Shown: positions 1 through 61,114 of the stretch, piece after piece
Layout: each line of letters starts with the position of its first letter
Position numbering within the stretch: position 1 is the stretch's first letter
Source: Nitrospira sp. CG24A
Lineage (GTDB): Bacteria; Nitrospirota; Nitrospiria; Nitrospirales; Nitrospiraceae
Direction of reading: 5' to 3'
Assembly: GCA_002869925.2 (NCBI GenBank)
Contig: NEWT02000035.1
Location: 86,571 to 147,684, forward strand
Length of the DNA stretch: 61,114 bases
Translations under genes and position numbers: made by a program
Notes under the pieces: generated by a model
What the model saw: only the letters and a program-made list of their open reading frames with translations
Databases searched by the model: none
What the model was told of the DNA's origin: nothing

Positions 1-209
1 ACATTCTTTCTTTTGCTGATCCCCCTATGGATATGGGGCCTTAAGTAAGGGGTCAAGTCTTGTAATAGCATATTTCCTCCTCACCTGTTTCACGCGATGA
101 TTCACAGTCTGAGCTAAACCAGGATGCCACGCGAGACGGGTGCTCAGAACACGCGCTGGTATCTTGCACCTGAATCCCTGACCACGTCAGAATACCGCCA
201 TTACGAGCT
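1..209. other. Intergenic region before the HhH gene
   Basis: I see no supported gene here. The short open frames on both strands lack a ribosome binding site and family resemblance. The segment presumably holds the promoter of the gene starting at 210, but no convincing -35/-10 pair was found. Confidence 0.4.
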
Positions 210-710
210 ATGATGTCCACCCCACAACACAACCAGCAAGTCGCCACGATCTTTCGGTCGATGGCGGAACGATTGGCCGCCCAGCGGGCGAACCCCTATC
301 GGGTCATGGCCTATCGAAAGGCAGCGGATACCATCGAAGCGTTGGAGGAAGATATTGCTGATGTTGCCGCACGCCACGCGCTGGAGGATCTTGAGGGAGT
401 AGGAAAAGACCTGGCGGACAAAATCGAAGAATTTCTGAAAACTGGAACTATTCAAGCCTATGAAGCCCTAAGAACACCGCTTCCGGACGCCGTGAAGGCA
501 TGGGCTCAACTCCCGGGACTGTCTGAATCGCTCGTGGCCTATCTCTATACCCGCCTGCACATCACCACATTGACCGATCTTGAGCAGTTGGTGCGCTCGC
601 ACATGCTGCGCACGACGCCTGGATTTTCAGGGTCGGAAGAACGGCTGCTGGAGGCGATTGCCGCCTCACAGCAGCCACCACTGCCTAAGAAGCCCGAGGA
701 AGCTCCTTAA
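210..710 (+). CDS. Helix-hairpin-helix protein, PolX N-terminal-like
   Basis: A 166-residue protein resembling the N-terminal DNA-binding portion of bacterial family X DNA polymerases, without a nucleotidyltransferase or PHP domain. Residues 8-75 match the beta-polymerase-like 8-kDa domain (FRSMAERLAAQRANPYRV, then the hairpin LEGVGKDLADKIEEFL); a second HhH-like segment lies near residues 98-115. The likely role is binding DNA ends or gapped DNA; no catalytic site is visible. Two adjacent ATG codons (210 and 213) are possible starts. The 3' end overlaps the convergent protease gene by 26 bp (685-710). Whether it acts alone or with a polymerase elsewhere cannot be told. Confidence 0.75.
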   Translation: MMSTPQHNQQVATIFRSMAERLAAQRANPYRVMAYRKAADTIEALEEDIADVAARHALEDLEGVGKDLADKIEEFLKTGTIQAYEALRTPLPDAVKAWAQLPGLSESLVAYLYTRLHITTLTDLEQLVRSHMLRTTPGFSGSEERLLEAIAASQQPPLPKKPEEAP

Positions 711-2061
711 AGATTTTCCACGTCTTCAGCATTTCGACCGCCTTTTGAAGTTGCACATCCTGCTCCAACGAGGGTTCGCCAAAGACCTCGCCGGGAGTGG
801 TCGGAGGCGTGGTACCGTTCTTCGGGGTGCCTTCGTCCTGTCCCTTGCCGTTCGGAGCCGGTTGGTCTTTCCCCGGCACGACTGTGGGCTTGGCTTGCTT
901 CGCCTCTCCATCCTTTTCACCGGACTTCGTCTCACCCGCCTTGGCAACAGTCGTCGATGCTGGGAGTTTCACGACAATGTCAGGCGTAATGCCGGTCGAT
1001 TGGATCGACCGCCCTTTCGGGGTGTAGTACTTCGCCGTCGTGAGACGGAGCCCGGACCCATCTCCCAACGGAAGAATCGTTTGCACCGATCCCTTGCCGA
1101 ACGAGGTTGTGCCGACGATCACCGCCCGCCCATAGTCTTGCAAGGCACCAGCCACGATTTCCGACGCGCTCGCCGATCCTTCATTGATCAGAATAATCAT
1201 GGGCGAATCGTCCATCTGATCTTTCCCCTTGGCGATCCACTCGTCCTTCTTGCTTTCACGTCCTTTCGTGTAGACCACGAGTTTGCCGCCGGGGAGAAAC
1301 TGCTCGGAGACCTCCACGGACGCGGTCAGCAGTCCGCCAGGATTATTGCGGAGGTCGAGAATCGTCGATTGGAGCTTCTGCTCTTTGAATTGTTTGAGCA
1401 CCTTGCTCAAATCCCGCCCCGTCGATTCTTGAAATTGCGTCAGCCGCACGTAGCCGATGTTGTCCAAGACCTTCGACTTCACGCTCTCGATCTTGATGGT
1501 ATCGCGGACCAGTGTAAATTGGAGTGGATCAGGAGTCCCCTCCCGCTGAATCGTCAAATTGACTTTGGAGCCCTTGGGGCCACGCATCTTCTGGACTGCA
1601 TCTATCAACGTGAGGTCTTTTGTCGTTTCATCGTTCACTTTGGTAATGAAATCACCGGCCTTGACCCCGGCGCGGTGGGCTGGCGTACCCTCGATGGGCG
1701 CAATGACGGCGAGACGATTTTCCTTCACACCGATCTGGATACCGACCCCCCCGAACTCCCCCTTCGTTTCGACCTGCATTTCCTTATACATCTCCGGAGT
1801 CATATAGGCTGAGTGCGGATCGAGGGTTGAGAGCATGCCACGAATGGCCCCCTGAACGAGATCCTTCGCCTTCGTTTCATCGACGTAACTCTTCTGAACT
1901 TGGGTCAACACTTCGGAAAACGTCTTCAGCTCTTCATACGTTTCCGTCGCATGCCCGGTCCGCTCCCACCCCTTGCCGAGCAGCACGCCCAAGACCAGGG
2001 CGACCATCACCATCGGGGCTAAGACCCAGCGTCGTCGTCGGGGCTTCTGTTCCATTTCCAT
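685..2061 (-). CDS. S41 C-terminal processing protease with PDZ domain
   Basis: A 458-residue serine protease of the CtpA/Prc family, which trims the C-termini of envelope proteins. Residues 8-30 form an arginine-preceded signal anchor, so the enzyme should face the periplasm. A PDZ domain covers about 104-175 (GGVGIQIGV). The S41 core carries the predicted nucleophile S298 in NEGSASASE and the general base K323 in SFGKGSVQT, 25 residues apart as in the family. After residue 370 comes a Lys/Pro/Gly-rich linker of low complexity, then a C-terminal tail containing EVFGEPSLEQDVQLQKAVE. It is the last gene of the minus-strand ffh-to-envC run; FtsEX/EnvC just upstream suggests cell-wall turnover, a usual context for Ctp proteases. 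Confidence 0.93.
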   Translation of the reverse strand: MEMEQKPRRRRWVLAPMVMVALVLGVLLGKGWERTGHATETYEELKTFSEVLTQVQKSYVDETKAKDLVQGAIRGMLSTLDPHSAYMTPEMYKEMQVETKGEFGGVGIQIGVKENRLAVIAPIEGTPAHRAGVKAGDFITKVNDETTKDLTLIDAVQKMRGPKGSKVNLTIQREGTPDPLQFTLVRDTIKIESVKSKVLDNIGYVRLTQFQESTGRDLSKVLKQFKEQKLQSTILDLRNNPGGLLTASVEVSEQFLPGGKLVVYTKGRESKKDEWIAKGKDQMDDSPMIILINEGSASASEIVAGALQDYGRAVIVGTTSFGKGSVQTILPLGDGSGLRLTTAKYYTPKGRSIQSTGITPDIVVKLPASTTVAKAGETKSGEKDGEAKQAKPTVVPGKDQPAPNGKGQDEGTPKNGTTPPTTPGEVFGEPSLEQDVQLQKAVEMLKTWKIFKELPRAS

Positions 2062-2469
2062 AATAATAACGTCCTTTCCTCTTCCCGTTCCCTAGTCAGG
2101 ATGCTGAAAAAGTCCCTTGTCTCACCCAGCCAGCCCGGTGGTGACTACACCCGCCCGCCCTGAGGCTGCCACGACAGCCCTTTTTCCCAGGGATGCGCCC
2201 CTTACCAGGCTGTGATCTCGCATCGCCCAGACATTCAACTATCAAACAGCACCTCTCGAACATCGAAATGGCTGGAGAAGCGTGTCCGCTCGCCAAGACT
2301 GATCCAGAAGGCGAACGGTCCAGACAAAGTGCAGTGCATTTCTCGCGCCTCTTCGCTCACTGCGGCCTGATAGACGACCCTTTTGAACATCCTACACTCT
2401 TGTGGCTTGCGTACCATTCTGTGAGATCTCAGCAGCGTTGTCTGCATAAACCAAGTTTTTTACAACCGC
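2062..2469. repeat. Gap with a partial copy of the long hairpin repeat
   Basis: This 408-bp stretch between the protease and envC holds no supported gene. Positions 2097 to about 2205 match one half of the dispersed element (CAGGATGCTGAAAAAGTCC followed by the ACCCGCCCGCCCTGAG segment) and align well with 42315-42420. Open frames here on either strand are low in similarity to any family and are read as repeat-derived. Confidence 0.6.
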
Positions 2470-3657
2470 TTACCGTCTCGCCAACCATTGGAGAGGATCA
2501 AGTGGCTCCGCCCCCTGGCGTAGCTCAAAGTATAAAGTATCTTCGCCCGTCATGCCCGTATCTCCCGTTTCTCCGATTGCTTGCCCGGCCCCGACCTGTG
2601 AGCCCACAGACGCCAGGATCTTCGAGGCATGGGCATACAGCGAAAAGAACCCGTTCGCATGATCAAGGATTATAACGAGTCCGTACCCTTTCAACCAGTC
2701 GGCATAGACCACAGACCCCGGCATCACCGCGTGAATGGCGCTGCCTTCCACCGTCTTGATTTCAATACCCCTGCGCTGCACATAGGTATTGAAGGTCGGA
2801 TGCTTCTGCCTGCCAAAATAAGAAACAATACTCCCATCAGCCGGCCAGGGCAATGTGCCCTTTACCCCACGAGGGAGAAGTGCCCCGGTCGGAGGCCTGG
2901 CCGCGGCGGCGCGGCGGCGCTGCTCCATTTCGCGCAACAAGCTATCGATACGCGAGGCGGACCGTTCTAACTCTTGGAGGGCATGTTCATAGGATTCTTT
3001 TTGATGCGTGATCTTGGTGAGATAGACCTTCTTTTCTTTCTTGACCGATTGCATCTCAGCTAGCTGTTTCTCGGTGCTTTGCTTGTAGGATAACATGCCG
3101 ACACGCGCTTCTTCCCGCTGGCGCTCCGCCTGCTCCATCTGAGCCATATCGGTTCGGAACGTGCCCATGAGCGCATAATCCCGTTCAGACACGGCTGAAA
3201 GATACTGAATCCGCCGCTGGAAATCCCCGTACGAGTCGGAGGCGAGCAAGGTTTTCCAATGTCCGAACCGGCCCTCCATATATTGCACCCGCAGCCGAGC
3301 CAGAATGGCGTCCCGGCGTTCTCGTATACTCACACGTAACCCGCCGATCTGCGTCGTGATGATCTCGATCTCCTGATCCTTCTTTCGCAACTTTTTGCTG
3401 ATTTCCTGATGCGCTTGTCGATACTGCACCAACCGCTCGTCGAGGGTCTGAATTCCCTGCAAGAGAGACTCTCGCTTTTTCCCTGCTTTATCGGCGCGTT
3501 TCCGTGTCTCTTCGATCTGATCTTTGAGTTGGTCGAGCGCCCTCCGCTCTTTCTCAATCTTGTCGGTGATCGGATCGGCAACTGCCACAGCAGGCCAGGA
3601 ATACCCCAGTAGCCCCCACAGCGCGACGCCGACCAAGAGCTTCATCCAAGACCTCAT
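2470..3657 (-). CDS. envC: EnvC-like murein hydrolase activator
   Basis: A 395-residue exported protein: signal peptide 1-27, a long charged coiled coil (about 30-255) and a C-terminal LytM/M23 domain (about 270-395). The LytM zinc ligands are not conserved: the usual HxGxD stretch reads RRGIEI, and the last histidine position is Y in TLYFELR; only YAHAS keeps a histidine. That pattern is typical of EnvC, which does not cut murein itself but activates amidases when FtsEX pulls on the coiled coil. The ATG overlaps the ftsX stop by 3-4 bp, giving a translationally coupled ftsE-ftsX-envC unit. Function follows from family and order. Confidence 0.9.
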   Translation of the reverse strand: MRSWMKLLVGVALWGLLGYSWPAVAVADPITDKIEKERRALDQLKDQIEETRKRADKAGKKRESLLQGIQTLDERLVQYRQAHQEISKKLRKKDQEIEIITTQIGGLRVSIRERRDAILARLRVQYMEGRFGHWKTLLASDSYGDFQRRIQYLSAVSERDYALMGTFRTDMAQMEQAERQREEARVGMLSYKQSTEKQLAEMQSVKKEKKVYLTKITHQKESYEHALQELERSASRIDSLLREMEQRRRAAAARPPTGALLPRGVKGTLPWPADGSIVSYFGRQKHPTFNTYVQRRGIEIKTVEGSAIHAVMPGSVVYADWLKGYGLVIILDHANGFFSLYAHASKILASVGSQVGAGQAIGETGDTGMTGEDTLYFELRQGAEPLDPLQWLARR

Positions 3658-4553
3658 GCCTTGGCCTCACCGAACCGCCGTATCGATACGAGACTACCGG
3701 CAAACCCGAGACCCATCCCTAACGCAATCAGGGCAAGGCAGACCGAGGGAGACAGGAATGCGATGAGATTGTCGAGCCCGGCAAATCGTCCGGTCGCCCG
3801 CATTTGTTGGCGAAACAATTCATACATGAACTTGAGCATGACCAGCGAGAGTGCGCTGCCCAACGCGCCAAGCGCAGCGCCTTCCAACAGATAGGGGATA
3901 TGGATAAAACTGGTTGTCGCGCCGATGAGCCGCAAAATGGCGATCTCGTCCCGCCGAGCAAAGAGTGTGAGGCGAATCGTATTGGCAATAATGGTCACCG
4001 CCGCCGCTGAGAGAATCACGCCAATGCCGATGGCGACTAACTCAATTGAGTGAATCACCTTGGCAAGGGCATCAATCCAATCTTGATTATAGTCGACCTT
4101 GGAGACCCCGGCGACCTGCCTGACCCGTTCTGCCCATCGGTAAATCGCATCAGGCGAATGGAACGGTGGGCTGAGCGCCACCACGAATGAGGCCGGTAGG
4201 GGGTTCTGGCCCAGCCCTTCGAGCAAATGAGATTCCGAAGGAAATTGTGCTTTGAACTCTCCCAACGCCTGCTCTTTCGAGATAAACAACAGTGAGGCGA
4301 CGGCTTGATCGCTCCGCAACTGTTGCTCGATCTCAGCGACCGAGTCGGAGACGAGCCGTTCATCAAGATAGACCATGATTTTGACATCGTCCTGGAGCCA
4401 TCCGGCCGCCGCCAGAAGATTGACATAGAGCAGCAAGAAAACGCCGACACAGGCCAAGGTAAAGGCCGTGGTCACGATGGCGACCATCGTCGTGGCTCGG
4501 TTGGTCCACATATTCACCCACGACTCTCTGAGAAGGTACGAAAGCGTCCTCAC
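3654..4553 (-). CDS. ftsX: Cell division protein FtsX
   Basis: A 299-residue permease-like subunit of the FtsEX complex. A cytoplasmic N-terminus precedes TM1 (about 22-45), then a periplasmic loop (about 46-165) that in the family contacts the EnvC coiled coil, then three more membrane segments (about 170-195, 220-245, 262-285). It starts with GTG, overlapping the ftsE stop as GTGA, and its own stop overlaps the envC ATG. With FtsE it should couple ATP hydrolysis to amidase activation at the septum. Length and topology are normal for the family. Confidence 0.93.
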   Translation of the reverse strand: MRTLSYLLRESWVNMWTNRATTMVAIVTTAFTLACVGVFLLLYVNLLAAAGWLQDDVKIMVYLDERLVSDSVAEIEQQLRSDQAVASLLFISKEQALGEFKAQFPSESHLLEGLGQNPLPASFVVALSPPFHSPDAIYRWAERVRQVAGVSKVDYNQDWIDALAKVIHSIELVAIGIGVILSAAAVTIIANTIRLTLFARRDEIAILRLIGATTSFIHIPYLLEGAALGALGSALSLVMLKFMYELFRQQMRATGRFAGLDNLIAFLSPSVCLALIALGMGLGFAGSLVSIRRFGEAKA

Positions 4554-5218
4554 CCCATCACCCGCCGTTCCGGCAACAACGTGCCCTGCGACAAGGTGAG
4601 CACGCGCCGATTTACTTGTTCCATGACTAGCGGATCATGCGTCGCGACCACCACGGTGGTGCCGCGCGCGTTGATGAGTTTAAACAGTTCGATGATCTCG
4701 GACGTCAAAGCCGGATCTAAATTTCCAGTCGGTTCATCCGCCAGCAACACGACCGGACCATTGACGATCGCGCGCGCAATGCAGACTCGCTGCTGCTCTC
4801 CTGTCGAAAGACCCGCAGGCAGCTGATCTCGCTTGTGGTCAACACCCACCGCTCGTAATGCTTCCGTAACTTTCCGGCGAATGTCGGCAGAAGAAATCCC
4901 TTGCACCAGCAAGGGCAACGAGACATTGTCGAAGACGGACTTTTTCGGCAACAACCGAAAATCTTGAAACACCGTTCCCACCTTGCGGCGCAGATAAGGA
5001 ATTTCTGAACGCCTGAGCATCGTCACGTTCTTTTGGTGAACGAAGATCTGTCCCTCATCAGGCTGTTCAGCCCCGATGAGCATCCGCAACAGCGTCGACT
5101 TCCCCGCTCCACTGGGACCCATGAGAAGAACAAATTCTCCCTTCCCGATCTCAAAACTGACATCCGAGAGCGCCGAACGCTGATCGTACCGTTTTGACAC
5201 ATGAATCAATTGAATCAT
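4550..5218 (-). CDS. ftsE: Cell division ATP-binding protein FtsE
   Basis: A 222-residue ABC ATPase beginning MIQLIHVSKRYD. Walker A is GPSGAGKST, the signature is LSTGEQQR, and Walker B is VVLLADEPTGNLD, all normal for FtsE. An open frame continues 49 codons upstream, but the family start and length favour the ATG at 5218. The upstream part is also rich in arginine and lacks conserved motifs. It is coupled to ftsX by a 4-bp overlap. The gap to yraN (5219-5410) shows no separate gene. Confidence 0.94.
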   Translation of the reverse strand: MIQLIHVSKRYDQRSALSDVSFEIGKGEFVLLMGPSGAGKSTLLRMLIGAEQPDEGQIFVHQKNVTMLRRSEIPYLRRKVGTVFQDFRLLPKKSVFDNVSLPLLVQGISSADIRRKVTEALRAVGVDHKRDQLPAGLSTGEQQRVCIARAIVNGPVVLLADEPTGNLDPALTSEIIELFKLINARGTTVVVATHDPLVMEQVNRRVLTLSQGTLLPERRVMG

Positions 5219-5410
5219 CTTGGGAACCTGTTCGAGTAATGCCATTCTACTGCGGCGAACGATCTGCCGGCATCTGCATTGTTCTCGGTCCGGAAAAATC
5301 CTCAACGTATTCCAGCAAATACGCCTCCGGCTTTTTCCAACCTGCGGACTCGCATCTGCCCGCACCTCCTTCGCCTCGCCACGAAGGATTGCTCGGACAG
5401 GCTCCTAGCC

Positions 5411-5803
5411 CTACCAACGGAGATCGCCTCCAGAAACTTCGAAGGCGTTCTGAATATGCTCGATGTGCGGAGCGACGGCATTCGGGCCTTGCAGCAAGAC
5501 GACATCGAATCTGCAGAGGCGATCTTTGATGTGGTGACGGGCCAAGTATTGAGCCGCTAACTGAATCAACTTCTCCTGCTTTCGGTGATGAACGGCATGA
5601 ATCGCCCCGCCGAACGCATCGGTTCGACGCGCCTTGACCTCGACAAACACCAAGACCTGACCGTCCTCAGCCACTAAATCCAGCTCCCCCAAAGAGGAGC
5701 GCAGATTACGCGCCAGAATTCGATATCCCTTGCGCCGCAGATACTCCTCCGCTGCCGATTCCCCTGCTTGGCCAAACAGTTTCCGGGGGTTAAGACTGGT
5801 CAC
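5411..5803 (-). CDS. yraN: YraN/UPF0102 nuclease-fold protein
   Basis: A 130-residue protein of the UPF0102 family, which has a restriction-endonuclease-like fold. The family core is visible: GESAAEEYLRRKGYRIL near residue 14, then GELDLVAEDGQVLVFVEVKARR, which supplies the D...ExK putative metal site. The role in the cell is not settled; family members sit next to rnhB and ribosomal genes in many genomes, as here. A GTG start overlaps the rnhB stop as GTGA, indicating translational coupling. Confidence 0.9.
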   Translation of the reverse strand: MTSLNPRKLFGQAGESAAEEYLRRKGYRILARNLRSSLGELDLVAEDGQVLVFVEVKARRTDAFGGAIHAVHHRKQEKLIQLAAQYLARHHIKDRLCRFDVVLLQGPNAVAPHIEHIQNAFEVSGGDLRW

Positions 5804-6471
5804 GGATTCATCCGCGAAGATTCACCCAGATCCATACGCGAAGGGGGTCGGCGCCCGCGACGTCCGTCCAGGAGCTGCGCAACGGGCGCAAACGTGCGCC
5901 GGTGAATCGCGCAAGGACCATACTGAGCAAGCCGCTGTAAGTGTTCCTCCGTCCCATACCCTTTATGGGAGAGAAAATTATAGTCTGGATAGGTCTGATG
6001 ATACACCGCCATCATACGATCGCGCGTCACTTTCGCGACAATCGACGCCGCGGCAATCGAGATCGATAATGTATCACCCTTAATGATCGGGCGTGAGGGA
6101 ATGGCAAGATTCGACAAGATGACCGCATCGATCAAGAGACAGTCCGCCGGGGGAGTCAACGATGCCAGCGCACGACGCATGGCGAGACGAGTCGCCTCTA
6201 AAATATTGAGGCAGTCGATTTCCTGCTCTGTGGCGATCCCAACTCCGACAGCACGCGCCCGGCGAATGATCACCTCGTAGAGCTGCACGCGTGCGGACTC
6301 TGAGACTTGTTTGGAATCATCGACACCGGCTAAACGGCAACGAGTGGGCAAGATGACCGCTGCCGCGACGACAGGGCCAGCCAAGGGGCCGCGTCCGGCT
6401 TCATCGAGACCAGCGATCAAACGATAGCCGCGCCGACGGGCTTCTAATTCGAATTCATCGGTAGGTCCCAC
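5800..6471 (-). CDS. rnhB: Ribonuclease HII
   Basis: Cleaves RNA in RNA-DNA hybrids, including single embedded ribonucleotides. The N-terminal catalytic motif AGLDEAGRGPLAGPVVAAAV supplies the D and E of the D-E-D-D site; further family motifs are DDSKQVSE and the SIAAASIVAKVTRDR block. I chose the GTG at 6471 (223 residues, starting VGPTDEFELEARRRG) because family homology begins there; an ATG at 6570 would add 33 residues of unrecognised sequence. Beyond 6572 lies a palindrome, so the longest frame is unlikely to be coding. The stop overlaps yraN. Confidence 0.9.
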   Translation of the reverse strand: MGPTDEFELEARRRGYRLIAGLDEAGRGPLAGPVVAAAVILPTRCRLAGVDDSKQVSESARVQLYEVIIRRARAVGVGIATEQEIDCLNILEATRLAMRRALASLTPPADCLLIDAVILSNLAIPSRPIIKGDTLSISIAAASIVAKVTRDRMMAVYHQTYPDYNFLSHKGYGTEEHLQRLAQYGPCAIHRRTFAPVAQLLDGRRGRRPPSRMDLGESSRMNP

Positions 6472-6571
6472 GATGCGTCCGTTTAAAGGGCACCCGACCG
6501 CATAGTCGGTGGAATCGGGGAACAGGGCTGGCTGGATACTGAAATAGCCCGCCAGCAGCGTGCTCGGCATC

Positions 6572-6631
6572 CGTGAAGCGTATCTCGTGAAGCGTCGTTC
6601 GCTTCCAGGTCCGAACGTTTCACGCTTCACG
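6572..6631. repeat. Inverted repeat of the TTTCACG word family
   Basis: Arms CGTGAAGCG (6572-6580) and CGCTTCACG (6623-6631) enclose partial copies of the same words. Similar word-built palindromes occur at 19842-19922, 45110-45146 and 57921-58022. It lies between rplS and rnhB and could be a processing or attenuation hairpin. Confidence 0.55.
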
Positions 6632-6686
6632 AACAACAAGGACGCATGTTGAGCGTCCTGCGGGATAGGTTTTCCGCAGCCTATTA

Positions 6687-7109
6687 TTAGGCCTTTGCCA
6701 CTGAGGCGGCTCCAGCCGGTTCTTCGGCCTTCCGGGCGACCTTGGACTGCCCCTTGACGCTTGCGACGAATTCCCGATCTTCGACCTTGGCAAACTTTCC
6801 CTTCTTCCCTCGAAGATAGTACAGCTTGGCCCGACGCACCTTGCCTTGACGCATAACCTCGACACGCGTCACGATCGGGGAATGGAGCGGGAACACGCGT
6901 TCGACACCGACGCCGTAGGACACTTTACGCACCGTGAAGGTCTCCGTATTCAGCAAGCCTTTCCGGGCAATTACCGCGCCTTCGAATACCTGAATGCGCT
7001 CTTTCTCTCCTTCGACCACTTTCACGTGCACACGGACGGTGTCCCCGATTTCAAAACTGGGCACCGACTGCTTCCTGAAAGACTGTTGTAACCGTTCCAA
7101 GCGATTCAT
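6687..7109 (-). CDS. rplS: 50S ribosomal protein L19
   Basis: A 140-residue L19, which sits at the 30S-50S interface. The family signature runs through [38 protein letters not shown] and [14 protein letters not shown]. The start at 7109 has a strong ribosome site (GGAGGAAGGAG) a few bases upstream; a longer frame to 7133 would overlap trmD more and lacks homology. The C-terminal 20 or so residues ([18 protein letters not shown]) form an Ala/Lys-rich extension beyond usual L19 length. It overlaps trmD by 4 bp. Confidence 0.97.
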
Positions 7110-7897
7110 GAGACGACTCCTTCCTCCCCACATCGAACAGGCGGCTCCGGCGCGCCCTCACGAGTAAGTTCATCCAGCAATTGTTGATCCTCGAAACTCA
7201 AGACCCTATCTTGTAACAGATCCGGACGTCTCTGACTGGTACTTCGCAGCGCTTCCTTCCGACGCCACAGACGAATGGCTTCGTGATGTCCTGAAAGCAA
7301 TACCTCCGGGACGGGCATCCCTCGAACCTCCGCCGGCCTTGTATAGTGAGGGTATTCGAGCAACGCCTCGGTGAACGACTCTTCCTCGATCGACTCCGGA
7401 TCTCCCAATACCCCGGGAACCAATCGGGCTGAAGCATCAATGAGCACCAGCGCCGGCAATTCGCCTCCGGTCAGCACATAGTCTCCAACAGAAATCTCTT
7501 CAGGGTGCAAGGCCAGCCGCACTCGTTCATCCACTCCCTCATAGTGACCACAGAGAATGACGAGCCGACGCGAGTCGACCGCCAGATTTTTCGCATACGC
7601 CTGCGTGAATGGACGACCATGCGGAGAAGGGAACAGGAATCGAATCTCTTCACCGGCCCGCGCATAGTCGTCCTGAATTTGTTCGACCGCACGCAAGATG
7701 GGCTCAGCCTTCATCACCATCCCGGCCCCTCCACCATAGGGCACATCGTCCGCGACCTTATGACGATCGAGCGTATAGTCGCGCAGGTTACGCACGCACA
7801 CATGCAACAAACCTTTCTCTTGCGCACGCTTGAGAATGCTCTGGTCGAGTACCGGCGCGACCATCTCCGGAAATAGCGTGAGAATGTCACACCGCAT
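7106..7897 (-). CDS. trmD: tRNA (guanine-N1)-methyltransferase
   Basis: Methylates G37 of tRNAs using S-adenosylmethionine. A 263-residue SPOUT enzyme with the expected [12 protein letters not shown] start, [17 protein letters not shown], the knot region [15 protein letters not shown] and [20 protein letters not shown]. The ATG at 7897 follows TTGAGG at good spacing; the longer frame uses TTG and gains nothing. The rpsP-rimM-trmD-rplS order is the classic one. Confidence 0.97.
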
Positions 7898-8423
7898 GAC
7901 GATCCTCAATCAATTCGTCGATTCCGCGAACCGTCATCCGCCGACGCGCGAGATCCACCGACGTCACAAAATTCTTCGCGGCGGGAATGAGAACTTCCTG
8001 CGTCCCGTTGCGTACGACGAACACATGATTCTCCGGTATCTCTAAAATCGTCTCCAACACACCGACCTCAAGACCCCGTTCATTCTCGACCGTCATCCCA
8101 ATAAGATCGCATTCAAAATAGACATTCGCAGACAACGTCGATGCAGGAACACGCAGAACTTGAATGAGCCCCCCGCGCAGCATGCCGGCAGCTTCCGGCG
8201 TCGTCACACCCGCAAGACCCATAATGTAGGTCGAGCCTGCTCGACGAACATGCGTCACGGTCATCTCAATCGTCCGTCCCGTTGTCTCCAACACCTGCAC
8301 CTGCTTCAGATGGTCTAACCGCCCAGGCACATCGCTCAACGATCGAACTTTGAACTCACCTCGTACGCCGAAATGGCGCTCGATCTTGCCGATCGTTACC
8401 AAGTCCATCTGAACAGTCGCCAC
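7887..8423 (-). CDS. rimM: 16S rRNA processing protein RimM
   Basis: Helps 30S head assembly by binding S19 and maturing 16S rRNA. A 178-residue protein with the N-terminal GKIERHFGVRGEFKVRSL barrel motif and the C-terminal PRC-barrel (YFECDLIGMTVEN, then ILEIPENHVFVVR). The start is uncertain: GTG at 8423 (used here) lies right behind the rpsP stop, while ATG at 8408 gives MDLVTIGKIE; neither has a clear ribosome site. The 3' end overlaps trmD by 11 bp. Confidence 0.94.
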   Translation of the reverse strand: MATVQMDLVTIGKIERHFGVRGEFKVRSLSDVPGRLDHLKQVQVLETTGRTIEMTVTHVRRAGSTYIMGLAGVTTPEAAGMLRGGLIQVLRVPASTLSANVYFECDLIGMTVENERGLEVGVLETILEIPENHVFVVRNGTQEVLIPAAKNFVTSVDLARRRMTVRGIDELIEDRHAV

Positions 8424-8426
8424 GTC

Positions 8427-8741
8427 CTAGGCGCCCGCCTTCTTCACCGTCTTCGAAGCTTTCGCCGTCGTCTTCGCAGCCTTCTCCGTTTCAAACTGCT
8501 TCCATACGCCACTGCGTCGGAGCAATGTCTTGACGGTGACGGTCGGTTGGGCTCCCTGATGCAACCAACTCAACACCCGTTCCTGCTTCAGTTCAGGCAG
8601 ACCCGCCTCCTTCAAGGGATCGAAAATCCCAAGAATTTCCAAGAATCGCCCATCGCGCGGCTTCCTGGAATCCGCTGCCACCACACGATAGAGCGGTCGT
8701 TTGTGTCGTCCTGTCCTTGTCAATCTCAAATGAACGGCCAC
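8427..8741 (-). CDS. rpsP: 30S ribosomal protein S16
   Basis: A 104-residue S16 with the family core HLRLTRTGRHKRPLYRVV and FLEILGIFDPL. The last 20 residues are a Lys/Ala-rich tail. The start is GTG with a purine-rich GGAGGAAAT upstream. It heads the rpsP-rimM-trmD-rplS group; 101 bp separate it from ffh upstream, and that gap contains short repeats of the word TCAGCTTTCAG. Confidence 0.96.
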   Translation of the reverse strand: MAVHLRLTRTGRHKRPLYRVVAADSRKPRDGRFLEILGIFDPLKEAGLPELKQERVLSWLHQGAQPTVTVKTLLRRSGVWKQFETEKAAKTTAKASKTVKKAGA

Positions 8742-8842
8742 GTGATTTCCTCCCTCTTAAGAAAAATTCTCAGCTTTCAGCCATCAGCTCTCAGCTTTGA
8801 GTGAACTATTTACTCGCCTGATTGCTGAAGGCTATTTCCCAT

Positions 8843-10189
8843 TCACCTGGAGCGCATCATCTGCGCAAGCTGCCGGCGCCCCCCAGATCCTGCCATCGCT
8901 TTCGCGATTTTCCTCGCCGATAGGAACTGTTTAATCAACCGATTCACTTCTTCCACCTTCGTCCCGCTTCCGCGGGCAATCCGTTTTTTTCTACTTCCGT
9001 TGATGAGCGTATGATCACGCCGCTCGCGTACGGTCATCGAGTCAATCATTGCCAAGACTCGTTTCATGTCTCGTTCCGGCTTCTGCCCTTCCATCGCCCC
9101 CATGAGCTTCTGACCGCCAGGCAGCATACCTAAAATCTGCTCCATCGAACCCAGACGACTGACCTGCCCCAGCTGGGCACGGAAATCCTCCAGCGTCAGC
9201 GTATTACTGGTCAGCCGCTTTTGGGTCTCCTCTGCCTGTTCGCGCGAAAACGTCTCTTGAGCCTTTTCGATAAGCGAGAGCACATCGCCCATTCCAAGGA
9301 TGCGTGAAGCCATCCGGTCGGGATGAAACAACTCCAGCGCATCGAGCTTCTCCCCGACACCCAAAAACTTGATCGGCTTACCGGTCACCGCACGGATAGA
9401 CAACACCGCCCCGCCCCGGGCGTCGCCTTCAACCTTCGTCAAAATAATGCCGGTCAGTCCGATGCGTTGATCGAACTGGCTCGCCATAGTCACCGCGTCT
9501 TGGCCCGTCATGGCATCGGCCACCAAGAGGATTTCTTGTGGCCCTACGGCAGCTTTTACCGAGACCAACTCCCCCATCAACTCATCGTCGATGTGGAGAC
9601 GTCCGCCGGTGTCCAAGATGACAAGATCATATCCCTGTTCTCGTCCCCGATCCACACCAGTCTGGCAGATGCGCACGACATCGGCCTGGGTAGCGTGCGC
9701 CTGATCGGCGCGATACACATCGATGGCAAGATCGCGCCCCAGACTCGCCAACTGGTCACCGGCTGCAGGCCGACGAGGGTCTGCCGCCACCAGAAGAACC
9801 CGTTTCCCTTGTGCCTTGAAGTACCGCCCGAGCTTGCCGCACGTCGTTGTCTTTCCTGCTCCCTGAAGCCCCACCATCATGACGACAGTTGGAGGATTCG
9901 AGGCCAGAGCCAGACCGGCCCGGTCGCGTCCCATCATCTCCCGCAGCTCGTCCCATACAACCTTGACGACCTGATGCCCAGGGGTCAGACTCTGGAGCAC
10001 TTCCTGCCCAATGGCTTTCTCGCGAACCCGCTCGATGAAGTCCTTGACGATCTTGAAGTTGACGTCGGCTTCGAGCAGCGCCAGACGCACCTCTTTCAAG
10101 GCTTCTGCGATGTTCTGTTCGGTGAGAACCCCAGAACCGCGGAGTTTTTTAAAAATCTTCTCGAATTTTTCGCTAAGAGAATCCAGCAT
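8843..10189 (-). CDS. ffh: Signal recognition particle protein Ffh
   Basis: GTPase of the signal recognition particle, which binds signal sequences and SRP RNA and docks with FtsY. It has the N domain (1-85), the G domain with GLQGAGKTTTCGKLGRY (G1), DTGGRLHIDDELM (G3) and TKVEGDARGG, and the methionine-rich M domain (about 300-448) containing RIARGSGTKVEEVNRLIKQF. Length 448 is usual. No SRP RNA gene was recognised in the window. The divergent gene at 10419 leaves 229 bp for two promoters. Confidence 0.97.
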   Translation of the reverse strand: MLDSLSEKFEKIFKKLRGSGVLTEQNIAEALKEVRLALLEADVNFKIVKDFIERVREKAIGQEVLQSLTPGHQVVKVVWDELREMMGRDRAGLALASNPPTVVMMVGLQGAGKTTTCGKLGRYFKAQGKRVLLVAADPRRPAAGDQLASLGRDLAIDVYRADQAHATQADVVRICQTGVDRGREQGYDLVILDTGGRLHIDDELMGELVSVKAAVGPQEILLVADAMTGQDAVTMASQFDQRIGLTGIILTKVEGDARGGAVLSIRAVTGKPIKFLGVGEKLDALELFHPDRMASRILGMGDVLSLIEKAQETFSREQAEETQKRLTSNTLTLEDFRAQLGQVSRLGSMEQILGMLPGGQKLMGAMEGQKPERDMKRVLAMIDSMTVRERRDHTLINGSRKKRIARGSGTKVEEVNRLIKQFLSARKIAKAMAGSGGRRQLAQMMRSR

Positions 10190-10323
10190 AACGCCACAAA
10201 GAAAAAGGCAATCGAAGTCTTATCGCCGGATCTCCGATCGCCTGGAAAATTCTAGCAAAAGAGCATCGGGGAGTCTAAAGGACGAGGCAAGATGAAGTCA
10301 AGGGAATGGAGATGCACATTTTA

Positions 10324-10352
10324 TTGACATGTCCTAGACCTTTCGCTATGGT
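10324..10352 (+). promoter_or_regulatory. Probable sigma-70 promoter for the DUF4321 gene
   Basis: A perfect -35 TTGACA at 10324-10329, a 17-bp spacer and a -10-like TATGGT at 10347-10352 precede the GTG start at 10419. Confidence 0.6.
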
Positions 10353-10418
10353 CCAAATGGTCCTACCATCGTTTCGTAAGATTCCACAGAGAGTTCTGCA
10401 AGCTGTGAGGCGGTTGCC

Positions 10419-10676
10419 GTGAGAAAATCATACTGGATGCTGATCATTTTCGTTCTCATCGGTGGATTATTGGGGGGAATCCTGGGGGAGATCCTCCGAG
10501 TCATGGCCCCGCATGGCAACATTCAGACGATCTTCGCGACCCATTTTAACCCTGGCATCAGTCCATTCACCATCGATATGGTGCTGCTCAAATTTACGGT
10601 GGGCTTCGAACTCAAAATCAATCTTCTCAGCCTTATTGGGATGTTCCTCGGCATCTATCTGTACAAAAACGTGTAG
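10419..10676 (+). CDS. Small membrane protein, DUF4321-like
   Basis: An 85-residue protein with two predicted membrane helices (about 6-28 and 64-83). The first carries a glycine-rich stretch (IGGLLGGILGEIL) and the second ends LIGMFLGIYLYKNV. This pattern matches the DUF4321 family; the function is unknown. Translation starts at GTG after GAGGCGG. It is divergent from ffh and has its own promoter. Confidence 0.8.
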   Translation: MRKSYWMLIIFVLIGGLLGGILGEILRVMAPHGNIQTIFATHFNPGISPFTIDMVLLKFTVGFELKINLLSLIGMFLGIYLYKNV

Positions 10677-10686
10677 CAGCCTTCTG

Positions 10687-10820
10687 GCAGGATGCTGAAA
10701 AAGTCCTCCAACGTCGTTCTCGGTTCGTCACAAGAGCCGTAAAACGTGAGATGTGAAAAGTGAATCGCGGGACTGTCTAATATTCTTTCTTCAGAACCTT
10801 TCTCACCTCTCACGGATCGC
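10687..10820. repeat. Half-copy of the long hairpin repeat plus a TTTCACG-type hairpin
   Basis: Positions 10687-10722 show the left end (GGCAGGATGCTGAAAAAGTCC) joined to CAACGTCGTTCTCGG, as if the middle of the element were deleted. Next, AACGTGAGATGTGAAAAGTG and CCTTTCTCACCTCTCACGG form imperfect arms up to about 10820. Lying between convergent genes, it probably works as a two-way terminator. Confidence 0.5.
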
Positions 10821-10831
10821 CGGGGAACCTA

Positions 10832-12835
<2,004 letters not shown>

Positions 12836-12952
12836 GGGAAGCTATCTTACCATCGGAAACAGCACTGCGCACAACAGGCGCGGCCCGAAGGCCGGAGTGT
12901 TCAGAACTTCGAACTCCGACCTTCAGCCTTCCCAGCTTCAGCCTTGTGCAAG

Positions 12953-14290
12953 TTAATATCGCGAGTGCCTGGACGCACCAGCCGAGGCTCCCTGTCTATG
13001 GACTGGGCCCCGGTTCTCGCCCTCGCGGAATCGCCGGCCCGAGGGTTCCGCACTTCGACGTGGCCGCTGGCGATGCGACTGCTCTTCACTCACCTGCATA
13101 GGGGCCGGAGATGGGAGGGCCGCAAACACGGGAAGCGCGAGCTTCTTCGTCTCAATTCGCAATTGCCTCACCATTCGAAGATACTCTCGCTCTTCGGACT
13201 GAGACAAAATCAAGAAGGTCGCCCCTTCCTTCTCTGCCCGTCCCGTTCGTCCCGTCCGATGGACGTAAGAATTTGGATTGGTGGGCAACTCATAGTGAAT
13301 CACTTGGGTCACATCCTGAATATCGAGCCCTCTGGCTGCCACATCAGTCGCCACGAGCGAACGGAGTCGACCGGCCCGAAAGGCGCCGAGTGTTCGTTCA
13401 CGCTGCGCTTGGCTGTGATTGCCGGTCAACGCGCCGACCGAAGCCGGTTCTCCACCCAAGTGGGCCGCCAACCGTCGCACCTTGTACTTTTGATCGCAAA
13501 ATACCATCGACCGCCCTCCGCCCGTCACACCCTGAAGCAACGTATGCACAAGCTGCGTACGCGCCTGATCTCCCGGCACGACATAATAGGCATGCACGAT
13601 CGTGGTCGGCGTGCTGATCCCCGGATCGACAGAAATACGAGCAGGGTTACGCTGCATGCTCTGTGCGAGCGTTTGAATTTCCCCGGAAAAAGTCGCAGAG
13701 AACAACAGCGTCTGGCGCTCAACCGGGAGAAGACGAATGATCCGTTGTATGTCCCTCAGGAACCCGCGATCCAACATCTGATCGGCCTCGTCCATCACAA
13801 GAAACGTCACGCCACCCAACTTCAAGTGGCCGGAACCGGCCAAGTCGAGCAACCGCCCCGGCGTACCGACCACCACCATCGGCGGTCGTTGCAACGCGCG
13901 GTAATGGCGCTCGATCGGCGTCCCACCGTATACCGACAACGAGGTCACGGATATCGGAGCATACTTGCGCAACTCCATTTCGATCTGAAGCGCCAATTCC
14001 CGCGTGGGCGCCAGCACCAAAAACTTCGGTCCAGACGCGTGACTCGGCCCGGACTTGGTATAAGGACCAGGCGCGGGCGCTGAGGCCTCCCGTCGCATGA
14101 CCTGCTCGATTATCGGCAGCAAAAACGCCAGTGTTTTCCCGCTCCCGGTTTTGGCTTGCGCCATGATGTCCTGGCCTTTCAGCGCGAGTGGAATGGCAGC
14201 CTGTTGCACCGGCGTAGGTGTCGTCAGGCCCGCCTGTATCAGGCGCTGGGCAAGGGACTGGGGCAGATTCATATCAGCAAACGTAGACAT
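12953..14290 (-). CDS. DEAD-box ATP-dependent RNA helicase
   Basis: A 445-residue RhlE/CsdA-type helicase. Motifs in order: Q motif (TTPTPVQQAAIP), AKTGSGKT (I), PTRELALQ (Ia), VMDEADQML (II), LLFSATFS (III), VATDVAARGLDIQDV (V) and YVHRTGRTGRAEKEG (VI). The C-terminal 60 residues are Arg/Gly/Ser-rich, typical of RNA-binding tails. An RRM protein gene lies next upstream on the same strand; the two could act together in RNA unfolding, an inference from position only. Confidence 0.95.
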   Translation of the reverse strand: MSTFADMNLPQSLAQRLIQAGLTTPTPVQQAAIPLALKGQDIMAQAKTGSGKTLAFLLPIIEQVMRREASAPAPGPYTKSGPSHASGPKFLVLAPTRELALQIEMELRKYAPISVTSLSVYGGTPIERHYRALQRPPMVVVGTPGRLLDLAGSGHLKLGGVTFLVMDEADQMLDRGFLRDIQRIIRLLPVERQTLLFSATFSGEIQTLAQSMQRNPARISVDPGISTPTTIVHAYYVVPGDQARTQLVHTLLQGVTGGGRSMVFCDQKYKVRRLAAHLGGEPASVGALTGNHSQAQRERTLGAFRAGRLRSLVATDVAARGLDIQDVTQVIHYELPTNPNSYVHRTGRTGRAEKEGATFLILSQSEEREYLRMVRQLRIETKKLALPVFAALPSPAPMQVSEEQSHRQRPRRSAEPSGRRFREGENRGPVHRQGASAGASRHSRY

Positions 14291-14393
14291 AGAACTCCTT
14301 GTAAAGAAACACTTCCTGGGACTGCACGGTCCGGCCTAGTCGGAGGGCCGAGAAACGCATCACGTTGATGGGCAATTCTAGGAAGGAAATAGC

Positions 14394-14415
14394 GGGGCTG
14401 CCGGATGGCAGCCCC
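14394..14415 (-). terminator. Rho-independent-type terminator after the RRM gene
   Basis: GGGGCTGCC (14394-14402) pairs perfectly with GGCAGCCCC (14407-14415) around a 4-nt loop. Read on the minus strand it follows the RRM gene stop by 24 bp, with only a moderate T-run (GCTATTTCC). Confidence 0.75.
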
Positions 14416-14439
14416 GATGTGTAAACCACTCGTTACGGC

Positions 14440-14754
14440 TTAGTACCGATCTCCACCGCCGCCACGACCGCCGCGACCACCACCGCCGCCGCCGCCAGTA
14501 CGTGGCTCCTGAGGACGCGCTTCGTTAACGGTCAACGTGCGACCGCCCAACTCAGTGCCGTTCAGCGCGGTAATCGCCGCCTGCGCTTCTGAATCCCCGG
14601 ACATCTCCACGAATCCAAACCCGCGGGATTGGCCAGTGAACTTATCTGTGATAATCCGGGATGATGTCACCGCTCCGTGCACAGCAAACAGATCGCTCAG
14701 TTGCTGTTCAGTTGTGGAATACGGCAACCCGCCAACATAAATCTTCGAACCCAT
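14440..14754 (-). CDS. RRM RNA-binding protein with glycine-rich tail
   Basis: A 104-residue protein with one RNA recognition motif: RNP2 KIYVGGLP and RNP1 SRGFGFVEM, then a short Gly/Arg tail (GGGGGGGRGGRGGGGDRY). Such small proteins occur in cyanobacteria and many environmental bacteria and are often cold-induced. The ATG at 14754 has a near-perfect AAAGGAGG site 5-6 bases upstream; the longer frame to 14829 is not needed. The 265-bp gap to 15019 has no gene and may be an untranslated leader. Confidence 0.93.
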   Translation of the reverse strand: MGSKIYVGGLPYSTTEQQLSDLFAVHGAVTSSRIITDKFTGQSRGFGFVEMSGDSEAQAAITALNGTELGGRTLTVNEARPQEPRTGGGGGGGRGGRGGGGDRY

Positions 14755-15019
14755 TGGGTTCCTCCTTTGAGAATATGTGTTGTCTTGGACTCGAGAACAA
14801 AGTGAGGAAGGAGTGGGCCGAAGATGCAAACACCATGGCGGCTCAAGGCTGGCTTCCGATCAAATTCCCGTGCAGAACCAAAACAACAACTGTCTTAGGC
14901 CTTGTCTCTCTCTGTGATATCACCACCAGGCCTTTCGCGATGATACACGGGGATACTCTACTCCTCTGCCATTTTAATTGCAAGCGATGACGTATTCACA
15001 CGCATGGCAGTTGCCCTTG

Positions 15020-15805
15020 CTAATAGGCGGCAGGAGCAGAAAGCGGGCGGTGAGAGAACAGCGGAACCGCGTGCACACTATCGAAGTCCAGCGCGGTGGA
15101 TCCCCGAACTACAAGACCCACCTGGCCGATGGTCAGAGACTGATCCTCAACCGTCACCGCGAGCACGCCGTCAAAGAAGGTTTCGATAAAGTCTTTACTC
15201 AGAATGGTATTCCGCTGAATTCGCAGCATATGCCAGGGACCCTTTTTAGGCGTGAGCGACGATTGTCCGAGACTCGTCTCCTTTCCTTTCACCACTTTAC
15301 TCACGTCCAATGTCTTCGTCGCAAGATTGACCACCACCGCATAGAAGTGCCTGGCATCCTGTACGCCAAACACCACACCACCTATCGCCGCCGACGCATC
15401 GACGGGAAACCGTATTCTGACCGACATATCTGGGTATTCATACTGAAACCCATCGGCGACGATCGCACGGTAACAGGTCTCAGTTGGGCACGATGAATTC
15501 ACCGCGAGAACATTGGACGCCGATGGAGCATCAGGATCCGCCTTGACCATCCAATCCGCAGCCGGCCCCTCGCCAAACCCCAGCATCGAGAATCCGACAG
15601 GAGCCTCACCGGACTTCTGCTGGTCGAACGTCCATCGATTAAATAACCCCCCTTGCACCTGGCCTTGCAAGTTGGCTTCTTTTTCCATCCGGCTCTCTAT
15701 CTCAATCGCATGAGATGGCTCAACGCAATCGCTCCATTCGCCGGCAATCATGGACAAGACAAGCCCTATAACCACCCGACTAAGAGACCTCGGCTTCACG
15801 CTCAT
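15020..15805 (-). CDS. Exported protein, LamG/DUF1080-like beta-sandwich
   Basis: A 261-residue protein from the ATG at 15805. It has an N-terminal signal peptide (RVVIGLVLSMIAG) and a mature part with the pattern of a concanavalin-type domain: NRWTFDQQKSGEAPVGF, then YPDMSVRIRFPVDASAAIGG, HFYAVVVNLATKTLDVSKV and FFDGVLAVTVEDQSLTIGQVGLVVRG. These resemble DUF1080 and glycan-binding proteins. No catalytic residue is evident. It follows a small gene and the DUF255 gene on the same strand. Ligand unknown. Confidence 0.7.
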   Translation of the reverse strand: MSVKPRSLSRVVIGLVLSMIAGEWSDCVEPSHAIEIESRMEKEANLQGQVQGGLFNRWTFDQQKSGEAPVGFSMLGFGEGPAADWMVKADPDAPSASNVLAVNSSCPTETCYRAIVADGFQYEYPDMSVRIRFPVDASAAIGGVVFGVQDARHFYAVVVNLATKTLDVSKVVKGKETSLGQSSLTPKKGPWHMLRIQRNTILSKDFIETFFDGVLAVTVEDQSLTIGQVGLVVRGSTALDFDSVHAVPLFSHRPLSAPAAY

Positions 15806-15841
15806 GCGACGTTCATTCGCAACCATCTCCTGAAACGCTTG

Positions 15842-16093
15842 CTACCTCAGTGGTCGCTTTTTGATATCGAGAATGTCTTGTTGGAACCGGTCGCGGGCGG
15901 CCATGATTGTGTTTCGACGTTTCCATCGGCCCCAGGCCCACCACCGAAGACGATCTGGGAATGTCACTCCAGGCGTTGGAGCGCTTCCACCGGGGGCATG
16001 CTGAAAGTCATAGCCCTGGTGCGACGCGCGATTCTCGAAAAATCGCCGGTAGAGATGATCGTACAGCCCTTTGCCTGAATCGCCTGCGCTCAC
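15842..16093 (-). CDS. Small hypothetical protein
   Basis: An 83-residue, strongly basic protein of unknown family (Trp/Arg-rich centre RLRWWAWGRWKRRN). Translation from GTG at 16093 is supported by a good GGGAGG site 5 bases upstream. It sits 21 bp after the DUF255 gene and 36 bp before the exported protein, suggesting co-transcription. No signal peptide or membrane segment. Confidence 0.55.
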   Translation of the reverse strand: MSAGDSGKGLYDHLYRRFFENRASHQGYDFQHAPGGSAPTPGVTFPDRLRWWAWGRWKRRNTIMAARDRFQQDILDIKKRPLR

Positions 16094-16114
16094 GACATCC
16101 TCCCAACAATCTCC

Positions 16115-18205
16115 CTACAATACCAGATCCAATTGGGCCTGGTCTGTCACAGGAGGTGAACAGGTCTGACGTTGGCACACATACGCCGTCGGCTGTCCGT
16201 TCACACTTGTCTTCCCGATGGCGAGCGGCAAGTCGGATTCACCCTCACGACGAGCCGATTCGACCACCAACACCGAATGATTCGGCAGATAACGCCGATG
16301 GATTGTTGAAAGCAATGATTCGGTCATGGTATCGCCACGAGTCCCAACCACAACAATCTCCTGTGGTGTCGCCAGGTACCAATCCAGTGCGCACAGTATA
16401 GCCGATGTGCCATAAGCGTTGTGGGCCATCGCATGACGGAACACCCGGAACAGCCGCTCGGCCAGGTCATGATACCGTTGTTCTTTGGTGAAAGAGAACA
16501 GCCTCAACAAGACCATGGCAACGACGGCGTTCCCCGATGGAATCGCGCTATCGGTCCCGGACTTCATGCGATGGAGCAGGGCTTCGTGGTCGCGGCTGGT
16601 ATAAAAACACCCCCCGATCGGCTCATCCCAATATCGCTCCAATAAATGGTCCATGACCTCGCGCGCTTGCTCCAGATACCACCGATGCGATGTGGCCTCA
16701 AACGCGTCCAGCAACGCAGCGGCAAGACAGGCGGCATCGTCCAGATAGCCGTTCAAGCGTCCTTTCCCCGCCCTGACTGTACGATAGACTCTTCCGTTCT
16801 CAACCGCATAGTCCAACAGGAATGTGAGCGCCCGCTCCGCAGCTGCCAGATACGCCGGAGTCCCGAACGCATGGTAGGCATCGAGGTACGCCGAGACCAT
16901 CATCGCATTCCAGCTCGTGAGAATATTGTCATCCCGCTGCAGCGTCATCCGTTGCTCTCGTGCGGTCAGCAACTTGAGCCTGGCAGCCCGCAACATGGTC
17001 TCCACTTCCGCTTGCGCATCGGATTCTGGGTGGACCTCACCGAGCCGATTCAACACGTTCTTGCCTTCAAAATTGCCGCTCTCCGTCACCCCATAGCACC
17101 GACAAAATTCCTCGGCCATGTCGGCTCCCAGCACCGCAGCAATCTCTTTCGGCTCCCAGACGAAGTAGCTTCCTTCATGCCCCTCGCTGTCGGCATCCTG
17201 CGCAGCAAAGAAGGCGCCATCGGGATGCGTGAGTTCACGACGAATATATTCCAACGTGTCTTCCACCACTTCGCGAAACCGGTCCTCTTTGGTGAGACGC
17301 CAGGCATCGAGATAGATCCGCACCAACTGCGCGTTGTCGTAGAGCATCTTTTCAAAATGGGGAACCAACCACCGGCCATCCACCGAATAGCGATGGAAGC
17401 CCCCGCCGAGATGATCGTAGATTCCTCCGGCCGCCATGGTTCTCAGTTGCAACAGCACCTGTTCTTGATGGGACGTATCTTTCGTCCGAGCCGTCTGACG
17501 GAGCAACAGACTGAGCGGAGGGACCGTCGGAAATTTTGGTCCTTCACCGAATCCACCGTGAACCGGATCAAAAAACTGCCCTAAGCTTTTGACTGCCTCG
17601 TCGAGCAGACGATCCGTCAAGGGATCGTCAGACGGCTGAGGCGTGCCGACTCGCTGGAGCCCGGTTTTTACCTTCTCGACATTCTTCCGGACATCGTCGC
17701 GGTGATGTCGATACGCCTCAAGGACACCGCGCAACACATCGGGAAATCCGGGCAGGTTGTAGCGGGGTATCGGCGGGAAATAGGTCCCTCCGTAGAACGG
17801 TTCTTGGTCAGGCGTGAGAAACATCGTCAAGGGCCACCCACCGCCGCGTCCCAGGAATACCTGCGAGGACTTTTGGTAAATATCGTCCAGGTCCGGGCGT
17901 TCTTCTCGATCCACCTTCACATTGATGAAGTCCCGGTTCATCAACCCGGCAATCTCAACATTGTCGAAACACTCATGAGCCATCACATGGCACCAATGGC
18001 AGGCCGAGTACCCGATCGACAAGAGAATCGGCTTGTCTTCGGCTTTCGCCCGCGATAAGGCTTCCTCGCCCCAGGGATACCACTCCACAGGATTCTCCGC
18101 ATGCTGCAGGAGATAGGGGCTGGCTTCTGTGGCCAGCCGGTTCGTGAAATGCTGTGCTGGCGTGGTTGAATCTGTCATCGACGTGTCATGCTCACAAGTC
18201 GGCAT
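16115..18205 (-). CDS. Thioredoxin-fold DUF255 protein (YyaL/SPATA20 type)
   Basis: A 696-residue protein of the YyaL/SPATA20 family: an N-terminal thioredoxin-like domain (about 25-185) joined to an (alpha/alpha)6-barrel like that of sugar epimerases and cellobiose epimerases. The family opening [20 protein letters not shown] and the redox-like [14 protein letters not shown] are clear. The enzymatic reaction of the family is not established. Starts at 18205 (AAGG upstream) and 18178 are both possible. No signal peptide is seen. Confidence 0.9.
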
Positions 18206-18249
18206 AGTACCTTGGCCTGGAGCCGCTCTGCAACGGACCTCTCGATCTA

Positions 18250-18258
18250 TGCTATAGT
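18250..18258 (+). promoter_or_regulatory. Extended -10 promoter element
   Basis: TGCTATAGT (TG at 18250-18251, TATAGT at 18253-18258) lies 27 bp before the M28 peptidase ATG. The same TGCTATAGT precedes the gene at 57660. Confidence 0.45.
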
Positions 18259-18284
18259 GCCTTCGACCTCGAAAGGCTCACGTC

Positions 18285-19838
18285 ATGAACGGCTCAATGC
18301 GCTGCAACTCTCCCTCCTTTATTGTGGTCATTCTTCTGGGAGTTACCCTCGCTCTGCTCCCCATAGGAACCCAAGTCTTCGCCCAATCGGAGGATGACCA
18401 GCGTGCATGGCTTCAAGCCCTCGACAGCCTGTCAAGCGAACGCATGCTCGCCGACGTGCGCACATTAAGCAGCCCGGCTTTCAACGGACGGCAAGCCGGA
18501 TCCGTCGATGACCTGCGATCCGCACAATGGGTTGCACAGGAACTCACCTCGGCCGGGCTCACGCTCCCGCTCGTTGACAACACCTCACTCACGTCCCCAT
18601 TTGCCCAACCAGGAAAAGGACTACCACTAGGCATCATGGCCTCGAGGGTCTCCACCTCACTCATCGAACCCGACCCGGTCGTTCGCACCGGCGCAGCGGA
18701 CCAGTTGGTCACAGCGCAGTTGAGTAGAGACTACCTCCCGGTCTTTGACTCCCCCTCTGCCGATCTCCAGGGTCAGGTCGTCTTCGTCGGTTACGGCATT
18801 GTCGATCCCGCTCAAGGAATCGACGATTACGCCGGCGTCGATGTGAAGAACTGCATCGTGCTCTTCCTGCGTGGCAAACCGGATCACTACCCAAGCCCCG
18901 TCAGCCATGCAGATAAGATCCGCTTCGCACGAGATCGAGGAGCCTTGGCCTATCTGACTGCAACAGGACCGATTCTCAGCCCATATGAAACTCGCCGCGG
19001 CGTCACGGGAAGGCCCAGCGCATTTTATGGGCAGCTCTCCCCTGACCAAGCCCTCCCTGGCGCATGGATCAGCACGGAATTGGCAGAGACTCTCCTCGCC
19101 GGAAGCGGTGAAGAATCCGCCCCTGATCGCCTTCGCACTCTCCAAGAGCAACTCAATAATGCCCCATCAGCGCGATCGCGCGTAGCCAATCGATATGCAT
19201 CTCTCCATTGGAAGACTACGATACAGGACGGCTTGCTGACGAACGTGGTGGGGATGATCCCTGGTACAGGGCCGGATACCATTATCATCGGTGCGCATCG
19301 AGATCATTTTGGCCGCCCTGCTGGCCTCTTATTTCCTGGCGCTGACGACAACGCATCAGGAACGGCCATAGTACTGGAGGTCGCACGGGCCCTAGGGAAA
19401 ATTGGTCTACGTCCTCAACGGACGATCCTCTTTCTATCATTCAGTGGAGAGGAGAGAGATTTGCTCGGATCCCGCCTCTATACATCGAGACCCGTCATCC
19501 CCCTCGGCTCAACGAAGGCCATGATCAACATCGACCATGCCGGAGTGGGAAACGGACTGTTAACCGTCGGGATCACAGGGATTCAAAAATCCACGGCAAA
19601 GGACGCGGCGTGGGCAGCGGTTTTGGTAAACAAGCTTAACCTGTACGGATTCTTCCCCGGCGGCGACCACGTACCTTTCAAAGAGGCAGGAATTCCAACC
19701 GTCGCCATCGTGAGCGGCGGGGTCCACCCGCACTTTCATCAGCCCACCGACACCGCCGACACAATCAATCCAGAGATTGTACGCACAGTAGCTCGGTATG
19801 TCCTCGCGCTCACCTGGCAACTGGCGAATGCTCCCTGA
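18285..19838 (+). CDS. Exported M28-family zinc peptidase with PA domain
   Basis: A 517-residue aminopeptidase-like enzyme. A signal peptide (about 1-33, ending in VFAQS) directs it to the periplasm or outside. A protease-associated domain (about 130-225, with YAGVDVKNCIVLFLRG) interrupts the start of the peptidase. The two-zinc site is complete: GAHRDHFG, PGADDNASG, SFSGEERDLLGS, NIDHAG and the last histidine in PHFHQPTDT. Expected to remove N-terminal residues from peptides. It is divergent from the DUF255 gene and followed by a TTTCACG-type hairpin. Confidence 0.93.
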   Translation: MNGSMRCNSPSFIVVILLGVTLALLPIGTQVFAQSEDDQRAWLQALDSLSSERMLADVRTLSSPAFNGRQAGSVDDLRSAQWVAQELTSAGLTLPLVDNTSLTSPFAQPGKGLPLGIMASRVSTSLIEPDPVVRTGAADQLVTAQLSRDYLPVFDSPSADLQGQVVFVGYGIVDPAQGIDDYAGVDVKNCIVLFLRGKPDHYPSPVSHADKIRFARDRGALAYLTATGPILSPYETRRGVTGRPSAFYGQLSPDQALPGAWISTELAETLLAGSGEESAPDRLRTLQEQLNNAPSARSRVANRYASLHWKTTIQDGLLTNVVGMIPGTGPDTIIIGAHRDHFGRPAGLLFPGADDNASGTAIVLEVARALGKIGLRPQRTILFLSFSGEERDLLGSRLYTSRPVIPLGSTKAMINIDHAGVGNGLLTVGITGIQKSTAKDAAWAAVLVNKLNLYGFFPGGDHVPFKEAGIPTVAIVSGGVHPHFHQPTDTADTINPEIVRTVARYVLALTWQLANAP

Positions 19839-19841
19839 GGC

Positions 19842-19922
19842 GTGAATCGTTAAACATAAAACGTTTCGGAGGAAGACGACTCAGCAATCCTACATTTCAC
19901 GTTTCACATTTTACCTTTCACG
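19842..19922. repeat. TTTCACG-word hairpin between convergent genes
   Basis: CGTGAATCG and AAAACG at the left pair imperfectly with CATTTCACGTTTCACATTTT and ACCTTTCACGG at the right. It lies between the M28 peptidase and a convergent gene, so a terminator role is likely. Confidence 0.5.
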
Positions 19923-19963
19923 GTTCTTGCCAAGCAATGCTGGCGGTCTATTTCAGCATTGTG

Positions 19964-20437
19964 TCACGGAATGTCGTCGAGAATCGTGGACTGAATCGAT
20001 GGCAACGGCGCGGTTTGGCGAGGAGGGCCGGGAAGGACGGTCGGTGAACCGGTCTGGTTGGCGCCTTGGATCAGCCCAATCGATAGTTGTGGCCCGAACG
20101 TGTTCACCGCCCCGCTCCATGCTTGCCCTGTTGTGGGATTCCGAAAGCTGAACGACTGGAAATTGTTTCCTGGGTTGTACAAAAATCCCTGCGTGCCTTG
20201 ATTATCGAGATAGAGACTGCTTATGCCTGGCATCTTGAATAACGGCGCGACCCCTCCATCGAATGAACGAACGCTGGAGGTTGATTGCCCCCAGACCTGC
20301 GAATTCAATGACGGGAGCGAAAGCAAGAGCAGGATCAACGCCGCCAGTGGCGCAGGAAGCGCCAAGACCGACAGATCTGGTCGTGTGACCCGATGGCCTT
20401 GCAATCCCGCTCCAGTTAGCCCATGACAGATTCGCAT
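19964..20437 (-). CDS. Exported hypothetical protein, proline-rich C-terminus
   Basis: A 157-residue protein with an N-terminal hydrophobic segment (about 23-44: LALPAPLAALILLLLSLPSL), probably a signal peptide ending VWGQS. The mature part is rich in Ser, Gly and Asn and ends in a Pro-rich tail (PTVLPGPPRQTAPLP). I do not recognise a family. It is divergent from the TolC-type gene; 52 bp separate the two starts, so promoters overlap, including a TATAGT at 20446-20451 on the plus strand. Confidence 0.6.
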   Translation of the reverse strand: MRICHGLTGAGLQGHRVTRPDLSVLALPAPLAALILLLLSLPSLNSQVWGQSTSSVRSFDGGVAPLFKMPGISSLYLDNQGTQGFLYNPGNNFQSFSFRNPTTGQAWSGAVNTFGPQLSIGLIQGANQTGSPTVLPGPPRQTAPLPSIQSTILDDIP

Positions 20438-20489
20438 AACATCATTATAGTATGCAGAGTTTTTGCTTGTCGATCAAAGGGGAGGGGTT

Positions 20490-22091
20490 ATGGGGACCAG
20501 AATACAAAGATGGTGGCGCACATGTAGTTATGCCGTCGGCATCGGACTCCTCCTGTCACCTGGACACAGTTGGGGGCTAGAGATCGGCAAAACACCGCGC
20601 GCGGAACGACAGGAAACCATCTCTCTCGCCGACGCCGCCCTTCAAGCGCTAAAGTACAATCTGGACATCAGTATCAGCCGCCAGACTAAGGAAAGCCGGT
20701 TGGCCGACATCACCGTCGAAGAAGCCAAATTCGACCCGACGCTGAGTGTGAACGGCCAATACAACCGAACCGCGACCCCGCTCAACCGGCCTGTGTTCGG
20801 CTTTTCACAGGGACCGCTCAACGACATCCGAATCTTCGACCAGAGGAACCACTCCGTCACACTCGACGCCACGACCAATTTACCGACAGGCGGCAACGTC
20901 GACCTGAACTATAGCCCCGCTCGAAATAATGTCTCCGGCACGCAAGGGTGTTTTGGGCAATCGCCTAGCACTCCAGGATGTAGCAGCTTCGGATCTTTCT
21001 TGTTCAATCCGTCCTACACCGGTGGCCTCTCGCTCACCCTCACGCACCCGCTCCTCCGCAACGCCGGCATCGACATCACCAAGACCTTCATCCGCGTCGC
21101 GCAGAATAATGCCGTCGTGGAAGAACATGTGTTTCGCGATCGTGTCCTCAACGTCCTGGCCACGGTAGAACAAACCTATTGGGAAGTGGTCTTCGCCAAT
21201 GAGAACCTGAAAGTCGCCGAAGCCGCCTTGAAAGCGGCGCAGGAACTCTTGGCCAGCAACCGCGCGAAGGCCAAGGCCGGTATTATGTCGATCGTCGATG
21301 TGTTGCAAGCTGAAGCGGCCGTCGCGTCACGGGTCGAGCAGGTATTGGTCGCTGAGAAAACGATTCGAGACCAGGAAGATCAGCTGCGCAGATTGCTCAA
21401 TCCTGGTGAAGAGGATCTGCGTCAAGACGTGCACTTGATCCCACTCGACCAGCCGGTCGTGGCCCTCGAACCCCTCAGCCTGCAAGAAGCCATCGACACG
21501 GCCATCGAGCAGCGGCCGGAAATCGTCCAAGCAAAGAAGAATATGGAGACCAGCGATCTCAATACCAAGTTCGCCAAAAATCAGATTCTCCCGAATCTTT
21601 CGTTCCAAGGGACGATGGGCATGGCAGGACTGGGGCGAGATTACGGCGATTCGGTGAACCGGAACTTCAGCGGCGATTTCTACAATTACGGCGCGGGCCT
21701 TGTCTTAAGCTATCCCCTCGGCAACCGCTCTGCCTGGAGCACCTATAATAAGCGGCAGCTGGAGGAGAAGAACGCCGAAGCCTCGCTCGTAAATGTGCGG
21801 CAGCTCATCATCGTGGGTGTGCGCGAAGCCGTCCGGCGTGTCCAGACGGATTTTAAGCGCATTGAAACCACTCGATCCGCCAGAATCATGGCCGAGAAGC
21901 AGTTGCAGGCGGAGCAAGAACGCCTGAAAGTGGGGCTCAGCACCACACGCTTCGTTCTTGATTTCCAACGCGACCTGGCGACGGCCCAAGGCAACGAGTT
22001 GCGCGCCACCGTCGATTACAACAAATCACTCTCCAACCTCGCGCGGCACAAGGCCACAACACTCGACCGCTATAATCTCCAACTCAACTAG
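20490..22091 (+). CDS. TolC-family outer membrane efflux protein
   Basis: A 533-residue outer-membrane channel protein. A signal peptide (about 6-30) leads into two OEP repeats: the first with ISLADAALQALKYNLDIS and the long helix EQTYWEVVFANENLKVAE; the second with LSLQEAIDTAIEQRPEIVQAKKNM and later helices (VREAVRRVQTDFKRIETT). Expected to form a trimeric barrel and periplasmic tunnel for tripartite export. The ATG at 20490 has the strong GGGGAGGGG site; the TTG-started frame at 20463 does not. No pump or adaptor gene is adjacent, so the partner is unknown. Confidence 0.92.
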   Translation: MGTRIQRWWRTCSYAVGIGLLLSPGHSWGLEIGKTPRAERQETISLADAALQALKYNLDISISRQTKESRLADITVEEAKFDPTLSVNGQYNRTATPLNRPVFGFSQGPLNDIRIFDQRNHSVTLDATTNLPTGGNVDLNYSPARNNVSGTQGCFGQSPSTPGCSSFGSFLFNPSYTGGLSLTLTHPLLRNAGIDITKTFIRVAQNNAVVEEHVFRDRVLNVLATVEQTYWEVVFANENLKVAEAALKAAQELLASNRAKAKAGIMSIVDVLQAEAAVASRVEQVLVAEKTIRDQEDQLRRLLNPGEEDLRQDVHLIPLDQPVVALEPLSLQEAIDTAIEQRPEIVQAKKNMETSDLNTKFAKNQILPNLSFQGTMGMAGLGRDYGDSVNRNFSGDFYNYGAGLVLSYPLGNRSAWSTYNKRQLEEKNAEASLVNVRQLIIVGVREAVRRVQTDFKRIETTRSARIMAEKQLQAEQERLKVGLSTTRFVLDFQRDLATAQGNELRATVDYNKSLSNLARHKATTLDRYNLQLN

Positions 22092-22093
22092 CC

Positions 22094-22306
22094 TGCATTA
22101 TTCATGACGCTTCTGCTACAAACGTGGATACGCGGCTGTGCCAGGCAGTCTCGCCGTTCAGCCCTTCGACATACTGCACGAGTATGCCTCAGGACCTCAT
22201 GGCTCCAAGTACCCGTCTCGCTTCGCGTCTGCACACGTTCGTCCCTCGACTGGGTTCGGGACCCTGAGCAAGTCGAAGGGCGACGAACCTTCATGAATAA
22301 TGAGGG
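22094..22306. repeat. MITE-like element with terminal inverted repeats
   Basis: GCATTATTCATGA at the left end (22094-22106) is mirrored by TTCATGAATAATG at the right end (about 22291-22303). Inside is a second nested pair CCCTTCGAC and GTCGAAGGG. The roughly 210-bp unit carries no supported gene and sits between the TolC and CPBP-like genes. Confidence 0.5.
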
Positions 22307-22315
22307 CTGACCTGC

Positions 22316-23029
22316 ATGACAGCGCCTGAGTCTGGTCCGCACGTGATACCGACTCAGGCCAAAGAATGGGGAGCAGCCCTCGCGCTGCTCCCCATCACCG
22401 CGACGCTAGGCTTCTACGGCCTTCCCACCTCACTTCAAGAACAGACGCTGGTGCTGTTCGCCCCACAGATCGTCGCCTACCTCGCCTTCGGCTTATGGGC
22501 CACGCGCAACTGCAACATCGCATCTCGGCTAGGGCTGGAGAAAGGGAACGTCCGGAGTGGCCTACCCTGGGGGCTTATAACAGGACTGCTGCTCGGCTGC
22601 CTGAATACGATCGTAATTCTTTCCGTCTATCCATATTTAGGCTATGACATCAATTTCCTCAAGGCCACGCCACATGGCCGACTCCCCTTCTTGGTCATGG
22701 TCCCCTGGTTCATTTGTGCCATCGCCTTCTTTGTGGAGCTGAACTTTCGGGGATTTCTCCTGGGCCGGCTGGCTGCACTCGAGTCGGGGCTGTGGAGATC
22801 CGGCATGGTCCAGCGCTTCTCGCCCCTGGCCATCATTGCCAGTACTCTGATATTTGCTTTCGATCCCTTCATGGTGAATACTTTTCAGGACCTCCACTGG
22901 ATCGCCGTCTGGGACGGGCTGATCTGGGGAATCATCTGGCTACGCACACGCAATCTCTCCATCACGATCGTCGCGCATGCCGTTGAAGTCATCGTGATGT
23001 ACAGCTCAGTGAAATTCGCATTGTCATAG
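22316..23029 (+). CDS. CPBP-like intramembrane protein
   Basis: A 237-residue polytopic membrane protein with about seven helices, resembling the CPBP (Rce1/CAAX) family. The usual motif 1 (EExxxR) reads VELNFRG, so only one of the paired glutamates remains. A later histidine (TIVAHAVEVIV) could be a metal ligand. Activity is therefore doubtful. The ATG is just after the repeat element at 22094-22306, and another membrane-protein gene follows 33 bp later, suggesting a two-gene unit. Confidence 0.65.
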   Translation: MTAPESGPHVIPTQAKEWGAALALLPITATLGFYGLPTSLQEQTLVLFAPQIVAYLAFGLWATRNCNIASRLGLEKGNVRSGLPWGLITGLLLGCLNTIVILSVYPYLGYDINFLKATPHGRLPFLVMVPWFICAIAFFVELNFRGFLLGRLAALESGLWRSGMVQRFSPLAIIASTLIFAFDPFMVNTFQDLHWIAVWDGLIWGIIWLRTRNLSITIVAHAVEVIVMYSSVKFALS

Positions 23030-23062
23030 AAAAAGCGATCTCTCTCAACAAGGAGCAACGCG

Positions 23063-23401
23063 ATGGGTGAATTCGGTAAGTATGTGCTCTATTTCCTGCT
23101 CGGTGGAACCATCGTCAGTGTCTCCACCTACCTCGGGTCGCAAGGCAAATCGTTCCTTGCCGCCTTTGCCAGCACCTTTCCCGCCATTACCGGCGCCACG
23201 TTCATCCTGATCTATCTGAACGGCGGTAATGAGGCAATCGTCAGCTACGCAAAGAACTTGTTGTGGTTCGTCCCACCCTGGGTCGTCTACGTCATCACCA
23301 TGATTCTGGCCGTTCCGCAAGTTGGATTTTGGCCTGCCATGATCGGCTCAGTCGTGCTCTATCTAGGCTGCGTGGGGGCCGTGAAGATGATGATTCGGTA
23401 G
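23063..23401 (+). CDS. Small polytopic membrane protein
   Basis: A 112-residue protein with four predicted membrane helices and no long loops. Length and layout recall the GlpM/DUF3147 type of small membrane proteins, but similarity is judged only by eye. It has an AAGGAGCAACGCG site before the ATG and follows the CPBP-like gene closely. No function can be assigned. Confidence 0.6.
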   Translation: MGEFGKYVLYFLLGGTIVSVSTYLGSQGKSFLAAFASTFPAITGATFILIYLNGGNEAIVSYAKNLLWFVPPWVVYVITMILAVPQVGFWPAMIGSVVLYLGCVGAVKMMIR

Positions 23402-24060
23402 CGGCAGCTCAGATGTCAAATCCCCGCAGTTGGGTGGGTCGTCAACCGAGGAGAACCGGTCGTTGCGCGCATGAGGGGATGCGGCAAACTAGGCGGTGCG
23501 ACGTAACGCTCGGATCGTGGGTAGGGTCCGAAGGGTTTTTCCCACTTTATGCTCTGCGCACTTCACTTCGTAAAGTGTCTGCAGATTCATCCAGAACTGT
23601 GCGCTCGTGCCGAAGAAGTGTGCGAGCCGAATGGCGGTATCCCCGGAGATCGCACGACACCCGAGCTAGAGTTCTCACCCGCACAACCCTGAGCGTGCCG
23701 AGACACGCTCTTGTTCCTGGTGTGCACATTCCTATCATGCACGTTCTGTGAGCAGGAGGACGACCAGACTACCCTTCCCATCCTGCTCAGGCCGCGTGTT
23801 GCGCGAGCAAGGAAATCGTCCCAGCTACCCCGAGGATCTTCTTCTCCCGCAGGAGGCTCAAAATGCTTGTCAGCAAGGCCGCAGCGAGTGAAGGGCCGAG
23901 GAGGTACAAACCGCACTTCGGGAGGGCCGTTCGCCCATATCACTGATCTTGGCGAACGGGAAAAACCCCTCCAGTGCTTCCGATCTCCGGGAAACTCCTC
24001 CTCAGCGTTGAGGATCTGAACGATGCGAGAACGATGCTGGCGGGCATTTTCAGCCTCCTG
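23402..24060. repeat. Gene-free region of rearranged hairpin-repeat pieces
   Basis: This 659-bp stretch contains pieces of the dispersed element in scrambled form: ATGCACGTTCTGTGAGCAGG near 23735, GCGCGAGCAAGGAAATCGTCCC near 23810, CAGCAAGGCCGCAGCGAGTG near 23873, and the right end (GATGCGAGAACGATGCTGG with CAGCCTCCTGCT) at 24020-24062. The open frames here look like repeat by-products. Several copies may have inserted into one another. Confidence 0.55.
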
Positions 24061-24387
24061 CTACTCCACGACGACAGCCGTCCCGTTGGCGCTGACCATC
24101 AACATGCTGCTATTGGTGCCGATCGTTTCATAATCGATGTCGATGTCGATACCGACGATCGCATTGGCGCCCAAGTTCTTGGCCTGCTCCTGCATTTCTT
24201 CAAGTGCAATATTCTTCGCCTTCCGGAGTTCCTTTTCATAGCCCGCCGAACGCCCCCCGACAATATCCCGGATCGACGCGAAAAAATCCCGAAAGATATT
24301 CGCGCCAAGGATGGCATCGCCTGATACCAGCCCCAGATGCTTCACCGTTTTCTTTCCCTCGATATTGTTGGTCGTTGACAGAATCAT
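24061..24387 (-). CDS. YbjQ/UPF0145 family protein
   Basis: A 108-residue protein of the YbjQ family, thought to form a pentameric beta-alpha assembly sometimes called a heavy-metal-binding domain. Family features: [22 protein letters not shown] at the start, [22 protein letters not shown] in the middle and [22 protein letters not shown] at the end. The ATG is preceded by GAGGAGGACGC. Its start overlaps the stop of the avd-like remnant (ATGA), so it is read through from that unit. The function is not established. Confidence 0.85.
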
Positions 24388-24563
24388 GCGTCCTCCTCGT
24401 TTAGCGTCCCGATCCTCTCACCCATTAAGAACAATCGCCAAGCCTTTTTCTGAATCCCCCTTCCAGAAAATCGGCGCACGCGTGGGAATTTGTCCAGCTG
24501 CGGAATCAGCCAGAGGAGCAACTCATGGCACGTTTGCACAGCCTGGGTCACGCTGGGCATCAT
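24384..24563 (-). pseudogene. Truncated avd-like four-helix-bundle gene
   Basis: The 59-residue product opens MMPSVTQAVQTCHELLLWL and continues with IPQLDKFPRVRRF, the start of Avd/four-helix-bundle proteins that accompany reverse transcriptases in diversity-generating retroelements. Normal members have about 115-125 residues; here helix 1 is followed by an unrelated 13-residue stretch, then MGERI (family: LGERI), then a stop overlapping the YbjQ start. A ribosome site GGGAG remains before the ATG. It lies 85 bp downstream of the TIR-nSTAND-FGE gene, the normal place for avd after a target gene. The family call is by recognition of the N-terminal motif. Confidence 0.6.
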
Positions 24564-24648
24564 GATCCACTCCCTTCCTACTGCCACCCTGTAAACATCT
24601 CACCCCACCGAGCAAGATGCACAGGGTCAAAGAGTAAAGGGTGCAGGG

Positions 24649-27207
24649 TTAGGGAATGTCCTGGGCAAGACGAAAGCCGTGGACGTTGGTCCTGATGTCG
24701 ACATTGATCAAGAACCGAAACGATGCACGCAGCATTTCCGGTTTGTTGAGAAAGGAGCCGCCCCGAGACACGCGGAAGTTACACTCTTCACCAATTTTTG
24801 AAGCACAATCTTGCACCATCTCCCACACATTTCCACTCATGTCATACAGACCAAGACCGTTCGGTTTTTTACTTCCGACAGGCATCGGCAGATTTCCAAT
24901 GTAGACAGCATAATCTTTCAGTTGGTTCTCGTCGGAAGTACCTGCCCACACAGTGTCCTTTCCTCCGTTCCTCGCCGCATACTCCCACTCAGATTCGGTC
25001 GGCAGTCGATATCGCTTGCCAGTCGCTCTTGACAACCACTTGGCATAGCCGATGGCATCTTCCCACATGACATTGGTCGCGGGTCGCCTGTCACCACCCA
25101 ATGTTCTATTGACTGGTAATCGACCACCAGTCAATTCCACATACCGATTGTACTCGTCGAAGGTGACTTCATATTTTCCAATCTTAAACCGGTTGACAGT
25201 GACTTTGCGCAATGGGTTATTGGGCCAGGTAATCCTATCACCTTGCAGGAAATCCCCTCCGGGAATCTCCACCATCTCCGGCTCTAACACTGAGACAAGA
25301 TGCAGCTGAGCCTGAACAATGGATACGGCATATTTGACCGTCACTCCCTCCTTCCACACCCATGCAAGTGGCCCACCAATCACCATGAGCACTAGCCCAA
25401 CGATTGTGGCAGTGGCAATGCGGTCCCTGATCTTCCGATTCTTGCTGGCCGTGACAAACTCGCGTTCCACGGGCAAAAGGTCGTCTGGCTTTTTCTTCAA
25501 CCAATCCAATGCTTCGGTCAGCGGAAGTCCGCGGAGAAGGAGGTCCCAGCTTCGTTTACTCTCTTCATACTGCTTGATCGACGCGCCGAGGCGCTGTTGC
25601 CAGGATAGGAATCGACGATCTGCAGCAACCCAGTCTCTGAGTTGCTGCCAATGACGGATCAAGGCCTCATGGGATACCTCGATCGTTTCCTCCGCACTGC
25701 TGGCGAGCTGAGAGGTCACCAACAAGCGCTCGTCAGCGAGGGTTTTTACAAGGCTTCGCAGTCCCTCTCCCATTTCCGCGAACGTCGCCCGCCGTCTGGT
25801 GTCCGCCTCGCCCTCACCCGGACGCACGAGGCGCAAGAAGATCCGCTGTATCTTTCGTCGGTCCTCTTCGCTGAACTTCTCATACAGCGATTCCGCTTTC
25901 TTCGCGATCGCTCCCTCCAGCTGACCAATGGCCTTGTAGGCCTCGTGATGGAGTTCACCGCCACGGCGGTGCTCCCAGAGCTGACGCAGCACGAATTCGA
26001 GCAAGGGCAAATGGCCCGGTTCGTCGCCGGTCTGTTCCAGAATCAGGGCCACCAGGCCCGCTTCAAACGTAAGGCCAACCTGCCGCGCCGGCTCTTCGAT
26101 CGCGAGACGCAATTCGTCCCGCTTCATTGGACCAAGATTCACCTGAGCCCCCTGCATACGATCTGACAGCGGCCGATAGTCGGTAATGGCGCGTCCGAAA
26201 AAGTCTCCTCGCAGGGTCAGCACCACGCTCAGCCTTGTTATGGCCGTGGCTTCTAGGACATTGTCGATGAAGCATCGGCGGGCCACTTCGTCCTGACAGA
26301 GCGTGAATAATTCTTCCCACTGATCCACGATGAGCAGCAGGCGTTCTGTGCCAGGTTGCTTCTCAAGCACACGATCCACGACATCGCGCAACTTGACTGT
26401 CCGTTGAATGATCGCCTCGGCCAGCTTGTTCATGTCGATCAACCGGGCAGTTTCGTTCATGTCCGGCTCGATCAGGGGCATGATCACCGCAGCGAGCGCA
26501 TGGATGGGGCGATCGGTAGGGACAACTGTCGCAACCTCCCAGACGCACTCGCGACTCTTGCGCAGCTCCGGCACGAGACCCGCCCTCACGACAGAAGACT
26601 TCCCACTGCCCGAAGCCCCAACGACCGCGACCAGGCTGTGGTCTTGAACGGCACTGACGAGCTGCTTGATGGTCTCTGCGCGACCGAAAAAGAATGGTGC
26701 GTCTTCTTCGCGGAAATAAAGCAGCCCCCTATAGGGACAGATCGTGGCGAGTGTCTCGTGGACCCTGCCTTGCGCATCCGGGCCGGGCGGCTCACCGCGA
26801 ACGGCTCTGACGAGCGTGGTGAGCAGGACGGGATCGTCGACACGAGCGCGTAAATCGACCCAGGTGAGTTGACGCAGAAACCCCAACGGCGGTTCTGCGC
26901 CGGGCAGCAGGACCGGAATGACGGGAAAGGTCTGGCCGCAGCGCTCGGCGGCCACCTGGCGCTCCAGCGCGAGATATTGCTCCCGCTGCTGCCATGGCCC
27001 CATCTCTCCCTGCCCGATGCAGACCGCCACAGCCTTACATTGCGCGATGGCCGACTCAAGCGCCTTCGGCCATGATTGCCCCGGTGTCAGATACCATCGG
27101 TCGAGAAAGACCCTAAGTTTCTGTTCGTGCAATCGTTGCGCGAGCGCCTCCACCTGCGCGTGATCGCGCCAGTGGTAGCTCAGAAATATATCGACATCAG
27201 GAGGCAT
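24649..27207 (-). CDS. TIR-nSTAND-transmembrane-FGE conflict protein
   Basis: An 852-residue four-part protein. Residues 1-135 form a TIR domain (VDIFLSYHWRDHAQ; candidate NADase glutamate E51 in ALESAI). Residues 156-560 form a STAND-type ATPase introduced by CPYRGLLYFREEDAPFFFGR, with Walker A GASGSGKS (197-204) and Walker B LLLIVDQWEE. A membrane helix spans about 597-618. Residues 641-852 are a formylglycine-generating-enzyme-like, C-type-lectin-fold domain (MVEIPGGDFLQGD, YRLPTESEWEYAARNGG, GLYDMSGNVWEM, RVSRGGSF, HGFRLA). This resembles bacterial immune sensors in which the lectin-like end senses, the ATPase switches, and TIR acts as effector. The last 35 residues look like a retroelement variable region (see findings). 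Confidence 0.88.
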   Translation of the reverse strand: MPPDVDIFLSYHWRDHAQVEALAQRLHEQKLRVFLDRWYLTPGQSWPKALESAIAQCKAVAVCIGQGEMGPWQQREQYLALERQVAAERCGQTFPVIPVLLPGAEPPLGFLRQLTWVDLRARVDDPVLLTTLVRAVRGEPPGPDAQGRVHETLATICPYRGLLYFREEDAPFFFGRAETIKQLVSAVQDHSLVAVVGASGSGKSSVVRAGLVPELRKSRECVWEVATVVPTDRPIHALAAVIMPLIEPDMNETARLIDMNKLAEAIIQRTVKLRDVVDRVLEKQPGTERLLLIVDQWEELFTLCQDEVARRCFIDNVLEATAITRLSVVLTLRGDFFGRAITDYRPLSDRMQGAQVNLGPMKRDELRLAIEEPARQVGLTFEAGLVALILEQTGDEPGHLPLLEFVLRQLWEHRRGGELHHEAYKAIGQLEGAIAKKAESLYEKFSEEDRRKIQRIFLRLVRPGEGEADTRRRATFAEMGEGLRSLVKTLADERLLVTSQLASSAEETIEVSHEALIRHWQQLRDWVAADRRFLSWQQRLGASIKQYEESKRSWDLLLRGLPLTEALDWLKKKPDDLLPVEREFVTASKNRKIRDRIATATIVGLVLMVIGGPLAWVWKEGVTVKYAVSIVQAQLHLVSVLEPEMVEIPGGDFLQGDRITWPNNPLRKVTVNRFKIGKYEVTFDEYNRYVELTGGRLPVNRTLGGDRRPATNVMWEDAIGYAKWLSRATGKRYRLPTESEWEYAARNGGKDTVWAGTSDENQLKDYAVYIGNLPMPVGSKKPNGLGLYDMSGNVWEMVQDCASKIGEECNFRVSRGGSFLNKPEMLRASFRFLINVDIRTNVHGFRLAQDIP

Positions 27208-27819
27208 TCGACTTCTGTCTGGTTTGAGCGATGGTCAGCGCGTCACGAAGGCACTCCACAACCATACTCGTTCGGCTCCTGGCCCGAGCCTGGGGGATTC
27301 TACGCTATCGACAGATAAAGGCAAGAACCCGAAGCTCACCAGCAGGTTGTTGACACACTACCTCAGTACATAAACAGCATGGATGCCTAAACGACCCGGC
27401 TCTTCAGAGATCCTCGCAGGCTGTCCAGAAAGGTCGTTCAGCAAGGCCGCAGCGAGCGGACAAAGATGATCCCTCCAAGCTTGCTCGTTCTCTCTTCAGG
27501 GATGGGGGCTGACTGATCTTCCACTGCGCGCAGCTTTCTCACCCACCCAACCCCGAGCGCGCCGAGACGTGCCATTAGCCCATGCGAGGGCCCTGCGATC
27601 TCTTATGCCTCGCTTGGAGGGAGTGGCCGAGGCTGTCCTCGACTGCGCGCATCGAACGAGCACATTCCTATCGTGCGCGTTCTGCGAGCAAGGAGGGCAC
27701 CTGGCCACTCCCTCCTCACCCTTCTGAGGGCGCGCGTTCCGGGAGCACAGGACCAACGTGGGTGTCATTCCATCCCCTCCTCTGTTCCTTCGTTGAACCC
27801 CACGCCGACAGTTGCTACC
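27208..27819. repeat. Gene-free region with hairpin-repeat pieces before uvrA
   Basis: The 612-bp interval between two divergent genes holds pieces of the dispersed element: CAGGCTGTCCAGAAAGG with CAGCAAGGCCGCAGCGAGCG (27417-27460), CACCCACCCAACCCCGAGCG near 27541, and a segment (CACATTCCTATCGTGCGCG near 27661) also present near 23722. An open frame runs upstream from the uvrA ATG but has no family similarity. No clear promoter was found. Confidence 0.5.
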
Positions 27820-30651
27820 ATGGCCGGTCATTCCAATGCAGGAGCGATCGCTGTGCCGAACCCTCTGGACTCCAATTCATCGAGAGATCACCTCATCGTC
27901 GAGGGCGCGCGGCAGAATAATCTCAAAAATATCTCGCTCCGCATCCCGCACAATCAGGTCACCGCCATCACCGGCGTCTCAGGGTCGGGAAAATCTTCGC
28001 TCGCGTTCGACACGCTCTTTGCCGAAGGCCAATGGCGCTATGTGGAATCGCTCTCCACCTATGCCCGCATGTTTCTCGACAAGGTCAATCGACCCGATGT
28101 CGACCGGCTGATCAACGTGCGCCCCGCCATTGCGATCGAACAGAAGAACCCCATTCGCACAGCCCGCTCAACGGTCGGCACCACGACTGAAATCGCCGAT
28201 CTTCTGCGGCTCCTGTTCGCCAAAATCGGGCATCCGGTTTGCCCCGATTGCGCCATCGCTGCGCGCAGTTTTTTCCCCGACAGCGTCGTCGACGATCTCC
28301 TGACCCATTGTCGCGATGCGCGAGCGATGATTCTGTTTCCGGTCGCAGCGCCGGCGACGAAACAGGACCAAGCCTTTCTCCAATCGCTGTTGTTACGCGG
28401 ATACTCCAGATTGCAGTGCGGCAAGGAGATCCTCGATCTCCACGAGATCCAGACCCTTCCCGCAAGTAGGCCGGACCATCTGCACGTGATCCTCGATCGG
28501 CTGGTGATCCGGGAAGACAACCGATCCCGCCTGGTTGAAGCAATTGAAACGGCGTTTCGCGAGGGGGAGGGACTCTGCCGGGTAGAGGTCATCGACCAGG
28601 GACCCCGCACCTACAGCACGAATTTTCGATGCCAACGCTGTAGCCGAACATTCGAACCGATTCGCCCCGTCCTATTTTCCTTTAACCATCCGCTCGGCGC
28701 CTGTCCGGAGTGCAAAGGGTTCGGCAATATTCTGCGTTATGACCCAGACCTCGTCATCCCCGATCACAGCAAGTCGCTGGCTCAAGGCGCGATCGAACCC
28801 TGGAGTAAGCCCAGCGGCGATTGGTGGCAGAAGCAGCTGTTGCTCTCCATGAAACGGCGTGGGATCGACCTCGCCCTCCCCTACAGGGATCTACCGCAGC
28901 CTATCAAGCAGATACTCTGGGAAGGGGAAGGCAAGCTGGAGGGTGTGCGGCAATACTTCGAATACTTGGAAGGCAAGCGCTACAAGCTGCACGTGCGCGT
29001 GATGCTCAGCCGTTACCGAACGCCGGTCCCCTGTCCAAGCTGCTACGGGTCCCGTCTCCGACCGGATGCGCGCTACGTGAAGATCGCGGGCAGAGACATT
29101 CATGAGATTTCTGATTTCACGATCGAAGAAGCGAGCGTTTGGAGTACCTCCCTCGCCCTCTCTCCTTATGAAATACAGATCGCTCGCGACATCCTCCGAC
29201 AGCTGACAGCCAAACTTGGCTTTCTCCTCCGCGTGGGCCTCGGCTATCTGACACTCTCCCGTCAAACCCGCACGCTCTCGGGAGGAGAGGCCCAGCGCGC
29301 AGCGCTGGCGAATCAACTCGGCGCGCGCCTGGTCGGCACGCTCTACGTCCTCGATGAACCGACCATTGGCCTCCACCCACGCGACACCGCAACACTCGCC
29401 GGCATTCTGCGAGAGCTGGCAGTCCAAGGCAACACAGTCGTCGTTGTGGAGCACGATCGCCAAATGATGCAGGCCGCGGACTATCTGGTTGAGCTAGGGC
29501 CGTTATCCGGTGAGAAAGGCGGTGAGGTGATCTGTGCCGCGCCGCAACAAGAATTTATGGCAGACCGGCGGTCGATTACGGCGCGCTACCTGCGTGGCGA
29601 TGATGAAATAGCGATTCCACGATCCCGACGGAGAGGAAACGGGAATATTCTTGTGATCGCAGGCGCATGCGAGCACAACCTGAAAGATCTGTTCGTTCGT
29701 ATTCCGCTCGGCATGTTGGTCTGCGTCACCGGCGTGTCAGGGTCGGGCAAGAGCACGTTGGTCGAAGACACGCTCTACCGAGCCGTCGCCCGCGCCTTTC
29801 GTGTCGAGTCGCTGCCGATGGGCAAGTTTCGCGCGATTAAGGGGATCGAACATCTCACCGGCGTCAAGCTCATCGATCAGGAGCCCATCGGTCGCACACC
29901 ACGCTCGAACCCCATCACCTATCTGAAAGCGTTCGATGAAGTGCGCGCTCTCTTCGCCTCCGAACGCGATGCGCTCCGGAACGGGCTCACGCCAGGCCAT
30001 TTCTCTTTCAATACTACCGGTGGTCGGTGCGAACGCTGCGAAGGAAGCGGCGTTCAAAAGCTGGAAATGTATTTCTTCGAGGACATCTATGCGACGTGCG
30101 AAGCCTGCGACGGAAAGCGATTCAAACCTGACGTGCTCGCCATTCGCTATCGGGGGAAAACGATCCATGATGTGTTGCAGCTGACGGCGGAAGAGGCGCT
30201 GGGGTTTTTCAGCGGTTCGCCCAAGCTCACGGAAAAACTTCATCTGCTCTCGTCCATCGGACTGGGCTATCTCAGGCTCGGCCAAGCCGCCACAACCCTC
30301 TCAGGTGGCGAGGCTCAGCGGTTGAAGATCGCGTCCGAACTCAAAAACTCGTCTGCAAAGAACGGGCTTTACATCATGGACGAACCGACCACCGGGCTGC
30401 ACATCGACGACATCAAGAAACTGTTGGCCATGCTGCACAAGCTGGTGAACAGTGGCAACACCGTGGTCGTAGTGGAGCACAACCTTGACGTGATCAAGTC
30501 GGCAGATTGGGTGATCGACCTAGGCCCGGAAGGCGGCGCAGCCGGCGGACAGATTGTAGCTGAAGGGCGACCGGAGCAGGTGGTGAAGGTAGCAGCGTCT
30601 CACACGGGACGATTCCTCTCGCACGTCCTTGTTCCATCGTCAGGATCATAG
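27820..30651 (+). CDS. uvrA: UvrA-family excinuclease ATPase
   Basis: A 943-residue damage-recognition ATPase of nucleotide excision repair. Both ABC modules are complete: Walker A ITGVSGSGKSSLAFDTL and VTGVSGSGKSTLVEDTL, signatures TLSGGEAQRAALA and TLSGGEAQRLKIA, and Walker B YVLDEPTIGLH and YIMDEPTTGLH. Zinc ligands are visible at GHPVCPDC, CQRCSRTF with GACPECKGFG, and CERCEGSGVQ with CEACDGKRFKPD. I chose the ATG at 27820 because length and homology fit; the frame extends further upstream without similarity. No ribosome site is obvious. The 3' 265 bp recur twice downstream in decayed form. It may be a second UvrA; a canonical copy elsewhere cannot be checked. Confidence 0.93.
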   Translation: MAGHSNAGAIAVPNPLDSNSSRDHLIVEGARQNNLKNISLRIPHNQVTAITGVSGSGKSSLAFDTLFAEGQWRYVESLSTYARMFLDKVNRPDVDRLINVRPAIAIEQKNPIRTARSTVGTTTEIADLLRLLFAKIGHPVCPDCAIAARSFFPDSVVDDLLTHCRDARAMILFPVAAPATKQDQAFLQSLLLRGYSRLQCGKEILDLHEIQTLPASRPDHLHVILDRLVIREDNRSRLVEAIETAFREGEGLCRVEVIDQGPRTYSTNFRCQRCSRTFEPIRPVLFSFNHPLGACPECKGFGNILRYDPDLVIPDHSKSLAQGAIEPWSKPSGDWWQKQLLLSMKRRGIDLALPYRDLPQPIKQILWEGEGKLEGVRQYFEYLEGKRYKLHVRVMLSRYRTPVPCPSCYGSRLRPDARYVKIAGRDIHEISDFTIEEASVWSTSLALSPYEIQIARDILRQLTAKLGFLLRVGLGYLTLSRQTRTLSGGEAQRAALANQLGARLVGTLYVLDEPTIGLHPRDTATLAGILRELAVQGNTVVVVEHDRQMMQAADYLVELGPLSGEKGGEVICAAPQQEFMADRRSITARYLRGDDEIAIPRSRRRGNGNILVIAGACEHNLKDLFVRIPLGMLVCVTGVSGSGKSTLVEDTLYRAVARAFRVESLPMGKFRAIKGIEHLTGVKLIDQEPIGRTPRSNPITYLKAFDEVRALFASERDALRNGLTPGHFSFNTTGGRCERCEGSGVQKLEMYFFEDIYATCEACDGKRFKPDVLAIRYRGKTIHDVLQLTAEEALGFFSGSPKLTEKLHLLSSIGLGYLRLGQAATTLSGGEAQRLKIASELKNSSAKNGLYIMDEPTTGLHIDDIKKLLAMLHKLVNSGNTVVVVEHNLDVIKSADWVIDLGPEGGAAGGQIVAEGRPEQVVKVAASHTGRFLSHVLVPSSGS

Positions 30652-30707
30652 CCTGCCAAAGCCCATATCACACCATCCACACATTGCATGCCCTTCCTTG
30701 TCCCCAA

Positions 30708-30824
30708 TCAAGGCAGATGTTGCGTATCCTGACACCGCACGCAACGGTGCGTGGCATAGAGTACCTGCGCAATGATTCGGACCTTCCCGCTATCAACAGG
30801 CACGCCCTGATCACCCTCCTCAAT
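30708..30824 (-). pseudogene. Possible cytochrome C-terminal fragment
   Basis: A 38-codon stretch bounded by stops reads IEEGDQGVPVDSGK then VRIIAQVLYATHRCVRCQDT and ends QHLP. The CVRCQ is one residue from a CxxCH haem motif. It has no start codon and is most simply a gene relic. Confidence 0.2.
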
Positions 30825-30848
30825 CTACCCTAACTTGAAGATAATGAC

Positions 30849-30892
30849 TTGACATAATTCTGTACGCTATTTAGAGTATCTTCAATTACTCT
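30849..30892 (+). promoter_or_regulatory. Promoter and operator of the first toxin-antitoxin pair
   Basis: -35 TTGACA (30849-30854), 17-bp spacer and -10-like TAGAGT (30872-30877). A perfect inverted repeat AGAGTA (30873-30878) / TACTCT (30887-30892) overlaps the -10, the usual place for autorepression by an antitoxin. A GAGGAG ribosome site follows at 30895. Confidence 0.65.
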
Positions 30893-30906
30893 CAGAGGAG
30901 AAACCA

Positions 30907-31188
30907 ATGAGCATTACATCCAAAGACATCATCTCGCTGAGTCGAGCGCGCGCGAAGCTCACCGAACTGTGCGATGAAGTGCGCACCAAGGGAAGCGAAA
31001 AACTCATTACCAAGAATGGGGGCAGTTGCGCGGCGCTCATCGACGCGGACCGCTTGGACTATTACCATCGATTGGAACGAGAGCACATCCATCTCGGATT
31101 ATTGGAAGAAGCGATCAAGGGCCTCACCGACGTCAAGGCAGGCAAGACACTCAGCCTCGCCCAGCTCAAATCGCGTCATGGCCGGTAA
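30907..31188 (+). CDS. Type II antitoxin, Phd/YefM-like
   Basis: A 93-residue antitoxin-like protein. The N-terminal ISLSRARAKLTELCDEV and LITKNGGSCAALIDADRLDYY match the Phd/YefM DNA-binding fold; the acidic-to-basic C-terminal helix should wrap the toxin. Its stop overlaps the toxin start by 11 bp, so the pair is co-translated. It has its own promoter and operator just upstream. It lies between uvrA and the first decayed uvrA 3' copy. Confidence 0.8.
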   Translation: MSITSKDIISLSRARAKLTELCDEVRTKGSEKLITKNGGSCAALIDADRLDYYHRLEREHIHLGLLEEAIKGLTDVKAGKTLSLAQLKSRHGR

Positions 31189-31552
31189 GCGACCGCGATT
31201 TACTGAAAACTTCTCAGCCAATCTCACGGCCATTGAAGAGTTCGTCGCCCCACACAGCCGAACGGCATTTCATCGGTTCCTTGACCGACTCTTCGAGGAC
31301 GTCATTCCCACGCTGTGCCGGTTCCCGCAATCCGGTCGAGCGTTCTTAACCCGCGCAGTGAAATCTCCCAAAGCGAATGCGCGAACCAAAGATCTGCGCA
31401 AATTCCTCAAGCAAGGAGACGATCTGCGCGAATTCATAATGGACGACTACCTTGCGCTCTACTTGATCCGCCAGCGCCATGTGATCTTCCTCGCCGTGAA
31501 GCACCATCGGCAATTGTCATTCGACCTCAAACGATTCTGGATCGATGAATAA
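31178..31552 (+). CDS. Type II toxin, RelE/ParE-like
   Basis: A 124-residue protein from the ATG at 31178. The pattern FTENFSANLTAIEEFVAP, LTRAVKSPKANARTKDLR, FIMDDYLALYLIRQRHVIFLAVKHHRQLSFDL fits the RelE/ParE fold (central sheet ending in a strand with ILAVKH-type motif). Whether it cuts mRNA or blocks gyrase cannot be decided. The stop codon is embedded in a perfect 18-bp palindrome that should end transcription. Confidence 0.75.
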   Translation: MAGKRPRFTENFSANLTAIEEFVAPHSRTAFHRFLDRLFEDVIPTLCRFPQSGRAFLTRAVKSPKANARTKDLRKFLKQGDDLREFIMDDYLALYLIRQRHVIFLAVKHHRQLSFDLKRFWIDE

Positions 31553-31568
31553 GCGAAGGCCTTCGCTT
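31551..31568 (+). terminator. Palindromic terminator after the toxin gene
   Basis: AAGCGAAGG directly abuts CCTTCGCTT, a perfect 18-bp palindrome starting inside the toxin stop codon, followed by TTGGG. The lack of a loop makes it weak as a classical terminator; it may be a cruciform or binding site. Confidence 0.45.
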
Positions 31569-31591
31569 TGGGCCAGTCTGACTACAAACCA

Positions 31592-31863
31592 GACCACCGG
31601 CCTGCACGTCAAGGATATCAAGAAGCTCCTGGCGATACTGCAGAAGCTGGTGAACAGCGGCAATACGGTGGTGGTGATGTAACACAACCTGAATGTGATC
31701 AGAGCGCCGATTGGATTATCGACCTAGGACCGGAAGACGGCGCAGCCGGCGGACAGATTGTAGCTGAAGGGCGACCGGAGCAGGTGGTGAAGGTAGCAGC
31801 GTCTCACACCGGGCGATTCCTGGCAAGCGCGCTCATGCCGACGATACCCAGGAATGGTCGCTG
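31592..31863 (+). pseudogene. Decayed copy 1 of the uvrA 3' end
   Basis: Matches uvrA 30387-30651, from GACCACCGG to the stop. The reading is broken by TAA at GTGATGTAACACAAC (where uvrA has GTGGAGCAC) and by small deletions. A 72-bp block (31738-31809) is identical to uvrA 30534-30605 although flanks differ at many sites. The final codons resemble copy 2 (GCTCATGCC) and not uvrA. Confidence 0.85.
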
Positions 31864-31877
31864 ACCCATGTCTTTCC

Positions 31878-32297
31878 TCAAGCAAATTTTTTGACGCCCG
31901 CTTTCTTTGCAGCCTTCTGCAAATCTTCGTCGAGAGTCGCCAGGGGTAAGCCTAATCGTAAGGCCAGTTCGAGATACGAGGCATCGTACGCGGAAAGTTT
32001 GTATCGCCGCGCTAGTTGAAGGGTATCCGACAGCGCGTGTATGAATGTGGCAGTATCCACCTCAATTTCTACATCGTCCAACATCTCAAGAAATGCCCCG
32101 CTCCGAGCTTCTGTCACCAGAGCCTTTTCTTCCGCCTTAGCGATGACATTGGCCACCTCCAGTCCCCAGGTTATGGGCACACAGGCTTTGGCATCTTGCA
32201 TCGCCTCAAGCACTCTACCGGCATACGCAAGTTCTTGCGGTTTGCCATCGCCGAAAAACCACCGCATGGTCACCGAATTATCAAGAATGAAGCTCAC
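31878..32297 (-). CDS. VapC-type PIN-domain toxin
   Basis: A 139-residue ribonuclease-like toxin. The PIN acidic residues are present: D6 in LDNSVTMRW, E in LEVANVI, D in LSAYDASYLELA and D in LATLDEDLQ. Expected to cut tRNA or rRNA when not bound by antitoxin. The ATG overlaps the antitoxin stop by 4 bp. It sits between the two decayed uvrA 3' copies, on the opposite strand to them. Confidence 0.88.
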   Translation of the reverse strand: MSFILDNSVTMRWFFGDGKPQELAYAGRVLEAMQDAKACVPITWGLEVANVIAKAEEKALVTEARSGAFLEMLDDVEIEVDTATFIHALSDTLQLARRYKLSAYDASYLELALRLGLPLATLDEDLQKAAKKAGVKKFA

Positions 32298-32536
32298 GCG
32301 CGCCCCTCCTCAATGAGCTTCTTGATATTCACACCACGCACTGGATCGGCCAGCATGAACGCCTTCAGCTTTCCCACTGCCGCAACTTTGTCCCTGACCC
32401 TTGCACCTGCGCTCGGCACAAGGTCTGCAATCGCCTCCCCACGATTCGTGATAGTAAAGCTTTTGCCGGCCTTGACCTGCCGCAGTAATTCAGGAAGCTT
32501 TGTTTTTGCTTCATATGAACCAATTTCTATCTTCAT
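32294..32536 (-). CDS. Phd-like antitoxin of the VapC pair
   Basis: An 80-residue antitoxin: IEIGSYEAKTKLPELLRQV, then SFTITNRGEAIADLVP, the standard Phd/YefM opening, followed by a toxin-binding helix (VNIKKLIEEGRA). The ATG at 32536 follows GGGGAAC; the longer frame includes promoter sequence. Upstream, 32560-32585 (AGACCAGTATATAGACTAG) probably contains promoter and operator. Confidence 0.85.
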   Translation of the reverse strand: MKIEIGSYEAKTKLPELLRQVKAGKSFTITNRGEAIADLVPSAGARVRDKVAAVGKLKAFMLADPVRGVNIKKLIEEGRA

Positions 32537-32627
32537 GATGTTCCCCTGGGCTACGAAATAACTGTAGACCAGTATATAGACTAGTCCGAATGAACTCAAC
32601 GATCCCGCCGAAAGGCCATATAAACGC

Positions 32628-32882
32628 GACCGCCTGGCTGCACATCGAGGGCATCAAGAAGCTCCTGGCGATTTTGCAGAAGCCAGGAAACAGCGGCAAT
32701 ACATAGAGCGGTGGCACACAACCTAGACGCCACCGAAAAATTAGTAGATTGGATTATCGACCTAGGACCGGAAGGGGGCGTGGCTTACGGACACATTGTA
32801 GCAGAAGAACGACCGGAGCAGGTGGCGAAAGTGGTGGCCTCTCATACCGGACAATTCCTAGCAGGCTCGCTCATGCCAGTGC
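32628..32882 (+). pseudogene. Decayed copy 2 of the uvrA 3' end
   Basis: Matches uvrA from the GACCACCGG region (here GACCGCCTGG) to near the stop, broken by TAG after GGCAATACA and by a frame change. It is more degraded than copy 1 but shares with it AAGAAGCTCCTGGCGAT, GATTGGATTATCGACC and the GCTCATGCC tail, all differing from uvrA. Thus copies 1 and 2 have a common source. Confidence 0.8.
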
Positions 32883-32954
32883 TCACAACAATGGTTCCTG
32901 ACACTTTTGTTTCACCGGTTACTCGAGACAAATCGTCTGAACTCTTTTGTTTCA

Positions 32955-33413
32955 CTATCTCTTGCCAATCTTACTAGTCTCACGAAGAGGGTTGCTTGGC
33001 CTTCCTCCTTGCCAGTTCCAATTCCACGAAAACACAACCTCATCGAGAGAGAACACCGAAACATCAGGAAAGTCGTGAAGCCGCTTTCGCGCAGCATCAC
33101 ACTCTTCCTTTCTCACAAATATAGTAACGTGGTATTCCCACTCCTCGAAGATCGGGCTTAGCTTAGAGAAATGGTCCTGTAGAGGTTCAAACCAGCGGGA
33201 TTTACGCTCATCAACTCTGCTGAGTATATTTTTCTTGTCTGCGGCTGAGGTAACTTCGACTACATACACAGTGCTACTCGAGAAATCCAAAACAAGAAAG
33301 TCAGGACAACTTCCCCCTTTAGAACCATCGTAAGGGATGTTGAACTGCGCGCTGACAAATCTTTCTGGCGGACCACACAAATACCTTAGTACCGCTTCTT
33401 CGAATTGATCCAT
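32955..33413 (-). CDS. PD-(D/E)XK-like hypothetical protein
   Basis: A 152-residue protein with a core typical of restriction-endonuclease-like folds: [21 protein letters not shown]. The aspartate in PDF and glutamate in VEV fit a metal site, but the usual lysine is threonine (EVT), so activity is uncertain. An N-terminal helix ([12 protein letters not shown]) and a C-terminal half with [22 protein letters not shown] complete it. It lies beyond uvrA copy 2 and points the same way as the WYL-DnaG-like cluster, though 141 bp separate it from the third Cys/His repeat. Confidence 0.55.
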
Positions 33414-33655
33414 CTACCCTCCTTCGTATAAAGTGCGATTCGAATTGGCCACCAAACTTTATTGGGACGGAAACATTTCCAATGTTTTCCTGTACTCTGC
33501 TGCACAATTGAATGGCGAAAATTTAATTGATCAATTGTCTCTTTTTCTCATTGTCATTGTTCATGATTCTTGTGAGGACTATTGAGACACTCGCTGCCGG
33601 TCGTAGCTGAGCCGCAGTATACACATTTACTCGCACCGCTACCATGACGATGAAC

Positions 33656-33814
33656 TTATGACGGGCCGTAAAAGCAGCCTCGGCCATAGGACGTTGAGTT
33701 GCAAAATACACAATGTTTTTCATCCACTCCACTGTGTTCGTGATGTTTGTGAGGGCTGTTGAAACAGCCGGAGCCGAACGACATGGCGTTACAAAACTTA
33801 CACTTGGTTGCCAT
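33656..33814 (-). CDS. Small Cys/His-repeat protein, possibly interrupted
   Basis: A 52-residue product with two repeats: CKFCNAMSFGSGCFNSPHKH and CVFCNSTSYGRGCFYGPS. Each has CxxC, a later C and then (first repeat) PHKHHEH, suggesting zinc binding. After the stop TAA at 33656-33658 the same frame continues VHRHGSGASK then CVYCGSATTGSECLNSPHKN and ends HEQ at 33554, a third repeat. The gene is therefore either shortened by a nonsense change or read through. The ATG at 33814 has AGGGGG six bases upstream. It starts 10 bp after the preceding gene. Confidence 0.6.
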   Translation of the reverse strand: MATKCKFCNAMSFGSGCFNSPHKHHEHSGVDEKHCVFCNSTSYGRGCFYGPS

Positions 33815-33824
33815 ACTCATCCCC

Positions 33825-34088
33825 CTACGGACGAACTCCACACTTCGCTAGAGCCTGCAATCTCAGGCGTTCCAGTGCAAGCTGCCGCTGAGTTGCTCCC
33901 TCAATCTTCATCGCCTCCTGGAATTCCTCGTCGTGATGCTCAAAGTATGTTCTACAGACAACGTGCTCCTGAATGACCGCCTTGAGCGGCTTGTTCATGG
34001 TCGCTTGGCTGAGGTCATCCCCTGTACTGACAAGTTGAATAATCAAGCTCAAGACCCATTCCATATCGGCACCCTGTACCTGTTTCAC
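33825..34088 (-). CDS. Small hypothetical protein of the DnaG-like cluster
   Basis: An 87-residue, mostly helical protein (IIQLVSTGDDLSQATMNKPLK, split as IIQLVSTGDDL and SQATMNKPLK; YFEHHDEEFQEAMK; RQLALERLRLQALAKCG). I do not recognise a family. It starts 3 bp after the DnaG-like stop and ends 10 bp before the Cys/His-repeat gene, so the three form a tight unit. An ATG at 34064 with AGGG upstream is an alternative start. Confidence 0.55.
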   Translation of the reverse strand: MKQVQGADMEWVLSLIIQLVSTGDDLSQATMNKPLKAVIQEHVVCRTYFEHHDEEFQEAMKIEGATQRQLALERLRLQALAKCGVRP

Positions 34089-34091
34089 ATA

Positions 34092-35378
34092 TCAAGAAGA
34101 CAGCGCCTGGCTCAACGGAGTTGCCGCCCTGATTGCTGCTCGCACGGCTTCGGGGCCTTGCCGCTGTAGCAATTCCGTCAGCCACCGTCCTACTGGGAGC
34201 GACAAGAGTTTTACTCGCCGATAGTCCGATCCCACTTGCTCCATGATTGCTTCAATCTCGCGGCTAGTGTCGCCCTCTACGCGACATGGAAAAATAAGGG
34301 TCTGTGCAAGCGCAAACGCCGTTCTCATGGCATATGGGTTCGGCCGGTGCCAGTCCTGAACAATATAAACCGCATTCTCTATCCCTATGCTGTGCAGCGC
34401 CACGACTTCCCACGCGGTCCTCGTTATGACGATCTCCTCGAACTTATTCAGATCCTGAGGCCATATCGGCGCAGGCACTATCAACCGCCTCAAACGTCGT
34501 TCCGAAAAAGAGGAGGTATGTTGCACCCAATGGTCTGCGGCTGAGGGATCTGAATCGACCATATTTCTGTTCGTGCAAAATCCATATTCATGGCCTTCAT
34601 GATCAACGACTGGAATAATCATGCCTTCGCAAGAGTCTTTCATCCGACCACGGGTATTCCGGAAAGTCGCTCCAGAAGCTTCAATTGCGTGAGGGCTATA
34701 TCCTTGATCGAGCAGATGGTCCAGCAGCAACTCATCCGAATCCAGAGGGGCATAGCCAAGCCCAAAGCGCTCGATAGTGTCCACCCCAATCCCCTGTTCG
34801 CTCAGCCATCTTTTTGCCACGACTCCTTCCATACGGTGACAGAGCACCTCACTGTAAAACCGTCTGGTTTCGGCCAGGATTCTCCGGTACCGCTGCCATT
34901 CAGGCACACGCCCCCGCAACTTACCGGAATCTAGCATTGAACGAAGGCCGTCGATTGCCGTGGCACAGGAACACTTCTCTGCCTTCATAAAGAAGTCAAT
35001 CGCTGAGCCGTGAGACTGACAGTTGCAGCAGTGATATGAATCATCCCTCATATAGAGGCTGTCGCTTGACGGACAAAAAGGGCAATGTGCGTAGAAGCTC
35101 AACGATTCCCCGCCTACGCCTGTTCGGTTTCCTGCGACACTTGTCAGCAAGGTGTACCACGTTGCCAACTCGATGCAATCCAAGTCATCCATCAGATTTT
35201 CCCATTGCTCAATGGCCATGAGACTCTGCGTACCACCTTTTATGCTGTCGCTGGACTGAATAACTGAAGCGTTAGAGTTGACATCACTTGCTGCAACCCT
35301 CAAAGGCTGGAATACGGGAACAATGCTGCTGAGTCCGACAGCTGCAGCAGTCTTTATGAATGTACGCCTATTGAGCAT
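34092..35378 (-). CDS. DnaG-primase-like protein with twin-arginine leader
   Basis: A 428-residue protein that starts with a Tat-type leader (NRRTFIK, hydrophobic AAAVGLSSIVPVF, end RVAAS) and then follows the bacterial primase plan. A zinc ribbon uses C99, C102, C117 and C120 (AHCPFCPSSD, SYHCCNCQSHGSAIDFF); the primase core shows RRFYSEVL, TIERFGLGYAP, LLDQGYSPHAIEASG and GMIIPVVDHEGHEYGF. The TOPRIM motif usually EGYxDVxAL reads TRTAWEVVAL, and the DxD reads DWH, so primer synthesis is unlikely. No helicase-binding domain follows. A ribosome site GGAGG precedes the ATG. It is preceded by a WYL regulator gene. Role unknown; a leader on a primase relative is unexpected. Confidence 0.8.
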   Translation of the reverse strand: MLNRRTFIKTAAAVGLSSIVPVFQPLRVAASDVNSNASVIQSSDSIKGGTQSLMAIEQWENLMDDLDCIELATWYTLLTSVAGNRTGVGGESLSFYAHCPFCPSSDSLYMRDDSYHCCNCQSHGSAIDFFMKAEKCSCATAIDGLRSMLDSGKLRGRVPEWQRYRRILAETRRFYSEVLCHRMEGVVAKRWLSEQGIGVDTIERFGLGYAPLDSDELLLDHLLDQGYSPHAIEASGATFRNTRGRMKDSCEGMIIPVVDHEGHEYGFCTNRNMVDSDPSAADHWVQHTSSFSERRLRRLIVPAPIWPQDLNKFEEIVITRTAWEVVALHSIGIENAVYIVQDWHRPNPYAMRTAFALAQTLIFPCRVEGDTSREIEAIMEQVGSDYRRVKLLSLPVGRWLTELLQRQGPEAVRAAIRAATPLSQALSS

Positions 35379-35424
35379 GGCTTCCCTCCATTTCTTGGTA
35401 TGAGAAGGAGGCTAGCACCTGCCT

Positions 35425-35441
35425 GTGACAGACTATGTCAC
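35425..35441. promoter_or_regulatory. Inverted repeat between the WYL and DnaG-like genes
   Basis: GTGACA-GACTA-TGTCAC is a perfect 6-bp-arm palindrome overlapping the WYL stop codon and 47 bp before the DnaG-like ATG. It is a candidate operator for the WYL regulator. Confidence 0.4.
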
Positions 35442-36460
35442 GCCTTGGTTTTGTGTGGCGAGTACTGCTTGTGAGCGGCTGTGAGGTGGGCACGGACCGA
35501 TTGGACCAACTCTGGTGGGCTCAGCACTTTGGCATCAGCACCCCATGAAAGAATCCAAGAAGTAATTTCTTCTAGCCCCCCGGCTTGGAAGGTGACGATG
35601 ACTGACTTATCCTTTTGCAGCTTGAGCGATTGGGTTGGATGCCACTGACGCTCTTTGAGGAGATAGGCCACATCGGAGCTGAACCAGATGCGCACGGTCT
35701 TTATGGGTTCATCGATCAGACCAAAAAGACGACGGGACTGAGCCTCCCAGGAAAAGTCCGACGGCATGTCGAAGCGATCGTCGGTCACATCGACTCGATG
35801 GATGCGCTCAACAGAAAACATACGGAGCGCCTTGGCACGATCCGAGTACCCGACGATATACAGGCCATACTGATAGAGAACCAGCACATACGGGTCGACG
35901 TGATGCGCAGTTGGCTCTTCATAATCCGGTCTTTGATGATACAGCATCACGGTGCGCTGCAGGAGTAGTGCCCTTCTGAGATCACTCAAAATCCTCGTCT
36001 GCTTCGCGTACGATCGCTTCGGCCCTTGCACAGGGACAAATACGCGGCTGATCCTCTCCAGATGATTGGCGACTTTGGCGGGAAGCCCAGATTCGACTTT
36101 CGCAATCACGCTTTCAAGATCGTCGACAAACAGTGTGCCTTTCAAATAGGCCAGATGATTCTTAGCCAGATGCAGCGACATGAGTTCATACTGAGTGATA
36201 GCAATTTTTGGAAGGCCTTTGTAGCCAAGAGGCAATTGCCACGTCTGCTCGCCCGACCCATTGGACCGCTCGAGGGGATGGCCTTCTTTTTCAATTTCCG
36301 CCAGATCGCGATACACCTGCCGTCTGGTAATCCCGAATTCGTCGGCCAGTCCATTGATCGTCACGGCTCGACTAGCCAGAGCCCGCATCATGCGGGCGAG
36401 GCGATCAGCCTGGCTGTAGGCTTTGGGCTTGCGCCCTCTCGGATTGCGCTGGTTATCCAT
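35438..36460 (-). CDS. WYL-domain transcriptional regulator
   Basis: A 340-residue regulator: winged HTH (about 18-75, TINGLADEFGITRRQVYRDLAEIE) and a WYL domain (about 150-240). The name-giving WYL triplet reads LYI in GLYIVGYSDR, and the conserved arginine is in LRMFSVERIHRVDV. A C-terminal domain (about 255-330) resembles the WCX extension. Such regulators sense nucleic-acid ligands and often repress phage-defence loci. It is 4 bp after the PDZ lipoprotein gene and 59 bp before the DnaG-like gene, all in one direction. Confidence 0.9.
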   Translation of the reverse strand: MDNQRNPRGRKPKAYSQADRLARMMRALASRAVTINGLADEFGITRRQVYRDLAEIEKEGHPLERSNGSGEQTWQLPLGYKGLPKIAITQYELMSLHLAKNHLAYLKGTLFVDDLESVIAKVESGLPAKVANHLERISRVFVPVQGPKRSYAKQTRILSDLRRALLLQRTVMLYHQRPDYEEPTAHHVDPYVLVLYQYGLYIVGYSDRAKALRMFSVERIHRVDVTDDRFDMPSDFSWEAQSRRLFGLIDEPIKTVRIWFSSDVAYLLKERQWHPTQSLKLQKDKSVIVTFQAGGLEEITSWILSWGADAKVLSPPELVQSVRAHLTAAHKQYSPHKTKA

Positions 36461-36464
36461 CGTC

Positions 36465-37691
36465 TTAGAGCCCCGGTCTCGACTCCGCTACGATGCTGAG
36501 TTCCAACGGAGAACCGGCACGCCGGATATCGAGCTTCAAGATCTGACCTACTTCAACCTGGCAGAGTCGTTTCGCTTCCCGTTCTGAAGATACGCTCGAT
36601 AAGACCTCGCCGTTACAGGCGACAACTCTATCACCGACCTTGAGGCCTGCTTTTTCCGCCGGCAGGCCGCTTCGAATTTCCCTCACGAGGTAGTATCGTG
36701 TCCCCGCTGATTCTTGTAAGTCCCAATTGATACCGACCCGTCCGGACCCAAGCAACCCGGTTTGCGACCCGAAGCGAGCGAGAATGCGCTGTACAATGGC
36801 GCGGGCCAGGCTCTCAGGATCATCAGCCGTGGTGTCAGAACCGTATCCCTCCCCATTGAATAACACCACACCGCTCTCGACATCGATGATGCGAAAGCCC
36901 AGCGACACGCGACTATTCTGGTCTCCATCGGGTCGCCCCCATTGCTGTACTTCGCCCACCACGATGGCCTGCGCACCAACGAGTCTCCCGACGTTCAGCA
37001 CCTCGACATCATCTGCGTGCTTGAGTTGGATGACCTGCTCCTTGAACACTTCGTCGAGTTCGGCTCGCTCGACCATATTGATATCCAAATCCAAGAACAA
37101 TGTTGTTACCATTCCAGCCACACGCGAGCCCGATTCTTCTGCACCGGGCGCATCCTCAAACGCCATCACGGCCATCGTTCGATACCGATCGATCGTCTCC
37201 CGATTAATCGGGCCGACACCGGTCACGACCGGCTCAGGACGTCCACGCATCCCGCCGACTCCTAACGCAGCGGTGCCTGATGACGCACAGGCGCGACGGC
37301 GCTGTAAAATAGCGGCCGGCGTGCCCCAGGCACAGAGCTCCTCGTTCACCAGCACAATGTGATGCGGATATTCGCGCTGATGGTCTGCCACAATGTTGGT
37401 GAAAGGATAGAACAGACAACCCCCGACCCACATGGAAAGTGGACAGAGAGCTAATTCGTAGAGCCACTGTTTGCGAGCGGTAAGGGAATATTCCCAGACC
37501 AGCATCTGGCCATCGTCACGCAACACACGATCCGGACGTCCAACCTGGGCGATGACCTCATCCTTCGTCATCGGCACGGCCAGCCGGTCCAACTTGGATT
37601 CCGACTTCATCACCGTATACAGCACACCGCATCCGGAACAGACACAGGCAAGGAGCGCCATCACTATCCAACAGCCAAGCTGTTTGAGCAT
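36465..37691 (-). CDS. Lipoprotein with SmpA-like, CsgG-like and PDZ parts
   Basis: A 408-residue lipoprotein starting MLKQLGCWIVMALLACVCSGC, split here as MLKQLGCWIV and MALLACVCSGC, with the lipobox cysteine at the end. The N-terminal part has an SmpA/OmlA-like motif (VPMTKDEVIAQVGRPDRVL). The middle (about 170-290) recalls CsgG/GNA1162 lipoproteins: RTMAVMAFED, LDINMVERAELDEVF, LVGAQAIVVGEV. A PDZ domain covers about 325-400 (EIRSGLPAEKAGLKVGDRVV). Probably an outer-membrane-anchored assembly factor; substrate unknown. The frame extends upstream but the ATG at 37691 gives the lipobox. Confidence 0.8.
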   Translation of the reverse strand: MLKQLGCWIVMALLACVCSGCGVLYTVMKSESKLDRLAVPMTKDEVIAQVGRPDRVLRDDGQMLVWEYSLTARKQWLYELALCPLSMWVGGCLFYPFTNIVADHQREYPHHIVLVNEELCAWGTPAAILQRRRACASSGTAALGVGGMRGRPEPVVTGVGPINRETIDRYRTMAVMAFEDAPGAEESGSRVAGMVTTLFLDLDINMVERAELDEVFKEQVIQLKHADDVEVLNVGRLVGAQAIVVGEVQQWGRPDGDQNSRVSLGFRIIDVESGVVLFNGEGYGSDTTADDPESLARAIVQRILARFGSQTGLLGSGRVGINWDLQESAGTRYYLVREIRSGLPAEKAGLKVGDRVVACNGEVLSSVSSEREAKRLCQVEVGQILKLDIRRAGSPLELSIVAESRPGL

Positions 37692-37813
37692 ATTGGGCGA
37701 CTCCAGGAAGCTAACCGCGCGAGGACGCAGGGTACCACCCTGCACAAGAAGGCTGCAATGGAACGGGAAAAGAGAGGAGACGATCAGAGAACTTTCTCGC
37801 AGCATCCCTCGCA

Positions 37814-37939
37814 CAGGATGCTCAAACAGGCTGCCAGCAAGGCCGCAGCCGATGGAAGCACCGGAGGCGTACCCTCAGGGGTACGTTGAGGATGCTTTCG
37901 AGGCGAGAACGAAGCTGGCGGCCTGTTTCAGCATCCTGT
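37814..37939. repeat. Long hairpin repeat, full copy
   Basis: A 126-bp imperfect palindrome: CAGGATGCTCAAACAGG at one end and CCTGTTTCAGCATCCTG at the other, with an inner stem GGAGGCGTACC / GGTACGTTGAGG. It starts right at the algH stop and may end that transcript. Confidence 0.85.
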
Positions 37940-38499
37940 TAATTCAGAGAAGGGTCGAAGGGCATATCCGCATAATGGCGATAATCATCGCCTAGGGCGC
38001 TCACGATGTCCGGCCAGATACGTGTGGGATCCTTGTCGAACACCGCGCTGGGGTCTGCTGGGATGGTAAACCACGATCCGGTCTGCATTTCAGACTCCAG
38101 TTGTCCAGGGCCCCATCCGGAATATCCGATGTAGGCGCGAAACGCCTCTCGCCCCTCACTGGCAGTCAAAATACGATCGACGAGCTCTGTGTCCCCGCCA
38201 AGACAGATTCCATCGAACACGTGGTGGGAATTCTCAGGCAATTGATCCAAGCGATAGAGCATCATCACCTGATTCGTTTGCACTGGCCCTCCGGAGAAGA
38301 GGACGTGCCGTTGCCCTTCGAGAATCGGAACTTGTGGTAAGGCTTCCGAGACCGACATCGCAGTCGGACGGTTGACGACAACACCCAGCGCCCCTTCGGC
38401 TCCATGCTCGCAGAGCAACACGACGGCCTGTCGAAAGTTCGGGTCGCGCAAGGACGGTGCGGCAATGAGGAAGATGCCCTTTCCCAGTGGAGCTTTCAT
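37939..38499 (-). CDS. algH: AlgH/YqgE family protein
   Basis: A 186-residue UPF0301 protein from the ATG at 38499 (MKAPLGKGIFLIAAPSLRD). Family motifs: FRQAVVLLCEHGAEGALGVVVNRP, split as FRQAVVLLCEHGAEG and ALGVVVNRP; FSGGPVQTNQVM; AYIGYSGWGPGQLESEM. The biochemical role is not established; it has been tied to alginate control and stress in other bacteria. The longer upstream frame crosses the repeat at 38571-38740 and is not coding. Confidence 0.92.
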   Translation of the reverse strand: MKAPLGKGIFLIAAPSLRDPNFRQAVVLLCEHGAEGALGVVVNRPTAMSVSEALPQVPILEGQRHVLFSGGPVQTNQVMMLYRLDQLPENSHHVFDGICLGGDTELVDRILTASEGREAFRAYIGYSGWGPGQLESEMQTGSWFTIPADPSAVFDKDPTRIWPDIVSALGDDYRHYADMPFDPSLN

Positions 38500-38570
38500 A
38501 GTAGTAATCCTACCGCTTGAGCCGGTGACGTGCAAGCGGCACGAAGAACCATACCCAGCAGACAGGCCAA

Positions 38571-38740
38571 GCAGGATGCTCAAACAGGCCAGACTTCTCA
38601 CCCGCCCACCCCTGGCGCGCCGAGACACGCCTTGTCCCAAGCAAGGCCGCAGCGAGTGCAGGCCCGAGGCGTACCCTTGCGGTACGTTGAGGGTCTGAGC
38701 GATGCGAGAACGATGCTGCAACCGGTTTCAGCATCCTGCT
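38571..38740. repeat. Long hairpin repeat, extended copy
   Basis: A 170-bp copy: GCAGGATGCTCAAACAGGCC at the left and CCGGTTTCAGCATCCTGC at the right, with the extra ACTTCTCACCCGCCCACCCC segment and inner GAGGCGTACC / GGTACGTTGAGGG stem. It abuts the nitrilase stop codon. Confidence 0.85.
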
Positions 38741-39536
38741 AGCGATAGAGGGATTCGCGACGATCGCGGAGCAAATCGTTGTAGCGCGTGATCGATTTAT
38801 TCCGCGCGTCGGCTGGATCGATCTCGACAAGATACAGTTCTTCTTGGTCTCGCGGGGCGCGATGCAAAATCGTCCCCTTGGGAGCGACGACTTCGCTGTT
38901 CCCAATATAGGTTAGAGAATCTTTCCCCCCTCGCGCTTCGCTCCCTATCCGATTACATGTAATCGCGAACACACGATTTTCCAAGCATCGAACCGGCATG
39001 GAGTCCGGACAATTGGGCAAGATGAGATTCGAGGGATGACAAATAATCTCTGCGCCCTTGAGCGCCAACGTGCGGGCCGCCTCCGGATAATACCAATCGA
39101 AACAGATCATGACGCCGATCTTGGCCGGCCCGATATCCCAGACCTGAAATCCTGTATCGCCGGGCGTAAAGAACAGCGTTTCTTCAAAAAACAGATGGGC
39201 CTTGCGATAGCATCCGATAAACCCCGACGGGCCGACAACCACAGCGGAGTTATAGCAGGCAGCCCCAGCGCGCTCCGGCAGGCCCGCCACAATCGTCATG
39301 CGGCGCCGCTTCGCCAGGTCGATCAGCCGTTGTGTGGTCGGCCCATTCGGCACCGACTCCGACAGGGTCATCACTTCTTGCTGCGATACGAACTGATACC
39401 CTGACGCGCATAATTCCGGCAAGACGATCAGATCGGCGTCAGCCTGGTCGAGAGTTGCCACAATCGTGTCGAGATTGTGCGAGACTTCACCGAATCGTGG
39501 TGCGAACTGAAAAAACCCCACTCGCATGATCGTCAT
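38739..39536 (-). CDS. Carbon-nitrogen hydrolase (nitrilase superfamily)
   Basis: A 265-residue amidase-type enzyme. The catalytic triad is complete: Glu in LPELCASGY, Lys in YRKAHLF and Cys in VMICFDWYYPEAAR; further motifs are RCLENRVFAITCNRIG and YIGNSEVVAPKG. It should hydrolyse a small amide or carbamoyl compound; the substrate cannot be told (N-carbamoylputrescine or omega-amide type is possible). Cytoplasmic. Start at 39536, or ATG three codons later. Confidence 0.9.
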   Translation of the reverse strand: MTIMRVGFFQFAPRFGEVSHNLDTIVATLDQADADLIVLPELCASGYQFVSQQEVMTLSESVPNGPTTQRLIDLAKRRRMTIVAGLPERAGAACYNSAVVVGPSGFIGCYRKAHLFFEETLFFTPGDTGFQVWDIGPAKIGVMICFDWYYPEAARTLALKGAEIICHPSNLILPNCPDSMPVRCLENRVFAITCNRIGSEARGGKDSLTYIGNSEVVAPKGTILHRAPRDQEELYLVEIDPADARNKSITRYNDLLRDRRESLYR

Positions 39537-39550
39537 GCCCCCGAGAACAA

Positions 39551-39576
39551 AACGGGCAGGGTCGCCCCTGCCCGTT
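39551..39576 (-). terminator. Rho-independent terminator of the SmbP-like gene
   Basis: An 11-bp stem AACGGGCAGGG (39551-39561) / CCCTGCCCGTT (39566-39576) followed on the minus strand by TTTTGTTCT, 24 bp after the stop codon. A textbook terminator. Confidence 0.85.
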
Positions 39577-39599
39577 CAAGAACACTCTTACTCGACCGT

Positions 39600-39947
39600 T
39601 TACTTCACTTCTGACAAATGCGTAACTGCGCCTTCGGCATGCTGTGTGCCCACATCAGCGTGACCAGCCTTGCCATGGGCCACGGCTTCCTTGAGATGCG
39701 TAATGCCTTCAGCCAAATGCGGATTCTTCATATCACCGGCCATGGCATGTTTCAGCCCTTCTTCAGCATGCTGCACCAAGGCATCGGCATGCCCCTGTTT
39801 GCCATGCGCCACGGCTTCCTTCGCATGCGCCAAGGCTTCACCCACATGCTTGTCAGCAGCGAGGGCGAGCCCGCTGAACAGCGGAAATCCGACAAGCGCG
39901 GCAACCGCCGCCACAGCTAGTGCTCCGCGATGGATTCTCATGGTCAT
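39600..39947 (-). CDS. SmbP-like small metal-binding protein
   Basis: A 115-residue exported protein with a signal peptide (about 1-30, ending LALAADK) and a mature part of His-rich helical repeats: HAKEAVAHGKQGHADALVQH, HAEEGLKHAMAG and HLKEAVAHGKAGHADVG. This pattern is that of SmbP from Nitrosomonas europaea, a periplasmic protein that binds several divalent metal ions. It likely buffers copper or other metals in the periplasm of a nitrifier. A GAGGAGG site precedes the ATG; a strong terminator follows. Confidence 0.88.
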   Translation of the reverse strand: MTMRIHRGALAVAAVAALVGFPLFSGLALAADKHVGEALAHAKEAVAHGKQGHADALVQHAEEGLKHAMAGDMKNPHLAEGITHLKEAVAHGKAGHADVGTQHAEGAVTHLSEVK

Positions 39948-40046
39948 AGCATCCTCCTCAGTGGTTAAGGTTCTGGACAGGTGAACGGTATCAGCAATAT
40001 CCTTATCGTATGTTACTTATCACCTTACACAGCCGTTTTTTTACTG

Positions 40047-40925
40047 TCAAGAAGGCCTCACTTGTGGATCGACATTCAGGATGTGCTGCAATCCCTTGGC
40101 GTCTTTTTCAACAGGACAGGCAAAGTCCCGGCTCCACTCCCACCAGGACCCGGGATAGTTACGCACCTTCCGATACCCGGCGAGCTTGAGAACAAAATAC
40201 AGCCAGGACGAACGGACACCGCCGGTGCAATAACAGATGACTTCTTGATCTTGCCTAAGGCCTTTCTCGGCAAGACTCTCTGCGATCGTCTGGAGATCTT
40301 TGACGGTGGCGTTGGCGTGGAGAAATCCGGTCCACGCGAGATGAATGGCCGAGGGAATGTGGCCAGGTCGCGGAATCCCCGATACCTCTTTCCCGAGATA
40401 TTCTTCGAGACTGCGCGCATCGACGATCGCGGTGCCGGGATGCGGTTGCTTCACAATCTGCTTCAATTCATCTTTGCCGGCAATCACAGCGGTGACTGGC
40501 TTGACGGTGAAGGTCCCAGGTTTCGCCGTCACACACCCATGTTCGAACGGCCGTTTTTCCTGTGTCCACTTGACCCAGCCACCATCGAGAATACGCAGAC
40601 GCGTATGTCCGAGGTATTCCAACATCCAGAACATGCGGCCTTCGTCTCCCCAATTGTCGAATGGATTGGAGTAGATGACGACATCGCTGTCCTGACTGAT
40701 GCCCAAGGCGCGGATCTTCTGTTCCATGCGTCCGCGATCGGGATCGAGCAATCCCTTCGGCACAGCATGAGGGTCGCTGTATTCATGCCACGTCGAATGC
40801 ACCGCGCCTGGAATATGGCCACCGAACTCGTAGGCTGCTCGCCCACGGACATCGAGAATGACCAGTCCTGTCTGCCCCAGGCTTCTCTGGAGCGTGTCGG
40901 TATCGATCAACAAGGCGTGTGTCAT
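40047..40925 (-). CDS. Two-domain rhodanese sulfurtransferase
   Basis: A 292-residue thiosulfate or 3-mercaptopyruvate sulfurtransferase. The N-terminal rhodanese repeat (VILDVRGRAAYEFGGHIPGA, about 18-130) is structural; the C-terminal one carries the catalytic cysteine in ICYCTGGVRSSWLYF. The active loop CTGGVRS is closer to thiosulfate sulfurtransferases than to the CGSGVTA of mercaptopyruvate enzymes. No signal peptide is evident. The pentahaem cytochrome gene upstream on the same strand ends 23 bp earlier, so the two may be co-transcribed. Confidence 0.92.
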   Translation of the reverse strand: MTHALLIDTDTLQRSLGQTGLVILDVRGRAAYEFGGHIPGAVHSTWHEYSDPHAVPKGLLDPDRGRMEQKIRALGISQDSDVVIYSNPFDNWGDEGRMFWMLEYLGHTRLRILDGGWVKWTQEKRPFEHGCVTAKPGTFTVKPVTAVIAGKDELKQIVKQPHPGTAIVDARSLEEYLGKEVSGIPRPGHIPSAIHLAWTGFLHANATVKDLQTIAESLAEKGLRQDQEVICYCTGGVRSSWLYFVLKLAGYRKVRNYPGSWWEWSRDFACPVEKDAKGLQHILNVDPQVRPS

Positions 40926-40948
40926 GTCGTTCCTTTTGCCATGAGCCT

Positions 40949-42229
40949 TCAGCCTTCAGCTTTGCAACTTCCTCCGTCTTGCTGACGGTTGACCGCTGAG
41001 ACCTGATTGCCCTCGTCCAATACTGCGGCAAGCGCGCCGGACAGCGGGAACTCCCGCTCGTATACGACGAATCGATAGGGATCGCTCCCCGTCAGCCCAT
41101 ATTTCGTCTCCAGCATCTCATGTTGCTTATCGGTCAGGATGTGGTATTGCACACGAGTCTTCACTTTCAAGCCCTCCGCCTTGGCCGGAAGTTGATACGC
41201 AAACTGATATTCCCGGCTGGCCAAGGGTAATAAGCGGTTATCATACAATTCAACGATAGCCGGCTGCCACATGATCCAGCGGCCCATCGTCGATGTATGC
41301 TGATCGATCACCTTTCCCTGTTGATCCTCCACTGAAAATTCCACCGTGAAATATCGATCGGGATCGCCGGTCGGGATCTTGTGACCGGCTCCCGCATTGA
41401 TCAACGTCAGTGTAAACCCAACTCGATCTCCCGGTTTGGGCGATGCGTTGTCGGCCTTGACGTGTATTCCCACCGCCCGCTTCACCATATCGGGGTCATG
41501 CCCGCCGCGCCAGAGGTGCTTGCGCCCTCGCCTGATCGGACTATTGGTCGCGACCGGACGGTCGACTTCAGGCATATGGCAGCTCTGGCAAATGAAACCC
41601 CGCTCCTGCATGAAAAACTTGCCTTCGTATTCCGCGTACGTCCCGCAAGGTCCTACATTATAAAACTGGGCCGGCCCGGACACGACATTGTGACAACGAT
41701 AACAGACCTGCGCCGTTCTGAAATTCGGATCGAACTTGGTCGGGTGCGGCGCAGCCGAATCGTCGAATGGCCCATAGATGACTCCGTCCCGCACATGACA
41801 GACCGCACAAGTTACCGATTCCTTCTGATATTCTGGATCGTACTGGGGGTTAGGCTCTTGAACGGCCTTCTCTACCCGCCCTCGCGGAATCTCCTTTACC
41901 AAGGTCGGCTGCTGATTTTCCAGCGGGGTGTGACAGTTCAAGCACACCCACACATTCTTATCTTTTTTCCAATAGGCCTGAAAGAACGGATCTTCATAGG
42001 CATGGGCATGGATACTCGTTTTCCATTCGTCGTAGATCTCGCGATGGCATTCTCCACAGGATTCAGCCTTCAGACTCGTCAGACCCTCAGGAATTTTTTG
42101 ATATGGAATCGCATGGGCGTAATCCGACCGCAATCCGAAAATCACGACTGGTTTGATCTCGGTGTAATACACATACACGAGCACACCCACCAGAACACAA
42201 CCGAGCAGAGCTTTTATAAGGGTCTTCAT
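40949..42229 (-). CDS. Membrane-anchored pentahaem cytochrome c
   Basis: A 426-residue protein with an uncleaved N-terminal helix (about 5-24) and five CxxCH motifs: CGECH, CLNCH, CAVCH, CYRCH and CQSCH, in the first 235 residues. This resembles the cytochrome c554/NapC-like multihaem group. The C-terminal half (about 250-410) is a beta-rich domain (GDRVGFTLTLINAGAGHKIP). It should pass electrons in the periplasm. The tandem genes at 58031 and 59430 share the plan (five haems then a beta domain with the HNLPTTHP-like or HSFPDGDP-like turn), so the three are paralogues. Confidence 0.9.
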   Translation of the reverse strand: MKTLIKALLGCVLVGVLVYVYYTEIKPVVIFGLRSDYAHAIPYQKIPEGLTSLKAESCGECHREIYDEWKTSIHAHAYEDPFFQAYWKKDKNVWVCLNCHTPLENQQPTLVKEIPRGRVEKAVQEPNPQYDPEYQKESVTCAVCHVRDGVIYGPFDDSAAPHPTKFDPNFRTAQVCYRCHNVVSGPAQFYNVGPCGTYAEYEGKFFMQERGFICQSCHMPEVDRPVATNSPIRRGRKHLWRGGHDPDMVKRAVGIHVKADNASPKPGDRVGFTLTLINAGAGHKIPTGDPDRYFTVEFSVEDQQGKVIDQHTSTMGRWIMWQPAIVELYDNRLLPLASREYQFAYQLPAKAEGLKVKTRVQYHILTDKQHEMLETKYGLTGSDPYRFVVYEREFPLSGALAAVLDEGNQVSAVNRQQDGGSCKAEG

Positions 42230-42314
42230 GCGGCTAAGAGACTATCCCAAAAAACTCTGTGTACGCACTGGAATTTTATTGGCTTGTACATCGAGAACAA
42301 CAGGAGCGCACTAT

Positions 42315-42574
42315 GCAGGATGCTCAAAAAGTCCTGACTTCTCACCCGCCCAACCCCGGCGGATATTTCACCCACCCGCCCTGAGTCTGCCAAGACAGAC
42401 TCTTTACCCCAGGACGCGCCGTTCCGCGGACACGGCCCAGCGCACTAGCACTCTATTAAGGGGTGGCTGGGATGATCCCAACTGCGCGCGTCCAACGAGG
42501 GTCTTCTGAGACCGCGCGTTGCGCGAGCACAGGGATTGTCCCAGCTACCCCTGCCACAATTTTCAGCATCCTGC
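42315..42574. repeat. Long hairpin repeat, largest copy
   Basis: A 260-bp copy with ends GCAGGATGCTCAAAAAGTCC and TTTTCAGCATCCTGC. The middle holds ACCCGCCCTGAGTCTGCC and GCGCGTTGCGCGAGCACAGG, shared with the regions at 2097, 23402 and 27208. The right end overlaps the last codons of the histone-deacetylase-family gene (…ALLAGC). Confidence 0.8.
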
Positions 42575-43510
42575 TAAGAGTGCCTGAATGTGGCGATCGA
42601 CCGAAGCAGCCAAGGATGTTAGGTGGTACCCGCCTTCGAGCGATGAGAGCATGCGTCCGCTTGCATGGCGCTTGGCGATACCGGCCACAATGCCGGTAAG
42701 ATTCGCATAGCCCTCTTCCGTCAACCCCATGCTCGCAAGCGGATCGTCTTTGTGCGCATCGAAGCCGGCGGAGACGATGACGAATTCTGGCTTGAACGCA
42801 TCGGCTGCCGGCACTAACGATTTCAGAAAGACGGCGCGATACTCCTCATCACCCTCACCCGCTTCCATCGGCACATTGATCGTGAAACCCTCTCCTGCTC
42901 CTTTGCCTCGTTCCGTAGCACCGCCCGTGCCAGGATAATGTGGATACTGGTGCGTACTGAAAAACAACACCGATGGATCAGCCTCAAAACTATGCTGGGT
43001 ACCGTTGCCATGATGCACGTCCCAATCAACAATCAAGACGCGTGTGAGGCCATACTTCTTCTGCACATAGCGCGCGGCGATCGCCACATTATTGAAGAGA
43101 CAGAAGCCCATCGCACGCCCTGCTTCAGCATGATGTCCGGGCGGCCTCACCGCACAAAATACATGGTTCACTTGCCCGTTCATAATCGCATCGACAGCGG
43201 CCAACGCCCCCCCGACTGCCAGATAGGCAGCGGTCAATGAGCCGGGAGACATGGAGGTGTCAGGGTCAAGCGAAACCCGCCCATTCGTCGGGGCATGAGT
43301 CTTCAGCATCGCAAGATACGAGGCTGCATGGATCTGCGTAATCCATTCGTCTTCCGCCTCTCGCGGTTCAATCCTAACCAGCCGAGCCGCCGTGCCGCTC
43401 TGGTCCAACTGCTGCATGATGGCACGCAACCGATGAGACGACTCAGGGTGCCCGGCCCCCATGTCATGGCTGAGATACGCAGGATGGTACACAAGGCCTG
43501 TCTTTCCCAT
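42563..43510 (-). CDS. Histone-deacetylase-family hydrolase
   Basis: A 315-residue zinc amidohydrolase of the arginase/HDAC fold. Family motifs: HPESSHRLRAI, RPPGHHAEAGRAMGFCLFNN (catalytic histidines), VLIVDWDVHHGNGTQ (zinc Asp and His) and VSAGFDAHKDDPL (second zinc Asp). Bacterial members deacetylate polyamines, acetoin-type or small acetyl-amide substrates; which one is unknown here. The C-terminal few residues lie in the repeat at 42315-42574. It is divergent from the TPR gene. Confidence 0.92.
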   Translation of the reverse strand: MGKTGLVYHPAYLSHDMGAGHPESSHRLRAIMQQLDQSGTAARLVRIEPREAEDEWITQIHAASYLAMLKTHAPTNGRVSLDPDTSMSPGSLTAAYLAVGGALAAVDAIMNGQVNHVFCAVRPPGHHAEAGRAMGFCLFNNVAIAARYVQKKYGLTRVLIVDWDVHHGNGTQHSFEADPSVLFFSTHQYPHYPGTGGATERGKGAGEGFTINVPMEAGEGDEEYRAVFLKSLVPAADAFKPEFVIVSAGFDAHKDDPLASMGLTEEGYANLTGIVAGIAKRHASGRMLSSLEGGYHLTSLAASVDRHIQALLAGC

Positions 43511-43533
43511 AGATGCTCCATCTCACTTGTCCT

Positions 43534-43703
43534 GCAGGACGCTCAAAATGGCCAGACTTTTTACCCGCCCAACCCCGGCGCGCCGAGACGCGCCTTGTCC
43601 GAGGCAAGGCCGAAGCGAGTGAAGCCCCGAGGCGTACCCTTGCCGTACGTTGAAGGCCTGAACGATGCGAGAACAAAGCTGGCAGATTTTTTCAGCGCCC
43701 TGC
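43534..43703. repeat. Long hairpin repeat between divergent genes
   Basis: A 170-bp copy with GCAGGACGCTCAAAATGGCC and TTTTTTCAGCGCCCTGC ends; the paired changes (GATGC to GACGC, GCATC to GCGCC) keep base pairing between the arms. It lies upstream of two genes, so here it is not a terminator. Confidence 0.8.
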
Positions 43704-43783
43704 CGAGGTCAGATTAGCATGCAGGAATCAGCATAGACAACGAGCGCTCGCCGCTGCTATGGTCGATGAGATTGGAGAAAGAC

Positions 43784-44098
43784 ATGGCAAATCGCCGCAT
43801 TGAACCGCTCAAAAAAGTCCTGGCCATTGACCCAAACGACGAGGTGGCTTGGTTCGGTCTCGGGAAAGCCTATATGGAAGATACGAACTTCGAAGAAGCA
43901 GCCAAGGCCCTTCAACAATGCGTGATCGTGAAACCCGCCTATTCAGCCGCCTATTATGCTCTGGCCCAATCACTAGAGAAGCTGGGTCGAATCGACGAAT
44001 GCCGAACCGTCTGCGCCACCGGCATCGACATCTCCACGAAAAACGGCGATATGATGGTAACGAAGGGTCTGGAGATGCTAAGAGGAAACTTGGGCTAA
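43784..44098 (+). CDS. TPR-repeat protein
   Basis: A 104-residue protein with about two and a half tetratricopeptide repeats: PNDEVAWFGLGKAYMEDTNF, split as PNDEVAWFGLGK and AYMEDTNFEEAAKALQ; then AYSAAYYALAQSLEKLGRID. TPRs serve protein contacts; no other domain is present. The ATG at 43784 follows GGAGAAAGAC; a further ATG at 43766 lies inside this leader. A possible extended -10 (TGCTATGGT) is at 43755. Partner unknown. Confidence 0.8.
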   Translation: MANRRIEPLKKVLAIDPNDEVAWFGLGKAYMEDTNFEEAAKALQQCVIVKPAYSAAYYALAQSLEKLGRIDECRTVCATGIDISTKNGDMMVTKGLEMLRGNLG

Positions 44099-44109
44099 TT
44101 CAGAAAATT

Positions 44110-44238
44110 CTAACTCACAGATTCGGACAGCACCTTTGTAATCTGACTTCCCCAATCTTTGCTCCCAACAGCAATAGCTACGAGCGTCTCACAGGTTCCT
44201 TCATATGCTCCTACCTGGCGCAACCGAAGTTGCACCAC
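44110..44238 (-). CDS. Possible very small gene
   Basis: A 42-residue frame from GTG at 44238: it reads MVQLRLRQVGAYEGTCETL then VAIAVGSKDWGSQITKVLSE and SVS. Composition looks protein-like and GAGG lies just upstream, though too close to the GTG; a second GTG follows at 44235. It may instead be the tail of a lost gene. Confidence 0.3.
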   Translation of the reverse strand: MVQLRLRQVGAYEGTCETLVAIAVGSKDWGSQITKVLSESVS

Positions 44239-44284
44239 CCCTCGCCAGCCACTTCAAGAGAAGAAAGAGTGCCGTTGAAGAAAC

Positions 44285-44722
44285 CTACTTTCTTGAGTGC
44301 CCACTATCCCACTCTGCGAGAAGTGCCACATGGCCTTTGCGTGTGGCTCGCTTCACATACGCCTTGTCTGCCGTGAGATAGAGCCCGTTTGTTCTAATGG
44401 CCAAGACATGGTAGGCCGAATCATAGAACGTCACACCCTTCACGGCGGCCATGTGTTCCAACACGGCGAGAGCATAGTCCGCCTTTCAAGGAATCTCCTC
44501 GAAATCATAGGCCAGCAGCGCGCTCATAAGTTCCATCGCCATTGCTGGTTTCTTCAGCCCCAACACGTTCCCAACTTCATAGCGCCAAAGGGCTGGGAGT
44601 CTGATTTCAACCTGTTCTGCCACCAACGCTTCTTGGAGCCGGAACGCCTGGCGGTGATCGGGTTCGTCCTCTTTCTCCAAGACCCATTTCAGAATGACGG
44701 ATGCGTCGGGCACGATAATCAT
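44285..44722 (-). pseudogene. VapC-type PIN toxin broken by an in-frame stop
   Basis: The first 78 codons give a PIN N-terminal half (MIIVPDASVILKWVLE, LPALWRYEVGNVLGL). TGA at 44486-44488 interrupts, and the same frame then continues KADYALAVLEHM, VTFYDSAYHVLAI and LYLTADKAYVKRA up to TAG at 44285. Restoring that one codon gives a normal 145-residue toxin with D5, the middle E and later D residues. The toxin should be inactive as it stands. Its ATG overlaps the vapB stop. Confidence 0.8.
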
Positions 44723-44952
44723 TCGCCCACTCTCTTCCGGTCCCGCCTGACGGTGGCCACGATCTCTTCTCCGCTCATTGTGGCGCTCCGCTTCCTCAAG
44801 CCACGCAGCGTCTGCGTGGCTTGGTCTCGCTTCCGCCGGAGCAATTCTTTTCTCAGTGCTTCATTGACAACTTGGCTTCGTCGCCGCGGCGGAACAAGTC
44901 GAAACAGTTCTTCTCTGACTTGCTCATCGATCGACACATTGAGCTTGGCCAT
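44719..44952 (-). CDS. VapB-like antitoxin
   Basis: A 77-residue antitoxin with a ribbon-helix-helix opening (AKLNVSIDEQVREELFRLV, RRRSQVVNEALRKELLRR) and a C-terminal toxin-binding part (GEEIVATVRRDRKRVGE). The ATG at 44952 has GAGGGGG upstream. It survives intact although its partner toxin is interrupted. Three TATGCGCCT repeats sit just upstream, probably its operator. Confidence 0.82.
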   Translation of the reverse strand: MAKLNVSIDEQVREELFRLVPPRRRSQVVNEALRKELLRRKRDQATQTLRGLRKRSATMSGEEIVATVRRDRKRVGE

Positions 44953-44981
44953 GACATTCCCCCTCAATAAGTCGTCTACTG

Positions 44982-45015
44982 TATGCGCCTTAAATATGCG
45001 CCTAGTTATGCGCCT
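44982..45015. promoter_or_regulatory. Three direct repeats upstream of vapB
   Basis: The 9-mer TATGCGCCT occurs exactly three times, starting at 44982, 44995 and 45007 (spacing 13 and 12). The regular spacing just before the antitoxin gene suggests an operator for the RHH antitoxin. Confidence 0.55.
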
Positions 45016-45032
45016 AGTCAAGATTGCCATTC

Positions 45033-45146
45033 GGTTTCTGGTTTGTCTCACATACATGGTTGAACCCAATACGCGAGACAAACCAAAGAAACCAGAGCAG
45101 TCAACGTCTCCTCGCGTTTCACGTCCAACCTTTCACGTTTCACGAT
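45033..45146. repeat. TGGTTTG-type hairpin followed by a TTTCACG-type hairpin
   Basis: GGTTTCTGGTTTGTCTC (45033-45049) pairs with GAGACAAACCAAAGAAACC (45075-45093). Then 45110-45146 has CGTTTCACG and CTTTCACGTTTCACG words. It lies between vapB and the gene at 45150; a similar TGGTTTG hairpin is at 53654. Confidence 0.55.
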
Positions 45147-45149
45147 TTT

Positions 45150-45488
45150 TTAGACCGGCTCCGCCCCTTTCTCATCGTCGTCATCGTCGGCTGTGAGACC
45201 GAGAACTTCCGGCTGGCGCTTGGCAATTTCTTCGTACACTTCATCGAGCCAGCGGCTCGCGCAGCCAAGGATCTCCCTGACCAACGGTTCCGTTTGGCCC
45301 GTTCGTTTGATGGTCCATTGGCAGACATATTCCAACAGCACGTTCCGCTCGAACCGCTCCGACGATTGCATGGCCAGGGCAGTCATTTCACCCAGTCCAG
45401 TTTTGAGAATCTCGGCCACCGTGTCACGCCCATATGACGTGCTGGCTGTCACATATTGAATGGCTCGGTTCAGTTCTTGATCAGTCAT
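45150..45488 (-). CDS. Conserved-looking hypothetical protein, acidic tail
   Basis: A 112-residue cytoplasmic protein from the ATG at 45488 (ribosome site AGGGGGAG). It is helical (TDQELNRAIQYVTASTSYGR, TVAEILKTGLGEMTALAM, SRWLDEVYEEIAKRQ) and ends in an acidic run (ADDDDDEKGAEP). I do not recognise a family. It is divergent from pepF. Confidence 0.65.
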   Translation of the reverse strand: MTDQELNRAIQYVTASTSYGRDTVAEILKTGLGEMTALAMQSSERFERNVLLEYVCQWTIKRTGQTEPLVREILGCASRWLDEVYEEIAKRQPEVLGLTADDDDDEKGAEPV

Positions 45489-45664
45489 GAAATCTCCCCC
45501 TGCTCTTGACACATCATACCGAGAATGTCTCCGCAGAGGGAAGATTCTCTCTGATCTTAGTCGAGAGGAAAACTCTGTGTGCTTGATAGTGAGAATGGTA
45601 TGATCGTGGCCGGATAAGCCTCACGTACATGATGGACGCAGATGAGACGAAGGAGAAGCAACCT

Positions 45665-47488
45665 ATGCCTGTGAAAACGAGTCGAAAGATTTCAACCTCG
45701 CGCAAGACCTCCTCCCCTCAACGGCAGAAACTCGTCTATTCCGAGCGCTGGGACCTCTCCCACTTAGCAGAAAAACCAGTCGAGCGGTTCGAGATCCTGT
45801 TGGGAGAGATCGAGGCCAAGGTGGTGCAATTCGAAGCTGCGCGAGGCCAACTGAGCCCGACTATGGACACATCACACTTCCACCCGTTACTGACTCTAAG
45901 CGAAGACATCACAGCGGCTTCCTCCAAAATCGGCGCCTATGCGTACCTCTGGTTCTCCGAAAACACGAAAGACTTGGCCGCCCGTTCGTTTAAAACCAAG
46001 GTTGAGGAGCGGCTCACAGCCCTTCAAAACCGGTTGGTGTTTTTCGATCTCTGGTGGCAGAGCGTCGATGAGGACAATGCCCGCCGACTCATGACCGGAA
46101 CTGGCACACTCCGGTATCACCTCGAAACCATTCGCCGCTTCCAACCTCACACACTGTCTGAACCGGAAGAAAAGATCGTCAACATCAAGAACATCACAGG
46201 TCGTAGTGCCATCCATTCACTCTATGACGTCGTGACGAACGCCTTCACATTCACGCTCACCATCAACGGCAAACGAAAGACGATGACACGTGAGGAACTG
46301 ACGTCCTATCTGCGCCATGGGCAAGGACGGCTACGTGAGGACGCCTATCGAGAGCTATACCGCGTCTACGCTGATCAGCACGATCTGCTTGGCGAAATTT
46401 ACAAAACCTTGGTCAACGATTGGAAAGCGGAGAATCTTCAGCTGCGTCGTTTCGTTTCCCCAATTGCTACCCGCAACCTCGGAAATGACATTCCGGATGC
46501 AGCCGTGACATCGCTCCTGAAGGTCTGTCAGAAAAACGCGAACATCTTTCAAGATTACTTCCGCATCAAGGCTCGTCTCTGCAAGATCAAACCGATGAGC
46601 CGCTATCACATCTATGCGCCCCATCGCACGGCACAAAAATCCTATCGCTATCAGGATGCCGTCCGAATGGTGCTGGAGGCCTATCGTGGATTCTCTCCAC
46701 GATTAGCCGACTTGGCAGAACAGGTGGTTCACGAACGGCATATCGATGCACGGGCGCGGCCAGGGAAAATCGGAGGGGCCTATTGCTACAGCGTCGTCCC
46801 AAACATGACTCCGTATGTGCTGCTGAACTTCACCGGTGAGGCACGCGATATTGCGACCATGGCCCATGAGCTCGGCCATGCCGTTCATGGGATGTTGGCA
46901 GAAAAACACTCCATGTTTACCTTTCACTCCACCCTGCCACTGGCAGAAACCGCGTCGGTGTTCGGAGAACGTATCCTGTCCGACGCCCTCATGAACCAGG
47001 AACGGGATAAGAAGGTACGGCAGGGACTACTGCTCAACCAACTGGACGACATTTACGCCACGGTTCTCCGGCAATCCTACTTTGTCCAATTTGAGAATCA
47101 GGCCCATGAGATGATCGGCCAAGGCGCGACCGTAAAGGATCTGGCCAAGACCTATCTGGCCGAGGTGCGGCAGCAGTTTGGAAAAGGCATCAAGGTCTCG
47201 GAAGAGTTTCAATGGGAATGGCTGACCATTCCGCATATCTTTGCCAGCCCCTTCTATTGCTATGCCTATAGCTTCGGAAACTTACTGGTTCTTGCCCTCT
47301 ACCGGATGTATCAAAAGGAAGGAGCCGCATTTGTGCCAAAATATCTGGAGCTGCTGAGTACCGGCGGATCAGAGGCGCCACAGACGATTCTCGCTAAAGT
47401 CGGCGTCGATATGGCAGCTGAAGATTTTTGGCAATCGGGATTCGATACGATCCGCGAGATGGTCGATCAGTTGGAACTGACGCTGTAA
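45665..47488 (+). CDS. pepF: Oligoendopeptidase F (M3 family)
   Basis: A 607-residue zinc metallopeptidase. The active site reads MAHELGHAVHGMLAE, with the third ligand in LAETASVFGERI; the family signature GGAYCYSVVPNMTPYVLLNF precedes it. Such enzymes cut short peptides in the cytoplasm. The ATG at 45665 follows AAGGAGAAG; ATGs at 45629 and 45632 would add 12 residues. The N-terminal 30 residues are Lys/Ser/Thr-rich and probably unstructured. Confidence 0.93.
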   Translation: MPVKTSRKISTSRKTSSPQRQKLVYSERWDLSHLAEKPVERFEILLGEIEAKVVQFEAARGQLSPTMDTSHFHPLLTLSEDITAASSKIGAYAYLWFSENTKDLAARSFKTKVEERLTALQNRLVFFDLWWQSVDEDNARRLMTGTGTLRYHLETIRRFQPHTLSEPEEKIVNIKNITGRSAIHSLYDVVTNAFTFTLTINGKRKTMTREELTSYLRHGQGRLREDAYRELYRVYADQHDLLGEIYKTLVNDWKAENLQLRRFVSPIATRNLGNDIPDAAVTSLLKVCQKNANIFQDYFRIKARLCKIKPMSRYHIYAPHRTAQKSYRYQDAVRMVLEAYRGFSPRLADLAEQVVHERHIDARARPGKIGGAYCYSVVPNMTPYVLLNFTGEARDIATMAHELGHAVHGMLAEKHSMFTFHSTLPLAETASVFGERILSDALMNQERDKKVRQGLLLNQLDDIYATVLRQSYFVQFENQAHEMIGQGATVKDLAKTYLAEVRQQFGKGIKVSEEFQWEWLTIPHIFASPFYCYAYSFGNLLVLALYRMYQKEGAAFVPKYLELLSTGGSEAPQTILAKVGVDMAAEDFWQSGFDTIREMVDQLELTL

Positions 47489-47551
47489 GCCAATAATTTT
47501 CAACAACTTAGATGCTCAATCCCTCCTCATCATACCTGCCCGTCAACCCTC

Positions 47552-47609
47552 TTGACAGATAGAAAAGAGGGGAGTACTATTATTTTAGTTGATAACAGTT
47601 ATCATAATC
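47552..47609 (+). promoter_or_regulatory. Promoter with Fur-box-like site upstream of bfd
   Basis: -35 TTGACA (47552-47557), 17-bp spacer, -10-like TACTAT (47575-47580). GATAACAGTTATCATAATC at 47591-47609 matches 14 of 19 positions of the Fur consensus GATAATGATAATCATTATC and contains a perfect palindrome GATAAC-A-GTTATC. It lies over the expected transcription start. Confidence 0.6.
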
Positions 47610-47653
47610 GTTTCTGTCGCGTAAAATATTCTCTCCGATAAAGGTGTCGGCCC

Positions 47654-47860
47654 ATGTATCTCTGCCTCTGTAAAGGAATCACCGATTCGGATATCCGGGA
47701 GGCAGGACGGGCCGGCATCGTCATGCCCTGCCAACTTAAAGAGAAGTTCGGATTAAAAGACCCAGGGTGCTGTGGTCGTTGCTCAAAGAATATTCAGGAG
47801 TTTGCGCAAATCGCAATGAGTGTTGACCAAACGCCTTCCCCCAACAGCGTGCGGAGCTAG
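47654..47860 (+). CDS. bfd: Bacterioferritin-associated ferredoxin-like protein
   Basis: A 68-residue [2Fe-2S] protein. The ligand pattern CLC near residue 4 and GCCGRC near 38-43 is that of Bfd. Bfd reduces ferric iron inside bacterioferritin to release it when iron is short. The Fur-like box upstream agrees with iron-starvation induction. No ferritin gene is adjacent. Confidence 0.87.
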   Translation: MYLCLCKGITDSDIREAGRAGIVMPCQLKEKFGLKDPGCCGRCSKNIQEFAQIAMSVDQTPSPNSVRS

Positions 47861-48041
47861 CCCCAGCTAACGCCTTCTCTCCCATCTGTTTTACGCTGCA
47901 AGACTACCGCGATACAAAGGCTCTCGCCATCGACGGGCAGAACCTTGTCTCCGCACGCAAGTAGACCGATGCTGGTCGCTTTGACTTAGAAAATGACAAG
48001 GAAGGAGATGGACGCCTACAGGAAGGAGGGAACACCCTGCA

Positions 48042-48680
48042 CTAGCGAGAAGATCCTCGATGCATCACGACTGCGACTTCGGCCACACGACGGCCCAAGG
48101 CCTTGGCTTCGGCCAATTCATTGTTGTCAATGCCGGGACTGTTGCCTTCCGTGGTGGCTGATGCGCCGAAGGCCCCGCCCCCGCTGACGACGATCATCTG
48201 ATTCCCCAGCATCGCGGCAAGAATCGTCAGCATCGTGACTTCCTTCCCGCTCGACACTTGCCCCCCCACTGCGAAAGCCGCACCGATCTTGTTCTTCATC
48301 TTAAATTCTGGGAACACACCGAACTTAAACTGCCAGTTGTCGAAGAATGTTTTCACCTCACCAGACATGTTCGACCAATACACCGGCGAGCCGACCACGA
48401 CTGCGTCAGCGGAAAACAAATCATCTGCGGTCACCTTGCCGACTCGTTTCAAAATCGCCTCGGTACCGGAAACGCTCTTCACGCCATCGACCACTGCTTC
48501 GGCCATGCGTTCCGTATTGCCGGAGAGCGAATGGTAGGTCACAAGCACCTTCACCAATGGCGCTGCATCCTCGGCAAAAGCCTCACCAAATCCGGTTACG
48601 AATACGACAAGAAGAGCGCTCAGAACAAGGGAACCACAAAGGCGGAGCCGCGAAGGAGAGATGAGGAAGGGGAGAATCAT
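48042..48680 (-). CDS. Flavodoxin-like protein with signal peptide
   Basis: A 212-residue protein: a hydrophobic leader (about 10-36, ending GEAFAEDA) then a WrbA/flavodoxin fold. The FMN phosphate loop is TYHSLSGNTERMAEAV; VVVGSPVYWSNMSGEVKTFF and the GGGAFGASAT loop match WrbA-type quinone oxidoreductases. A leader on an FMN protein is unusual, since FMN is normally added in the cytoplasm. No twin arginine is seen, so export would be by Sec, or the helix could anchor the protein. Start at the ATG 48680. Confidence 0.85.
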   Translation of the reverse strand: MILPFLISPSRLRLCGSLVLSALLVVFVTGFGEAFAEDAAPLVKVLVTYHSLSGNTERMAEAVVDGVKSVSGTEAILKRVGKVTADDLFSADAVVVGSPVYWSNMSGEVKTFFDNWQFKFGVFPEFKMKNKIGAAFAVGGQVSSGKEVTMLTILAAMLGNQMIVVSGGGAFGASATTEGNSPGIDNNELAEAKALGRRVAEVAVVMHRGSSR

Positions 48681-48724
48681 CAATCAATTAATAGGGAGAA
48701 GGAGCCGCACAAAATTTCCTTGGT

Positions 48725-48910
48725 TCAACGACGGACAATTTCCTCTTCCATCCGTTCTTCAACGGAAACTTCCGTCAACGTTCCACGATAGTCACATTTG
48801 TGACAGCGAACCCGCCATTCCTCAATCCACTTTTCTTGCACGTACGACTGCCGGCACTTCGGGCACACAAATACGCCCTTCACATAATGCACTTTTCGTG
48901 TTTCTTTCAT
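48725..48910 (-). CDS. Small zinc-ribbon protein
   Basis: A 61-residue protein with two CxxC pairs (CPKCRQSY and CHKCDYRG), a typical zinc ribbon, and an acidic C-terminal helix (VEERMEEEIVRR). The ATG at 48910 follows AAGGGGTGAG. It likely binds nucleic acid or a protein partner; function unknown. The gap to the flavodoxin-like gene is 44 bp. Confidence 0.75.
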   Translation of the reverse strand: MKETRKVHYVKGVFVCPKCRQSYVQEKWIEEWRVRCHKCDYRGTLTEVSVEERMEEEIVRR

Positions 48911-49056
48911 ATACTCACCCCTTGCCTGTCTTTTTTTGAGGATGGCATAGGCGACCGCGAGATTGCAAGACACACTTGGTCGGAATCGCCGAAGATCCCA
49001 TGCCCCACACGCAACATCGGCTTGACTCGTCTCCAGTGCGCCGATAGGATGCCGCC

Positions 49057-49527
49057 GTGCAACGACGCCGACCACTTGCGATTTTTCTCATCCTCCTCTT
49101 CTCGTTCCCTTGCTATACCATGGCAGGAAACGATCCATCCCAGCCTGGGCTAATCCCGATTACCCTCCCGGGAGGAACCATCATTCACGCGGAGTTGGCC
49201 AACACTCCCCAGAAACGAGCAGAGGGATTGATGTACCGCGAGCAGTTAGCCCAAGACCGCGGCATGCTTTTTTCGTTCTCGCAAGCAGAGGCCTGGGTGT
49301 TCTGGATGAAGAACACCAAGATTCCACTCGATCTCATCTGGATCAATGAGAAAAAGCAGATTGTTCATATGGAACAGAACGTCCCGATCTGCACGAGGAC
49401 GGATGACAGCTGCCCCCAATACCGGCCCAACGAAGGTGCGCTCTATGTCTTGGAGCTCGCAGCGGGCCGAGCTGAGAGCTTGAAGTTGCAGCGAGGATCG
49501 AAACTTCAGTTCCAAATCCCGAAGTAG
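49057..49527 (+). CDS. DUF192 exported protein
   Basis: A 156-residue protein with a signal peptide (about 6-23) and a DUF192 domain: AELANTPQKRAEGLMYREQL, RGMLFSFSQAEAWVFWMKNT and KIPLDLIWINEKKQIVHMEQ. The family is widespread and its function unsettled. Translation starts at GTG. The gene ends 11 bp before a long hairpin repeat and converges with relA. Confidence 0.87.
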   Translation: MQRRRPLAIFLILLFSFPCYTMAGNDPSQPGLIPITLPGGTIIHAELANTPQKRAEGLMYREQLAQDRGMLFSFSQAEAWVFWMKNTKIPLDLIWINEKKQIVHMEQNVPICTRTDDSCPQYRPNEGALYVLELAAGRAESLKLQRGSKLQFQIPK

Positions 49528-49538
49528 CCTACGATTAA

Positions 49539-49662
49539 GCAGGATGCTCAAAAAGGCCGGCCAGCAAGGCCGCAGCGAGCGAAGAGGCGAGGCGTACGCT
49601 TCGGTACGTTGAGCCTCTGAGCGATGCGAGAACGAAGCTGGCGGGCTTTTTCAGCTTCCTGC
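49539..49662. repeat. Long hairpin repeat between convergent genes
   Basis: A 124-bp clean copy: GCAGGATGCTCAAAAAGGCC / GGGCTTTTTCAGCTTCCTGC outer arms and GAGGCGTACG / GTACGTTGAGCCTC inner stem. The A-run and T-run at the arms make it a plausible two-way terminator for the DUF192 and relA genes. Confidence 0.88.
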
Positions 49663-51848
49663 TAAGAGCGTTCTTGCCAGGCCCGCATCCGCCTTGCCGT
49701 AACTACCCCCTCCACACGCTCAACAGCTTTGAGCACTTGATCGAGATGGCGGGTATCTGAAATTTCTACGACAAAATCCAGCACAGCTTTTTGATCCTCC
49801 CGCGTCGTGATCTCCGCACGACTGATGTTGGCATGGCATTCTGCGATCGCAGAGGACACATTCGCCAAGACCCCGGTCTTATCGACAGCGACAATGGACA
49901 TTTTGACCGAGTGCGTGCTGGGTGTGGCAGCATCCCACTCCACTTCCACCAACCGCTCTTTGTCATAGTCCAACGCCTCAAGATTCGGGCAATCGACGGC
50001 ATGGATTGTGAGCCCGCGACCTCGCGTAATATATCCCAGAATGCGGTCGCCGGGCACAGGATGACAACAGCGCGAGAGCTGCATGAGAAGATCACGAGAT
50101 CCTTTCACCTGTACACCGGTGCCGTCACTTTTTCCACTGACCGCTTTACGCGCAGGGGGACGCTCAGGAGAGGACGCTGGAGTCTGTGCTCCAGATGACG
50201 AAACCGTGAGTTTGTCGATGACCTGCGACGTCGCCACGCGACCGAACCCAACTGCCGCAGCCAATTCGTCGGTACTCTCGAATCCCGACTGACGAGCGGC
50301 CTCTAGCAGCTCCGCCGATTTGAACATCCTGGCCGGTGCCATCCCCTGACGACGGAACTCCGACTCCAGCAGGCGGCGGCCGATCTCGACACTTCGCTTC
50401 TGCTCCTCAAGCTTGATCCAGTGTTTGATTTTGGTCTTCGCCCGCGAGGTGCGAACAAACTTCAACCAATCTTTATGAGGCGATTGCGTCGAGGACGTCA
50501 GAATTTCGACCGTATCCCCACTCGCCAGTTGATACTTGAGTGGCACAATCTTTCCGTCCACCTTGGCCCCGACACAATGGTCCCCCACTTGGGTGTGAAT
50601 CGCAAAGGCAAAATCGACGGGTGTCGATCCCCTCGGCAGCTCTTTCACAACCCCTTTGGGCGTGAAGACATAGACCACATCGTGGAAGAGGTCCAGCTTC
50701 ACCGAGTCCATAAATTGCCGGTTATCCGTCAAATCTTCATGCCACTCAACGAACTGATGAAGCCAGCCAAAGGCCTTACTGTCACGATCTGCCACATGCC
50801 CCTGTTCTTTATATTTCCAATGCGCAGCAATGCCGTGCTCGGCAATACGATGCATCTCTTCCGTGCGGATTTGGAATTCAACATGCTCCCCCTTCGGACC
50901 CACCACCGTGGTATGCAGAGACTGATACAGGTTGGACTTAGGAATCGCAATGTAGTCCTTGAAGCGTCCGGGCACAGGCCGCCAGACTGAGTGAATCACC
51001 CCAAGCACGGCGTAACAATTCATCTTGGCATCGGTCACAATCCGCAGCGCAGTCAGATCGTAGACCTCTTCGAACGTAATCGATTGCTTATTCATCTTCT
51101 GGTAAATACCGTAGAGATGTTTGGGCCGGCCATAGACCTGTCCAGCCAATCCATTCTCTTTCATCGCCTTCTTCACGAGCTGGCTGACTTCATCAATATA
51201 CTGCTGCCGATCTTCATCTCGTTTTGCCACACGAACACGCAATGTCTCGTAGGCCTCAGGCTTGAGGTGCTTGAGGCACAGATCCTCAAGCTCATTCTTA
51301 ATCCACCCGATTCCAAGGCGGTTCGCCAGCGGCGCATAGATCTCCAGCGTCTCTTGGGAAATTTCCTGTCGCTTGGCTGCGCTGAGATGCTCCAACGTGC
51401 GCATGTTGTGCAGTCGATCGGCGAGCTTGATGAGAACGACACGGATATCATCCGCCATCGACAGCACCATCTTGCGGAAGTTTTCCGCCTGTTTTTCTTC
51501 ATAGCTCCGAAATGTAATCTTGCCGATCTTGGTCACTCCGTCGACCAGATGGACGACATCCTTCCCGAATTCCCGTTCGAGTTCCTCAGGCTTGGCGACC
51601 GTATCTTCCAGGGTATCGTGCAGCAGCGCTGCAACAATGGCGGTGACATCCGCTTTCAGTGAGGTCAGAACTCCGGCGACAGCGATGGGATGTTGAAGGT
51701 AGGGTTCTCCAGAACGGCGACGTTGCCCTTTATGCGCTTTCGCGGAAAACTCGTGGGCCTTGCGAACGAGGCCGAGGTCGGCATCGGCAGCATAGCTTCT
51801 AATCCGATCCAGCAACTGGTCGAGGTCTGTGACAGTTTGGTACACCAT
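49662..51848 (-). CDS. relA: RelA/SpoT family (p)ppGpp synthetase/hydrolase
   Basis: A 728-residue bifunctional-type stringent-response enzyme. HD hydrolase domain (about 25-180: AALLHDTLEDT; IKLADRLHNMRTL), synthetase (about 235-345: GRPKHLYGIYQKM, EVYDLTALRIVTD, YQSLHTTVVGPKG, IAAHWKYKEQG), TGS (about 385-450: VYVFTPKGVVKELPRGSTPV), and a C-terminal ACT domain (about 650-725). Both catalytic halves look intact, so it can make and degrade (p)ppGpp. It is the only RSH gene in the window. Stop abuts the hairpin repeat. Confidence 0.95.
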   Translation of the reverse strand: MVYQTVTDLDQLLDRIRSYAADADLGLVRKAHEFSAKAHKGQRRRSGEPYLQHPIAVAGVLTSLKADVTAIVAALLHDTLEDTVAKPEELEREFGKDVVHLVDGVTKIGKITFRSYEEKQAENFRKMVLSMADDIRVVLIKLADRLHNMRTLEHLSAAKRQEISQETLEIYAPLANRLGIGWIKNELEDLCLKHLKPEAYETLRVRVAKRDEDRQQYIDEVSQLVKKAMKENGLAGQVYGRPKHLYGIYQKMNKQSITFEEVYDLTALRIVTDAKMNCYAVLGVIHSVWRPVPGRFKDYIAIPKSNLYQSLHTTVVGPKGEHVEFQIRTEEMHRIAEHGIAAHWKYKEQGHVADRDSKAFGWLHQFVEWHEDLTDNRQFMDSVKLDLFHDVVYVFTPKGVVKELPRGSTPVDFAFAIHTQVGDHCVGAKVDGKIVPLKYQLASGDTVEILTSSTQSPHKDWLKFVRTSRAKTKIKHWIKLEEQKRSVEIGRRLLESEFRRQGMAPARMFKSAELLEAARQSGFESTDELAAAVGFGRVATSQVIDKLTVSSSGAQTPASSPERPPARKAVSGKSDGTGVQVKGSRDLLMQLSRCCHPVPGDRILGYITRGRGLTIHAVDCPNLEALDYDKERLVEVEWDAATPSTHSVKMSIVAVDKTGVLANVSSAIAECHANISRAEITTREDQKAVLDFVVEISDTRHLDQVLKAVERVEGVVTARRMRAWQERS

Positions 51849-51859
51849 GATGCACTCAC

Positions 51860-53557
51860 TTACTCACTCACACTCGGTCGGACATCACGAATGCGAAGTT
51901 GAATCCGGTCACGGCCGTTCCAGTGGTTCAGTTCCGGCGTAAAGGCCAGATCGACTGGGGTACGGGACGGAATGCCGCGCTCCAACAGCGACTTCATGCC
52001 AAATCCAATACTATCAAACGGCAGCGATGCCCCTTGCCGCACGGTCATCTTCAGATGCTTCTCACCGACGGTACGTGCATCCATCACTTCGAGACGAGTC
52101 ACCGCAAATGTAGGCTCAGGATTGCCCTCACCAAATGGATGAAGTGATCCAATCTCCTGAATCAATTTCAGATTCACTTCGTCCAGACGCACTTCGGCAT
52201 CGACATGCAGCGTCGGGATCTTGGCAGCATCGTGGGTCCACCCGGCTACCACTTCTGAAAATCTGGCACGAAATTCAGCGATCCGGGACTCGAGAATCGT
52301 TACCCCTGCGGCACTGGGATGCCCACCAAAAGCCTCCAGCAGTTCTCGGCAAGACGCCAATCCTTGATAGAGGTCGAATCCGCTGGTCGTTCGTGCCGAG
52401 CCTTTAGCTATGCCCTGTTCGTTAATCGCCATCACAATCGCCGGTCGCTGAAACCGATCGACCAAACGCGCCGCCACGATGCCTACGACGCCGAGATGCC
52501 AGTGCCGAGAGGCCAGTACGAGTGCGGGCGGCACCTCTTGATCCTTCAGCGAGGCCAGTGCCTCCGCCATGATATCCACCTCGATGCGCTGCCGTTCCCG
52601 ATTCAGCTGCTCAAGTCGATCTGCCAACTGCTGCGCCTCAGCCGGGTTGTCGGTCGTCAACAACCGCACAGCCAACATGGCATCGTCCAATCGCCCGGCG
52701 GCATTGATGCGCGGCGCCAGCTTGAAGGCGATGGTTTCTGCCGTGCAATCCCGCGTGACCCCCGCCACCTGCTTCAACGCCCGCACGCCGCAGCGCGCGC
52801 CACGAGACAATTGAACGAGTCCTTCACGTACAAAGTTTCGATTCTCGTCGTGCAAAGGGACGACGTCAGCGACCGTCGCCAACGCCACGAGATCGAGCAG
52901 CGACTCCAAGGGTACCCCAGCAACCCCATAGCGTCGCTGATAGGCCTGCGCCACCTTATAAGCCAGTGCCGCAGAACAGAGCCCCCGAAAGGGATAGCAG
53001 GCGCCGGCTCGATGGGGGTTGAGTACCGCCACAGCCGGCGGCATGTCCTCGTCAGTCTGGTGATGGTCAGTCACCACCACATCCATACCGAGGCGGGCAG
53101 CCAATGCAATTTCTTTATGCGAGGTCGTGCCGCAATCGGACGTCACCAACAACGAGATCCCCTCGTCATGCAAGCGCTGCACAGCGCCGAGGTTGAGGCC
53201 ATAGCCTTCGCGGAAACGATGCGGAACATACGCCCGAACCTGCGCACCCAACCCCCCAAAGAACGACAGGTAGACGCTGGTCGCTGTAATCCCATCGACA
53301 TCGTAGTCGCCATAAAAACAGATCGGCTCCTGAGTTGTGACAGCTCGATGCAATCGTTCAACTGCCTGGTCCATATCGGGAATCAAAAATGGGTCGTGTG
53401 GCGGTTGTAACGACATCCACGTCGTCGCTTCATCTGGTGTGGTGACGCCACGAGCCAAAAAAAGCGAGGCTGTCGCAGGAGAAATCGAGAGGGCCTGGGC
53501 TAACGAAGCCCGCTGAGATAGATTGACATCACGGAAGACCCAGAGCTTGGACTTCAT
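51860..53557 (-). CDS. recJ: Single-stranded-DNA exonuclease RecJ
   Basis: A 565-residue 5'-3' exonuclease for recombination and mismatch repair. DHH phosphoesterase motifs: FYGDYDVDGITATSVYLSF, DHHQTDEDMPPAVAVLNPHR (manganese ligands) and FKLAPRINAAGRLDD. The DHHA1 part has ASRHWHLGVVGIVAARLVD and EAFGGHPSAAGVTI. Length and order are normal. It ends 11 bp before relA starts, suggesting a recJ-relA pair. Confidence 0.96.
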   Translation of the reverse strand: MKSKLWVFRDVNLSQRASLAQALSISPATASLFLARGVTTPDEATTWMSLQPPHDPFLIPDMDQAVERLHRAVTTQEPICFYGDYDVDGITATSVYLSFFGGLGAQVRAYVPHRFREGYGLNLGAVQRLHDEGISLLVTSDCGTTSHKEIALAARLGMDVVVTDHHQTDEDMPPAVAVLNPHRAGACYPFRGLCSAALAYKVAQAYQRRYGVAGVPLESLLDLVALATVADVVPLHDENRNFVREGLVQLSRGARCGVRALKQVAGVTRDCTAETIAFKLAPRINAAGRLDDAMLAVRLLTTDNPAEAQQLADRLEQLNRERQRIEVDIMAEALASLKDQEVPPALVLASRHWHLGVVGIVAARLVDRFQRPAIVMAINEQGIAKGSARTTSGFDLYQGLASCRELLEAFGGHPSAAGVTILESRIAEFRARFSEVVAGWTHDAAKIPTLHVDAEVRLDEVNLKLIQEIGSLHPFGEGNPEPTFAVTRLEVMDARTVGEKHLKMTVRQGASLPFDSIGFGMKSLLERGIPSRTPVDLAFTPELNHWNGRDRIQLRIRDVRPSVSE

Positions 53558-53653
53558 GAGAATCTCTCGAATAATTCCGAGTCTAACTATCTGAGAATTA
53601 AAGGGATACTAGCCGCTCGTCCCTGCGTTGTCAAACTGGCTGAACGGGTTGAT

Positions 53654-53727
53654 CTGGTTCATTTGGTTTGTTTTTTTATCTGGTTAGTTTCGCTCAACCA
53701 AACAAACCAGAGCAACCAGCCGGTATT
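53654..53727. repeat. TGGTTTG-type hairpin upstream of recJ
   Basis: CTGGTTCATTTGGTTTGTTT (53654-53673) pairs imperfectly with AACCAAACAAACCAGAGCAA near 53696-53715. It matches the hairpin at 45033-45093. The 250-bp interval (53558-53807) has no gene; GGAGAGTA / TACTCTCC near 53762 and 53809 may end the pup transcript. Confidence 0.5.
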
Positions 53728-53807
53728 GTTTCAGGGCCTGCTAAACAGCGGAGTGCGATGAAGAGGAGAGTAAAGAAGGAGGTGGTAGGTTCAGATGGCT
53801 GCCGATG

Positions 53808-54005
53808 CTACTCTCCCCCCTTTTGCACGTAGTTCTTGACGAATTCTTCCGCGTTTGTTTCGAGCACGTCGTCAATTTCATCGACCAGCTTATCGATGTC
53901 TTCTTTCATCTTCTTGCCGGCTTCGATGACTTTCGGATTGGCCTTGACCTCTTCCTTCCCCTGAGGCTCTCGCCTGGGTTCTTGCTTACGCTCTTGTTTC
54001 TCCAT
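53808..54005 (-). CDS. pup: Pup/UBact-type prokaryotic ubiquitin-like protein
   Basis: A 65-residue, highly charged, disordered-to-helical protein ending in GGE. The C-terminal third (DKLVDEIDDVLETNAEEFV then KNYVQKGGE) closely follows actinobacterial Pup, which ends YVQKGGQ. A terminal glutamate means no deamidation is needed before ligation by PafA. Such proteins in Nitrospirota have been called UBact. The ATG has an excellent GGGAGGT site. In most genomes pup lies with proteasome, dop and pafA genes; here it stands between recJ and hppA. Function as a proteasome tag is by family. Confidence 0.9.
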   Translation of the reverse strand: MEKQERKQEPRREPQGKEEVKANPKVIEAGKKMKEDIDKLVDEIDDVLETNAEEFVKNYVQKGGE

Positions 54006-54195
54006 CCGAGCACCTCCCGTGACATCAGGGAAACTCTCGTGGGTCAGCCACCAGCTTGATCCCGTACGATCACCTTACCGCACGAATCTTTCAGACGTCA
54101 AGCCACGACCGAAACAGTGAAACATCGTTCAGCTTGGATTGGATCATTGACTCAATGGTACACTGAATCGACCGTCAATCGTTCCTCAACCCTCG

Positions 54196-56250
54196 TTATT
54201 TGATAATCAGAGAGACAATCAAGAGCGCCACAATGTTGATGACCTTGATCATCGGGTTGATTGCCGGACCAGCCGTATCCTTATAGGGATCTCCGACCGT
54301 ATCGCCCGTCACCGCCGCCCTGTGAGTATCCGTCCCCTTCTTCCCCTGCTCTTCAATATACTTCTTGGCGTTATCCCAGGCCCCACCGCCGCTCGTCATT
54401 GAAATCGCAACGAACAGACCCGTAACAATACTGCCGACAAGCATGCCGCCCAAGGCTTGAGGCCCCAGAATCACGCCGACCACAATTGGCGAGATGACCG
54501 GAATTAACCCCGGCACCATCATCTTTTTGATCGCCGCCTGCGTCACAATATCCACGCACGTTCCGTATTCAGGCTTGCCAGTGCCCTCCATAATCCCCTT
54601 GATCGTCCTGAACTGTCTGCGCACCTCTTCCACTACGAGACCGGCTGCCTCTCCCACTGCTTTCATGCAGAGGGCCCCGAAGATAAAGGGCAGCATCCCA
54701 CCCAAGAAGAGTCCGACCAGGACGGACGGATTGGAGAGATCGAACGTGCTCGCCCCGGCCCCTTTTGCCACCTCACGCGCATATTCAGCGAATAACACCA
54801 CCGCCGCGAGACCAGCTGATCCAATCGCATAGCCTTTCGTCACCGCTTTCGTCGTGTTGCCGACCGCATCCAACGGATCAGTGATATCCCGCACTTCTTT
54901 GCCGAGGTGAGCCATCTCCGCAATGCCGCCTGCGTTGTCTGTGATCGGACCGAACGCATCGATCGCCACGACGATACCGGCCATTGACAGCATGGATACA
55001 GCCGCGACCGCCACACCATATAAACCGCCTGATGCCGCGCCGCCGCAAATCCAGTAGCTCCCAAGAATCGCCGCCCCGATCACCACCACCGGCCAGGCTG
55101 TCGCCTCCATTCCCACCGCCAGTCCGGCAATAATGTTGGTTGCGTGGCCTGTTTCGCTAGCTTTGGCAATAGCCTTCACCGGCTTATAACTCTTGGAGGT
55201 GTAGTAATCGGTGATGAAAACAAGTGCGAGGGTCACGGCCAAACCGATCAAGGCCGCAAGATAGTAGCTTATCCCACTCACGCCGCCCACACCATCCATG
55301 ATTGAAGAAGTCACGGGAAAGAAGGCGATCGCGGCGATTCCTCCCGCCACAAATAGACCCTTGTAGAGCGCCGTCATAATCTCGCCGCCCTGGCCTACCT
55401 TTACGAAGAAGATACCGATGATCGTCGCGAAAATCGTCACGCCACCGAGGGCGAGAGGATACAGAATCGGAGCGGTCACTCCCTTAAACAGCGTGAAGGC
55501 CAAAACCATCGCCGCCACCGTCGTCACAGCATAGGTCTCGAACAGGTCCGCGGCCATACCGGCGCAGTCGCCGACATTGTCGCCCACGTTGTCTGCAATG
55601 ACAGCCGGATTGCGCGGATCGTCTTCTGGAATTCCCGCTTCGACTTTTCCCACAAGGTCTGCGCCAACATCCGCCGCCTTGGTATAGATCCCGCCGCCCA
55701 CACGGGCAAATACCGAAATCAAACTCCCTCCGAACCCGAGACTCAACAATGCATGAATCGCCTTCTCCTGCCCTGCGAATTGTGCGGCCAATGAGTAGAA
55801 AATGGTAATGGCCAACAAGCCCAAGCCGATCAACAAGAGTCCCGTCACCGCACCGCCACGGAACGCCACGGTCAACGCTGCATTCATCCCATTATGGGCA
55901 GCCTGAGCCGTCCGCACGTTCGCCCGCACCGCGATCACCATGCCCACATACCCGGCCAACGACGACGCGCCGGCGCCGATCAAGAATCCTACTGCGGTCA
56001 GTAAGCCAAATTTATCGGAGACAGCCCCCGCTCCCCATAACAGGGCAAATAACACAGCAGCCACGACGGCGACGGTCTTATACTGGCGGTTCAGATAGGC
56101 GCTTGCGCCTTCCTGGATGGCCTTGGCAATATCCTGCATCTTCTGGTTACCGGCGTCGAGCTTGAACACCCACATGGCCAAGTACAGGCCATAGGCAATG
56201 CCGGTCACCGCCGCTATCAACGCAAACGTAATAATGACTGAGTCGCTCAC
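54196..56250 (-). CDS. hppA: Membrane H+-translocating pyrophosphatase
   Basis: A 684-residue integral membrane pump with about 16 helices. It couples PPi hydrolysis to proton export. Substrate motifs are intact: [39 protein letters not shown] and the C-terminal [17 protein letters not shown]. In [16 protein letters not shown] the lysine after GNTT is the mark of K+-independent enzymes. It could help recover energy from biosynthetic PPi in a slow-growing autotroph. The 345 bp upstream contain no gene. Confidence 0.96.
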
Positions 56251-56629
56251 AGGTTACTCCTCTTATTTTAGGTGAGGGGCTCTTATGTCACACGGCTCCT
56301 TATGGCTTCAACCCATCAAAAGTACGTGTGGGGGGGAAACCGCAGGGTGATGCAGGTCCAGCCGAGGCTAACTGCCCGAAAAGTTGAGCCATTCTATACG
56401 GGTGGGAGGAAGGGATCAAGATGAAAAGAGGAGAGGAGAAACCCGTATTGGTTCTTCATTCCCAGAACACGCGCGCTGAGAAGGGCATGTTCGGCGGGTT
56501 CAGTCGAAACGGGAGTAGATATCCGAAACCCTCGCGCCGCCCCTTTAGTTCAGCTGAACCAAACCGATAACGATAATCGAACGCCTGTTCAACCAGATGT
56601 GGGCACGTAACATAGAGGAGTGCACGGTG
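56251..56629. other. Gene-free interval between hppA and the HDOD gene
   Basis: Divergent promoters are expected here. A GGGGGGG-type run at 56329-56334 and several short frames are present, but I find no supported gene, repeat copy or clear -35/-10 pair. The start region of the HDOD gene has GAGGAG near 56611. Confidence 0.4.
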
Positions 56630-57487
56630 ATGGCCTCGGCGCATGAGCTCGTCCAATCTTGCTCAAACCTCTTCACCCTCCCAGAAATCTACCTCCGCGT
56701 TCGCGATGTCGTCGACAATCCAGAATCGACCATGGACGATCTGGCCAATGCCCTGAAATTCGACCCGGCCATCTCCGCGCGTCTCCTAAAAATTGTGAAC
56801 AGCCCTCTCTATGGATTTCCTAAACAGATCGATAACATCGCTCGAGCCGTCACCCTACTCGGCATGCAACCCGTCAGTGACTTAGTCGCCTCCACCACTA
56901 TCGGACAGACATTCACAGGAATGACTGCAGACCTCATGGACCTCCCGGCCTTCTGGCGGAAGAGCGTGCGCTGTGCCATCCTGGCAGGAAAGATCGCCAG
57001 AACCACCGGCATCGAGGAGAGTGAGCGGTTCTTTATCGAAGGCCTATTGCGGGATATCGGCCACCTGGTGCTCTATCAAACCATTCCGCAACGAGCACAG
57101 TCCGCTCTGGTCGAAGCCGGATATCTCGGGTCACCGCTCGCCGAAGTGGAACAATCGAGCATCGGATACGACTTCACCGAGGTCGGCGCGGAGCTGATTC
57201 GTGTCTGGGGCATGCCGAGCCAGATCGAGCAGGCCATTCGCCATCAACAAAGCCCGAACCAAGCCGGTGAATTCGCTCTCCATGCGTCGATTGTTCACCT
57301 CGCTGGAGCTCTTGCCGATTATGCAGAATTAGAACCGGCCCAGGCTGGTCGGCTTCCTGCCTGTGATCCGTTCGCGATCTCCTGCACACGATTCGATACG
57401 GACACATGCCCCACTCTGCTCAAAGAAGCCCGAGAAGAGCTTCAGGACGCCCTCGCCTGTATATACCCCTTAGCGATGGCGGCATAG
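56630..57487 (+). CDS. HDOD-domain protein
   Basis: A 285-residue protein with an HDOD domain over most of its length: LFTLPEIYLRVRDVVDNPES, DPAISARLLKIVNSPLYGFP, NIARAVTLLGMQPVSDLV and FFIEGLLRDIGHLVLYQ. HDOD proteins look like HD phosphodiesterases but usually act in signalling without known catalysis. The HD here is RDIGHLV. No other output domain. The ATG at 56630 is preferred; one at 56597 would add 11 residues. Confidence 0.9.
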   Translation: MASAHELVQSCSNLFTLPEIYLRVRDVVDNPESTMDDLANALKFDPAISARLLKIVNSPLYGFPKQIDNIARAVTLLGMQPVSDLVASTTIGQTFTGMTADLMDLPAFWRKSVRCAILAGKIARTTGIEESERFFIEGLLRDIGHLVLYQTIPQRAQSALVEAGYLGSPLAEVEQSSIGYDFTEVGAELIRVWGMPSQIEQAIRHQQSPNQAGEFALHASIVHLAGALADYAELEPAQAGRLPACDPFAISCTRFDTDTCPTLLKEAREELQDALACIYPLAMAA

Positions 57488-57659
57488 CCCACGACCGGTT
57501 AGAGTGATGCCCCGACAGAAGTCTTCATGTGCAGAGACACTCGGCATGTTATAGCGAGGATCATCCCCGCCGGATCGAATCACACTGAACGTTTCTCCGA
57601 AAACCTGCGTGCTCGTTTGCGGTTCAAAAGGAGAGTTGCTATAGTGCGCCGCGGAGGAA

Positions 57660-57920
57660 ATGGCCGTGGGTGTAGCGCCTGATTACATTTTGGTGGAAGG
57701 ACAGCAGTTCAGCAAAGCGAAGCTCTCGCTCGACAACCACGTCTATAAGAACTGTGCAATCGACGACTGCGACATCTACTTCAGCGGTGGACAATACGAG
57801 TTGCTCGACACCCACATTACCAATTCACGCCTCATCCTCAACCACCCCGCCAAAGGCATGTACAACGCCGTTCAGATCTTTAAGATGAAGTCTCCAGGCT
57901 CCAGCATCATCGCCGAATAA
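57660..57920 (+). CDS. Small hypothetical protein, beta-rich
   Basis: An 86-residue protein with a pattern of short strands (ILVEGQQFSKAKLSLDNHVY, NCAIDDCDIYFSGGQYELLD, THITNSRLILNHPAKG) that recalls beta-helix or pentapeptide-like stacking. No known family is recognised. An extended -10 TGNTATAGT (57637-57645) and GGAGGAA directly before the ATG support a gene with a very short leader. Confidence 0.65.
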   Translation: MAVGVAPDYILVEGQQFSKAKLSLDNHVYKNCAIDDCDIYFSGGQYELLDTHITNSRLILNHPAKGMYNAVQIFKMKSPGSSIIAE

Positions 57921-58022
57921 TTCGTGAAAGGTAAAATGTGAAACGTAAAAGGTGGCCTGAAGTTAGGCATCGGAGACCCTCGTCTCTATAACCTTTCACC
58001 GCTCACCTTTCACGTTTCACGC
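57921..58022. repeat. TTTCACG-word hairpin between convergent genes
   Basis: CGTGAAAGGTAAAATGTGAA and ACGTAAAAGGT at the left pair imperfectly with ACCTTTCACCGCTCACCTTT and CACGTTTCACG at the right. It lies between convergent genes and is probably a two-way terminator. Confidence 0.55.
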
Positions 58023-58030
58023 GTGAGTTG

Positions 58031-59278
58031 TCACTTATTGACTGCGACATTCTCCGCGTACTTAACGATCTCGATCGGCTGAAAGACCGGGTCTTGTGAT
58101 CCTTGGGAAGATTCAGCCTCGACACGCTGTAGGAATGAGGCAGTCCCGGTGATGGGTGCGTAGTTAAGGGTCGCCTCAACATCGAACGTCTTCGTATCTT
58201 TCGGCGTGGGGAACGTAAAGATCTCGACACGCGTTTCTTCCGGTTTCAAGACTGTGTCCTCGATCACTTTGACGGCATCAAAGTCGAAGCTCGTCTTCTG
58301 GCCATTGGCATCCTGATAGACTCGCCCATAGATGCGCTTGTCCGTAAACACGGTCTTGAGATTCTTCCCTTTGATATCCAGATCCAACACCACGGTCGCC
58401 CAGGCTGGATGGGTGGTCGGCAGATTGTGCGGAACGAGACTCTGCACCTTCACGGTGATCGTCGTTTTTTCACCTTCGACTTTCGTTGTGACGCCCAGCT
58501 TGGCTGCCTCTTGGCGAAGCTTGCCGATACGACCAGGGAAACTGTGGTTGGCGGTTCTTCGCTTCTTCTCGCCATTGGCCGACTCGCCGACTTGCTCCGG
58601 CATGTGACAGGTCTGGCACTCTTTGCCTGACTTCACCGCCTTACTCTGATCCCAGTTTCCCAGCAGGTCGTTGGCCTTCCCTAGCCCGGCGGCGGAGGGA
58701 ACCGACTGATGGCAATTGAGGCAGAGATCGGATTTTTGAAATAACCCCAACTCCATCGACTGATGCGCCCGATTCTGAACAGAGTCTTTATACGGGCCAT
58801 AGATCGTCTTACTCTCGAGTTCGTACTTCGGCTCTGGCGGTTGCTTGGTCCGATCAACCTGCTTGATCAAATGGCATTGCGCGCAGGCCACCCCATCCAG
58901 CGAGGGATCTCCGGCTTTAGCCTGATTGATAAAGAGCTGGACGTGTTCGGAGAATTCTCGTACGTGCGGCGCATGGCAGCGAAAACACTGGGCTTTGTCT
59001 TTCCCCGCCTGAGATGACAAAAACGCGTCAAGTGAGGCGCGGAAGGCCGGGGAATGGATCGATCGCGAGAGCGGAGAGGTGTCCCACTCTTCAAACACAC
59101 GCTCATGACACCGTTTACACTTGCTGGAAGTCGGAAAAGCCTGTTCGATAGTGCTCTGCGCCATGGCAGCTTCTTGCGCCAAGATCCCGCGGTCGAGCCA
59201 AGGAGCGAGAAACAATGCAACCGCCACAATCGCTGTACCGACTCCGATCTTCACAGGGATCGAATTTCGCTCCATCAT
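58031..59278 (-). CDS. Pentahaem cytochrome c, periplasmic
   Basis: A 415-residue exported cytochrome (start at ATG 59278; leader about 10-30, cut near GILAQEA). Five CxxCH motifs: CKRCH, CFRCH, CAQCH, CLNCH and CQTCH; the stretch VACAQCHLIKQVDRT is shared with the upstream paralogue at 59430 (IGCASCHLIKQVEQT). The C-terminal domain is beta-rich (TITVKVQSLVPHNLPTTHPA). A long hairpin repeat separates it from the paralogue. It should carry electrons in the periplasm; partner unknown. Confidence 0.9.
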   Translation of the reverse strand: MMERNSIPVKIGVGTAIVAVALFLAPWLDRGILAQEAAMAQSTIEQAFPTSSKCKRCHERVFEEWDTSPLSRSIHSPAFRASLDAFLSSQAGKDKAQCFRCHAPHVREFSEHVQLFINQAKAGDPSLDGVACAQCHLIKQVDRTKQPPEPKYELESKTIYGPYKDSVQNRAHQSMELGLFQKSDLCLNCHQSVPSAAGLGKANDLLGNWDQSKAVKSGKECQTCHMPEQVGESANGEKKRRTANHSFPGRIGKLRQEAAKLGVTTKVEGEKTTITVKVQSLVPHNLPTTHPAWATVVLDLDIKGKNLKTVFTDKRIYGRVYQDANGQKTSFDFDAVKVIEDTVLKPEETRVEIFTFPTPKDTKTFDVEATLNYAPITGTASFLQRVEAESSQGSQDPVFQPIEIVKYAENVAVNK

Positions 59279-59303
59279 GCTGATGTTTCCGCTCCGAGGC
59301 CTA

Positions 59304-59430
59304 ACAGGCTGCTCAAAAAGGCCGTCCAGCAAGACCGCAGGCGAATCGAAACCGGAGGCGTACCCTCAGGGGTACGTTGAGGATTTCGGTGAGCCGAGAA
59401 CGACGCTGGCGGCCTTTTTCAGCAACCTGC
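59304..59430. repeat. Long hairpin repeat between tandem cytochrome genes
   Basis: A 127-bp copy: AACAGGCTGCTCAAAAAGGCC / GGCCTTTTTCAGCAACCTGC outer arms (the left arm begins near 59303), inner GGAGGCGTACC / GGTACGTTGAGG. Lying inside a same-strand pair, it would separate or attenuate transcription. Confidence 0.85.
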
Positions 59431-60737
59431 TAAAAAGTTTTGGCCCGGTACGTCAGTAGCCGGGGCTGCGTATATTCATCGAGAATATTTTTTGCCTTCT
59501 CCCGCTCTTTATCGGTCGTCAAGCTGGCGAGATATTTCTCCTTGAGTCCCGGTTCCGGCGTTGGAATCAACGCATAGTTCAGCACGGCTTCAATCGAAGC
59601 AGCTGTCGATCCTGCCGGAATCGCCAGGGAGAAGGGAACTTTCCTGGTGTGCCCCCCCTTAATGAAGGGATCAGGAATCGGGCCTCGGAGAATCTTCTCG
59701 TAGGACAAACCGAACTGCTTGGTTTCTTCCTGTAACACCTTGCCCTGCCCATCCTTGGCTGTGAGGACCAGATAGAACTGCTTGAGCACCGGATCGCCGT
59801 CTGGAAAACTGTGCGGGAGGCTGCCGATCCTCACCAATGCCGTCCCCTCCACCGCCGAAGCAGACTTGGTGGCCTCAAGATCCACGCGAGGCATCCATTC
59901 AGCCTGTAGATTTCGATTCTTGAGCATGGTGCCGGACACCACGACCCCACGGAACCAGTGCCGGCCGATCGCGCGAGTCATGGCGCCACGCTTCGATGTG
60001 GAACTGCCGGTCGAGGGCTCCATATGGCAATCTTGGCAAATCGTCCCCTGTAAGATCTCACCAGCCAGATCTTTCTGCGTCACATCCTTTACTTTATCGA
60101 AATGACAAGAGGCACAGAAGTTCGCGCCACGGAACAGCTCGGATTGCGTGGCAGGATGCACAAGGTTCTCTTCTGGATTCGCATACGGCCCGTAGATCAT
60201 TTTCCCCGGCTCGATCTTGAATGAGGGCGGAGAATCGGGCGTCTGCTCGACCTGCTTGATCAGATGGCAGGAGGCACAGCCAATGCCCTCGACTTGTGGC
60301 GTGCCTGACAGTACCTGGGCCACAATTTTCCCGACATGTTGGGGGAACACAGTCGTCGATGGCACATGGCAGGCGAAACAACGACGGCGCTCATCCGCCG
60401 TTGGATTGGTCTGCAGCCAGATACCCAACACCGTACGGAAGACCGGCGACTCCAGCGACGTTCCATGCAACAACGCCGCATCGACTCGACCGAACGTCTT
60501 GAGATCCGGCGTCTGCTCGCGCACGCCTTTCCACTCTTCATAGTGCCTGTCGTGGCATTGCTTGCAGTCTTCCGATCGGATGAAGATCTTTTCGATTTCT
60601 TCTACCCAATCAGCTGTCGCCGGAACTTCTGCCTTCTGCGCCATGGCAAGGCCATGATACAGGCCGATGCTCCCCACAATGAGGGCGAAGCAGAGACCGA
60701 CGGCAATGTGTTGGGCATACGGTGCAGGTCGTGACAT
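59430..60737 (-). CDS. Pentahaem cytochrome c, periplasmic, paralogue
   Basis: A 435-residue exported cytochrome with a leader (about 8-34, ending LAMAQKA) and five CxxCH motifs: CKQCH, CFACH, CASCH, CASCH and CQDCH. The order of motifs, the YGPY segment (MIYGPYANPEEN versus IYGPYKDSVQN) and the C-terminal beta domain (GSLPHSFPDGDPVLKQFYLV) show that it arose by duplication with 58031. It starts 2 bp after the PDZ-protein stop, so the two are co-translated. Confidence 0.9.
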   Translation of the reverse strand: MSRPAPYAQHIAVGLCFALIVGSIGLYHGLAMAQKAEVPATADWVEEIEKIFIRSEDCKQCHDRHYEEWKGVREQTPDLKTFGRVDAALLHGTSLESPVFRTVLGIWLQTNPTADERRRCFACHVPSTTVFPQHVGKIVAQVLSGTPQVEGIGCASCHLIKQVEQTPDSPPSFKIEPGKMIYGPYANPEENLVHPATQSELFRGANFCASCHFDKVKDVTQKDLAGEILQGTICQDCHMEPSTGSSTSKRGAMTRAIGRHWFRGVVVSGTMLKNRNLQAEWMPRVDLEATKSASAVEGTALVRIGSLPHSFPDGDPVLKQFYLVLTAKDGQGKVLQEETKQFGLSYEKILRGPIPDPFIKGGHTRKVPFSLAIPAGSTAASIEAVLNYALIPTPEPGLKEKYLASLTTDKEREKAKNILDEYTQPRLLTYRAKTF

Positions 60738-60739
60738 CC

Positions 60740-61105
60740 TCAGTCCCTTTTACATCCGACGAAATGGAAATTCACTCCCCACCCCACAGGATCGCCTGGA
60801 TCAGCCGACTCATACGTGCCGACAGTGAAGTTACATTCTTTCATCCCTCGCTTGATCGCTCTCCCAAAGTCGATCAGGTTTCTGATCTCGGTCTTGTTGA
60901 TTTCCTTGATGACGGATCGAACCTTGATGCCGGCAGAGTCTGCGCGCGAGCTCCCAATCACTTCGAATACCGCGACGCCCTGCGCTCGTTCAAGCTTCAA
61001 TTCTTTTCTAATATCTTCGTCCACATCTCCGACCATCACACCGAATTCTTCTCCCAATCGCTCGGCTTCCTCCACGGTCATCGGCTCCTGATCCGCCGCA
61101 TTCAC
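60740..61105 (-). CDS. PDZ-domain protein, probably 5'-incomplete
   Basis: 121 residues are visible; a PDZ domain spans about 20-100 (LGEEFGVMVGDVDEDIRKEL, GVAVFEVIGSSRADSAGIKV and SVIKEINKTEIRNLIDFGRA). The frame opens with GTG only 9 bp from the window edge, so the true start probably lies outside and an HtrA/DegQ-like or membrane part may precede. It is coupled to the cytochrome gene downstream. Confidence 0.65.
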   Translation of the reverse strand: MNAADQEPMTVEEAERLGEEFGVMVGDVDEDIRKELKLERAQGVAVFEVIGSSRADSAGIKVRSVIKEINKTEIRNLIDFGRAIKRGMKECNFTVGTYESADPGDPVGWGVNFHFVGCKRD

Positions 61106-61114
61106 CGGCGCCGG

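Follow-up and report, generated by a model that had tools for sequence, protein, structure and literature searches.

A variable locus of Nitrospirales with a WYL regulator gene and a Tat-leader primase derivative: a candidate defence island

The window, i.e. the whole stretch of 61,114 nucleotides from Nitrospira sp. CG24A that was analysed, carries on its minus strand four open reading frames (ORFs), which according to its ORF listing all run in the same direction between positions 33656 and 36460. They encode a WYL regulator, a DnaG-like protein with a twin-arginine leader (TDnaG), a small protein (p87) and a Cys/His-repeat protein, and are followed by a gene in a position of variable content:

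35438..36460, minus strand: WYL transcriptional regulator, HTH_11-WYL-WCX, 340 aa (Pfam)
35425..35441, minus strand: candidate WYL operator GTGACATAGTCTGTCAC, 6-bp arms and 5-bp spacer (recurrence in relatives)
35385..35389, minus strand: Shine-Dalgarno GGAGG ahead of the TDnaG start codon (sequence reading)
34092..35378, minus strand: TDnaG, Tat leader, DnaG-type zinc ribbon and DnaG RNA-polymerase-domain fold whose TOPRIM is degenerate, 428 aa (Pfam, AlphaFold2)
35286..35378, minus strand: twin-arginine leader MLNRRTFIKTAAAVGLSSIVPVFQPLRVAAS, residues 1-31 of TDnaG (R4/R5 invariant in 21/21)
35016..35099, minus strand: CHC2-type zinc ribbon, TDnaG residues 94-121, C99/C102/C117/C120 (Pfam, alignment, structure match)
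34095..34445, minus strand: TOPRIM-like part, TDnaG residues 312-428, catalytic acids lost, with R320, R366 and E368 in their place (hhalign, column counts)
33825..34088, minus strand: p87, small protein, cysteines conserved at two positions, CGVRP tail (family alignment)
33656..33841, minus strand: Cys/His-repeat ORF of two repeats, probably starting at 33814 and ending at an in-frame TAA (comparison with relatives)
33554..33655, minus strand: third Cys/His repeat past the TAA stop, frame preserved (sequence comparison)
32955..33413, minus strand: variable-slot gene, 152 aa, resembling PD-(D/E)XK on inspection (PDF...VEVTS), with a counterpart in G097

The WYL gene and TDnaG are separated by 59 bp and TDnaG and p87 by 3 bp, just as the initial annotation had it; its third gap, of 10 bp, holds only if the Cys/His ORF begins at an internal ATG at 33814, but with the GTG start this ORF overlaps p87. 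The extension of this last gene to 33554, which had also been proposed, reads through the in-frame TAA that follows the second repeat. The Cys/His ORF belongs to no known family and has few relatives within the order. All three repeats are intact in G165 alone, the closest relative, whereas the copy in Nitrospira moscoviensis carries a frameshift, so that the gene is a decaying accessory. Four same-strand ORFs are indeed present, but the Cys/His gene has no stable place in a unit; the stable members instead include the candidate operator, a gene termed F16, a second copy of TDnaG and a swappable nuclease slot. The small protein p87 also belongs to no known family and gave no PADLOC match; its dN/dS in relatives is 0.17.

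That TDnaG is built like a primase is borne out at several levels. Pfam places both DNAG_N and Zn_ribbon_DnaG above cut-off (the latter at 2.2e-7), the zinc domain matches 1d0q (Z 8.8), and C99, C102, C117 and C120 are invariant in 21 of 21 relatives. The AlphaFold2 model (mean pLDDT 77.8; core predicted confidently) finds its best structural matches in DnaG RNA polymerase domains (3b39, Z 25.0, 2.8 Å over 258 residues), and hhalign aligns TDnaG to Nitrospirales DnaG with an E value of 3e-38. The active site is a different matter. The same profile alignment places R320 at the TOPRIM glutamate, as had been claimed, although 15 of the 21 relatives keep this glutamate, which makes R320 atypical among them. 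The assignment of H344 to the second aspartate of the DxD motif did not hold, since the equivalents of the DxD pair are R366 and E368; DnaG D343/D345 align to W/T, and neither later aspartate is retained. Across the 21 relatives the DxD pair is not conserved. With proper alignment, the TOPRIM residues of the window protein are thus not intact, the KYLNSPET motif of DnaG is lost as well, and the protein ends after TOPRIM, with no Pfam match to the C-terminal helicase-binding domain. Judged from these alignments, TDnaG is a degenerate primase that has lost its catalytic acids, and it may bind nucleic acid without priming. Against a binding role counts the net acidic charge of the mature proteins (about -2 to -18), which is not that of a typical DNA binder. 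A dN/dS of 0.28 between TDnaG and its G165 counterpart points to purifying selection.

In phylogenetic terms, all TDnaG proteins form one clade that is separated from DnaG with support 100/100; within it, two main paralogues can be told apart, TDnaG1 and TDnaG2. A duplicated replicative primase can be dismissed, as a true DnaG is encoded elsewhere in this genome and TDnaG belongs to the separate clade. An origin as a phage or plasmid primase was rejected, too: such relatives are only about 25% identical and mostly annotated as ordinary primases, and a scan of viral contigs for TDnaG found none. The likeness to bacterial DnaG lies in the four-cysteine zinc ribbon and the whole RNA-polymerase-domain fold, whereas the Tat leader, the missing helicase-binding C-terminus and the loss of catalytic acids and KYLNSPET set TDnaG apart. 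A DnaG-like domain in a defence setting is also found in the reverse transcriptase-associated DnaG-like proteins (PADLOC RTasDnaG-like, RT_UG29); TDnaG, however, carries a Tat leader, its match to these proteins is weak (6.1e-6) and no better than general DnaG similarity, and no reverse transcriptase was found among the eight window proteins scanned. More generally, PADLOC returned no complete system for the core (TDnaG, p87), with weak DnaG-like matches only for TDnaG.

An important question is whether the leader belongs to the protein at all. All 21 full-length relatives, whose identity to the window protein ranges from 26 to 72% (mostly 26-40%), retain it, and none starts behind it. M1, R4 and R5 are invariant in 21 of 21 and the pattern [TNS]-R-R-x-[FL]-[FIL]-[KQ] is invariant across the family; the N-terminal region outside this motif varies freely, as signal peptides generally do. 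This invariance, shared with the four zinc cysteines, argues against an annotation error and, with the good ribosome-binding site GGAGG preceding the ATG, rules out a miscalled start that adds a leader by accident. The leader is thus real, and the twin-arginine reading of the initial annotation has stood up. The leaders contain uncharged, moderately hydrophobic stretches of 12-26 residues, Pfam TAT_signal falls just below threshold, and the genome has two genes for TatC. A zinc protein that has to fold beforehand is moreover a typical Tat passenger. An A-x-A cleavage motif can be recognized clearly in part of the family (AWA|Q, AVA|E) but not in the other proteins, including the one in the window, where residues 11-48 are predicted to be disordered (AlphaFold2). 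From the twin-arginine pattern and the presence of TatC we infer that TDnaG is exported by the Tat system. A literature search yielded no paper in which DnaG-like defence proteins are connected with Tat leaders.

Full-length TDnaG occurs in 15 of 236 Nitrospirales genomes, with fragments in four more, and in the same search ordinary DnaG copies score far below the TDnaG relatives. Gene maps of 18 relatives show WYL directly 5' of TDnaG1 or p87 and in the same orientation; in roughly twelve loci p87 comes immediately behind TDnaG1, followed by a changing gene and often by F16. The order WYL-TDnaG-p87 thus recurs across Nitrospirales, including the cultured Nitrospira moscoviensis, and the three genes stay together among genes of defence type, the linkage elsewhere that had been set as a test beforehand. 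Full-length TDnaG2 is present in eight genomes. p87 was found in 12 of 396 Nitrospirota genomes, and two p87/F16 units lack TDnaG, one in G126 (operator-p87-AddAB-like-F16) and one in a second island of G027 (GmrSD-WYL-operator-p87-F16-operator-AAA ATPase). TDnaG is therefore frequent but neither universal nor indispensable, and the core consists of WYL, operator, p87 and F16. Globally, a genome scan with a single protein query gave no matches, and a scan with an alignment gave eight loci, all from Nitrospira or Nitrospirota. Restriction to Nitrospirales is thus likely but not proven, as these scans relied on short back-translated patterns (a single one for the alignment).

The slot 3' of p87 differs in content from genome to genome. 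It holds Mrr/PDC-S02 (G036, G140), PDC-M15A (G053, 6.8e-38; relatives in G032 and G031), GmrSD (G046, broken by an insertion sequence; GmrSD also occurs in the second island of G027), a UDG-like protein (G165; related by inspection in G097, G048 and G129), an AddAB-like protein (G126), an IetA-like AAA protein (G129, G027) or unclassified nuclease-like proteins (G038, G029 and N. moscoviensis). MNT-HEPN and toxin-antitoxin-type genes are among the neighbours of the islands. The slot protein of the window has a counterpart of 69-70% identity at the equivalent position of G097, and two further genomes encode remoter relatives away from the island. Its model (pLDDT 52) is too poor to confirm the PD-(D/E)XK reading, and its Foldseek matches are non-significant; that restriction enzymes top their list is no more than a lead. 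By inspection, several slot proteins, including that of the window, look like nucleases. Slot proteins match families of type IV-like restriction or candidate defence (Mrr/PDC-S02, GmrSD/HEC-05, PDC-M15A, IetA-like AAA), but here they appear as interchangeable passengers of one WYL-operator-p87/F16 platform.

How this platform may be controlled is suggested by the first gene and the DNA behind it. The reading of the gene product as a WYL regulator was confirmed by Pfam (HTH_11 1.7e-8, WYL 5.8e-13, WCX 5.1e-19); its dN/dS is 0.125 against G165. Between WYL and TDnaG, abutting the WYL stop codon, lies a perfect palindrome, GTGACA-N5-TGTCAC, which precedes all intact TDnaG genes (both paralogues), p87 where TDnaG1 is missing, and F16, with arms matching at 9-12, usually 11-12, of 12 positions. 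Only one site in this genome lies within one mismatch of GTGACMTNNTCTGTCAC, and this is the island site; over 19 genomes, searched genome-wide, 22 of 25 exact sites are located in the island, most of the checked off-island sites are internal to genes with no relation to it, such as rpoA and one for a carbamoyltransferase, and the reversed control pattern gave three matches in total. In G046, the palindrome in front of TDnaG2 overlaps the -35 element of a promoter-like sequence (GTGACC-16-TATAGT), which would fit repression; a consensus search for a sigma-70 promoter at the window site gave none. A role as an RNA terminator was rejected, as a terminator-like call at the window site was obtained on the antisense strand only. 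A protein-binding site fits better, because one arm changes in relatives (GTGACC...TGTCAC) without compensation in the other. From its placement we infer that the palindrome is an operator which WYL binds to repress.

There is a precedent. BrxR, which belongs to the WYL regulators and controls a phage-defence island, acts as a repressor and recognizes inverted repeats whose spacer is likewise 5 bp long (PMC9122601), and in the BrxR-regulated island of pEFER, as here, a WYL regulator is combined with several such repeats before separate units (PMC9122601). The window WYL likewise comprises a winged HTH, WYL and WCX, the likeness to BrxR-type regulators resting on domains and the operator predicted in silico. 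In contrast to the BrxR island, however, no BREX genes were seen here, the arms are shorter (6 bp), and the partners are the conserved TDnaG, p87 and F16 and one changing nuclease slot.

Overall, we regard the locus as probably, though by no means certainly, a WYL-controlled, variable defence island of Nitrospirales which includes an exported, non-priming, nucleic-acid-binding primase derivative. A WYL dimer would bind GTGACA-N5-TGTCAC over or beside the promoters and repress the units until released by a nucleic-acid or nucleotide signal of infection. TDnaG would fold with its zinc in the cytoplasm and then be exported by Tat; outside, it would hold DNA or RNA by means of its zinc ribbon and the trough inherited from primase, unable to prime, and may serve as a trap or sensor for incoming DNA, while the slot enzyme and p87 would attack foreign DNA in the cytoplasm. 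A role of TDnaG as an exported nucleic-acid-binding decoy or sensor, which had been raised at the outset, is plausible. The more specific idea that a primase has been turned into an exported, non-catalytic binder, i.e. a periplasmic DNA trap or sensor fronting an exchangeable, WYL-controlled anti-DNA system, is possible yet doubtful. The division between slot enzymes that appear cytoplasmic (they have no obvious leaders) and a TDnaG that is apparently exported counts against the island reading as a whole, as do the two p87/F16 units that lack TDnaG and the missing sigma-70 consensus at the window site.

Defence is favoured over housekeeping repair because of the patchy distribution, the variable nuclease content, the toxin-antitoxin and MNT-HEPN neighbours and the WYL regulator. 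A slim chance nevertheless goes to a DNA-damage response island, in which WYL would sense single-stranded DNA, as DriD and PafBC do, and turn on repair-type genes next to uvrA, with TDnaG handling damaged DNA. This alternative stays alive because uvrA adjoins the island in most genomes and because UDG-like and AddAB-like proteins occupy the slot; moreover, WYL regulators of the damage response exist (PMC10693628, PMC12340889). However, a system found in so few genomes (15 of 236), with a slot that also carries Mrr, GmrSD, PDC-M15A and toxin-antitoxin-type genes, does not look like one for repair, and a conserved export leader would make no sense for repair of chromosomal DNA.

A slimmer chance is left for the leader being an N-terminal anchor to the membrane or a partner, with TDnaG binding DNA in the cytoplasm or at the inner face and supplying the nuclease. 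The slot enzymes without obvious leaders, the patchy A-x-A motifs and the predicted disorder of residues 11-48 would suit such an anchor, but the invariant RR pattern with its moderately hydrophobic, uncharged stretch is that of a Tat signal, TatC is available, and a zinc protein that must fold first is typical of what Tat carries.

The slimmest chance falls to a mere exchange hotspot, with WYL, TDnaG and p87 as conserved flanks or passengers without joint function between which homologous recombination swaps cargo: several genomes do have cargo flanked by TDnaG1 and TDnaG2, islands contain truncated copies of TDnaG (L036, L040), and duplications of the uvrA 3' end (window, G147, G129) show repeated insertion, but an island-specific operator common to each unit and a linkage that persists in different surroundings (G133, G140, G213) speak for co-regulation.

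WYL-regulated variable defence islands are already known, but a conserved core with an exported, catalytically dead relative of primase was not found in the libraries and papers searched. Since WYL-TDnaG-p87 is intact in Nitrospira moscoviensis, for which a complete genome is available, localization and binding are directly testable, and the palindrome yields a sharp prediction on the regulator. p87 and F16 could serve as simple markers for further islands and new effectors. If the preferred reading of a defence island is true, TDnaG would represent a rare recruitment of a replication protein for work outside the cytoplasm, and the island would provide a handle on the response to foreign DNA in an ecologically important group of nitrifiers.

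The final ~240 bp of uvrA (30380-30617) recur in the window as two degraded copies, each preceded by one toxin-antitoxin-like gene pair:

30907-31552, directly after uvrA: possible antitoxin/RelE-like toxin pair, by inspection
31584-31821, same strand as uvrA: degraded uvrA 3'-end copy, 85% identity
31878-32297 and 32294-32599, between the uvrA remnants: PIN-domain toxin and Phd/YefM-like antitoxin pair
32627-32859, same strand as uvrA: degraded uvrA 3'-end copy, 75% identity

Comparable remnants also occur in the islands of two further Nitrospirales genomes, G147 (L047 5930-5997) and G129 (L048 8536-8730). From these sequences, the uvrA 3' end looks like a site of repeated insertion. A relative of the possible antitoxin/RelE-like pair was found in G129 (L048 9487-10132).

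Among the accessory genes, the Cys/His family carries the repeat pattern CxFCxxxSxGxGC...PHKxHEH (window 33554-33841 and L107) and is also present in G056, there distant from TDnaG, the Tat-leader DnaG-like protein. In G046, the GmrSD gene in the variable slot downstream of p87, the 87-residue protein, appears by inspection to be split by an IS3-like insertion (L041 10317-11494).

F16, a small acidic protein (YIYTNWRGK...) with no Pfam family, recurs either with its own operator, the candidate WYL palindrome, or adjoining the effector; a motif search did not find it in the window. Copies lie at:

L034 8240-8452
L037 10618-10878
L126 7006-7215
L125 12275-12475

The last belongs to a set with, in order, operator, p87, an AddAB-like helicase/nuclease pair (1018 and 1066 aa) and F16, without TDnaG (L125 5268-12538), which possibly represents a further WYL-type unit.
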